The position numbers were made by a program, and so were the translations under genes. Below the pieces are notes generated by a model. It worked only from the letters and a program-made list of their open reading frames with translations, was not told where the DNA came from and made no database searches. From the NCBI GenBank assembly GCA_013043165.1, contig JABDOQ010000107.1, positions 1 to 36,546 on the forward strand: a stretch of 36,546 nt of DNA, written 5' to 3'. Shown one piece after another: positions 1-36,546 of the stretch. Source of the stretch: Woeseiaceae bacterium (GTDB lineage Bacteria > Pseudomonadota > Gammaproteobacteria > Steroidobacterales > Woeseiaceae). Positions within the stretch are counted from its first letter, which is position 1. Each line of letters starts with the position of its first letter.

Positions 1-120
1 GGAAGACTGAGACACTGCGCCGGGTCCTTCCCGGCCAGGAGTTTCCACTCGCGACGCCTGCTTTACCCCCCAATCCTGCCATTCAAATGGCCGCTTTCGG
101 GGTATTATGAACTGCCGCTG

Positions 121-144
121 ATGACCCAAAACAGTCGTTTGACT
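121..144 (+). repeat. Degenerate dispersed repeat, copy A
   Basis: This 24-base segment begins ATGACCCAAAAC and matches the segment at 3585-3608 at 20 of 24 positions. It lies just upstream of the lipoprotein hydrolase gene. A shorter related core, TGACCC followed by A/T, recurs near 1433 and 2490. The surrounding bases (about 86-120) hold further degenerate GGCCGCTTTCGG-like sequence. I read these as remnants of a dispersed intergenic repeat family. No transposase gene is nearby. Confidence 0.45.
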
Positions 145-160
145 CAAATCTGATTTGAAT

Positions 161-1030
161 ATGGACATGCTGAAAGTGCGGATTTTTATTCGGCCATTAA
201 TACCGATTGGTATGGTACTGCTAGCTTCCTGCGGCCCAGAGCCCGAACCGAGGCAGATGATCGGGAGTTTGTCGGTCGATGATTACCAACTGTCTTACGT
301 CTGTGCCGGTAAGGGAAGCCCGACGATATTCTTGGAAGCACCGTCAGGAATTAGCGGCGAGCAGGCATTTTCATCAGTATTTGAAGAAATTGCCGCTGCA
401 AACAAAGTCTGTCGTCTTGAGCGATTAGGATTTGGTGACAGCGATCCGGTTCCACCTAGTTTGAATCAGACCGTCAAAGACTATAGTCACGAATTGAGGG
501 AGTTAGTCAAAGCTGTTTCACCAGACGACGATGTGGTCATAGTTGGCTACTCATTCGGTGGACTCATTGCGCGCTACTATGCAGCGCACTATCCATCAAA
601 CGTAAAGGGGTTGCTTCTTATCGATGCGGCGCACGAGGATTGGATACGCGAGATGAAAGCCCAGATGTCGGAGGACGACTGGCAAAAGATGCAGGAGATT
701 CTTTATTGGTTCAGGGCAAATCTGGGACACAATGTTTGGGACAGTCAAAAAGAGATGGATGACTCACCGCTAATTGATCAATCTATGCCAATCCGAGTAA
801 TTTCTAGAGGACTCGACTTCCAAAGAATCCGGCTTGCCGAGGTTTCCGAAGATGGATTTCGTATCTACAACGATTTGCACAATAAGTATCAGGTGGCGCA
901 GGAAAACCTCTCGAAAAACACGACTCGTGTGATCGCCGCAAGGAGCGAACATTTCATTCCAGACACTGAACCTGAATTGGTTCTGGCCGAACTCAGGCGC
1001 CTACTTTCGGAGATTGAAACTCACCCCTGA
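161..1030 (+). CDS. Lipoprotein alpha/beta hydrolase
   Basis: This is a predicted envelope-anchored serine hydrolase of 289 residues; the substrate is unknown. A hydrophobic N-terminus ends in the lipobox L-A-S-C with Cys24 as the lipidation site. The nucleophile elbow G-Y-S-F-G places the catalytic Ser near residue 131, and S-E-H-F near residue 264 supplies the probable catalytic His. R-L-G-F-G-D-S-D (about 88-95) fits the loop before the cap domain in the alpha/beta hydrolase fold. Three in-frame starts exist (TTG 155, ATG 161, ATG 167), none with a good Shine-Dalgarno; ATG 161 was chosen as the first ATG. The gene looks more AT-rich than those after 4200 and sits among degenerate repeats, which suggests acquisition. 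The fold is secure; the function is not. Confidence 0.8.
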   Translation: MDMLKVRIFIRPLIPIGMVLLASCGPEPEPRQMIGSLSVDDYQLSYVCAGKGSPTIFLEAPSGISGEQAFSSVFEEIAAANKVCRLERLGFGDSDPVPPSLNQTVKDYSHELRELVKAVSPDDDVVIVGYSFGGLIARYYAAHYPSNVKGLLLIDAAHEDWIREMKAQMSEDDWQKMQEILYWFRANLGHNVWDSQKEMDDSPLIDQSMPIRVISRGLDFQRIRLAEVSEDGFRIYNDLHNKYQVAQENLSKNTTRVIAARSEHFIPDTEPELVLAELRRLLSEIETHP

Positions 1031-1198
1031 CTGCTGCCTTTGGCCGCAAGCCGCTGTTAGGTTCGTTAACGGCTGCTAGGTTAGACTGGTCCACAAGGGC
1101 TGCTACTAACCCGAAGCGGTCCCCTCAATAGTCCTGGTAACTTCTGCGGCTGTTTAAATATCTAAATTTGCGCCGCAAGCCAACGTAGATGAAGAGAA

Positions 1199-1357
1199 AT
1201 GGGATTAACGGCATTAGTTTTCTGGATAGTTATTTTTCTCTTTCTGTTCCCGTTCGCGTACGCAATTTTCGCGCACTTTCGCGACAAGGCCGATCACCGC
1301 AGACAGCTCCGCGAGATCCAGCAGAAGCTGGATGAGAAACAACACCTAGAAAAATAG
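1199..1357 (+). CDS. Small single-span membrane protein
   Basis: This 52-codon frame starts MGLTALVFWIVIFLFLF and has one hydrophobic segment (about residues 4-25). A strongly charged, helix-prone tail rich in Gln, Glu, Lys and Arg (about residues 27-52) follows and could form a coiled coil. A purine-rich AAGAGAA stretch directly precedes the ATG, though its spacing is short. The hydrophobic-then-charged pattern is typical of real bacterial micro-membrane proteins and unlikely in random sequence, but no homologue is recognised. It lies alone between the lipoprotein hydrolase and the secreted repeat protein. Partner and function are unknown. Confidence 0.45.
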   Translation: MGLTALVFWIVIFLFLFPFAYAIFAHFRDKADHRRQLREIQQKLDEKQHLEK

Positions 1358-1413
1358 AAAACGAGGGCGATTGTATGTCCGTTACTGGCCGAAAGCGGAA
1401 GCTCGCCTGGTCC

Positions 1414-1438
1414 GAGGTAAAATGACGGCTGCTGACCC
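1414..1438 (+). repeat. Direct repeat, copy C (pairs with 2471-2495)
   Basis: This 25-base segment begins GAGGTAAAATGACGGCT and matches 2471-2495 at 22 of 25 positions in the same orientation. The two copies bracket the secreted repeat-protein gene at 1635-2303. The downstream half (TGACCC plus an A/T run) is shared loosely with copies A and E. The arrangement fits either a duplicated insertion boundary or two independent members of a dispersed repeat. Confidence 0.5.
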
Positions 1439-1634
1439 TTTGCGGATATTAAGTACATCCCAGAATTGACCGATTTTTCCTAAGTCGGATAATCATTTTG
1501 ATAAAGGCAAATCCAGCCAAAGCTGGAGACGCAAAGCCACGGGTCCTCGCTTCCTTCGAGAAGCCATCGTCCACTCCCCGAAGGACCCAAGATCGCCGGG
1601 CTGCCGATAGATCAGCAGCAAGGAGATCACGAAA

Positions 1635-2303
1635 ATGAAATGGGAAAAAGCATTTCTGTTGCCTCCCCCGATTGCCCTGGTAGCCGCGCTGTTCCTCGGT
1701 AACCTGGGCGTCGCCACAGCAGGCGTCGAGCCATCGCCGTTCCAACCAGAGATCAACCAGCTCGGTGCTGCCGAGAACATACTCGTCTCGGCAAATAGTC
1801 GGATCATCAAGGCGATGGATCATCCGCCGGATCCCGTTGTACCGAGCCCTAACCTGAATGGTGCGCTGAACCGGCTGGACGCGATCAACAGGCAGCTTGT
1901 CTCGGTGGACGACATGGTGGCCTCGATGATCGAAGAAGTAATGGGCTTCGAGCCATCGCCATTCCATCCACTGTCAGAGATTGTCCCGGCGATTGCAGGT
2001 GTACAGGGTGCGGCTCTGAATATCGTGGAAGAGATTGACGCTCGTCTGGGCTTTGAGCCAACGCCGTTCGTACCGGAGTTCGAGGCAAAATTACTAAGTG
2101 TCCAGAGTTCTGCGCAAGGCATCGAAACCAACACGCAAAACTACATTAATCAAATCGACTGTGATCCGAATGCGTGTATGGGTATTGACTCGCGGACTGA
2201 ATGCGAATCGATCGTGTGCTGCGTCTGGATTTCCACCGATAACAACGAGGATCCAGACTTCGGCTATTGTGATATCGATACGGACTATCAACCGGAGCTC
2301 TAG
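1635..2303 (+). CDS. Secreted repeat protein with Cys-rich C-terminus
   Basis: No known family is recognised for this 222-residue protein. Residues 1-29 form a signal peptide ending V-A-T-A. Three copies of a short motif follow: V-E-P-S-P-F-Q-P at 31-38, F-E-P-S-P-F-H-P at 105-112 and F-E-P-T-P-F-V-P at 140-147, with a weaker D-P-V-V-P-S-P-N at 66-73. The segments between them look helical, with A/I/L heptad-like spacing and many Asn, Gln and Ser residues. The last 47 residues hold six cysteines (176, 181, 190, 195, 196, 212) in an acidic context, suggesting a disulphide-bonded module outside the cytoplasm. GGAG lies about 10 bases before the ATG. The gene is flanked by direct repeats C and D and stands alone. 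A surface or periplasmic structural role is inference. Confidence 0.6.
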   Translation: MKWEKAFLLPPPIALVAALFLGNLGVATAGVEPSPFQPEINQLGAAENILVSANSRIIKAMDHPPDPVVPSPNLNGALNRLDAINRQLVSVDDMVASMIEEVMGFEPSPFHPLSEIVPAIAGVQGAALNIVEEIDARLGFEPTPFVPEFEAKLLSVQSSAQGIETNTQNYINQIDCDPNACMGIDSRTECESIVCCVWISTDNNEDPDFGYCDIDTDYQPEL

Positions 2304-2611
2304 TCCACTTTGAAAGGTACAAGCGTCGGCGCCGGTGCGCAGCCAGCCCTGCGTTCGGCGAGGGACTCTTGTGGTCGCCGTAGGTGTCTCCTGATGGCCG
2401 TTCTGAGACGGTCGCCAGCAAGCTAACTGTGGAGCTGCTTCGCAACGCATAGCAGCCGGTCGAAAAACCTGAGGTAAGATGACGGCTCGTGACCCAAAGC
2501 TGCTGTTCGTCTGAGAGGCCCGTTATTTCGATCGCTTTCGGAAACGTAGAATCACCAGTCCCGTGCTGTAACGCTTCCTGGCTGTATTCGCCTGAACGAG
2601 CGCTGTGAGCC
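2304..2611. other. Non-coding spacer holding repeat copy D
   Basis: This stretch has no frame with gene-like composition and a ribosome site. It holds repeat D (2471-2495) and loose motifs of the GGCCGTT...GACGGTCGCC and AGCAGCCGGTCG type. The permease gene starts directly at its end without an obvious Shine-Dalgarno. Confidence 0.4.
2471..2495 (+). repeat. Direct repeat, copy D (pairs with 1414-1438)
   Basis: This 25-base segment begins GAGGTAAGATGACGGCT and differs from copy C at three positions. It lies downstream of the secreted repeat-protein gene and in the same orientation as copy C. The following GACCCAAAGC recalls the core of copies A and E. Confidence 0.5.
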
Positions 2612-3532
2612 ATGGGATCCTTCGCAACCGCTCTAGCCCCGGTTCTGGTTCTCATCTTGGCCGGCTTTGGCATGAAGCGAGCGGCATTCCTGCCCGAGGA
2701 CACATGGCCTGGCATGGAGAAACTAACGTATTTCGTACTGTTTCCAGCATTGCTGATCGGAACGCTGGGCAATCAGTCGCTGGATGGTGTGCCCTGGCCT
2801 GGAATGTTGGCCGTTGTGGTCGGCACGCTTGCGATTGCCGCAACGGCGCTTGTCCTGTGGTATCGATTTCGACCCTCTTTGGATGGCCCTACATTTACGT
2901 CAATATTCCAGGGCGGCGTGCGTTTTAACACCTATATCGCTCTGGCCGTCGCCCAGGCATTCTTCGGATTCGAAGGCTTGACGATGGCTGCGGTAGCGGC
3001 GGGATTTATGATCGTACTGATCAATCTCCTATGCGTATTCGTTTTGATCGTGTACGGGAAGGCGGCAAACAGAGGCATAACGCCCTTTGTGCGAGAGGTC
3101 GCCGGCAACCCGCTGGTCCTGGGTTGTGCCATTGGCTGGTTCTTGAGCCTCAGTGGGATCGGGCTGCCAGGCATAACAGAAGATATTCTGGAAATAGTCG
3201 GGCGGGCCGCGCTGCCCTTCGGGCTCCTGGCCGTGGGAGCTGCCTTGAAGCCAGAAGCCGTCCCGGGACACGCCGGATCGATCGCGATCTCATCGATAGT
3301 ACAGTTTGGCTTGAAGCCGGCGTGCGCTGCATTGCTTTTATCTGGCGTTGGACTCTCGGGGGTTGCCGCTGCGGTAATACTGGTTGCTTTCATGGTGCCG
3401 ACGGCTCCTTCCGCTTACATTCTGGCCAGGCAATTGGGTGGCGACGCCGAGACGATGGCCTCGATTATTACCTTCCAGACACTGTTAGCGTTTCTTGTCA
3501 TGCCAATCATTGCGACCGTGGCGCTAGGGTAG
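2612..3532 (+). CDS. AEC (auxin efflux carrier) family permease
   Basis: This is a predicted inner-membrane transporter of 306 residues, the usual size for the family. The N-terminus (P-V-L-V-L-I-L-A-G-F-G-M-K-R) followed by T-Y-F-V-L-F-P-A-L-L-I is the typical first segment of AEC permeases. About ten hydrophobic segments in two halves follow, with the second half starting near residue 165 (G-N-P-L-V-L-G-C-A-I-G). The C-terminal P-T-A-P-S-A-Y-I-L-A-R-Q-L-G-G-D sequence is also family-typical. Family members export small organic acids or similar solutes; the substrate cannot be read here. ATG 2612 is the likely start, although no good Shine-Dalgarno precedes it. The gene is not in an obvious operon. 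Confidence 0.85.
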   Translation: MGSFATALAPVLVLILAGFGMKRAAFLPEDTWPGMEKLTYFVLFPALLIGTLGNQSLDGVPWPGMLAVVVGTLAIAATALVLWYRFRPSLDGPTFTSIFQGGVRFNTYIALAVAQAFFGFEGLTMAAVAAGFMIVLINLLCVFVLIVYGKAANRGITPFVREVAGNPLVLGCAIGWFLSLSGIGLPGITEDILEIVGRAALPFGLLAVGAALKPEAVPGHAGSIAISSIVQFGLKPACAALLLSGVGLSGVAAAVILVAFMVPTAPSAYILARQLGGDAETMASIITFQTLLAFLVMPIIATVALG

Positions 3533-3584
3533 CGGCATCACCATAATTTTCTTCCAATGCTTGCGCAATGGTTCGAACTCGAAC

Positions 3585-3608
3585 ATGACCCAAAACCGCC
3601 GCTCGACT
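3585..3608 (+). repeat. Degenerate dispersed repeat, copy E
   Basis: This segment begins ATGACCCAAAAC and matches copy A (121-144) at 20 of 24 positions in the same orientation. It lies between the AEC permease gene and the 66-residue protein gene, at the right-hand end of the accessory-looking region. Confidence 0.45.
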
Positions 3609-3692
3609 ATTGATAGACTCGACGGCCCAGTCAGGCCCTGGATCGGTACACGAGCAGGGAATTGCGAGTCTTCGTATCGTTCCTGCAGCGTA

Positions 3693-3720
3693 TTGAAATG
3701 CTCCCAATCGCACCAATACT
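3693..3720 (+). promoter_or_regulatory. Candidate sigma70-type promoter for the 66-residue protein gene
   Basis: TTGAAA (3693-3698) and AATACT (3715-3720) are separated by 16 bases and match the consensus hexamers at five and four positions. They lie about 90 bases upstream of the ATG at 3808. The assignment is by eye only. Confidence 0.25.
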
Positions 3721-3807
3721 TACGATGTTCCGTTGGCGCGGAACACTTATGGCTGAGCGGGCAGCGCGATTGCCCATCGCCTGCCGCATCAGTCGGGAGG
3801 AAGTACG

Positions 3808-4008
3808 ATGACTACAGCAGTGGTAGCAACCTACAAAGACGCCGGGACGATCTGGAATGTCAAAGACGATTTGATCTCAACGGGGATACCGAACGACGCA
3901 ATCAAGATCGACAAGGAACATTTGAAGATCCGCGTGATGACCCCCGATCAGACCAAAGCGGAAATCGTGGAGATCCTGAACCGGCACGCACCCGCCGAGA
4001 TTCACTAG
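3808..4008 (+). CDS. Small conserved-looking protein of 66 residues
   Basis: The gene has a strong ribosome site (GGGAGG about eight bases before the ATG) and gene-like composition. The protein starts MTTAVVATYKDAGTIW and has no signal peptide or membrane segment. Its pattern (beta strand, helix around residues 10-24, then G-I-P-N-D-A-I-K-I-D-K-E) recalls the small alpha/beta fold of YflT/general-stress-type domains, where a V-V-A strand precedes a helix that ends in G-(F/I)-P. That resemblance is weak and is not an assignment. It ends in a helix with E-I-V-E-I-L-N-R-H. It stands alone in a cytosolic context with its own probable promoter. Confidence 0.6.
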   Translation: MTTAVVATYKDAGTIWNVKDDLISTGIPNDAIKIDKEHLKIRVMTPDQTKAEIVEILNRHAPAEIH

Positions 4009-4239
4009 GCGCCGGATGCAGGGACCGTCACGTCGCTGCGTGCCACGTCAGGCGGCGGGCGGCACGCTCGATTTTTTCGAGCGCGAGGATTGGTGCGTCT
4101 GCATGAGCGCTCTTGCAAGTACTCGACCGCTTCGGCAAAAGTCCGAAATCCCGAAATTGGCGGCTGGACATTGCCATCGCTATCTACCAAACTTCTTACT
4201 ACTAATGGCGCAATCGCATCGCTACCTGAGAGACTCATC

Positions 4240-5040
4240 ATGCAACCATTCAAGTTACTCGGACGACTGCTGCCACTGTTGTCTTTGTTTGTTACTTCCC
4301 TGGCCGCGGCTGACGTACTCGACGACATTCTCGACAGGGGCACGATCCGCGTCGGTGTCGCTGAATTCGTGCCCTGGACCATGCGCACCGAGTCAGGCGA
4401 CCTGATTGGTTTCGAAGTCGACGTGGCAAAGCAGATTGCCGCGGACATGGGTGTTGATGCGGAACTCAAGGTCTATGGATGGGACGCAATAATACCGGCC
4501 CTGGACAAGGGCGAGATCGATCTAATCGCAGGCGGCATGGCGATTACACCGGAACGTGCGCTCAAGGTGAACTTCAGCCGCCCTCTCGCAATATCCGGTG
4601 TCGGACTTGCAACCAACACGAACAAGACACAAAACATGAAGACGCTGGATGACCTGAACGACGAGAGCGTTACCATCACGACGGTTGCCGAAACGATGGC
4701 GGCGAACGTGGCCAGGACCTTGTTCGATCGCGCCAATGTCAAGGTATTTCCGACGAAAGAGCCGGCGGAGAAAGCGGTACTCGAGGGTAGCGCTCACGCC
4801 TACCTGGCCGGCATCCCCGAAGTCCGATTCCTGGTACTCAGGAATCCCGCGAAACTCGATCTGCCGATCAACGAGCCGCTGGTCGCTTCGAGCGAGGCGC
4901 TCGCCGTGAAGAAGGGTGAGCAGCAGCTTCTGAACTTCCTCGATGCATGGGTGACGGTGAGGCAAACCGATAGCTGGCTCGAAACGTCACGAGATTACTG
5001 GTTTGGAACACTGGATTGGGCGCCGGCACTCGGTGATTGA
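4240..5040 (+). CDS. Family-3 extracellular solute-binding protein
   Basis: This is a 266-residue periplasmic binding protein of the amino-acid ABC transporter type (SBP_bac_3). A signal peptide (about residues 1-23, M-Q-P-F-K-L-L-G-R-L-L-P then hydrophobic, ending L-A-A-A) precedes the mature domain. The hallmark sequence G-T-I-R-V-G-V-A-E-F-V-P-W is followed by L-I-G-F-E-V-D-V-A-K-Q-I-A and W-D-A-I-I-P-A-L-D-K-G-E-I-D-L-I-A-G-G-M-A-I-T-P-E-R. ATG 4240 was chosen because it gives a clean signal peptide; the frame stays open to 4090 upstream without one. No ABC permease or ATPase gene is nearby, so it is an orphan that either serves a distant transporter or acts as a sensor. Its stop codon overlaps the next ATG by one base. 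Confidence 0.85.
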   Translation: MQPFKLLGRLLPLLSLFVTSLAAADVLDDILDRGTIRVGVAEFVPWTMRTESGDLIGFEVDVAKQIAADMGVDAELKVYGWDAIIPALDKGEIDLIAGGMAITPERALKVNFSRPLAISGVGLATNTNKTQNMKTLDDLNDESVTITTVAETMAANVARTLFDRANVKVFPTKEPAEKAVLEGSAHAYLAGIPEVRFLVLRNPAKLDLPINEPLVASSEALAVKKGEQQLLNFLDAWVTVRQTDSWLETSRDYWFGTLDWAPALGD

Positions 5041-5438
5041 TGCACACGCTTCGTAATACATTGTTGGGACTCACCGCAGCAGTCGCTGCGATGCCGCTGC
5101 TGACGGTTGCGCAAGAAGCAGAGGATCGGCCCAAAGCCGACGACAAGTCAATGGAAGAAGTCGTGGTTTACGGTACTCGACGCGGCGATCCCGTCGATAT
5201 CGATGCCCTTTATCTGGAGCAGTTTCGCAAGCGAGTCCTGGACGATTATTTCGAACAGCGGCGTCTCATGGAAAAGGAACAGTGGCGCAGCTCCCTCGAT
5301 GTCAAGTTGAAGAGCCCGTCACGCATCCGCTGGGGCTATGACCCGGGAGCAGAGCTGCGCATGCGGCGAGAGACCGACCTGATGGACCTGCCGTTTGAGA
5401 CCACGCGACCTGCATCGATCTTTCGCATCGGGTTCTGA
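5040..5438 (+). CDS. Small secreted protein with TonB-box-like segment
   Basis: This 132-residue protein has a signal peptide (about residues 1-24, ending L-T-V-A-Q). A short acidic linker leads into M-E-E-V-V-V-Y-G-T-R, which looks like the TonB box and start of the plug domain of TonB-dependent receptors. No plug or barrel follows. The rest is highly charged and helix-prone (Y-L-E-Q-F-R-K-R-V-L-D-D-Y-F-E-Q-R-R), then basic to the end. The A of its ATG is the last base of the binding protein's TGA, so the two are probably translationally coupled. Contact with TonB or the outer membrane is inference from the short motif alone. A truncated receptor is less likely, because the tail does not resemble a plug. 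Confidence 0.6.
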   Translation: MHTLRNTLLGLTAAVAAMPLLTVAQEAEDRPKADDKSMEEVVVYGTRRGDPVDIDALYLEQFRKRVLDDYFEQRRLMEKEQWRSSLDVKLKSPSRIRWGYDPGAELRMRRETDLMDLPFETTRPASIFRIGF

Positions 5439-5518
5439 CCAACGGACCGCTGCATCAAAAACGCCATGCCATGGCTGCACTGATACAAGTTGCCGGCAGA
5501 TATCGACGCTCGCCAGGA

Positions 5519-6046
5519 CTACATCTCCGCAACCATGCGTCCGAACTCATCGACCTTGTCCCAGTCCGTGAATTCCACGATCGAGTTCGGGTCCGTAGGA
5601 CCTTTGGTTATCCACATGATCAGACGGATCATCTGCTTGTCGACGAAGCCTAGACTCGGATAATCGATCTTGCCGGCAAACACGCCGAGCTGCTGAGGCT
5701 CCCAGTCGATTTTCTGCAAAAACTTCTGCAGGTACGGATTGGTTTCGGGCCGGTTCTTTTCCGGCTTTCGTGCGACAACATTTACCGAGAAGAAGGCGTT
5801 CGGATATCCTTCCAGCGTGGTTTGGTTTTCTTTTATGAACTCACCGACCAGCGGCTGATGTTTTCCGTAGCGAATACTTGCGCCTATCACAACCTTGTCA
5901 AATGTTCCCGGAACCAACTCCGGCTCATCCTTAAGGTCCTGCAATTGAACTCTGTAGCCGCTGGTTTCAATTGTTTGCTTGATGCGCTTGCAGATCTCTA
6001 TTGTGTGGCCGTCCGTGGTGGAATATAGGATCAGTACTTTCGCCAT
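5519..6046 (-). CDS. hemG: Menaquinone-dependent protoporphyrinogen IX dehydrogenase
   Basis: HemG oxidises protoporphyrinogen IX to protoporphyrin IX in haem synthesis, passing electrons through FMN to respiratory quinones at the inner membrane. The N-terminus reads V-L-I-L-Y-S-T-T-D-G-H-T, the flavodoxin-type FMN phosphate loop. V-V-I-G-A-S-I-R-Y-G-K-H follows around residue 52, as in HemG. The long-chain insert that separates HemG from short flavodoxins is present (N-P-Y-L-Q-K-F-L-Q-K and G-K-I-D-Y-P-S-L). At 175 residues it is close to the usual size of about 180. The start at 6046 (MAKVLILYS) was chosen because the fold begins there; the frame stays open to 6151. It is divergent from the pyruvate kinase gene across 85 bases. 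HemG is largely a gammaproteobacterial enzyme, which supports the taxon guess. Confidence 0.9.
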   Translation of the reverse strand: MAKVLILYSTTDGHTIEICKRIKQTIETSGYRVQLQDLKDEPELVPGTFDKVVIGASIRYGKHQPLVGEFIKENQTTLEGYPNAFFSVNVVARKPEKNRPETNPYLQKFLQKIDWEPQQLGVFAGKIDYPSLGFVDKQMIRLIMWITKGPTDPNSIVEFTDWDKVDEFGRMVAEM

Positions 6047-6100
6047 TTGGCGTAGCCCCCTTTGCATAGGTGGAATCCATAAGTGCTTCTGCGCGTAAAA

Positions 6101-6129
6101 TACCTTACAAAGGTAGGTTAGGAGAACCT
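6101..6129 (+). promoter_or_regulatory. Two adjacent hairpins in the pyruvate kinase leader
   Basis: TACCTT-ACA-AAGGTA (6101-6115) is a perfect six-base inverted repeat. It is followed by AGGTT-AGGAG-AACCT (6115-6129), a five-base stem whose loop is the Shine-Dalgarno AGGAG. The ATG lies seven bases after that loop sequence. The ACCT and AGGT arms can also pair with one another in other combinations, so alternative folds are possible. A regulatory role is inference. Confidence 0.3.
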
Positions 6130-6131
6130 CA

Positions 6132-7973
6132 ATGGCCAGGCAAGTCGTCATCGAGCGCTTGAGCGACCAGCTGAAGTCGATCAGCGAAGCTGCGAAAAGG
6201 CTCGAGTCTGACTACTCGGACGACCTTGCCGCCGTGCATCCCCAATTCCGCGACAGTGCCACGAATCTCGTGCACTACGTCGCGCTGCGCCAATCTGACA
6301 TCAGTGAACTTCAGGAAGATCTTGCCACCCTCGGCCTCTCGTCGCTCGGGCGCGCTGAACGGAACGTGATGGGATCTGTACACGCTGTCTGGACGGCGTT
6401 GCAGAAGCTCGGTGGCAGCACGGCCCATGATCTGGACCTCGAAGGCGTATCCCTGCAACTCAGAAACCCGCGCGCCGATGCACACAAGCGGGCAATCCTC
6501 GGCGATCACCCGGAGGGTCGGGACGTAAACATCATGGTCACGCTGCCGGCTGAGGCAGCGGAAAACCTGCAGCTCGTCGGAGAAATGATGGCAGCCGGCA
6601 TGGACGTCGCGAGAATCAACTGCGCGCATGACGACGCGACTACGTGGCGGGCCATGATTGAGAACGTAAGGACTGCCAGCGCCGAGGCCGAAAAAAACTG
6701 CCGCATTATAATGGATCTCGCCGGGCCAAAACTCCGCACCGGCCAGCTCCGCCCGGGACCTCGAGTGATTCACCTTCGTCCACGACGGGACCCGCTCGGA
6801 CGCGTTATTGGGCCTCGGCGAATTCGATTCATGCCCGACGACGTGTTGCAGCGTGGTACCAAGTCAGCCGTCATACCCGTACCCCGCGAATGCATCGAAT
6901 GCGCCGAGGAAGGCAATGAGTTCCGTTTCAAGGATACGCGCGGCAAGAAACGTCGCCTGATCGTGGTCGAAAAAGACGCGAAGGGCCTGGTGCTTGAAAT
7001 CTGGAAAGGCGCCTATATCGCAACCGGGACAAAATTACGTCTCGTGCGGCACGATGCGGGCGAAAAGCTCGTCTATCGCGTTGGCGAATTACCGGCTATC
7101 GAGCAGCCGATCTTGTTGCGGGTCGGAGATACGCTGATTCTCCACAAGGACAACATCCCGGGCGCGCCGGCAAAAGAAGATGCTGACGGCAATATTGTCG
7201 CGCCCGCGCATATTTCGTGCCAGCAGCCGGAAGTATTCGGGTTTGTTGGCGTGGGGCATCCGATCTCCCTCAACGACGGCAAGATTGCAGGCATTGTGCA
7301 GTCGGTAACTGACGATCGGCTCGACGTGGAGATTACCAAGGCCAAACCGATCGGTGGCCGCCTGCGTGGAAATCGCGGTATCAACTTCCCGGGCAGCGAT
7401 ATACGGCTGCCGGGCCTGACTGACTTTGACCGGCATAACCTGAAATTTGTTATTCAACACGCTGACGCCGTCGGCCTTTCATTTGTTCGGGAGCCGACAG
7501 ATATCCTGCTGCTGCAGGAGGCGCTACTGCAGTTCCCCGACAAACAGGTGGGTATCGTCATCAAGATAGAAACGAAGCGCGGTTTCAAGAATCTGCCAAG
7601 ACTCCTGCTGACCGCCATGCGCAGCTACCCTGCCGCCGTCATGATCGCGCGTGGCGATCTCGCGGTCGAATGCGGCTGGGAGCGCCTCGCCGAACTGCAG
7701 GAAGAAATACTCTGGTTTTGTGAGGCCGCGCAAATGCCCGTCCTGTGGGCAACGCAGGTTCTCGAACAGGAAGCCAAGAAAGGCCAGGCATCCCGCGCCG
7801 AAATCAGCGACGCTGCTATGTCGCAGCGCGCCGACTGCGTAATGCTCAACAAGGGACCGCACATCCTTGCTGCTATCCGCATGCTCGACAACATCTTGCG
7901 TCGGATGCAGAAACATCACTTCAAGAAAACGCCTCGTATGCGCGAGCTCAGTTTCTCGAAAGACAGTAACTGA
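6132..7973 (+). CDS. Atypical long pyruvate kinase
   Basis: This 613-residue protein is a divergent pyruvate kinase (PEP + ADP to pyruvate + ATP). Residues 1-130 form an extra helical N-terminal region absent from the ordinary enzyme of about 470 residues. The barrel starts near 132. M-D-V-A-R-I-N-C-A-H-D (157-167) matches the usual A-R-x-N-F-S-H-G region, and D-L-A-G-P-K-L-R-T-G (195-204) matches D-T-K-G-P-E-I-R-T-G. V-I-K-I-E-T (Lys near 478) carries the catalytic lysine and Mg-binding Glu, followed by M-I-A-R-G-D-L-A-V-E and V-L-W-A-T-Q-V-L-E. The part between about 205 and 385 is longer than a normal B domain. The C-terminal allosteric domain is missing: the protein ends soon after the barrel. 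AGGAG lies seven bases before the ATG. The family is secure; kinetics and regulation are probably unusual. Confidence 0.88.
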   Translation: MARQVVIERLSDQLKSISEAAKRLESDYSDDLAAVHPQFRDSATNLVHYVALRQSDISELQEDLATLGLSSLGRAERNVMGSVHAVWTALQKLGGSTAHDLDLEGVSLQLRNPRADAHKRAILGDHPEGRDVNIMVTLPAEAAENLQLVGEMMAAGMDVARINCAHDDATTWRAMIENVRTASAEAEKNCRIIMDLAGPKLRTGQLRPGPRVIHLRPRRDPLGRVIGPRRIRFMPDDVLQRGTKSAVIPVPRECIECAEEGNEFRFKDTRGKKRRLIVVEKDAKGLVLEIWKGAYIATGTKLRLVRHDAGEKLVYRVGELPAIEQPILLRVGDTLILHKDNIPGAPAKEDADGNIVAPAHISCQQPEVFGFVGVGHPISLNDGKIAGIVQSVTDDRLDVEITKAKPIGGRLRGNRGINFPGSDIRLPGLTDFDRHNLKFVIQHADAVGLSFVREPTDILLLQEALLQFPDKQVGIVIKIETKRGFKNLPRLLLTAMRSYPAAVMIARGDLAVECGWERLAELQEEILWFCEAAQMPVLWATQVLEQEAKKGQASRAEISDAAMSQRADCVMLNKGPHILAAIRMLDNILRRMQKHHFKKTPRMRELSFSKDSN

Positions 7974-10727
7974 CTAGACGCGCACCTCGGCAAAATCTTT
8001 CTCACGCAACTTCGCGTTCGCGGCCGCCAGCCTGGCAATTGGTATCCTCGGCCCCGAGCAGGAAACATAGTCAAGACCGACGTGGTGACAGAAACGAATC
8101 GACTCCGGATGTCCGCCCTGCTCTCCGCAGATGCCGATCTTCAGATCTTCGCGCTGCTGCCTGCCGCGGTACACAGCCATGTCAATCAGCTGGCCAACGC
8201 CCTGGATATCCAGCACCTCGAACGGGTTATCCTGCAGAATTCCGGTTTCGTTGTACATCGGCAGGAACTTGTTTTCCGCGTCTTCGCGAGAAAACGAGAA
8301 AACAGCCTGGGTCAGGTCGTTGGTGCCGAACGAGAAAAACTCAACGTGTGCTGCCAGTTGTGACGAGCGTGTACACGCCCGCACGGTTTCAATCATCGTT
8401 CCAAATTTGAACCTGATCTTTTTGCCAAAACCCTTCTCGAGCTGGTTCGTCAATGCATCAACCGTGAGCCTGACCTTCGAGAGCTCCTGTGCAGTGATCA
8501 CCTGCGGCACCATGATCTCGGGACGCACCGATATGCCGTTGTTCGCACATTCCACGGTTGCCTCCAGAATCGCCTGTATTTGCATTGAATATATTTCCGG
8601 ATAAGCAATACCGAGGCGGACGCCGCGGTGGCCCAACATCGGATTGACTTCCTGCAGTTCCAGCACCTTTTTTAGCATGCGCTCTTTCTTGCTCAGCGCA
8701 TCGTTGACGAGTTCCTCACTAAGTTCATTGAATGCTTCGGGCAATTCGGGCGGATGCGCCAGGGTTGCCAGCGCCGTGTACCGTCCTCGTACGACGTTGC
8801 GATAAAGGCGCAATGTTTCGATTTGCTCGAGTAGCTGCTGCTCTGTCGGCAGAAATTCATGCATTGGTGGATCCAGCAACCTGACGGTAACCGGGTTCGG
8901 CGACATAACCGAGAATAGCTCAACGAAGTCCGCGCGCTGGATTGGCATCAACCTGTCCAATGCGGCTTTTCTATCTTGCTCGTTATTGGCGAGGATCATG
9001 TCAATGACGATCGGCAGACGGTCGCTGGCGTTGAACATTCGCTCGGTACGGCACAGACCAATACCCATTGCCCCGTATTCAAGCGCTTTTTTGGCCGCAT
9101 TAGGCGTGTCGGCATTGGCCATGACCTTCAACCTGGCCGTCTCGTCCGCCCAGCGGAGCAACCGCTCCAGGTCATCAGAGAAGTGCGGCGGCACCGTCGG
9201 AATAGCGCCAAGGTAGACCATGCCCGTCGCGCCATCGAGTGTAATGACGTCACCTTGGTGGAGAATGTACTCACCGACATGCGCCTGTCGCAGCGCAACA
9301 TCGACGACTATCCCCTCAGCTCCCGCAACGCAGGGCTTGCCCATGCCTCGGGCGACGACTGCCGCGTGGGAAGTCTTTCCGCCCCGGCTCGTGAGGATGC
9401 CTTCGGACGCGAAAAAGCCGTGAATATCCTCGGGGCGCGTTTCCTCACGCACCAGGATCACCTGCTCACCCATCTTGCCGAATTTTTCGGCAAGATCGGC
9501 ATCGAACACGCATTTTCCCGACGCCGCGCCGGGGGAGGCCGGCAATCCCGTAGCAATCGGCCTGGCGATGCTCTCCGGATCAAGGCTCGGATGCAGCAGC
9601 TGCTCCAGCAGCTCGGGGTCAATTCTCAACAATGCCTGATCTTTGGATATTAACTTCTCATCGAACATGTCGACAGAAGTCTTGACCATCGCGGCCGCGT
9701 TCATTTTTCCGTTGCGCGTCTGCAGACAATAGAGTATTCCTTTCTCGATCGTGAACTCGTAGTCCTGCACCTCCTGGTAATGCGACTCGAGCTTGTTACG
9801 CAGCTCCACGAGTTGCTTGAACTGCTTGGGCATCTCGGACTCCATTTCCTGCAACGGTTTTGGCGTCCGAATACCGGCAACGACATCTTCACCCTGCGCA
9901 TTGGTCAGGTATTCACCGAACATTTCGTTTTCACCGGTGCCCGGGTTGCGCGTAAAACCAACACCGGTCGCGCAGTCATTCCCCATATTGCCGAATACCA
10001 TCGTGCAGATATTTACGGCCGTGCCGTTCGCCATGTCGGGCGTGATATGAAATTCGCGCCGGTAATCGACCGCGCGCCTGCCCATCCACGAGCGGAACAC
10101 AGCCTCGACCGCAAGCTGCAGTTGCATCATCACGTCTTGTGGAAAGTCACTGCCGCTCTCGCGACGGACCACGCTGAGAAACTTCTCGCTGATTTCCTTG
10201 AGGTGACCTGCATCCAGTCCGACATCGGCTTTCACGCCGGCACGTTGCTTGACGTCCTCGAAATGCTCGTCGAAATGTTCATCCTCGATGCCCAGCGCAA
10301 CTTTGCCGAAAAGCTGGATGAAGCGACGATAAGCGTCGTACACGAATCGCTCGTCGCCGGTTTGCTGAATCAAGCCTGCAAGCGTTTTGTCATTCAGGCC
10401 GAGGTTGAGAATGGTGTCCATCATGCCCGGCATCGACATGGCCGAGCCCGAGCGGACCGAAACCAGCAGGGGATCGTCGCCTTTTCCGAAGGACTTGCCG
10501 GTAGCCGCCTCGAGCTGCGCGATCTCTTCCTTCACGGCCTGCATGAGCCCCGCAGGCAGCTTGTCTTCCTTCAAATAGTCGAGGCACGCCTCAGTGGTGA
10601 TGACGAAACCCGGGGGAACATTGATTCCGATCTGGGTCATCTCGCACAGATTGGCGCCCTTGCCGCCGAGCAGTTTCTTATTGTGGCCATCGCCATCAGC
10701 AAATGAGTAGACGCGCTTGTTCTTCAT
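7974..10727 (-). CDS. ppdK: Pyruvate, phosphate dikinase
   Basis: PPDK interconverts pyruvate, ATP and Pi with PEP, AMP and PPi in the cytosol. The order is ATP-grasp nucleotide domain (K-L-L-G-G-K-G-A-N-L-C-E-M near 18-30; S-V-R-S-G-S near 90-95), swivelling phosphohistidine domain (G-G-K-T-S-H-A-A-V-V-A-R-G-M-G, catalytic His454) and PEP/pyruvate barrel (S-F-G-T-N-D-L-T-Q; G-I-C-G-E-Q-G-G-H-P, catalytic Cys867). Thr452, two residues before the His, matches the Thr phosphorylated by the PDRP regulator in plants and bacteria; no PDRP gene lies in this window. The 917-residue length fits the family. ATG 10727 (MKNKRVYSF) was chosen because the conserved domain starts there; the frame is open to 10790. 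Its stop directly abuts that of the pyruvate kinase gene, so the two genes face each other tail to tail. Confidence 0.95.
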   Translation of the reverse strand: MKNKRVYSFADGDGHNKKLLGGKGANLCEMTQIGINVPPGFVITTEACLDYLKEDKLPAGLMQAVKEEIAQLEAATGKSFGKGDDPLLVSVRSGSAMSMPGMMDTILNLGLNDKTLAGLIQQTGDERFVYDAYRRFIQLFGKVALGIEDEHFDEHFEDVKQRAGVKADVGLDAGHLKEISEKFLSVVRRESGSDFPQDVMMQLQLAVEAVFRSWMGRRAVDYRREFHITPDMANGTAVNICTMVFGNMGNDCATGVGFTRNPGTGENEMFGEYLTNAQGEDVVAGIRTPKPLQEMESEMPKQFKQLVELRNKLESHYQEVQDYEFTIEKGILYCLQTRNGKMNAAAMVKTSVDMFDEKLISKDQALLRIDPELLEQLLHPSLDPESIARPIATGLPASPGAASGKCVFDADLAEKFGKMGEQVILVREETRPEDIHGFFASEGILTSRGGKTSHAAVVARGMGKPCVAGAEGIVVDVALRQAHVGEYILHQGDVITLDGATGMVYLGAIPTVPPHFSDDLERLLRWADETARLKVMANADTPNAAKKALEYGAMGIGLCRTERMFNASDRLPIVIDMILANNEQDRKAALDRLMPIQRADFVELFSVMSPNPVTVRLLDPPMHEFLPTEQQLLEQIETLRLYRNVVRGRYTALATLAHPPELPEAFNELSEELVNDALSKKERMLKKVLELQEVNPMLGHRGVRLGIAYPEIYSMQIQAILEATVECANNGISVRPEIMVPQVITAQELSKVRLTVDALTNQLEKGFGKKIRFKFGTMIETVRACTRSSQLAAHVEFFSFGTNDLTQAVFSFSREDAENKFLPMYNETGILQDNPFEVLDIQGVGQLIDMAVYRGRQQREDLKIGICGEQGGHPESIRFCHHVGLDYVSCSGPRIPIARLAAANAKLREKDFAEVRV

Positions 10728-10792
10728 ATGTGGGTTACCGGTGGGTGAATCAGGAGTATTTCGGGGTCGAATAGTGGCCCATCGGCGCACCG

Positions 10793-10848
10793 TGCGCCAT
10801 TACGGCAAACCACTAAGGCCCTACGCGGGATTCTGCCATAATGGTGCA
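10793..10848. promoter_or_regulatory. Imperfect inverted repeat upstream of the NhaC-type gene
   Basis: GCGCCATTACGGCA (10794-10807) and TGCCATAATGGTGC (10834-10847) are inverted copies matching at 12 of 14 positions, separated by 26 bases. One further pair (10793 with 10848) extends the stem to the A of the antiporter start codon. It lies between divergent ppdK and the antiporter gene. It could be an operator, or an RNA stem occluding the antiporter start. Confidence 0.35.
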
Positions 10849-12212
10849 TGGATGACCTCGGCGCCCTGACCCTGCTACCGACACTGATTGTCTTCACCCT
10901 GGCAATCCTCACGCATCGGCCCATCGAGTCGCTCATTACCGGCTCCCTGGCCGGCCTGATCATGATTCACGGCACGGGCTTCGTTGCCGAGTTTGCCGAG
11001 GCATCGATCCGGGTGATGACTGATGACGACGTCGCCTGGGTGATCCTGGTATGCGGCTTTATGGGCAGCCTGATCGGCATACTCATTCGCACGGGCGCGA
11101 CCTCCTCGTTTACGACGCTGATGTCGAGCTATGTCCGTTCCGAGAAAAGCGCGCTCATGGCAACCTGGGGCCTGGGCATCCTGATGTTCGTCGATGACTA
11201 TCTGAATTCCCTTGCTGTCGGATCAGCCATGCGCAACCTGACCGACAAGTACAAGGTTTCGCGCGAGAAGCTCGCGTACGTCGTGGATTCGACGGCGGCA
11301 CCGATCAGCGTCATTATTCCGTTTTCCACCTGGGGCGTGTTTTTCGCCGGACTCATCGTCGCCAACGGTATCGCGCCCGAAGGTGAAGGCTTCGCAACCT
11401 ACATCAGCGCCATCCCATACATGTTGTACGCCTGGGTTGCCGTACTCATGGTGCCGCTCGTGATTTTGGGCATCGTTCCATCTTTTGGTCCCATGAAAAC
11501 TGCCGAAACCCGCGCAAAGACGACAGGCCACACGGTTCCGCCGAGCGCTGCCCATATCGAGGCGGCCAACCAGTCGATCAAAGCCAATCCCGACGTAAAG
11601 CCCCGCATCTCGATGTTCATCGTTCCGATGACCGTGCTCGTGCTGGCTACCCTGTACTTCGACAAGGACTTCCTGGTTGGTATTTATATCGCGCTCGGCG
11701 GCACGGCTATTTACATACTCGTTACGCGCATGCTGAGCATGAACGACACCTTTGACACGATCGTCGATGGATTCAAGATGATGATCGAACCCCTCGGCGT
11801 GCTGGTGGCAGCGTTTATTTTGAAGGATGTCAACGACGTCCTCGGCCTGGCGCCGTACGTCGTAACGGCAATGCAACCTTTGCTGACGCCAGAGTCCTTG
11901 CCGGCCGTGATTTTCGCCTCGATGGCACTCGTTTCGTTCATGACGGGATCGAACTGGGGCGTTTTCGTGATCGTACTGCCCATCGTAACGGCGCTGGCCA
12001 ACAACCTCGGAGCGGACATGGTTCTTGTTATCGGTGCAACGCTCTCTGCCAGCACGTTCGGCAGTCATGCATGTTTCTACTCCGACGCCACCGTGCTGAC
12101 GGCGCAGGCATCAGGTTGCACACCGTTTCAACATGCCATTACACAGATACCCTACGCTTTGATCGCCGCGGCAATCTCGGTCGCAGGGTTTCTGCTTATC
12201 GCCTACCTGTGA
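10848..12212 (+). CDS. NhaC-family Na+/H+ antiporter-like transporter
   Basis: This polytopic inner-membrane protein has 454 residues and roughly ten to twelve hydrophobic segments. I-L-M-F-V-D-D-Y-L-N-S-L-A-V-G-S-A-M-R (about 107-125) is the hallmark of the NhaC family, with two adjacent Asp residues in a membrane segment. It is followed by S-R-E-K-L-A-Y-V-V-D-S-T-A-A-P-I. A second family signature, F-M-T-G-S-N-W-G-V-F, lies near residue 370. Members exchange Na+ or protons against each other or against organic anions such as malate and lactate, so the substrate is open. The gene is monocistronic and divergent from ppdK, and ends 79 bases from the convergent L,D-transpeptidase gene. The annotated ATG follows an inverted repeat and has no clear Shine-Dalgarno. 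Confidence 0.85.
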   Translation: MDDLGALTLLPTLIVFTLAILTHRPIESLITGSLAGLIMIHGTGFVAEFAEASIRVMTDDDVAWVILVCGFMGSLIGILIRTGATSSFTTLMSSYVRSEKSALMATWGLGILMFVDDYLNSLAVGSAMRNLTDKYKVSREKLAYVVDSTAAPISVIIPFSTWGVFFAGLIVANGIAPEGEGFATYISAIPYMLYAWVAVLMVPLVILGIVPSFGPMKTAETRAKTTGHTVPPSAAHIEAANQSIKANPDVKPRISMFIVPMTVLVLATLYFDKDFLVGIYIALGGTAIYILVTRMLSMNDTFDTIVDGFKMMIEPLGVLVAAFILKDVNDVLGLAPYVVTAMQPLLTPESLPAVIFASMALVSFMTGSNWGVFVIVLPIVTALANNLGADMVLVIGATLSASTFGSHACFYSDATVLTAQASGCTPFQHAITQIPYALIAAAISVAGFLLIAYL

Positions 12213-12291
12213 GTGTAAGGGCGAAACCGCTCCAAGGTCCTACTGGCGCTCAGCGCGAATCGCCACGTGCTATTCCCCTTGTTCTGGTAAA

Positions 12292-13524
12292 TCAGTAGCT
12301 GGCGCCGGGCTGATCATGGTGGTCGCTCTGAAACGGCTTATCCAGCCTTTCGAGGACCGTCGCATCCCATTTATAAATGTCGTCGTAGAAGTGCATGACG
12401 CCAAGGTCATCAACTTCCGCCGTCCAGTAGACGATGTGCACCTGCAGGGGTTCGGTCAGGACGACCGACCTCGTTTCGCTGGACTCGACCTGGGAGTCGA
12501 CTTCTTTCCTGGTCCAGTTCTCGTTGTCGAGGAGAACCTCGGCAAGACCGAGCGGCCGGTCGATTCGAATGCAGCCGTGACTGAATGCGCGCGCAGCCAC
12601 GGCGAACAAGGATTTCTGGGGCGTATCGTGCATACAAACAGAGTAGTCGTTCGGAATCATGAACTTGATCTGGCCCATTTGATTCGTCGGGCCCGGCTGT
12701 TGCACCAGCGTGTATGAAAAACTCTTTCTATCCACTGCGCTCCAGTCGACGCTCGATGGATCAACTTTGTCACCGGCCCGATCGTAAAGCTCGTAGTTGC
12801 CGCGTTGAAAAAAAGACGGATCCTGCTTGATCTTCGGCAGTAATTCTTTGCTGGCAATGCTTTGCGGCACGGTCCAGGTCGGATTGAACACGAGGTTCTT
12901 TAACGTGGAACGGAAAACCGGCGTCTTGTTTTCAGGGTCACCGACTATAACGTCAGTCGTCCATACGATCTTGCCATCACGAATGACATGCATTTTGAAT
13001 GCGGGAATGTTCACCAGAACCAGGTCTTCGCTGTTGTCATCAAGGTCCCAGCGCACCCGTTCGAGGTTAACGCGAATCTGATCGATGCGCTGTTGGACCG
13101 TTACATTCAGCGCCCGCAATGTCCCTCGTCCGACCAGGCCATCGACATCCAAACCGTGCCGAGCCTGGAAGCGACGGACCGCATTTTGCAGAGTCTCGTT
13201 GTATGCGGACGTCGATAAACCGGTATCGGCAGAGAAAAGATCACCGGAAACTGACAGTCGCAGTGCTAGCGTCGCAAGACGGGAATCTTCAGCGTCGGGG
13301 TGTATGGTTGGACCATCCGGCACCTCGGGCCAGCCGCCCGCTTCGGCCAGCGCGCGGTGTTGCCGCAGCTGCTCCTCCAACCTCTGAAACTGGGACCCGA
13401 GAGCGCTGAATGCGGTCGCGGTATCCTGTGCAGCCTTGTCTTCCGCCCCAGGGGCGGCACAGGCGGGTGCCTGCCAGGGCATCAGGACCAGGCTTGCGGC
13501 AATCATCAACAGCTGTCTCAACAC
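12292..13524 (-). CDS. L,D-transpeptidase (YcbB/LdtD-like) with PG-binding domain
   Basis: This 410-residue periplasmic enzyme forms 3-3 crosslinks in peptidoglycan or attaches substrates to the stem peptide. An N-terminal signal peptide (about residues 1-23, ending A-C-A-A) is followed by a helical stretch. A peptidoglycan-binding domain (about 100-140, with A-V-R-R-F-Q-A-R-H-G-L-D-V-D-G-L-V-G) and a YkuD catalytic domain (about 167-350) come next. The active-site motif S-H-G-C-I-R puts the catalytic Cys at 318, with H-D-T-P near 299 preceding it. N-P-T-W-T-V-P-Q-S-I-A is typical of the YcbB subgroup rather than the short ErfK type. The start is a GTG. It is divergent from the MepK-like gene across 96 bases; in E. 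coli ycbB and ycbK are also neighbours, but in the same direction. Confidence 0.92.
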   Translation of the reverse strand: MLRQLLMIAASLVLMPWQAPACAAPGAEDKAAQDTATAFSALGSQFQRLEEQLRQHRALAEAGGWPEVPDGPTIHPDAEDSRLATLALRLSVSGDLFSADTGLSTSAYNETLQNAVRRFQARHGLDVDGLVGRGTLRALNVTVQQRIDQIRVNLERVRWDLDDNSEDLVLVNIPAFKMHVIRDGKIVWTTDVIVGDPENKTPVFRSTLKNLVFNPTWTVPQSIASKELLPKIKQDPSFFQRGNYELYDRAGDKVDPSSVDWSAVDRKSFSYTLVQQPGPTNQMGQIKFMIPNDYSVCMHDTPQKSLFAVAARAFSHGCIRIDRPLGLAEVLLDNENWTRKEVDSQVESSETRSVVLTEPLQVHIVYWTAEVDDLGVMHFYDDIYKWDATVLERLDKPFQSDHHDQPGASY

Positions 13525-13540
13525 GTGAAAAGGTACCTTG

Positions 13541-13580
13541 AAATTTCGGAAACAGACCCCATACTTTGTCTTTGATTTTT
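13541..13580. repeat. Possible REP/RAYT-like repeat remnant
   Basis: The ldtD/mepK intergenic spacer holds a segment with AAACAGACCCCATACTTTG that resembles the GGGGACAGACCCC-type repeats scattered by REP-associated transposases in many proteobacteria. Only one copy is seen in this window and its inverted arm is poor, so this rests on resemblance alone. Confidence 0.2.
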
Positions 13581-13620
13581 ATCCGAGTCACTGCCACACA
13601 GGGACGATCCCGGGCCAGCC

Positions 13621-14157
13621 ATGAAACTACTGCGAAACACGTGTTCTATTGCCTTACTCCTGATCCTCGCTTCTGTCGCGACCGTCAGCCAGGGGACACT
13701 GGTCAAAGATGAGCGAGAGCTGTCTTTCTACCATACCCATACCGGCAAGCGATTAAACGTAGTTTATGCCCGGGAAGGTCGCTATGTCCCCTCGGCGCTC
13801 GAAGAAATCAATAATTTTCTGTTCGACTTCCGTACCGGCGATGCGGCCGAAATGGATCCGGAGCTTCTCGATTTCATTTACGACGTCCGTGAAGCGCTGG
13901 GCAGCGACAGCACCTACCAGGTCGTATCTGCATACCGGTCGCCGAGGACCAACGAAATGCTGCGTGGCAAGAGCCGAAAGAGTGGCGTTGCGAAGAAGAG
14001 CCAGCACATCCTGGGTAAAGCCATTGATGTACGCCTCGAAGGCGTAAGTACAGCGAGGCTGCGGGATCAGGCGCTCGCCATGAAACGCGGCGGCGTTGGT
14101 TACTACGAAGCATCCGACTTCGTGCACATGGATACGGGGCGCGTACGACGCTGGTAA
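13621..14157 (+). CDS. MepK-like DUF882/M15 murein endopeptidase
   Basis: This 178-residue exported protein matches the DUF882 (YcbK/MepK) group of M15-type zinc peptidases, which in E. coli cleave mDap-mDap (3-3) crosslinks. The N-terminus is a signal peptide (about 1-24, ending A-T-V-S-Q-G). E-L-S-F-Y-H-T-H-T-G-K-R-L is the conserved entry strand. The zinc site is readable as S-Q-H-I-L-G-K-A-I-D-V-R (His129, Asp136) and D-F-V-H-M-D-T-G (His169). V-S-A-Y-R-S-P-R-T-N is the usual preceding loop. The length matches the family. It lies divergent from the L,D-transpeptidase that would make its substrate bonds, and 69 bases before ydbH. Confidence 0.9.
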   Translation: MKLLRNTCSIALLLILASVATVSQGTLVKDERELSFYHTHTGKRLNVVYAREGRYVPSALEEINNFLFDFRTGDAAEMDPELLDFIYDVREALGSDSTYQVVSAYRSPRTNEMLRGKSRKSGVAKKSQHILGKAIDVRLEGVSTARLRDQALAMKRGGVGYYEASDFVHMDTGRVRRW

Positions 14158-14226
14158 ATTTTCACCCGTAGTCGATTCGGGTCCGTGTTACTTTGGGGCT
14201 GGCGAACCCAGGCCTGTGTCTATCCA

Positions 14227-16686
14227 ATGAGAGCCACCAAATACATCTTGGTCGCAGCGAGCGTCGTCGTTGTGCTTGCGATGGCCGTCTGGTTCCTGCG
14301 CGACACGCTCATTGAGCGCATATCGAATCCGCTGTTGCGCGAGTACGGATTCACGGTCACCTACGTGTCACTGGACGCGCTCGCGACCGACGACGCCAGC
14401 ATCGGCTACCTCGAGCTTTTGCACGACAACGGCACGACTATATCGATACGGGACCTGAAGCTGCCGATTGGCCGGTCAGCGACTCGATCGAACATCTACA
14501 AGGCGAGAAGCGTATCCGTCGTAATGCCCGCAGATACGGATGCAGAACCGTTCGAAACGGCGCTGCTGATAGACCGGCTGCTGACGCTGCCGGACAATTT
14601 GGGCAGTAACGAAGTCCTGGTTGACGAGTTCAGTCTGGCACCCTATCCGACGATCGGCAGCCTTCATTGGGTTCTGACGAAAGGCGAGCAAACAATCAGG
14701 GCCACTGTCGCGTCAATTGCGATGTCGGCGACGATCACGACGATCGACGCGACCAACCATGGTGTCGTCTTCTCGCTGCCGAATGAGCTCATGCCAGCGC
14801 AGGAACATTCGGTTACCGCCAACCTGCAGCAAGGTGGGCAGGGAATCACGCTGACCGGCAGCGCCGCACTCGACCTGCCTGCCTGGGAGGCTATCGCCAA
14901 ACTGTCGAGGATCCTTCCCGACGAAGTCGATTTTCAATCAGGAACTGCGGCGTTGCGTTTCGCTGTCGAGATTCCCGACGATGCGGCCCAGTCGCCAACG
15001 ATAAGCGCTGATTTCGCGCCGTCATCACCGTGGCAACTGACCTATTCCAGCAGCCCCGATGAAATCGCAGCGATTGTCGTCGAGACCGGCAGCCCGGTCA
15101 TCGTTTCGGCGACCTTCCCCGAAGTAACATGGTCCCTGCAACAGGCGCAGTCGTCGCTGCGTGTCAGCTACGGTGAATGGCAGAAAATCCCACTGGTCAT
15201 TAGTGGCCTTGCCTGCCATCAGGATCCTGCTTGCTCCATGAACACTCGCGTTACGATGGCCGACGCCAGGTTACCTGTCGGCAAGGTAAGCCGGATCGAG
15301 TTCGCCTCCGCAATAGACGTGTTTTTTCCGGGTGGCGGCGTGTATGCGGATGTGAAACCGGGGGCGACGCTCAAGATTGCGGGATGGTCGACAGCCGAAA
15401 CAAGAGTTGGCCGAGTCGATGCCCGGCTCGCTTCCCCGGCAAGGCTGGATCTCGTCGACGCCGGTTGGCGGTTCGCGGCCGATTCCCTGGACGCAAAGAT
15501 CGAAGGCATGTCTGTCGCCGAGGACATAACGGTCACGATGCCACTTTTTTTCGAGAACATCGTAAGCAGCGAGCTGGACACGGTTTTTGTCGCGAAGTCC
15601 ACCATCTATGCGTCTTCGAGCCAGGCCGGCTGGAATGGGCAGAACATCGGCCTGCCTGGATTCAAGGGCAATGCGTCCTTGCAGGGCAAGAATGCAGCTG
15701 TTGACCTGAAAACGGTTGGCCTGTATCGCAACGGAACCCTTAAAGCCCGGCACAATCTCGACAATGCCACCGGACGGTTGAGCCTCGCTGGGGCTGCCGT
15801 ATCGCTGAGTGCGCAAAAGCTGTCAAAGCGCGTGGCGCCGTGGCGTAAGGACTGGGATTTGATTGCCGGAACTGTCGCCGTTGATCTTGACGCCGGCTGG
15901 GAGCAGAAGAAATCGAGCTATCTACTGAGTGCTGATTCTGACATCGCCGTATCAGATATTGCCGGCTATTACACGGATACCGCGTTTACCGGTCTGTCAA
16001 CACAGTTGAAACTTGCGTATCGCGAGCCGAACGGTTTGGCGGCAGAGCCCTCGAACATCAGCGTCGCGCTGCTGGATATGGGCTTCCCGGTCGAAAACCT
16101 CAGCGCAATGTACACGCTCGATCTGGATGCACGTAGCGCTGACATTGATAATCTCCGGATGACGGCATTTGGTGGCACCGTCAGCGCCGATCCATTCAGC
16201 TTCCGTACAGCGGCGGACAGCAATACTCTGATACTGCACGCGGAATCGATTGACCTGACCGAGCTCTTATCGCTTCAGGATTTCGAGGCAATCGAAGTCC
16301 GGGGGCGCATCGGCGCATCGTTGCCAGTGACCATTGCGGCCGATACCATCACGATCGTCGGTGGAACATTGACCGGGGAAGAACCGGGCGGCGTTATTCG
16401 CTACCGGCCGGCAAAGCCTCCGGATAAGAAGGACATGTCAGGTATTGCCGTTGCGACCCGGGCGCTGAGTAATTTTGAATTCAAGACTTTGACATCCGAC
16501 GTTAATCTCAGCGATGACGGTGACCTTGACTTGAAACTGCAGCTGACGGGCAGGAACCCGGACCTGGATGAAAAAAGGCCGGTCGTTTTGAATCTTGGGG
16601 TGGAAGACAATATTCCCCAGATGCTGAGAAGCCTGCAGGCAGCTCGCGCCGTGGAGGATATCCTGGCGAAACGGTTAAAGAAGTAA
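14227..16686 (+). CDS. ydbH: YdbH-like AsmA-family envelope-spanning protein
   Basis: This 819-residue protein has an N-terminal inner-membrane anchor (residues 5-24) and a long beta-rich periplasmic body. In E. coli YdbH is one of the AsmA-like proteins (with TamB and YhdP) thought to carry phospholipids to the outer membrane along a hydrophobic groove. The assignment rests on size (E. coli about 880), the anchor, the family-like C-terminal part (G-G-T-L-T-G-E-E-P-G-G-V-I-R-Y followed by A-T-R-A-L-S-N-F) and above all the order ydbH-ynbE-ydbL. ATG 14227 gives a clean anchor; a GTG at 14185 would add 14 residues and is less likely. It begins 69 bases after the MepK-like gene and may share its transcript. 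Confidence 0.88.
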   Translation: MRATKYILVAASVVVVLAMAVWFLRDTLIERISNPLLREYGFTVTYVSLDALATDDASIGYLELLHDNGTTISIRDLKLPIGRSATRSNIYKARSVSVVMPADTDAEPFETALLIDRLLTLPDNLGSNEVLVDEFSLAPYPTIGSLHWVLTKGEQTIRATVASIAMSATITTIDATNHGVVFSLPNELMPAQEHSVTANLQQGGQGITLTGSAALDLPAWEAIAKLSRILPDEVDFQSGTAALRFAVEIPDDAAQSPTISADFAPSSPWQLTYSSSPDEIAAIVVETGSPVIVSATFPEVTWSLQQAQSSLRVSYGEWQKIPLVISGLACHQDPACSMNTRVTMADARLPVGKVSRIEFASAIDVFFPGGGVYADVKPGATLKIAGWSTAETRVGRVDARLASPARLDLVDAGWRFAADSLDAKIEGMSVAEDITVTMPLFFENIVSSELDTVFVAKSTIYASSSQAGWNGQNIGLPGFKGNASLQGKNAAVDLKTVGLYRNGTLKARHNLDNATGRLSLAGAAVSLSAQKLSKRVAPWRKDWDLIAGTVAVDLDAGWEQKKSSYLLSADSDIAVSDIAGYYTDTAFTGLSTQLKLAYREPNGLAAEPSNISVALLDMGFPVENLSAMYTLDLDARSADIDNLRMTAFGGTVSADPFSFRTAADSNTLILHAESIDLTELLSLQDFEAIEVRGRIGASLPVTIAADTITIVGGTLTGEEPGGVIRYRPAKPPDKKDMSGIAVATRALSNFEFKTLTSDVNLSDDGDLDLKLQLTGRNPDLDEKRPVVLNLGVEDNIPQMLRSLQAARAVEDILAKRLKK

Positions 16687-16757
16687 CCCGACCGCTATCT
16701 GGCGGATGAAACTTGAGGTAAGCTCATTTGTGGTATCTGGAGAAACCCGGTGTGATT

Positions 16758-16943
16758 ATGAAATCGACATTTCTGTACATCGTTTTACTTTCCTTCCTCG
16801 TCGGCTGTAACCCGACCGTCAAGGTCGAGGCCCCGGACAAACCGATCGAGATAAATCTCAACGTCAAGATCCAGCACGAAATCCGCATACAGGTCGACAA
16901 GAACCTCGAGGGATTGTTTGCGGAAGACAGCGGCTTATTTTGA
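16758..16943 (+). CDS. ynbE: YnbE-like outer-membrane lipoprotein
   Basis: This 61-residue lipoprotein has exactly the length of E. coli YnbE. The signal peptide ends in L-V-G-C with the lipidated Cys at 17. After a Pro-rich linker the chain alternates polar and hydrophobic residues (I-E-I-N-L-N-V-K-I-Q-H-E-I-R-I-Q-V), as expected of a beta strand that can extend the YdbH sheet. In E. coli YnbE docks on the C-terminal end of YdbH and completes the bridge to the outer membrane. ATG 16758 was chosen over a TTG at 16728 because it yields a normal lipoprotein signal. The gene lies 71 bases after ydbH. Confidence 0.9.
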   Translation: MKSTFLYIVLLSFLVGCNPTVKVEAPDKPIEINLNVKIQHEIRIQVDKNLEGLFAEDSGLF

Positions 16944-16954
16944 GGATTATGACC

Positions 16955-17278
16955 ATGAAAAAAATCTTTGCAGCCATCGGCCTGTTGTTTCTATTGCAGA
17001 GCGCGTGGGCTATCGACATCGGTGACGCCAAGGAACAGGGCCTGGTTGGTGAAGCGACATCCGGTTATCTCGCTGCGGTTCAGTCACCGGCAAGCGCGGA
17101 AATCCGTGCATTGATTGCCGATGTGAACGCTAAGCGGAAAGACCATTTCGAGGAAACCGCTCAGAAGACCGGTGTTACCACCGAACAGGTTGCCTACCGA
17201 TTTTACGAGCTTGCCGTGCAAAGGACCGCGCCCGGTCACTACTACCAGGACGCTAACGGCAGCTGGAAAAAGAAATAG
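16955..17278 (+). CDS. ydbL: YdbL-like periplasmic DUF1318 protein
   Basis: This 107-residue exported protein matches E. coli YdbL (about 108 residues, DUF1318), the periplasmic partner reported to stop YnbE from polymerising. The signal peptide is M-K-K-I-F-A-A-I-G-L-L-F-L-L-Q-S-A-W-A. The mature chain starts D-I-G-D-A-K-E-Q-G-L-V-G-E, a family signature, and continues with V-N-A-K-R-K-D-H-F-E. The tail has Y-Y-Q-D-A-N-G-S-W. ATG 16955 sits nine bases after GAGG; ATG 16949 is too close to it. The gene follows ynbE by 11 bases and ends six bases from the convergent corA gene. Confidence 0.9.
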   Translation: MKKIFAAIGLLFLLQSAWAIDIGDAKEQGLVGEATSGYLAAVQSPASAEIRALIADVNAKRKDHFEETAQKTGVTTEQVAYRFYELAVQRTAPGHYYQDANGSWKKK

Positions 17279-17284
17279 CGCCGC

Positions 17285-18256
17285 CTAGATCCAGCGCATT
17301 TTCTTGAAGACAGCGAGCAAGCCGGCCGCCAATGTGACCAACACGCCGATAACAAAGAAGTACCCGTAGGTCGACTTGAGCTCCGGCATGTTTTCGAAGT
17401 TCATGCCGTAGATTCCGGCGATAAAAGTCAGCGGCAAGAAGATCACGGAAGCAATCGTCAGTATCTTCATGATGTTGTTCAGTCGGTGTGAGGTGATTGA
17501 GATATAGCCGTCGATCAGGTCACGCGTGAGCTCCTGCAGCAGGGCTGAAAGGCTGGCCAATCGTTCCATCTGTTCAAAAGCATCCTGAAATTCGTGTTTG
17601 TTGTGTGCGCTGATCACATCGGAATCAGTGCGCGGCAATTCTGACAGGATTGATTGCTGATAGCTGAAAATCCGGCGGAGTTTTTTGAGTTGGCTGTTGT
17701 ATGTGACAAGTTCCGCCAGCAATTCATCGTTCGGATCTTCGAGCATCTGCTCTTCCAGAGTCTCCAGGCGACTTTCCAGTGCCAGGATTATCGGCGTGTA
17801 TCGATCGATAATCGTACGAACAACTTTGTAGCAAAGATGCGTAGGGCCTTTTTCGACCGAGACCTCCTTGCGATTAATGCGTTCGATGACCTTCTCGATG
17901 CTTGGTGAACGCAAAGCGTGTCGCGTCAGCAGAAAGTTTCGTCCAACAAAAAGCGAAATATGCACGATCGAGAACTCGATACTGTCCGTCTCCGCCGTGA
18001 ACCCTTTCAATAACAGGAAAAAGTAGTTATCGAACCACTCGAGTTTGGGAGGATGCCGGTCGCGTTGCGCATCGTCTATCGCCAGCGGATTGATCTGAAA
18101 CTGCCGCTCCATCAATTCTCTTTCGAGATCTTTGGGCGCCTGATCAAAGTCGACCCAGACCATGTCCTCGCTATCGGGCTGCCAGCCGCTCAGCAGTTCT
18201 TCATCACCCGACTCGTAACGTCGGTCGGCGGCGTAGTATCTCAGCACTCTGATCAT
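17285..18256 (-). CDS. corA: CorA-family divalent metal ion channel
   Basis: This 323-residue protein belongs to the CorA family, pentameric inner-membrane channels for Mg2+ and related ions. The long cytoplasmic part includes the helix-rich R-I-F-S-Y-Q-Q-S-I-L region. The first transmembrane helix ends in Y-G-M-N-F (Gly-Met-Asn at 284-286), the selectivity motif, followed by M-P-E-L. A second membrane helix (about 299-316) and a short basic tail K-K-M-R-W-I follow. GAGG about seven bases before the ATG supports the start. The gene is divergent from the ATP-grasp gene and convergent with ydbL. Whether it carries Mg2+, Co2+ or Zn2+ cannot be told from sequence. Confidence 0.93.
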   Translation of the reverse strand: MIRVLRYYAADRRYESGDEELLSGWQPDSEDMVWVDFDQAPKDLERELMERQFQINPLAIDDAQRDRHPPKLEWFDNYFFLLLKGFTAETDSIEFSIVHISLFVGRNFLLTRHALRSPSIEKVIERINRKEVSVEKGPTHLCYKVVRTIIDRYTPIILALESRLETLEEQMLEDPNDELLAELVTYNSQLKKLRRIFSYQQSILSELPRTDSDVISAHNKHEFQDAFEQMERLASLSALLQELTRDLIDGYISITSHRLNNIMKILTIASVIFLPLTFIAGIYGMNFENMPELKSTYGYFFVIGVLVTLAAGLLAVFKKMRWI

Positions 18257-18615
18257 GGCGCATCCTCGAAAAGTCAGCCCAGACTACCTCCGGGAAACCG
18301 TGGCATTAATAACTTTTTCTATTCAAACTAGCAATTTAATATTGTTAGTTTTATCGATTTTGCTTTGCTAAAGTCGTAGCAAGGCCCTTGTTTCGACTCA
18401 AGGCAGACATTCAATCGAGGGACTCGAAATTGAACCACACGATTAAAACGAGGACATTTGCCGCTATCGCCGCGATGACGTTTTTTTGTCGCGCTCGTCG
18501 CCGGCCCCACAATAGCGAACGGACGCGTCGTGGTGATGAATTGCTGCCCATAATCAACAGGCTCAGTTCGACGTCAGAGCAATAGGTAACTCACCTGCCC
18601 TTGGAGAATTTCAGA
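18257..18615. other. AT-rich divergent spacer between corA and the ATP-grasp gene
   Basis: This spacer is clearly more AT-rich in its left half (18300-18370) than the flanking genes. It holds an 11-base inverted repeat at 18325-18351 and probably the promoters of both divergent genes. Its right half (18430-18553) contains a possible short exported-peptide frame interrupted at a run of seven Ts. No confident gene was found. Confidence 0.4.
18325..18351. promoter_or_regulatory. AT-rich inverted repeat (candidate operator or hairpin)
   Basis: AAACTAGCAAT (18325-18335) and ATTGTTAGTTT (18341-18351) form an 11-base inverted repeat with one mismatch (G-U in RNA) and a five-base spacer. It lies about 70 bases upstream of the corA start and 265 bases upstream of the ATP-grasp start. 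The symmetry and AT-richness fit a dimeric repressor site; a hairpin is the alternative. Confidence 0.35.
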
Positions 18616-19911
18616 ATGGAAGCCGCACAGAAATTTTTGTTCGTGTCCCTTGACGCCCTGATCAGCGATATCGCCTGGCAGGTTCACAAGGAAGGTCGGG
18701 ACGTAAAGTACTACATCGGCAATGAGTCGGAGCGTTCGATCGCCGAGGGTTTCGTACCAAAAGTCGACGACTGGGAGAGCCATGTCGACTGGGCCGACGT
18801 AATCATTTTTGACGACGTGCTCGGCCAGGGCGAGCATGCCAAGCGCCTGCGTGACGCCGGCAAACACGTGGTTGGTGGAACACCCTACACCGACAAGCTG
18901 GAAGACGATCGCACCTTCGGACAAAACGAACTCAAGCGACACGGCGTATCCATTATTCCGTTTCAGGAGTTCTCCGACTTTGACTCGGCGATCGAGCACG
19001 TCAAAGCCAACCCTGCTGCCTATGTCATCAAGCCCAGTGGCGAGGCGCAGAATATAAAACGGCTTCTGTTTGTCGGCCGCGAGGATGACGGCAAGGACGT
19101 CATTCACGTACTTGAATCCTACAAGGCTGTCTATTCAGATACCGTGAAGGTGTTCCAGCTGCAGCGACGAGTGAAAGGCGTTGAGGTCGCGGTGGGCGGC
19201 TTTTTCAACGGCTCGACCTTCATGATGCCAATCAATGTCAACTTCGAACACAAGCTGTTATTCCCCGGCGACATCGGTCCGGCAACGGGTGAAATGGGCA
19301 CCTGCATGTACTGGAGCGGGCCGAATCGCATCTTTCGGGCAACGCTGGGGAAACTGGAAAAGAAACTGGCGGAAGAAGGTTATGTCGGTTACATCGACGT
19401 CAACTGCATTGTCAATGGAAACGGCATTTATCCACTGGAATTCACCGCTCGATTCGGCTACCCGACCATCTCGATCCAGGCGGATGGCCTTGGAATACCG
19501 GTGAGCGACTTCCTGGCGGGCATGGCCAGCGGATCGTTAGCTGAATTCAAGACCAAACGCGGATTTCAGATCGGCTTGCGGATCGTCGTTCCGCCGTTTC
19601 CATACAACGATCCGAAAACGTTTGAGGCCAATTCCAAAGATCGAGTCATTATTTTTCGAAAGCCCAACCTGGATGGCGTGCATATCGAGGACGTCAAGCT
19701 GGTCAATAACGAGTGGCTCATTGCCGGCAGTTCCGGTGTCGTGCTAATTGTGACCGGCATGGGTGTCTCGGTGAAACAGGCCCAGGCACAGGCTTATCAG
19801 CGGGTTAAAAATATATTGATACCGAACATGTATTACCGAAAAGACATCGGTGATCGCTGGTTTGAGGATCATGACAAGCTGCACACGTGGGGTTATTTGC
19901 GAGAAAACTGA
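18616..19911 (+). CDS. PurD-like ATP-grasp ligase of unknown substrate
   Basis: This 431-residue protein has the architecture of phosphoribosylamine-glycine ligase (PurD), a cytosolic ATP-grasp enzyme. Recognisable parts are Y-V-I-K-P-S-G (about 136-142, ATP-binding lysine strand), E-H-K-L-L-F-P-G-D-I-G-P-A-T-G-E-M-G-T (about 211-229; PurD has H-K-x6-D-x-G-P-x-T-G-G-M-G) and Y-P-L-E-F-T-A-R-F-G-Y-P-T (about 272-284; PurD has E-F-N-x-R-F-G-D-P-E). The N-terminal glycine loop G-x-G-G-R-E-H-A is absent, and the metal-ligand Asn and the following D-P-E are replaced by Thr and Y-P-T. It is therefore probably not the purine enzyme but a paralogue joining another amine and acid. ATG 18616 follows GGAG by nine bases. 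It appears monocistronic. Confidence 0.8.
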   Translation: MEAAQKFLFVSLDALISDIAWQVHKEGRDVKYYIGNESERSIAEGFVPKVDDWESHVDWADVIIFDDVLGQGEHAKRLRDAGKHVVGGTPYTDKLEDDRTFGQNELKRHGVSIIPFQEFSDFDSAIEHVKANPAAYVIKPSGEAQNIKRLLFVGREDDGKDVIHVLESYKAVYSDTVKVFQLQRRVKGVEVAVGGFFNGSTFMMPINVNFEHKLLFPGDIGPATGEMGTCMYWSGPNRIFRATLGKLEKKLAEEGYVGYIDVNCIVNGNGIYPLEFTARFGYPTISIQADGLGIPVSDFLAGMASGSLAEFKTKRGFQIGLRIVVPPFPYNDPKTFEANSKDRVIIFRKPNLDGVHIEDVKLVNNEWLIAGSSGVVLIVTGMGVSVKQAQAQAYQRVKNILIPNMYYRKDIGDRWFEDHDKLHTWGYLREN

Positions 19912-19930
19912 GCAGAGCGCCTCGTCCGCG

Positions 19931-19961
19931 TCGACACCTCGGCGCGAAACGGTTGTATAAT
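19931..19961 (+). promoter_or_regulatory. Candidate sigma70-type promoter of the lipid operon
   Basis: A perfect TATAAT (19956-19961) is preceded by TCGACA (19931-19936), five of six matches, with a rather long 19-base spacer. It would start transcription about 17 bases before the HAD-PlsC start codon. The Shine-Dalgarno GGAGAG lies between. Confidence 0.45.
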
Positions 19962-19984
19962 CGCCGGCCCGCAGGAGAGTTTTC

Positions 19985-21481
19985 ATGTTACCGCACCAGG
20001 ACGTCATTGCTGAGATATCGCGCCTGCCCGACGGGCCGCAGATAGGCGCGTTCTTCGACTTCGATGGCACCGTCATATCCGGTTACTCGGCGTTCGCGTT
20101 TATCGAGGAACAGATCAAGCGCGGCCACCTGTCGCCTCGCGAGCTAATCGAGCTCGTTGGCGCCATGGCCAGCTTCGGCCTCGGCAAGATGGGCTTTTCC
20201 GCCATGATGCTTGGCATGGCCCAGTTTCTGCGCGGCGTTCGCGAGGACAGCTATGCGGCATTTGGGCGAGAGCTGTTCGAATCGCATATCGCCCGCCAGA
20301 TATATCCGGAATCACGAGCGCTGGTCGAGGCCCATCTGCGCAAGGGACACACGGTCGCAATTATTTCATCGGCAACGCCTTACCAGGTCGAGCCGGCCGC
20401 GCATGACCTCAACATCGAAAACGTTCTTTGTACGCACCTGGAAGTCAAGAAAGGCATGTTCACCGGCGCCGTGATCAGGCCCACGTGTTTCGGCCAGGGC
20501 AAGGTTACGGCAGCCGAATCGATGGTCGAGAAGTTTGGCGTCGACCTCGATCAAAGTTTTTTCTATTCGGATAGTGATGACGATCTACAGCTACTTGAGC
20601 GCGTCGGCAATCCGCGCCCGCTGAATCCGAACAAGAAACTGCTGGCGATTGCCGAGTACAGAGGCTGGCCGGTGCGCAGGTTCGGAAGTCGCGGGCAGAC
20701 GCGTGTCACAGACTGGATTCGATCTTTGCTGGTACCTGCCAGCCTGGTCGGCTCTTTCCTCGCCGGCCTGCCGATATTCGCCCTTACCGGCTCGAGGCGA
20801 GATGCGTTGAATTTTTCTGTGTCGGTGTTCGCGGATACCGCGAGCGCGCTGATCGGCCTGAATCTCAAGGTCAAGGGCGAGCAACACTTGTGGTCACATC
20901 GTCCCGCCGTATTCATATTCAATCATCAGAGCAATGTCGACATGGTCATTATCGCTCGATTGCTGCGCCGCGATATCACCGGCGTCGGCAAGCGCGAGAT
21001 TCGTGACATGCCCGTAATCGGTCGCGTCATGGAGGCCGCCGGTGTCGTTTTGATAGACCGCAGAAACTCTGCCAGCGCCATCGAAGCGATGAAACCACTC
21101 GTGGACGCCATGCGTGTCGAGGGCAAGTCGGTTTGTCTATCACCGGAGGGCACGCGTGCACCGACGATCCGGCTTGCGGATTTTAAGAAGGGTGCCTTCC
21201 ATCTCGCGATGCAGGCGGGTGTTCCAATTGTGCCCATCGTCATACAGAACTCCGGCGACGTGCAGCCGAAAGGCGACATGCTTTATCACCCGGGCACTGT
21301 CGAGGTCGAAGTATTGCCGCCGGTCGATACCAGCAAATGGTCGGCGGACACGATCGACAAACACGTGGCCGACGTAAGGGCGATGTACCTGCGCGCACTG
21401 GAACAAGACCCTGATTCAAGAAAATCGCGGTCGCCCCGAGCTGTGCTAACCGACGTATCTGCAGGCGGAGCGCGTGAGTGA
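19985..21481 (+). CDS. HAD-IB hydrolase / 1-acylglycerol-3-phosphate acyltransferase fusion
   Basis: This 498-residue protein joins a HAD phosphatase to a PlsC-type acyltransferase. F-F-D-F-D-G-T-V (DFDGT at 25-29) is HAD motif I; S-S-A-T-P (about 137-141) and Y-S-D-S-D-D-D (about 197-203) are motif II and the metal-binding motif IV. After a linker and hydrophobic segment (about 247-265) the PlsC domain shows N-H-Q-S-N-V-D (HX4D at 314-319) and S-P-E-G-T-R (EGTR at 388-391). PlsC acylates lysophosphatidate; the HAD half may dephosphorylate a lipid or soluble phosphate, which is unproven. The same fusion occurs in mycobacterial Rv2483c. The ATG follows a GGAG site by about eight bases. Its last codons overlap the plsB start by four bases. 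Confidence 0.9.
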   Translation: MLPHQDVIAEISRLPDGPQIGAFFDFDGTVISGYSAFAFIEEQIKRGHLSPRELIELVGAMASFGLGKMGFSAMMLGMAQFLRGVREDSYAAFGRELFESHIARQIYPESRALVEAHLRKGHTVAIISSATPYQVEPAAHDLNIENVLCTHLEVKKGMFTGAVIRPTCFGQGKVTAAESMVEKFGVDLDQSFFYSDSDDDLQLLERVGNPRPLNPNKKLLAIAEYRGWPVRRFGSRGQTRVTDWIRSLLVPASLVGSFLAGLPIFALTGSRRDALNFSVSVFADTASALIGLNLKVKGEQHLWSHRPAVFIFNHQSNVDMVIIARLLRRDITGVGKREIRDMPVIGRVMEAAGVVLIDRRNSASAIEAMKPLVDAMRVEGKSVCLSPEGTRAPTIRLADFKKGAFHLAMQAGVPIVPIVIQNSGDVQPKGDMLYHPGTVEVEVLPPVDTSKWSADTIDKHVADVRAMYLRALEQDPDSRKSRSPRAVLTDVSAGGARE

Positions 21482-23778
21482 AGGTCAGCCCCTGGCCGAC
21501 CAATGACACCGGGAACGTACTTGTTGTTCTGGATGCCGTGCACCGGGTAGAGCAGCAGCACCTGGAAGCATGGCTGGAGCGCGAGCGCAAAAAACAGGGA
21601 TATTCCGGAACGGTCGAGCACGTGGTGCTTCCGCTGGCAGAATCCCCGGAAGATCTTCCCGCCGGAAAGTTATCCAGCGTCCCAAATGTGACTGACGAGA
21701 CCCTTGTGGTGCCCGTGCGGGTTGTGTGGTTGAAGGGACTGGACGTCAAGGGAACAACGCCGAGGCTTCGGGACCTGTTGTTCGGCAGTCCAAGGCGCCC
21801 GGGGCCGATGAGGGCGCGGTACGTTCTGAAAAAGCATCCAATGCGCGCCAAGTGCATCACCGGCAGGCCGGCGACACTCAAAGAATTGCGGCAACGATTG
21901 CAGCATCGACTTGGCGCGACACCAGACCGGGATCAGCTGACCCGGTTCATCGCTGGTCAGGCAAGCATCGCGCTCGATATCGCGGAACGACGCTTGCGCG
22001 GCAGCCGCTACAAGGTTCCGCGGCACGTCGCTCATAACCTGAAATCACGCCGTGAATTCATCGATGCACTCGAGGATCTGAGCCGGCACACGGGCCGGTC
22101 AGTCGGCGACCTGCAGGCCGAGGCCGACGACATATTCAAGGAGTTGATCGCGATACCGCAGGCTTTTTGGCTGGACATGAGCTACCTGCTCAATCGCAAA
22201 ATTTCTACCCTGGGCTACGACAAGGAGATAGTCGTAGATCCAACCAGCTTGCAGCGCGTTCGACAGATCAGCAAACAGCATCCCACGGCAATTTTGTGCA
22301 CCCACAAGACGCATGTGGATTTCCCGGCCCTGAACAAGGTTATGTTCGAACATGATTTTCCGGCGCTGCACACGATGGGTGGCGTAAATATGGCTTTTGC
22401 CGGACTCGGTTTCCTTGCCCGCCGCGCCGGAGTTATTTTCATCAGACGCAGCTTTCAGGATGACCTGCTCTACAAGCTTATTTTGCGACAGTACATTGGC
22501 TACCTGATGGAAAAAAACTTTCCGCTGAGCTGGGCATTCGAAGGTACCCGTTCCAGAGTCGGTAAACTCATGCCACCGAAGTACGGGATTTTGAAATACG
22601 TTCTCGACGCGGCACATGCCAATGATGCAGGCAGCTTACATATCATCCCGGTTTCGCTGAACTACGACCTGATCAGCGATGTGCGCGACTATGCCAGGGA
22701 ACAGTCTGGCCTGAAGAAGCGCCCGGAAAGCTTGCGCTGGTTCCTCGGCTATATGCGCAGCCTGAACAAGCCTATGGGTAAGATCTACATGAATTTTGGC
22801 GAGCCTGTCGTACTCGAGGAAGTGCCGCCAGGCGAAGACCGGCTTGCATGCGCCAAACTCGCTCTCAAGGTCGGCGTCGAGGCCAATCGGGTAACGCCGA
22901 TAACGTTGGCGTCGCTGGCGACAATGCTGTTGCTCGGCAGTTCGCCGCGCGCATTGACACGTCACGAGCTGGCAATTGAGATCAAGGAAGTCGTGCTATG
23001 GGCCAATGCCCGGAAGATCAGGATTACCCACCATTTCGAGGTCGAAAACGAAGCGGAGCTGGCGGCGATGGCCCGGGTGCTGGTGAATAACGGAATGCTC
23101 ACTCGTTATGACGACGGCCCCGAGGAGGTTTACGCGATCGCGCCCAAGCAACATGCCGTGGCGAATTACTACCGAAACACAACAATTCATCATTTTGTCA
23201 CGAAGGCTATTGCAGAATTAGCGCTGCTCCGCGCCTCGACGTCACAAGAAGCTCCAATGCAGGCGTTCTGGCAAGAGGTAGATCGGCTTCGCGACCTGTT
23301 CAAATTCGAATTCTTCTACGCGCCGCGCGAAGAGTTTCATCATGAAGTCAGCGAGGAGCTGCGACGGTATGCCGATGACTGGGAAGACAGGCTGGCGCAG
23401 GAAGCCGAGTATGCGAGCAGGCTGCTGCGCGAATTTCGGCCGCTCGTCGCGCACGCCACATTGACCCAATTCGTGGAAGCGCACTATGTTGTCGCCGATG
23501 TCGCGGCCGTCACGCCGCCCGACAAGGCGCTCGATCGCGATGACTGCCTGCGACGGTGTTTTGCGTATGGCAGAGCAGCCTATCTGCGACGACGCATCAG
23601 TAGCGAGGCGTCGATCGGCAAACAATTATTTGAAAACGGCTATAAATGGATTGAGAATCGAGGTCTTGCCGAAGCGGGTGATGCCGAACTCACCGCGCGC
23701 CGGGTACAAACAAGTCAGGGTCTCCGCGAGCTGATGCATCGCCTGGAGCAGATAAAAGCGCTCGCGCTGCCCGTCTGA
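21478..23778 (+). CDS. plsB: Glycerol-3-phosphate acyltransferase (PlsB family)
   Basis: PlsB adds the first acyl chain to glycerol-3-phosphate at the inner membrane. The four family blocks are readable in order: H-K-T-H-V-D (HX4D, His276 to Asp281), G-V-I-F-I-R-R-S-F, W-A-F-E-G-T-R-S-R-V-G-K-L (E. coli has E-G-G-R-S-R-T-G) and I-I-P-V-S-L-N-Y-D. The 766 residues compare with about 807 in E. coli and include the long helical parts on both sides of the catalytic core. The start is GTG 21478, sharing GTGA with the stop of the preceding gene, which implies translational coupling. This may be a storage-lipid paralogue of the housekeeping enzyme, since its neighbours make neutral lipids. Confidence 0.92.
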   Translation: MKVSPWPTNDTGNVLVVLDAVHRVEQQHLEAWLERERKKQGYSGTVEHVVLPLAESPEDLPAGKLSSVPNVTDETLVVPVRVVWLKGLDVKGTTPRLRDLLFGSPRRPGPMRARYVLKKHPMRAKCITGRPATLKELRQRLQHRLGATPDRDQLTRFIAGQASIALDIAERRLRGSRYKVPRHVAHNLKSRREFIDALEDLSRHTGRSVGDLQAEADDIFKELIAIPQAFWLDMSYLLNRKISTLGYDKEIVVDPTSLQRVRQISKQHPTAILCTHKTHVDFPALNKVMFEHDFPALHTMGGVNMAFAGLGFLARRAGVIFIRRSFQDDLLYKLILRQYIGYLMEKNFPLSWAFEGTRSRVGKLMPPKYGILKYVLDAAHANDAGSLHIIPVSLNYDLISDVRDYAREQSGLKKRPESLRWFLGYMRSLNKPMGKIYMNFGEPVVLEEVPPGEDRLACAKLALKVGVEANRVTPITLASLATMLLLGSSPRALTRHELAIEIKEVVLWANARKIRITHHFEVENEAELAAMARVLVNNGMLTRYDDGPEEVYAIAPKQHAVANYYRNTTIHHFVTKAIAELALLRASTSQEAPMQAFWQEVDRLRDLFKFEFFYAPREEFHHEVSEELRRYADDWEDRLAQEAEYASRLLREFRPLVAHATLTQFVEAHYVVADVAAVTPPDKALDRDDCLRRCFAYGRAAYLRRRISSEASIGKQLFENGYKWIENRGLAEAGDAELTARRVQTSQGLRELMHRLEQIKALALPV

Positions 23779-23794
23779 ATAGGGAGTAGAACGT

Positions 23795-25282
23795 ATGGAT
23801 CAGTTAAGTCCGCAGGACGCCCAATTTCTGTACATGCAGTCAGAAGACAACCTGACGCACGTAACATCGATAGCCATTTTCGATCCGACGACGGTGCCGG
23901 ATGGCGCCGTCGTTCGCTTCAAGGACATACTGGCTCATATCGAAGGGCGTCTGCACATGAGCCCGTTATTCAAGCGACGGCTCGTGCGTGTGCCACTCGA
24001 ACTCGACTTTCCATACTGGGTCGACGACCAGAATTTCGACCTCGAGTACCACGTTCGGCACGGCCGACTCCCCAGACCGGGAGACTGGCGGCAATTCTGC
24101 ATTCACATGGCACGCTATCACTCGCGGCCCCTGGATATGGACCGCCCGCTCTGGGAAATGTACGTTGTAGAGGGTCTCGACAATATTGAGTGGCTTCCCA
24201 AAGGCAGCTACGCCATTGCGGCCAAGATTCATCATGCCGCCGTCGACGGCACGGCGATCATCGATTTTTTTGGAGCGATGGCGGATATCGACAACAAGGG
24301 CACGCCCGCGATGCCGCTGAATATGGCGAAACTACGTCGCAGCCCGCAACCCAGTCTGCTGGATATGGCCGTTCGAGCGACCTGGCATACAATACGCTCC
24401 CCGATCGGCATGACCGACGCGGTCATGCGTGCCGTGCCAAGCCTTTACAACCTCGCGCAGAGCGCGCTGCGGTCGCAGAAAAAGGACAAGCATGGCGTGC
24501 CTGATACCCGCTTCAACGACGCCGTTTCAGCGCAAAAGATGTTCGACGCGAGGTCGTTCCCGCTGGCTGACCTGAAAGCCGTGCGTGAAGCCGTCCCGGG
24601 CTGCACGATCAACGATGTTGTCCTCGCGATATGCGGTGGCGGCCTGCGTTACTACCTGCAGCACCACGATGAGCTGCCTGATGATTCCCTCGTTGCCTGG
24701 GTGCCTATAAACGCCCGTCGAGGCGCTGCATCCGATGCAGATACGCCGGGCAATGACATTACCTCGATGACGACGCCGATCTGTACCGACATCGAGGATC
24801 CGATTGATCGCCTGATATGCGTCCACAATGCGACACAGGAAAGCAAGGCCGCGAAGGCCGGCATGTCGGCACGATTGATGACGGATCTCAGCAAGCACGT
24901 ACCGGCATCAACCCTGGTGATGGCCAGCCGCCTGGTATTGCGCGCCAGCACGACAGTTCGCATGTGCAATCTGTTCATTTCGAACGTGCCGGGGCCGCAG
25001 ATACCGCTGTACATGAACGGCGCTTGTCAGGTGGGCAGTTTTGGCATGGCGCCATTGGCCAACGGCATGGGCTTGTTCATCGCAACACCAAGTTACAACG
25101 GCCAGATGTCTTTCAATGTCACCTCAACACGAGAAATTTTGCCGGACATAGACTTTTTCGTTGACTGCCTCGAGCGCTCGTTGAAAGATCTGAAGAAGGC
25201 CGCCAAGCCGACCAGGAAGACCAGGAAGACCGGCGGCAAGAAAACTCCCACCAAGAAAAAAATCCGCGCCGTTAAAGCGTAG
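23795..25282 (+). CDS. Wax ester synthase / diacylglycerol acyltransferase with Lys-rich tail
   Basis: This 495-residue WS/DGAT would transfer acyl-CoA chains to diacylglycerol or long-chain alcohols at the inner membrane, giving triacylglycerol or wax ester droplets. The start M-D-Q-L-S-P-Q-D-A-Q-F-L is typical. P-L-W-E-M-Y-V-V-E-G-L precedes the active-site H-H-A-A-V-D-G (His146, His147, Asp151). N-D-V-V-L-A-I-C-G-G-G-L-R (about 274-286) and F-I-S-N-V-P-G-P (about 400-407) are further family motifs. The last 30 residues are an unusual tail with 11 Lys and 3 Arg and no acidic residue, encoded in part by a nine-base tandem repeat. GGGAGT about eight bases before the ATG supports the start, 16 bases after plsB. 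The end overlaps the convergent hydrolase gene by 11 bases. Confidence 0.93.
   Translation: MDQLSPQDAQFLYMQSEDNLTHVTSIAIFDPTTVPDGAVVRFKDILAHIEGRLHMSPLFKRRLVRVPLELDFPYWVDDQNFDLEYHVRHGRLPRPGDWRQFCIHMARYHSRPLDMDRPLWEMYVVEGLDNIEWLPKGSYAIAAKIHHAAVDGTAIIDFFGAMADIDNKGTPAMPLNMAKLRRSPQPSLLDMAVRATWHTIRSPIGMTDAVMRAVPSLYNLAQSALRSQKKDKHGVPDTRFNDAVSAQKMFDARSFPLADLKAVREAVPGCTINDVVLAICGGGLRYYLQHHDELPDDSLVAWVPINARRGAASDADTPGNDITSMTTPICTDIEDPIDRLICVHNATQESKAAKAGMSARLMTDLSKHVPASTLVMASRLVLRASTTVRMCNLFISNVPGPQIPLYMNGACQVGSFGMAPLANGMGLFIATPSYNGQMSFNVTSTREILPDIDFFVDCLERSLKDLKKAAKPTRKTRKTGGKKTPTKKKIRAVKA
25211..25228 (+). repeat. Tandem 9-base repeat in the WS/DGAT tail
   Basis: ACCAGGAAG occurs twice in tandem and a third copy begins at 25229. 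It encodes T-R-K repeats of the basic C-terminal tail, so the tail may have grown by in-frame slippage. Confidence 0.6.
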
Positions 25283-26216
25283 CTGCGCGGCAGTTGCTCA
25301 GGAACTGCACATGCACTGCCGCGGACTCCATGGGCCGTTCCAGCATCGGTACGTGTCCGGTCTCTTCTAACACAACGCAGTGATTGTTCGGAATTTGAGC
25401 TTTCAGCACATCGACACAGCTCACGTCGATGAGCCGGTCGTGGCGACCCCAAATGACCAGGGTTGGCGCCACAATGGCATGCAGCTGATCATTCAGAGGC
25501 CGTTCCTGCATTTCCTCAGCCATGGGCCAGAAGATTGCTTCCAGGAATAGTCGGTGCGCTATCAGGTCTTCACAGTACGGTTGCTTGATAAAGCCGGGCA
25601 GCGGCAGCGGCCTGTAAACTATGAACTTGAGCAGCCTGTCGAACTCTTCGGGCGACGAAACGGTCAGCAGGCTTTCGCCGTTTTCGGTCGCAATCTGCAG
25701 TTCGCTCTTGGTTTTGCCCAGAACGCCGGCGCTGTCGAGCAACGCGAGGCTCTGGATTCTATCGGCGTATGCAAGCACAAATTTCAGCGCAATGTATCCG
25801 CCCATCGAATTGCCGCCGAGATGAAACCTGTCGATTCCCATCGCATCGACAAATGCGAGCAGCCATCGCATCTGCGCATCCATGTGATAGTCCGCGTTCG
25901 GATCTCGCGCGTTATCGCCGAAGCCCGGCAGGTCCGGGACGATGACGCGGTAGTTTTTTCGCAGGCCGCGCGCGTACATCAGCCAGTTGTCCTTGTCGCC
26001 ACTGAAGCCGTGTAGCAGGACCAGGACTTCGCCGGACTCCGGACCACCTAAAAGATACGGCCAGCGAGTGCCGTCGAACTCGACCGATCGCGTCCTGAGA
26101 CCCATGATTCTGCGAGCTCCCAGCAACACGAGGCGCAGAAACTGTCGTGGAAATGCAAAACGGAATATGACGACGGCGACAATGAGTGCCGCCGCCGAAA
26201 TCAGAATGTTGCTCAT
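25272..26216 (-). CDS. Membrane-anchored alpha/beta hydrolase (candidate lipase)
   Basis: This 314-residue serine hydrolase has one N-terminal membrane segment (about 4-20). The oxyanion H-G is at 69-70, and the nucleophile elbow G-N-S-M-G-G puts the catalytic Ser at 137. W-G-R-H-D (acid residue) and E-T-G-H-V-P-M-L-E (His) complete the triad near the C-terminus. D-L-P-G-F-G-D is the usual loop after strand 4. Context suggests a lipid ester substrate: it faces the WS/DGAT gene and follows a patatin-like lipase gene on the same strand. The position recalls lipQ next to the mycobacterial WS/DGAT. ATG 26216 was chosen because it yields a clean anchor; it lies four bases after the patatin stop codon, so the two are probably one operon. 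Confidence 0.88.
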   Translation of the reverse strand: MSNILISAAALIVAVVIFRFAFPRQFLRLVLLGARRIMGLRTRSVEFDGTRWPYLLGGPESGEVLVLLHGFSGDKDNWLMYARGLRKNYRVIVPDLPGFGDNARDPNADYHMDAQMRWLLAFVDAMGIDRFHLGGNSMGGYIALKFVLAYADRIQSLALLDSAGVLGKTKSELQIATENGESLLTVSSPEEFDRLLKFIVYRPLPLPGFIKQPYCEDLIAHRLFLEAIFWPMAEEMQERPLNDQLHAIVAPTLVIWGRHDRLIDVSCVDVLKAQIPNNHCVVLEETGHVPMLERPMESAAVHVQFLSNCRAATL

Positions 26217-26220
26217 CAAA

Positions 26221-27657
26221 TCAGCTGGCCCGTCGCGATACGCTGCTGCGCAGCCGCGGTTCCTGGTGATCCAGGCCGCGCAGGATTTCATCGAGTTTCC
26301 TGCTGATCTTCGTCTGCACGCGGATCATCTCGATCTTCGGCCAGGTTCCTTTCTCACCCATTTCGATCAGTTCGATGATCTCTTCGATCGATTTGTGCGC
26401 CAGTAACTTGAGCGGGTTAAACATACGTTTATCCGGCAGAATGTTGATATCACCAAAGTAGTCCTGATTGATGATGCTCAACGCCACATTTGTAACCTTG
26501 TTTATTGTGGGGTTCCACGCCAGCGGTCGCTCAAACAGCGATGCGCTGGCATTGATCCACTCGCGTGCAATCCGCCCGCTGGCAAGTTTTACAGTCGTAA
26601 TTGGATCTCTTTTTCTCTTGGTGTCGGTGACAAACGGAAAAATATGCGGATTGATCTGGCTGACAATAAAATGATTCACGCCGTAGATGCGCGACAGGCG
26701 TTTTGCAGGCAGGTCGTCGCTCAACGAGCCGTCGACCCATCGCCGTGACGGCAGGTATGGCTGCTTTTGTCCCTGGTCGTTTTTAGCGGCAAGCGCGACC
26801 GGAGGATAGAAGCCGGGAACCGCGGCGGAGGCCATGACGGCTTCGCGGACATAGACGTTTGGTGTCGTGATCGAATTCAGCAAGCGCGATGTCTGGTGCT
26901 TTTCGGCGGCTGCAATCGATACATTCAGATGTCGGCCCGTCAGCTCAAAAGCTTCCTGAAACGTCACATCCGGTATCAGCCGATTGAGTGCCTCCTGAAC
27001 GTCTTCCGTTTTCGCGACTTCCGGCCGGAATGCCTCAAAACGCCTGAACAGTCCCTCATCGCGTTGCATTTCCTGCGCGAGGTTCTCTGGTTTGAGCATG
27101 TCTTCCAGGTCCTCGTCGTCGTGTACACCGACCAGGCTGCCCACCACCGCGCCGCCGCTGCTGCCCGACAGCACGCCTGGCAGCACTCCCTCCAGCCACA
27201 GCGCCTTGACGACGCCGATGTGGAAGAACAACAGCGAACCAGCGCCGCTCATCATGAGCGCTGAGCAACCGTAGCAGTGCTGAGCACGACGGAAGAAATC
27301 CAGCCTTTCATCCATTGGTATGTCATCGGCCTCGGAACTGGCAAGCATTTCCAGAGCGTCAACGACTTCGTCGACATAGTCCACGATGAGCTTCTTGGTG
27401 CTGAATTTCGCCTTGCCGTAAAGGGCCGAGCTACCCATGCCATCGATATTGCCGTGAAGGCCCTCGTTGAGCGCGAATAACACGGCGGCGTGGTCCTTTT
27501 TCGCCCTCAATCGGCGCAAGCGCCGCAAACGTCGGCGAATAGACGTGTAGTCAAAGTGCTTCGATTCGTCGGATTTTATCCATTGCATTACGCCGGATTT
27601 CTTGTCGTGCGCTTTAGCTGCGGCTTTCCACTCGTCGTAGGTGCGCGCTTCCGCCAT
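26221..27657 (-). CDS. DUF3336-patatin phospholipase / triacylglycerol lipase
   Basis: This 478-residue protein has an N-terminal DUF3336-like helical region (about 1-125, starting A-R-T-Y-D-E-W-K) and a patatin domain. That pairing is known from eukaryotic Tgl3/4/5 and SDP1 triacylglycerol lipases and from bacterial relatives. M-S-G-A-G-S-L-L-F-F-H-I-G (136-148) fits the glycine-rich oxyanion loop. S-G-S-S-G-G carries the catalytic Ser at 167, and W-V-D-G-S carries the Asp at 309, completing the Ser-Asp dyad. The start at 27657 follows GAGG at good distance; ATG 27693 would add 12 residues with no Shine-Dalgarno. It is the first gene of a two-gene minus-strand operon with the alpha/beta hydrolase. 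Release of fatty acids from stored lipid is inferred from the family and neighbours. Confidence 0.88.
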   Translation of the reverse strand: MAEARTYDEWKAAAKAHDKKSGVMQWIKSDESKHFDYTSIRRRLRRLRRLRAKKDHAAVLFALNEGLHGNIDGMGSSALYGKAKFSTKKLIVDYVDEVVDALEMLASSEADDIPMDERLDFFRRAQHCYGCSALMMSGAGSLLFFHIGVVKALWLEGVLPGVLSGSSGGAVVGSLVGVHDDEDLEDMLKPENLAQEMQRDEGLFRRFEAFRPEVAKTEDVQEALNRLIPDVTFQEAFELTGRHLNVSIAAAEKHQTSRLLNSITTPNVYVREAVMASAAVPGFYPPVALAAKNDQGQKQPYLPSRRWVDGSLSDDLPAKRLSRIYGVNHFIVSQINPHIFPFVTDTKRKRDPITTVKLASGRIAREWINASASLFERPLAWNPTINKVTNVALSIINQDYFGDINILPDKRMFNPLKLLAHKSIEEIIELIEMGEKGTWPKIEMIRVQTKISRKLDEILRGLDHQEPRLRSSVSRRAS

Positions 27658-27877
27658 ATCCGCCTCAAGGCGTTTCGTCGCTGAAAATATCATGTCTGAT
27701 CTGCGCTCGTGCTGCCCTTATCTGGACCAGCATACACGCTAAAGTATTGCAAAAAGAGCCGATCAGTCGCTTTTTTGATAGCAGAATATCCCTATATTTC
27801 TGGCCACGCCCCCGGTGTACATTGAGGTACGGATTCAGCGCCGGGCCTGAACGGCCATGGCCGGAGGCAAGAGACCG

Positions 27878-28180
27878 ATGACCAACAGGAAATTGCTGGC
27901 TGCGATGCCGGATAGCCTGACAGCGATCGTCGAAAGCGGCTACGCCATCTGGGCGAGCGACGACGTTGACGCCAAGCTGCGCGCCCGTTTTGACAGCAAG
28001 CGCATACCCGTTGTTGGCGTTCGTCACGTCAGGGTCTGGGGACTGCAGGTCGACGACGAACGGGTTCTTCCGGGCCGCGAGCGTACGCAGATACAGGACG
28101 AGGAAATATGGGAGGTCAACCTCGAGGCGAAAAATGGTTCGCGATACGAAGTTGAATCAAAGCTGCTGAAGCCGGCGTAA
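27878..28180 (+). CDS. Small cytosolic protein of unknown function
   Basis: No family is recognised for this 100-residue protein. It begins M-T-N-R-K-L-L-A-A-M-P-D-S-L and has no signal peptide, membrane segment or Cys. The middle holds a beta-rich run V-V-G-V-R-H-V-R-V-W-G-L-Q-V. The C-terminal half is charged and strand-like (E-I-W-E-V-N-L-E-A-K-N-G-S-R-Y-E-V-E). GGAGG (27863-27867) lies ten bases before ATG 27878 and favours it over an ATG at 27857. The gene is divergent from the patatin gene and convergent with the GAF protein gene. Confidence 0.6.
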   Translation: MTNRKLLAAMPDSLTAIVESGYAIWASDDVDAKLRARFDSKRIPVVGVRHVRVWGLQVDDERVLPGRERTQIQDEEIWEVNLEAKNGSRYEVESKLLKPA

Positions 28181-28243
28181 CGCCCGCGCTCCGTTTATCC
28201 CCGGAAACTTATCGGACCGATATTGGGTTGCTGAATAAGCAAA

Positions 28244-29242
28244 TCAAAATATTGTTTTGCGCCAGCTAACCAGGGCGTCCGCAAGCCGGTGCCGATCTTT
28301 GGCTTTCGCCAACGGCTGCTTCTCATGCCTGGAAAACATTCCATCGGCCTCACGAAGCATATCGTCAATAGAACCATACTTATTTGCGTCGTATTCGACG
28401 CAGCCAACGAATATCGACAAGGCACCATCGCTGCCATCGTAGTGCAGCGAGCCTTTCGCATCGGCGCACAAGCGATTGATCGCCAGCGTATCATCAAAAG
28501 CCTCATCTTCCTTGAGCAGCACACAAAAGTGGTAACCCCCTAAATGCGCTATCGACTGTGCAACAGGAAAGTGTTCTCGGAGAAGCTCTGCAAAGATTGT
28601 CCCCGGTTTTTGCAGATCAGAGCCACCCGCTGACACAAAGACTTCGCTGATATCGAATAACAGCATTGACAGCTTGCACGCTTCGGCGCCCTTGCCCAGG
28701 CACCTTGCTCCCGTGAGCATTTGCGAATGGCGATTGGCCAACCCGGTCTCGGTGTCGGCGCTGCCGATAATCTCACCGACGACCATGTCCGCCAGGTTTT
28801 TCAGCATGGTTTTTTCGTCATCGCCAAGCTGACGCGGGACCCGGTCGATGATGCACAGCGTGCCGAGTTTGTGACCGTTTGGCGCCTCGAGCGGCGCTCC
28901 GGCGTAGAAGCGGATACGTGGCTGCTCGGCTACCAACGGGTTATCCCGGAACCGGGGGTCGTCGCGCGCATCCGGCACCTCTAGAATGTCGTCGTCCAGT
29001 ATCGCGTGGGCGCAAAAAGAAATATCGCGGCTTGTCTCTTTTACACTCAGCCCTTCGGCCGATTTGAACCACTGCCGGGATTCATCCACCAAACTGATCA
29101 GCACAATCGGCATATCGAAGATTCGCGCCGTGATTCGCGTGTAGCGATCGAATCGATCGTCACGGGGCGTGTCGAGGATATTCAGGCTGCGTAGCGTGGC
29201 GACCCTGGCAGCATCATTGCTGGGTAATTCCGGCACTTGCAT
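28244..29242 (-). CDS. GAF-domain protein with degenerate GGDEF domain
   Basis: This 332-residue cytosolic signalling protein starts with a conserved lead-in (A-A-R-V-A-T-L-R-S-L-N-I-L-D-T-P) and a GAF domain (about 25-155; I-S-L-V-D-E-S-R-Q-W-F-K, D-I-S-F-C-A-H-A-I, F-Y-A-G-A-P-L). A GGDEF-like domain follows: D-T-E-T-G-L-A-N-R (163-171) corresponds to D-x-L-T-G-L-x-N-R. The signature reads L-G-G-Y-H-F (GGYHF at 235-239) instead of GGDEF, so cyclic di-GMP synthesis is unlikely. It may bind GTP or act as a regulatory partner. A GGGAGGT site lies just upstream of ATG 29242. No kinase or phosphodiesterase gene is adjacent. Confidence 0.85.
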   Translation of the reverse strand: MQVPELPSNDAARVATLRSLNILDTPRDDRFDRYTRITARIFDMPIVLISLVDESRQWFKSAEGLSVKETSRDISFCAHAILDDDILEVPDARDDPRFRDNPLVAEQPRIRFYAGAPLEAPNGHKLGTLCIIDRVPRQLGDDEKTMLKNLADMVVGEIIGSADTETGLANRHSQMLTGARCLGKGAEACKLSMLLFDISEVFVSAGGSDLQKPGTIFAELLREHFPVAQSIAHLGGYHFCVLLKEDEAFDDTLAINRLCADAKGSLHYDGSDGALSIFVGCVEYDANKYGSIDDMLREADGMFSRHEKQPLAKAKDRHRLADALVSWRKTIF

Positions 29243-29537
29243 AACGACCTCCCGCTTTAATCGACAGCCTATCGTCAAGTTTAGACCTTTCTAAGGCAGA
29301 CAGCAGAGAAATCGGCAAAAAAGCCGGTTTGTCGAGCTGTGACGGGCCGTCAACCCGGGCTCCGGCTCAGGGTGACAAATGCGACGACGCCCGGAAACGA
29401 ACGCTGGACGTAATCGAGAAACGTCTCCAGACCTCACCGGACGACGCACGCGCGGTTCAAGGTCCTCCTGCCCGCAGACTGACGTCGTGAACAGTTACGT
29501 CTGTGATAGGCTGTTGCCGGCCGAAAGAGGATAAACA

Positions 29538-30029
29538 ATGAGCAGAAACAGAATGATTTCGACCCGGTGGCTGCTTGTCCTGGTGATAGTGCTGACGAGT
29601 TTGTTGCAGGCTTGTGCAGGATTGCGGCCAGGCTATGAAACGCCTACGGTCACGATTAACTCGTTCCGTGCCTTGCCTTCGCAGGGTGCCCTGCCGAACT
29701 TTGAAATCGGTCTGCATGTCGTCAACCCGAACCGTGAGGCCCTCAAACTCCGTGGCGTCTCTTATACCGTCAGCCTGGGTGGCCATGAATTGATCAAGGG
29801 CGTGGGCAACGAACTGCCCGTTATCGAAGCATATGGAGAAGGCAGTCTTACGCTTACGGCGTCGCCAAACCTGTTCGCGGGAATTCGGCTGGTCACGGAC
29901 CTGATGAGCTCGGCCAATGAAAAAGTCCCCTACAAGCTGGAGGCAAAGCTCGACGTCGGCAGGATCCAGCCGTCTATCCGGGTCAGTGACTCCGGAGAAA
30001 TATCGCTTCGGCCGTCCGCCCGCCAGTAA
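29538..30029 (+). CDS. LEA-like (WHy/LEA14-type) lipoprotein
   Basis: This 163-residue lipoprotein has a signal peptide ending in L-L-Q-A-C (Cys26). The mature part resembles the LEA type 2 fold: P-T-V-T-I-N-S-F-R-A-L, then F-E-I-G-L-H-V-V-N-P-N-R-E-A-L-K-L-R-G-V-S-Y, where V-x-N-P-N is the family hallmark. It continues in alternating strands to the end. Such proteins are placed at the outer or inner membrane and are linked loosely to envelope stress or desiccation; the molecular role is unknown. GAGG about nine bases upstream supports the ATG. It precedes the RND efflux pair by 102 bases and may or may not share its transcript. Confidence 0.8.
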   Translation: MSRNRMISTRWLLVLVIVLTSLLQACAGLRPGYETPTVTINSFRALPSQGALPNFEIGLHVVNPNREALKLRGVSYTVSLGGHELIKGVGNELPVIEAYGEGSLTLTASPNLFAGIRLVTDLMSSANEKVPYKLEAKLDVGRIQPSIRVSDSGEISLRPSARQ

Positions 30030-30034
30030 GGTCA

Positions 30035-30040
30035 TATAAT
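30035..30040 (+). promoter_or_regulatory. Candidate -10 element for the RND efflux operon
   Basis: A perfect TATAAT lies six bases after the LEA-like gene and 91 bases before the start of the membrane-fusion protein. The matching -35 hexamer is poor. It may allow the efflux pair to be expressed separately from the lipoprotein. Confidence 0.3.
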
Positions 30041-30131
30041 TGACCCGTGGGTGCCCTGATACACATGGATACAGACAAAGCGCGCCAACTTCGTCATTAT
30101 TAAGCATAGACCGGTTCGTACTGCAAAAACT

Positions 30132-31283
30132 ATGAGTCAATTCGTGGAGCGCCACGCAGGAGCGCTTCAACTCTTCTTTGTCATCGCTGTAATCGGGATG
30201 GCGCTGCTGCTATCGATTAGCTTGAGGCCCGACACGTCGGGACCGAGCGCGGCTGCCCGTCCGACCAACACTGTCGTTTCGATTGTCACGCCGGTCGCGA
30301 CCCCTTTTCGGCCTTCGGTACGACTGAATGGCGTTGTGCAAGCGCGAACGGTAACGCGAGTAATTCCGCAGGTCACAGGGCGCGTCATCAAAGTCTCTCC
30401 GGCGTTTCGTCCCGGCGCCAGTGTTGCAAGGGGCGAGGTACTCTTTGTAATCGATCCTTCGGACTACGAGTTGGCGATCGAGCGCACGCTCGCTGAAATA
30501 GAGTCGGCACGCAGTGAGCTGACGCGACTCGAAGCAGAGGCCGCGGCAGAGCGCGAAATCTGGCGGGGCCAGTTTCCAAATCGTCAGATTCCGGATCTGA
30601 TCGCCCGAGTACCACAGATCGCCGCAGCAAAAGCCCGGATACACAGCGGCGAAGCCGCGCGACAGGCCGCGGAGCTCGCGCTCAGTCGCACCACCGTGCG
30701 CGCCCCATTCGACGCGCGCGTTCTGGAAACTGAGCTCGACGTTGGCCAGGTCGTGGGCAGCACCGCGGCGCTCGGGTCCATGTTCTCGATCGACAGCCTG
30801 GAAATAGTCGTGCCGGTCTCGGCGGAGCAGCGCGGACTAATCGGCCCGCTCAACGGTCAGCGCGTTTCGATTATGACGCCTGCCGCGAGCGAAGGCGTTG
30901 TCGCAGGAAAACTCGTTCGCGCAGCCGCAGCCCTCGATGAGCGAACGCGCCTTGGCACGCTCTACGTGGCGACCGAGAGTCCCGATTTGTTGACTGTCGG
31001 CGAATTCGTCACGGTCGAGATCAATGGTGAGGACGCAGCCGATTCTTATCGCCTGCCGGCTACCGCATTGACCTCACGCGATCGACTCTGGGTCGTTGAA
31101 GACGGCCGCCTCGCCGGGCGCACGGTCCAAGTATTAGGTCGCGAGGGAGAGATGGCAGTCGTCAGGGTATTCGATGACGCCGACGGCGTCGTCACCGTAC
31201 CGCCGGCAAACGCTCGCGACGGTCTGTCCGTCAGTCCTCGTGGACCCGGCGCGCTCGCTACCGTCGATAACGGCGCAAACTGA
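30132..31283 (+). CDS. RND efflux membrane-fusion (periplasmic adaptor) protein
   Basis: This 383-residue adaptor links an RND pump to an outer-membrane channel. An N-terminal membrane anchor (about 14-30) is followed by the lipoyl-like half V-R-L-N-G-V-V-Q-A-R-T-V-T-R-V-I-P-Q-V-T-G-R-V. G-A-S-V-A-R-G-E-V-L-F-V-I-D-P-S-D-Y, an alpha-helical hairpin (about 118-165) and the second lipoyl half (T-T-V-R-A-P-F-D-A-R-V) come next. A beta-barrel and membrane-proximal domain complete it. Its stop is seven bases before the pump ATG, so the two form an operon. No TolC-type gene or regulator lies in the window, so the third component must be elsewhere. The substrate is unknown. Confidence 0.9.
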   Translation: MSQFVERHAGALQLFFVIAVIGMALLLSISLRPDTSGPSAAARPTNTVVSIVTPVATPFRPSVRLNGVVQARTVTRVIPQVTGRVIKVSPAFRPGASVARGEVLFVIDPSDYELAIERTLAEIESARSELTRLEAEAAAEREIWRGQFPNRQIPDLIARVPQIAAAKARIHSGEAARQAAELALSRTTVRAPFDARVLETELDVGQVVGSTAALGSMFSIDSLEIVVPVSAEQRGLIGPLNGQRVSIMTPAASEGVVAGKLVRAAAALDERTRLGTLYVATESPDLLTVGEFVTVEINGEDAADSYRLPATALTSRDRLWVVEDGRLAGRTVQVLGREGEMAVVRVFDDADGVVTVPPANARDGLSVSPRGPGALATVDNGAN

Positions 31284-31290
31284 AGCCACC

Positions 31291-34200
31291 ATGACCGGAC
31301 CGCATCGCGAAATGAGCCGTGGCCTCATCCTCAGGTTTATCCAGAACCCCGTGGCGGCAAACCTGTTGATGGTGGTCCTGCTCGTTGGCGGCGCGATCTC
31401 TGCCTCTCGCCTGCAGTCGCAGGTGTTCCCGACGATTTCCCCGGGCACGGTTACGGTGACAGTGCCGTTTCCTGGCGCCACACCGGCCGAGGTTGAGGAA
31501 AGTATCACGCGTCGTGTAGAGGAAGCCGTGCTCGGTATCGATGGCGTGAAGCGCGTTAACTCAACCGCGTCTGAAAACGTCGGCACAGTCGTCATTGAGA
31601 CCAACGATTTCGCGGATCGCCAGCTTGTGAAGGACGATGTCGAATCGGCGGTCGATCGGCTCAGCGACTTCCCGCCCGAGAACGCCGAAAAACCGGTCGT
31701 TGTTGCGCCCAAACCAACCGGTGGCGTCGTTACGCTGGCAGTGGTTGGCGATGTAGGGCCGCTCGCACTGCGTCGCGCCGCCGAGGAGATCGAACGCGAT
31801 CTCCTGACGCAGCCCGGCGTGTCGCTCGTGTCACTGAGCGGCGATCGCGATTACGAAATCTCGATCGAGGTCAGTGAAGCCACGCTCCGCCGCTACGACA
31901 TGACTTTCGGTGACGTCGCCGCTGCTGTGCGACAGTCTTCGCTCGACCTTGCCGGCGGCTCGATCGCGTCCGATTCGGGCGAGGTTCTGCTGCGCACCAA
32001 CAAGAAGCGGCAAACGGGTGCTGCGTTCGAAACGATAATCGTGCGTACTCTGCCGGATGGTTCGGTAATTACGCTGGCGGACGTCGCGGAGGTACGTGAT
32101 GGTTTCGTGCGAGAGCAGCTTATAAACCTGTATAACGGCCGCCCTGCGGTGTTTGTCGACGTCAAACGTGCTGAAGCCGAAGACGTACTTGAGGTTAAGG
32201 CAGCCGTCGATGTTTTCCTCGCCGGTTACACGCCACCGCCTGGCATCGACCTTGTCGAGTTCCGTGACGAAACCAGGCTGCTTCGCGAGCGCGTCAACCT
32301 GCTGCTTAGGAATGGTTTGTTCGGGTTTGCGCTGGTGTTCACTTTTCTTGTGCTCATGCTCGACCTCAAGCTCGCAGTCTGGGTGAGCACCGGCATTGCG
32401 ACCGCGTTCATGGGAGGATTCCTGCTGTTTGGTGCACTCGGCGTAACCATCACGATGATTTCGTTGTTTGGTCTGATCATCGTGCTCGGTCTCGTGGTCG
32501 ATGATGCCATCGTTATAGGCGAGAATATTGACTCGGAACGTCAGCATGGCTGGAGCGGCGAAATAGCCGCCAATCGCGGCGCGCATGGCGTCATGGCTCC
32601 CGTCATTGTCGGTGTACTGACGTCTGTAGCTGCGTTTGCGCCACTGCTCGTGACGGGCGGCACCTTCGGCGACGTAACACGTGCCATTCCGCTGGTCGTT
32701 ATCAGCGTGCTGCTCATGTCGATGATCGAAGCTTTCTGCATACTGCCATCACATCTTAGCCACGGTGGCACCTGGTCCCGCGGTCTGATCGCAACGATCC
32801 AGCAACGTGTCGCCGCTACTGTCGCCAGAATCCGTGACAACCTGGTCGAGCCCGGGGTCGCGTTCGCTGCGCGCTGGCGCTACGCAACCGTCGCTATTGC
32901 CATCGCGTTTTTTATTCTCTGCATCAGCCTGGTGCAAAACGGCCAGGTACGCTTTATTTTCTTTCCGCAGATCGAAGGCAATAACATTTCGGCATCGGTG
33001 ACGATGCCTGAAGGTACGCCATTCGAGCGCACCGATGCCGCCGTGCGGCGTATCACTGCGGCCGCTGCCGAGGTTGCAGAAGCGGTGCGCCAGGAGAGCG
33101 GCGAAGAAATTTTCGTATCGATAACATCGACGAGCGGCGGCAACGCGGCGCAGGGCGTTGGGCCCGGCGCTCAAAGCGGGTTCGGAACATCCGAAAATAT
33201 CGGCCAGGTCCGCATCGAGCTGACGCCATTCGGCCAACGGCGCATGCCCGCGGCCGAAATCGAGCGCCGCTGGCGTACAGCAGTCGGTGATATCGAGGGC
33301 GCCGAACGCGTGACCGTTTCCTCGACCATCACACGCTTTGGTGACGACGTTGATTTCGAGCTCGCGCATCAGGACGAGGCCCAGCTCATCGCGGCCGCCG
33401 AAAGTATGAAAGTGCGTCTGCGGCAGATTGACGGTGTGAACGAGATCGAGGATAGTTTCGATCTGGGCAAGCGGCAGCTTGTATTCGAGCTGACGCCGGC
33501 CGGCAGCGCGGCTGGTCTGCGTCCGGCCGATGTTGCCGTCCAGGTGCGCCAGGGATTTTTCGGTGAGGAGGTGCAGCGCATCCAGCGTGGCCGCGAGGAA
33601 ATCCGTGTCTATGTGCGGTATCCGGAGTCGACGCGTGCCAACCTCGAGTCGCTCGACGATTTTCGCGTGCGCTTGCCAAACGGTGATCGTGCACCGTTGC
33701 TAACCGTCGCGAGCGTTGAAGAGAGTCGCGCTTACTCGTCGATTGAGCGCATCGACGGACGACGCGTCGTCTCGGTGAGCGCGAACGTCGATGAAGCGGC
33801 CTCGACACCCAACATTGCCAATGCGGAAATTTTGGCATCGGTGATGCCTGAGCTCGAGCGGAATTTTCCCGGTCTGCGTTGGGTGCAAGCCGGGTCGACT
33901 CGCGAGCAGAATGAAGATCTCGCCGACATCGGCAGCGCGTTTGTCATTGTGTTGTTAATCATCTACGCAATGATTGCCACGCAGCTCCGCTCTTACCTGC
34001 AGCCTGTTGCGATTCTCGTCTCGATTCCGCTCGGCGTGGCAGGCGCAATCCTTGGCCACCTGGTACTCGGCTTTCCGTTATCGTTTATCTCGATCTTCGG
34101 CATCGTTGCTCTCGCAGGCGTCGCCGTGAACGCCTCGGTCGTGCTTGTGGATTTGTACAATCGGCGCCGCAGAGAGGGCCTTGAGCCTATCGAGGCCGCA

Positions 34201-34455
34201 GCCTCTGCGGCGGCGCGACGATTCCGCCCGATTGTGCTCACAACGCTGACGACCGCTATGGGCCTCACACCGCTGTTGTTTGAGAAGAGCCCGCAGGCGC
34301 AGTTCCTGATACCGATGGGGGTCAGCCTGGGCTTCGGCATCCTGGTGTCGGGCTTTATGGTGCTCTTCGTCACGCCTTCCGTGGCTGTGATCATCGAGGA
34401 TCTGCGCGGCACGCGCGCTGCTGAAGAACTTGCCGCCGAGTCCGTTCCCGGCTAG
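31291..34455 (+). CDS. RND efflux pump, AcrB/HAE1-like inner-membrane transporter
   Basis: This proton-driven inner-membrane pump has 1054 residues, the standard size. The N-terminus N-P-V-A-A-N-L-L-M-V-V-L-L forms TM1, and the porter domains start with V-T-V-T-V-P-F-P-G-A-T-P-A-E-V-E. The TM4 sequence G-L-V-V-D-D-A-I-V-I-G-E-N-I carries the two adjacent Asp residues of the proton relay, and the second repeat half is present (I-F-G-I-V-A-L-A-G-V-A-V-N-A-S-V-V-L-V-D). The group without a long P-x-x-x-x-x tail matches divergent, less studied HAE-type pumps rather than AcrB itself. ATG 31291 was taken as the start; ATG 31312 is the alternative. Its stop overlaps the stop of the convergent 71-residue gene by four bases. 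Confidence 0.93.
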   Translation: MTGPHREMSRGLILRFIQNPVAANLLMVVLLVGGAISASRLQSQVFPTISPGTVTVTVPFPGATPAEVEESITRRVEEAVLGIDGVKRVNSTASENVGTVVIETNDFADRQLVKDDVESAVDRLSDFPPENAEKPVVVAPKPTGGVVTLAVVGDVGPLALRRAAEEIERDLLTQPGVSLVSLSGDRDYEISIEVSEATLRRYDMTFGDVAAAVRQSSLDLAGGSIASDSGEVLLRTNKKRQTGAAFETIIVRTLPDGSVITLADVAEVRDGFVREQLINLYNGRPAVFVDVKRAEAEDVLEVKAAVDVFLAGYTPPPGIDLVEFRDETRLLRERVNLLLRNGLFGFALVFTFLVLMLDLKLAVWVSTGIATAFMGGFLLFGALGVTITMISLFGLIIVLGLVVDDAIVIGENIDSERQHGWSGEIAANRGAHGVMAPVIVGVLTSVAAFAPLLVTGGTFGDVTRAIPLVVISVLLMSMIEAFCILPSHLSHGGTWSRGLIATIQQRVAATVARIRDNLVEPGVAFAARWRYATVAIAIAFFILCISLVQNGQVRFIFFPQIEGNNISASVTMPEGTPFERTDAAVRRITAAAAEVAEAVRQESGEEIFVSITSTSGGNAAQGVGPGAQSGFGTSENIGQVRIELTPFGQRRMPAAEIERRWRTAVGDIEGAERVTVSSTITRFGDDVDFELAHQDEAQLIAAAESMKVRLRQIDGVNEIEDSFDLGKRQLVFELTPAGSAAGLRPADVAVQVRQGFFGEEVQRIQRGREEIRVYVRYPESTRANLESLDDFRVRLPNGDRAPLLTVASVEESRAYSSIERIDGRRVVSVSANVDEAASTPNIANAEILASVMPELERNFPGLRWVQAGSTREQNEDLADIGSAFVIVLLIIYAMIATQLRSYLQPVAILVSIPLGVAGAILGHLVLGFPLSFISIFGIVALAGVAVNASVVLVDLYNRRRREGLEPIEAAASAAARRFRPIVLTTLTTAMGLTPLLFEKSPQAQFLIPMGVSLGFGILVSGFMVLFVTPSVAVIIEDLRGTRAAEELAAESVPG

Positions 34456-34667
34456 TCGTCAAATTTCTTTTTCAGAGCATCAGCCAGAAACTGCCCGGTG
34501 CTGTTATACGGATCGCAGTCTTCACCATAGGACTCGTCGATCTGCAACGACGTTACATCGATCGTCTCGATAACAGGCTGTTTGCGATCGCGAAGTTTTT
34601 CAATTTCCGCCCGGGTCTTCGCCAGTCGTGCGTGCGCGTGATGCGTCGCTTTGTGTTCGCTTGACAT
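34452..34667 (-). CDS. Small charged protein of 71 residues
   Basis: This small cytosolic protein has an N-terminal half rich in His, Lys and Arg, predicted to be one long helix (H-A-R-L-A-K-T-R-A-E-I-E-K-L-R-D-R-K). The C-terminal half is acidic and holds D-E-S-Y-G-E-D-C-D-P-Y-N-S-T-G-Q-F. There is no signal peptide or membrane segment and only one Cys. I do not recognise a family. A weak purine-rich site (AGGTGGG) lies about 12 bases before the ATG. The gene is convergent with the RND pump gene, with four bases of overlap. Confidence 0.55.
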   Translation of the reverse strand: MSSEHKATHHAHARLAKTRAEIEKLRDRKQPVIETIDVTSLQIDESYGEDCDPYNSTGQFLADALKKKFDD

Positions 34668-34906
34668 AATACTGATTCACCCACCTTTTACTACTATGTC
34701 ATCGTATGCCCGAATACTGCCGCTGGGAATGTTCCTCGTCGGACCACAGCTACCGTCTGTCAGGTTATCGCCTGCAATCGCCGCAAATCGACCGCCTGCC
34801 GCGAAATCAACAATGTGACGCCGTTCCGCTTGGCACCAAGACCCGGCTCAGCGTTTTTCATACGTGCTGCTGCTAGTGTTGCAGTTCACAACGGAGGAAC
34901 TGAGCG

Positions 34907-35236
34907 ATGGGCTTACTGGCCAAACTCAACGGAAATCCCAGGACTGCTACAAAAACCACGAAGATCAAATACCGCGGTGTCCAGGTTGTCGTAGACAAAA
35001 ATGATTGTTGCCAGGCTGCGCTGCCCATTGCGGACAAGCGATTCCTCATCGAACAAATACCGAAGCTACCGCTGGCCGACTGCGATGCGGCGCGGTGCAA
35101 CTGCGCCTACGAGCGCTTTGATGACCGGCGAGCTGATTTCAGACGGGCATCGGACGTCGCATTTGACATGGCCAGCCAGCTTCACGACGACGACAGTCGG
35201 TCGAGCACATCATCCGGGCGGCGCGGCAGCGACTGA
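34907..35236 (+). CDS. Small five-cysteine protein of unknown function
   Basis: This 109-residue protein has a strong GGAGG site ten bases before its ATG. After a basic N-terminus a beta run (K-Y-R-G-V-Q-V-V-V-D) leads to C-C (34, 35). A second cluster C-D-A-A-R-C-N-C (59, 64, 66) follows. The pattern could hold a metal or an iron-sulphur centre, but five Cys without a fixed spacing is not diagnostic. The second half contains Y-E-R-F-D-D-R-R-A-D-F-R-R-A-S-D-V-A-F-D, an Asp/Arg-rich helix that looks conserved, then a low-complexity Ser/Arg/Gly/Asp tail. No signal peptide is seen. The tail overlaps the convergent EcsC gene by 27 bases. Confidence 0.65.
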   Translation: MGLLAKLNGNPRTATKTTKIKYRGVQVVVDKNDCCQAALPIADKRFLIEQIPKLPLADCDAARCNCAYERFDDRRADFRRASDVAFDMASQLHDDDSRSSTSSGRRGSD

Positions 35237-36031
35237 CTTTTGCTGCAGATAGGCTTCCCGGACAACCTCCGCTCCGTACCTGCGTTCCAGCGATCGAATT
35301 GCGAAGTGTCCGCGTGCCATATCCTGGAAGTGAGAGATGAATATCGTGTTCACGAGTCCGCCACCGATTGCCCCAATGACAGGAATCGTCTGTGCCATTG
35401 CTTTTTGCGTGACAACAACGCCGAACCGACTGGCCAGAGCTGAAATCAGGCGCACCAGTGCCGGTGCGCTTTTACTGCCCATGCCGTGGGCCACAACGTA
35501 CTGCAGCGCGTCGGTCACCGCCTTACTCATGGCGACACGTACGCCATAGTAGGACGTCTCGGCGGCGTCATCTTTATCCGACGTGCGACTCCCCATCGCG
35601 AAGACCTGCATGCAATTCATGATGGTTTCCGGATCCTGTGGTGATTCCCCTTCCGCGCGCGCAATGTCGGCGATCGATCGAAACATGATGCCGGTCGTCA
35701 GCGGCAGTTCGACAATCAGCGTCTCGAGGCCAAAAAAGCCGGCGACGGCGCCCGTGGTCATCGCGGCGGCCGTGTGTAATCGGGGACTTGCGGGTGCCTG
35801 CTCCTCGGTTTTGATGCTGCGCATGGAACTCTGCAGTACAAACTCGATCGCCCTGTGAGTCGATTTGCTGACGGCTTCGACGATCACATCGGGCGCCCGC
35901 TTGCCGAGTTCCCGCGTCACGGCCTCCACGGGCATGCCGACCGCAGAGCTGATCCGTATTGCCAGCGACGGATTCTCAAGCGTCGCGTAGGCATCTTTGA
36001 GCGTCGCCAGCTCGCTTTTGGTCAGCTCCAT
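35210..36031 (-). CDS. EcsC-family protein
   Basis: This 273-residue protein resembles the EcsC family (third protein of the Bacillus ecs ABC operon, also found alone in proteobacteria), whose biochemical role is unknown. Family-like features are a hydrophobic central part with T-A-A-A-M-T-T-G-A-V-A-G-F-F-G-L-E-T and L-P-L-T-T-G-I-M-F-R-S-I-A-D-I-A-R-A-E-G (about 115-145). A C-terminal glycine-rich membrane-like segment I-P-V-I-G-A-I-G-G-G-L-V-N-T-I-F follows. It then ends in H-F-x-x-M-A-R-G-H-F. The ATG follows AAGGAC closely. No ABC genes are adjacent. Membrane association is inferred from hydrophobicity. Confidence 0.82.
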   Translation of the reverse strand: MELTKSELATLKDAYATLENPSLAIRISSAVGMPVEAVTRELGKRAPDVIVEAVSKSTHRAIEFVLQSSMRSIKTEEQAPASPRLHTAAAMTTGAVAGFFGLETLIVELPLTTGIMFRSIADIARAEGESPQDPETIMNCMQVFAMGSRTSDKDDAAETSYYGVRVAMSKAVTDALQYVVAHGMGSKSAPALVRLISALASRFGVVVTQKAMAQTIPVIGAIGGGLVNTIFISHFQDMARGHFAIRSLERRYGAEVVREAYLQQKSVAAAPPG

Positions 36032-36343
36032 GAGTCCTTAAATGAGTGCGGATCAGCGAGGCATTATGACTTCGCTTGTCGCGATAACCAATGAAAATTC
36101 CTGCGGCACTGAGTCCGCGGCGCTGCAGACCGGCAGCGTTACTTTTTTCTTGTCCAATCGAACACTTTAATTGCCCTAAAGTCGTTTTCTGGCCAATTAT
36201 CGAATATGGGATTCCTGGCCCAAATGTATGACTGACGTGGCTTCCAGCCCGATTGGCCCTTCTAAACTGTTAACTTGGACAACAAAAGCAGGTGGCGACG
36301 TTTTGTAAGATACGACACCTGTTCAACAGATCCAATATCTGAC
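36032..36343. other. Intergenic region upstream of the secreted repeat protein
   Basis: No gene-like frame was found in this stretch between the divergent EcsC and secreted-protein genes. It contains AT-rich patches around 36160-36210 and 36295-36315 that could hold promoters. No convincing pair of hexamers with normal spacing was found, and no long inverted repeat was seen. Confidence 0.35.
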
Positions 36344-36546
36344 ATGAAACGCAAATTGACAGCGCTATCTATCGGCCTGGTCGGACTCGGGACTGCGCCG
36401 CTGTGCATCGCAGAAGGGACCATCGCCGGCACCGATATCGATAATACGGCCGCCGTCAGCTATGAGGTCGGCGGCACGCCGCAAACGACGAACTCCAACA
36501 CGGTCACGTTGACCGTGGCAGAGGTACTGGATGTCGATGTCACGCT
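36344..36546 (+). CDS. Partial secreted DUF11-like surface protein (5' end only)
   Basis: The gene runs off the right edge, so only about 67 codons are visible. A signal peptide (M-K-R-K-L-T-A-L-S-I-G-L-V-G-L-G-T-A-P-L-C-I-A) is followed by G-T-I-A-G-T-D-I-D-N-T-A-A-V-S-Y-E-V-G-G. T-P-Q-T-T-N-S-N-T-V-T-L-T-V-A-E-V-L-D-V-D-V-T comes next. This alternation of G-T-x-I-x-N-T-A-x-V-x-Y and S-N-T-V-x-x-x-V is typical of DUF11/conserved-repeat surface proteins made of many Ig-like beta domains. The full protein is likely much longer. No clear Shine-Dalgarno was seen. Confidence 0.65.
   Translation, partial: MKRKLTALSIGLVGLGTAPLCIAEGTIAGTDIDNTAAVSYEVGGTPQTTNSNTVTLTVAEVLDVDVT

Follow-up and report, generated by a model that had tools for sequence, protein, structure and literature searches.

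Which enzymes could return stored neutral lipid to metabolism in bacteria that make it is the question raised by a locus of a marine-type gammaproteobacterium of the Woeseiaceae, in which three genes for lipid synthesis face two genes for putative lipolytic enzymes. To our knowledge, the breakdown route of triacylglycerol and wax ester stores in proteobacteria is poorly defined. The locus lies within a contig stretch of 36,546 nucleotides (JABDOQ010000107.1, assembly GCA_013043165.1; hereafter the window), and its gene families, intact motifs, adjacency and co-occurrence across genomes point to storage-lipid synthesis and remobilisation being encoded side by side, as originally predicted. We consider it likely that this is a chromosomal locus for triacylglycerol turnover, its enzyme steps being predicted from sequence.

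Gene content and layout

Profile searches placed all five genes in the families, at the positions and on the strands of the original prediction, with scores above the curated cut-offs (Table 1). The plus-strand order is HAD-PlsC, PlsB2 and WS/DGAT, with a 4 nt overlap between the first two genes and a 16 nt gap before the third. The minus-strand pair runs from the DUF3336-patatin gene to the alpha/beta hydrolase gene, 4 nt apart provided that the hydrolase starts at 26216. For the patatin, the start taken at 27657 is preceded by one other in-frame ATG, at 27693, where the longest reading frame opens. From this spacing, the genes within each group may be co-transcribed. The groups stand tail to tail, the WS/DGAT and hydrolase frames sharing 11 nt at their 3' ends, and this convergent overlap might contribute to regulation. 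Consensus scans of the operon ends showed no excess of promoter-like sites (three, versus a mean of 3.9 in shuffled sequences) or of terminator-like sites (eight, versus 8.3).

Table 1. The five genes of the locus, with positions in the window and profile scores
Gene product	Position	Strand	Length and start	Profile matches
HAD-IB phosphatase domain–PlsC-type lysophosphatidate acyltransferase fusion (HAD-PlsC)	19985..21481	+	498 aa	PF12710 115 bits; PF01553 107 bits
Glycerol-3-phosphate acyltransferase, PRK03355 type (PlsB2)	21478..23778	+	766 aa, GTG start	NF002886/PRK03355 752.9 bits (cut-off 721); GPAT_C
Wax ester synthase/diacylglycerol acyltransferase (WS/DGAT)	23795..25282	+	495 aa	PF03007 199.8 bits; PF06974 101.2 bits; TIGR02946 404.7 bits (cut-off 309.95)
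Membrane-anchored alpha/beta hydrolase, PlaF/ABHD6 type	25272..26216	-	314 aa from internal ATG; 339 aa from 26291	PF00561 (Abhydrolase_1) 112 bits
DUF3336-patatin putative lipase	26221..27657	-	478 aa from ATG 27657; 490 aa from ATG 27693	PF11815 113 bits; PF01734 90 bits

The synthetic operon

PlsB2 would acylate glycerol-3-phosphate, a reaction reported in vitro for PlsB2 of M. smegmatis (PMC10593935). The window protein was assigned to the PRK03355 subfamily by its score above the cut-off, while it reached only 177.6 bits against the TIGR03703 PlsB model, under the cut-off of 618.5; other PRK03355 scores were 1091.4 bits for a Nocardia homologue, 949.1 for locus L221 and 825.6 for locus L204. 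A second, E. coli-type PlsB is present in the same genome (917.5 bits against the TIGR03703 cut-off of 618.5; PRK03355 score 198.9), so that PlsB2 represents an extra glycerol-3-phosphate acyltransferase. Among relatives, which were picked by similarity for this and all other motif counts, the HxxxxD motif of PlsB2 retains His in 120/120 and Asp in 121/121 sequences, and EGTRSR retains Glu in 121/121.

The PlsC half of the fusion would then yield phosphatidate, which the HAD half probably converts to diacylglycerol. Both halves have intact motifs: in similarity-selected relatives the Asp residues of DFDGT are kept in 84/84 and 83/84, the first Ser of SSAT in 79/88, Lys of GQGK in 88/88, and the second and last Asp of SDSDDD in 82/88 and 88/88, while the acyltransferase motifs retain His and Asp of NHQSNVD in 89/89 and Glu of EGTR in 88/88. 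The HAD half of the AGPAT-HAD fusion has been proposed to act as phosphatidate phosphatase by Amara et al. 2016 (PMC4850399), a role that is described as unproven both there and in PMC10351704. PAP2, searched with one Pfam model, gave zero matches in the window's genome versus matches in 11 of 14 controls, which favours the HAD domain as the phosphatase and makes this genome a clean setting for the idea that the HAD half supplies diacylglycerol. WS/DGAT would finally place the third acyl chain on diacylglycerol; its HHxxxDG motif (aa 146) retains the second His in 77/78 and Asp in 78/78 relatives chosen by similarity. PHA synthase, likewise searched with one Pfam model (PhaC_N), had no match in the window's genome and matched 1 of 14 controls, which fits the triacylglycerol reading.

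The two hydrolases

The opposed operon probably runs the reverse route. Eukaryotic SDP1/Tgl lipases combine DUF3336 with a patatin domain, and the window protein likewise has DUF3336 followed by patatin (PF11815 at aa 6-138, PF01734 at aa 146-331). Its Ser-Asp dyad, which the patatin domains of plant, algal and yeast triacylglycerol lipases (SDP1/Tgl3-5) also have, is kept in similarity-selected relatives (Ser at the catalytic position of GSSGG in 40/41, Asp of DGS in 40/40). An algal SDP1-type patatin behaves as a triacylglycerol lipase by complementation (PMC5461629). The bacterial protein, likened to these eukaryotic enzymes by its domains, would be the enzyme that opens triacylglycerol. 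Its sole match in the PDB was PlpD, a weak one (E 0.0098). A defence role was rejected, as the protein gave no PADLOC match.

The alpha/beta hydrolase aligned over most of its length with PlaF of Pseudomonas aeruginosa (PDB 6i8w; E 4.4e-67, residues 11-312) and with human ABHD6 (7ots; E 5.4e-37, residues 35-308). As in PlaF, a hydrophobic helix is predicted at the N-terminus (mean hydropathy 2.65 across 19 residues from aa 4), and Ser of GNSMGG is kept in 16/16 relatives chosen by similarity. PlaF, the nearest solved relative, is a phospholipase A (PMC9132575). In the window, the membrane-anchored hydrolase would take the di- or monoacylglycerol or lysolipid products of the first lipase.

DUF3336-patatin and WS/DGAT across genomes

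DUF3336 genes were found exclusively in genomes carrying WS/DGAT, in 20/20 cases in the order sample (196 genomes, 56 with WS/DGAT; one-sided Fisher 7e-13), 9/9 in the class sample (185 genomes, 12 with WS/DGAT over cut-off; 4e-13) and 12/12 in the phylum sample (378 genomes, 39 with WS/DGAT over cut-off; 3e-13), these Fisher values overstating the evidence since the sampled genomes are akin. The three samples together comprise 36 distinct DUF3336 genomes from 14 families. The converse fails: WS/DGAT occurs without DUF3336 in 36/56, 3/12 and 27/39 of the WS/DGAT genomes of the order, class and phylum samples, respectively, and the patatin is therefore not the general lipase.

The association extends to gene position. 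WS/DGAT lies within 1 kb of 12 of the 21 DUF3336 genes of the order sample, the window included (11 tail to tail, one head to head), versus about 0.1-0.4% expected per DUF3336 gene under random placement, a significance that is inflated by kinship. The other nine had no WS/DGAT within 6 kb, some of their contigs ending nearby, and three of them had one 7-10 kb away. Elsewhere the two genes are divergent (G139, G390 and G741) or co-directional (G634, G581 and L204). The coupling of WS/DGAT and the patatin is thus beyond chance. No link between DUF3336 and WS/DGAT was found in the open-access literature searched, in which a single paper names DUF3336 itself (PMC6929052), and this partnership is what our survey adds to published work.

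One-way co-occurrence and repeated adjacency in varied layouts point to the DUF3336-patatin as one named candidate lipase. We tentatively propose, at slightly less than even odds, that many proteobacteria with WS/DGAT use it as their dedicated lipase for mobilising storage lipid, in the manner of SDP1 in plants and Tgl3-5 in yeast and with a PlaF/ABHD6-like hydrolase for the second step, and that the HAD half acts as phosphatidate phosphatase in genomes without PAP2, so that five neighbouring genes would form a complete triacylglycerol cycle.

Recurrence of the gene set and alternative readings

From 272 PlsB2 relatives, 80 loci were kept. As regards a conceivable acquisition of PlsB2 from actinobacteria by transfer, the titles of all but one of these loci are proteobacterial, the exception being L130 (Nitrospinae). 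In 69/80 a HAD-PlsC gene is found no more than 3 kb from PlsB2, and in 31/80 WS/DGAT is within 5 kb (22 downstream on the same strand, nine upstream and divergent). No WS/DGAT match was present within 5 kb in the other 49, counts of absence being upper bounds because contig ends cut some neighbourhoods (e.g. L129, L130 and L119) and because neighbours were detected with profiles from window-like proteins and a 100-bit floor, which may miss remote WS/DGATs. The expectation that the five genes would co-occur held in part: sub-pairs recur widely, while the complete set is rare (5/80 loci, some truncated). Gene trees covered two of the proteins, the patatin with 28 rows and WS/DGAT with 38. They drew on 42 hand-picked loci that exclude L116, L122 and L219 among others, and a minimum of 350 aa per row removed the split patatin of L125.

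The 49 loci with no WS/DGAT nearby imply that HAD-PlsC and PlsB2 may act together chiefly in membrane lipid metabolism, and they lend some weight to a Lands-cycle reading. In it, membrane phospholipids are deacylated by the patatin and the PlaF-like hydrolase and restored, through reacylation or new synthesis, by HAD-PlsC and PlsB2, the sole part of WS/DGAT being to clear surplus diacylglycerol or acyl-CoA. Many patatins are phospholipases, and the activity of PlaF agrees with this reading as well. However, remodelling alone does not predict that DUF3336-patatin is limited to WS/DGAT genomes in three samples and adjoins WS/DGAT in three orientations, and the genome has its separate E. coli-type PlsB; we regard this explanation as unlikely.

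Slightly less probable still is a reading in which the locus yields mainly wax ester instead of triacylglycerol and the lipases free fatty alcohol and acid. WS/DGAT enzymes are commonly bifunctional, and coastal sediments have been reported with potential for both wax ester and triacylglycerol (PMC10351704). Against this, domain profiles identified in the operon diacylglycerol-making genes and no fatty acyl reductase, which suggests triacylglycerol as the WS/DGAT product. At genome level the fatty acyl reductase test, PF07993, matched 14/14 controls and so discriminates nothing.

That the synthetic operon is real and the two hydrolases are chance neighbours is very improbable: the scarcity of the full set, and congeners in which the DUF3336/WS/DGAT pair has no PlsB2 beside it (L105, L107-L111), fit such a reading, but it is opposed by the frequent adjacency of WS/DGAT to DUF3336 genes and by the same five genes recurring in another layout in two non-Woeseiaceae genomes. 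In these (L204, titled Sphingomonadaceae, and L221, which is G581 and belongs to another class) all five lie on one strand, with the hydrolase 0.9 and 1.9 kb beyond the patatin, respectively, and not adjoining it.

Comparison with described gene clusters

The synthetic half of the locus is not new, and its novelty is lowered by the complete Kennedy-pathway clusters already described in Gammaproteobacteria by Galvan et al. 2023 (PMC10351704). Their scaffold S1-7808 carries a full Kennedy set adjoining ws/dgat; its WS/DGAT and alpha/beta hydrolase also occur in Woeseia sp. StnF, with which PAP/AGPAT is common, and its GPAT and a "putative lipase" are common to the Woeseiaceae bin JSS_woes1 (PMC10351704). 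By gene content, S1-7808 is very likely the same locus type as the window. The main text of that paper does not use the word patatin; the "putative lipase" is not named there as DUF3336-patatin, and section 23 of the paper draws no link between it and WS/DGAT.

In M. tuberculosis, Rv2482c to Rv2485c have been reported as GPAT/PlsB2, PlsC, triacylglycerol synthase and LipQ (PMC10699116, PMC3503283), so that, as in the window, PlsB2, PlsC, WS/DGAT and a lipolytic alpha/beta hydrolase are clustered. The "mycobacterial-type gene order" of the original prediction did not hold, judging from these locus tags: all four end in "c", which by the naming rule gives transcription in the order lipQ, WS/DGAT, plsC, plsB2, whereas in the window order and direction differ and both lipases lie on the opposite strand. 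Equivalence of the hydrolase to LipQ was rejected, LipQ being a hormone-sensitive-lipase homologue (PMC10865251) and the window protein PlaF/ABHD6-like. The neighbours named for M. tuberculosis include no patatin, consistent with the patatin being an addition to the mycobacterial set. The sole actinobacterial PRK03355-type sequence obtained was that of Nocardia (31-32% identical); in Nocardia farcinica PlsB2 is followed by HAD-PlsC, with no match to the WS/DGAT model across 18.4 kb.

The atf9-plsB-plsC operon of Rhodococcus jostii RHA1 (PMC4850399) unites WS/DGAT, PlsB and an AGPAT-HAD fusion, and these three genes are likewise adjacent in the window. The RHA1 operon is actinobacterial, and the account of Amara et al. 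2016 gives it neither a patatin nor an opposed lipase operon. Its locus tags (plsC RS27555, atf9 RS27565) leave room for plsB between them, and the linear order may match that of the window.

Organization of the locus and identity of its products

The window represents one entire contig (C41) of a 3.19-Mb genome (113 contigs, 98.4% complete). The five-gene locus described in the original prediction was borne out, with its genes, strands, families, motifs and spacing all found. HAD-PlsC runs 4 nt into PlsB2, a 16-nt gap separates PlsB2 from WS/DGAT, and the patatin and the hydrolase are 4 nt apart, assuming a hydrolase start at 26216, while the 3' ends of both operons overlap by 11 nt. All catalytic motifs searched for were intact, and key residues were conserved among relatives chosen by similarity.

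Features of the locus and of other genes in the window
Feature	Coordinates	Strand	Remarks
Pyruvate-kinase-barrel protein	6132-7973	+	613 aa; barrel split in two (about aa 131-215 and 359-573)
PPDK-like PEP-utilising enzyme	7974-10790	-	938 aa
ATP-grasp protein, PurD-like	18601-19911	+	104 bits vs PurD cut-off of 288
HAD-PlsC, PlsB2, WS/DGAT	within 19985-27657	+	Synthetic operon, in that order
DUF3336-patatin, then alpha/beta hydrolase	within 19985-27657	-	Opposed operon

PlsB2 scored above the PRK03355 equivalog cut-off (752.9 vs 721 bits) and below that for E. coli-type PlsB (177.6 vs 618.5 bits); a separate E. coli-type PlsB (917.5 bits, cut-off 618.5) is located on contig C72 of the same genome, and a second, distant WS/DGAT (26% identical) on contig C88. 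The hydrolase has a hydrophobic N-terminus, and alignments covering most of the protein link it to PlaF (6i8w, E 4.4e-67) and human ABHD6 (7ots, E 5.4e-37). The patatin combines a DUF3336 domain with a Ser-Asp dyad, and its sole sequence match in the PDB was a weak one to PlpD (E 0.0098). The closest named PlsB2 relatives (loci L125-L128, 87-91% identity) belong to Woeseiaceae and other gammaproteobacterial MAGs. The ATP-grasp gene ends 73 nt upstream of HAD-PlsC and is also found upstream in these four loci, at 0.2 to 2.1 kb.

Linkage of DUF3336-patatin with WS/DGAT

The synthetic cluster is already known; the new, testable element is the linkage of the lipase with WS/DGAT, for which no published tie was found in a search of open-access papers. 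Genomes with DUF3336 numbered 20 of 196 in the order sample, 9 of 185 in the class sample and 12 of 378 in the phylum sample; those with WS/DGAT above its cut-off numbered 56, 12 and 39, respectively. Every DUF3336 genome also carried WS/DGAT (36 distinct genomes from 14 families, after merging the three overlapping samples by hand), but the converse fails, DUF3336 being missing from 36/56, 3/12 and 27/39 WS/DGAT genomes.

Twenty-one DUF3336 genes of the order sample (loci L105-L124 and the window) were examined for adjacency: eleven have a tail-to-tail WS/DGAT within 1 kb, one (L106) is head-to-head, and nine have no WS/DGAT within 6 kb, three of which (L115, L116, L117) have one 7-10 kb away. 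In family f168 (L112-L114) the tail-to-tail layout is kept despite strong divergence of the proteins (25-28% identity for WS/DGAT, 37-38% for the patatin). At L119 the patatin and the hydrolase are paired close to a contig end, and the single WS/DGAT match of that genome lies on another contig. Outside the order, the two genes are divergent and 2.0-2.3 kb apart in three genomes (G139, G390, G741), and co-directional and 2.3 kb apart in G634. Two further loci, L204 (titled Sphingomonadaceae) and L221 (genome G581, from another class of the phylum), carry all five genes on one strand in the order HAD-PlsC, PlsB2, WS/DGAT, patatin, hydrolase, the last lying 0.9 and 1.9 kb beyond the patatin, respectively.

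Trees were built from 28 patatin rows and 38 WS/DGAT rows; a number of the deeper forks are weak, and long branches were flagged. Both trees group the window with L126-L128, pair L110 with L111 and L204 with L221, and put L105 close to L109. They conflict on L106, which accompanies L105 and L109 in the patatin tree and falls in a different group in the WS/DGAT tree.

The synthetic half among PlsB2 relatives

Eighty loci were kept from 272 PlsB2 relatives in named genomes, some on contigs that end too early for their neighbours to be judged. HAD-PlsC lies within 3 kb of PlsB2 in 69 of these, and WS/DGAT within 5 kb in 31 (22 downstream on the same strand; nine upstream and divergent, six of them titled Arenicella). 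In the other 49, the same 5-kb span yielded no WS/DGAT match; many of these loci bear the title Haliea, Halioglobus or Halieaceae. The full five-gene set was found in five of the 80 loci (L125-L128 and L204); the patatin frame of L125 (6591-8028) consists of two overlapping pieces and is single in each of L126-L128.

In six congeners (L105, L107-L111) HAD-PlsC and WS/DGAT adjoin the patatin and PlsB2 is missing between them; since the order HAD-PlsC, PlsB2, WS/DGAT occurs elsewhere, loss of PlsB2 would be the simpler reading. Three other congeners (L099, L100, L103) present a shorter PlsB relative between HAD-PlsC and WS/DGAT (613-aa open frames, about 33-34% identical to PlsB2 of the window), and an extra WS/DGAT on the opposite strand, at the other side of HAD-PlsC. 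HAD-PlsC, PlsB2 and WS/DGAT, mostly at 78-85% identity, are also found on contig L130, titled Nitrospinae, probably through mis-binning of a Woeseiaceae contig, or else through a recent transfer.

Comparison with known systems

Galvan et al. (2023; PMC10351704) report Kennedy-pathway gene clusters in Gammaproteobacteria, one of which has genes in common with Woeseia sp. StnF, and a GPAT and a putative lipase in common with a Woeseiaceae bin. Given this sharing, the window very probably holds another copy of that locus type. A mycobacterial-type gene order had also been proposed: gene content is indeed shared with M. tuberculosis, but order and direction, judged from locus tags, differ, and so does the hydrolase family. 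Judging again from locus tags, the linear order of Rhodococcus RHA1 may match that of the window. Nocardia farcinica and a Mycobacterium paragordonae plasmid show further layouts; the latter (L216:435-7752) is a plasmid-borne version of the cluster, bringing together a WS/DGAT-family gene, an alpha/beta hydrolase, a HAD-IB protein and a PlsB-like acyltransferase.

Proposed function and alternatives

The genes, motifs, spacing and recurrent linkage observed at this locus are best read as triacylglycerol turnover, a probable function in which each reaction is predicted; the storage-lipid part of the original prediction is retained, and its M. tuberculosis-type order is not. The HAD half of HAD-PlsC would act as phosphatidate phosphatase to yield diacylglycerol, as proposed for Rhodococcus by Amara et al. 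(2016; PMC4850399). This proposal gains some support from a PAP2-family search, which gave no match in the 98.4% complete genome of the window and matches in 11 of 14 control genomes, although diacylglycerol could arise via other routes. A search for the PHA synthase N-domain was negative in the window's genome and positive in one of the 14 controls.

The main rival, a role in membrane remodelling, owes its rank to PlaF, the relative of the hydrolase, being described as a phospholipase A (PMC9132575), and appears unlikely. Wax ester as main product instead of triacylglycerol is still more doubtful, and is kept as a candidate because the reductase test was uninformative (PF07993 matches all 14 controls).

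Apart from the five-gene locus, the pyruvate-kinase-barrel and PPDK-like genes of the window lie tail to tail with zero spacer, forming a second convergent pair around one metabolite.
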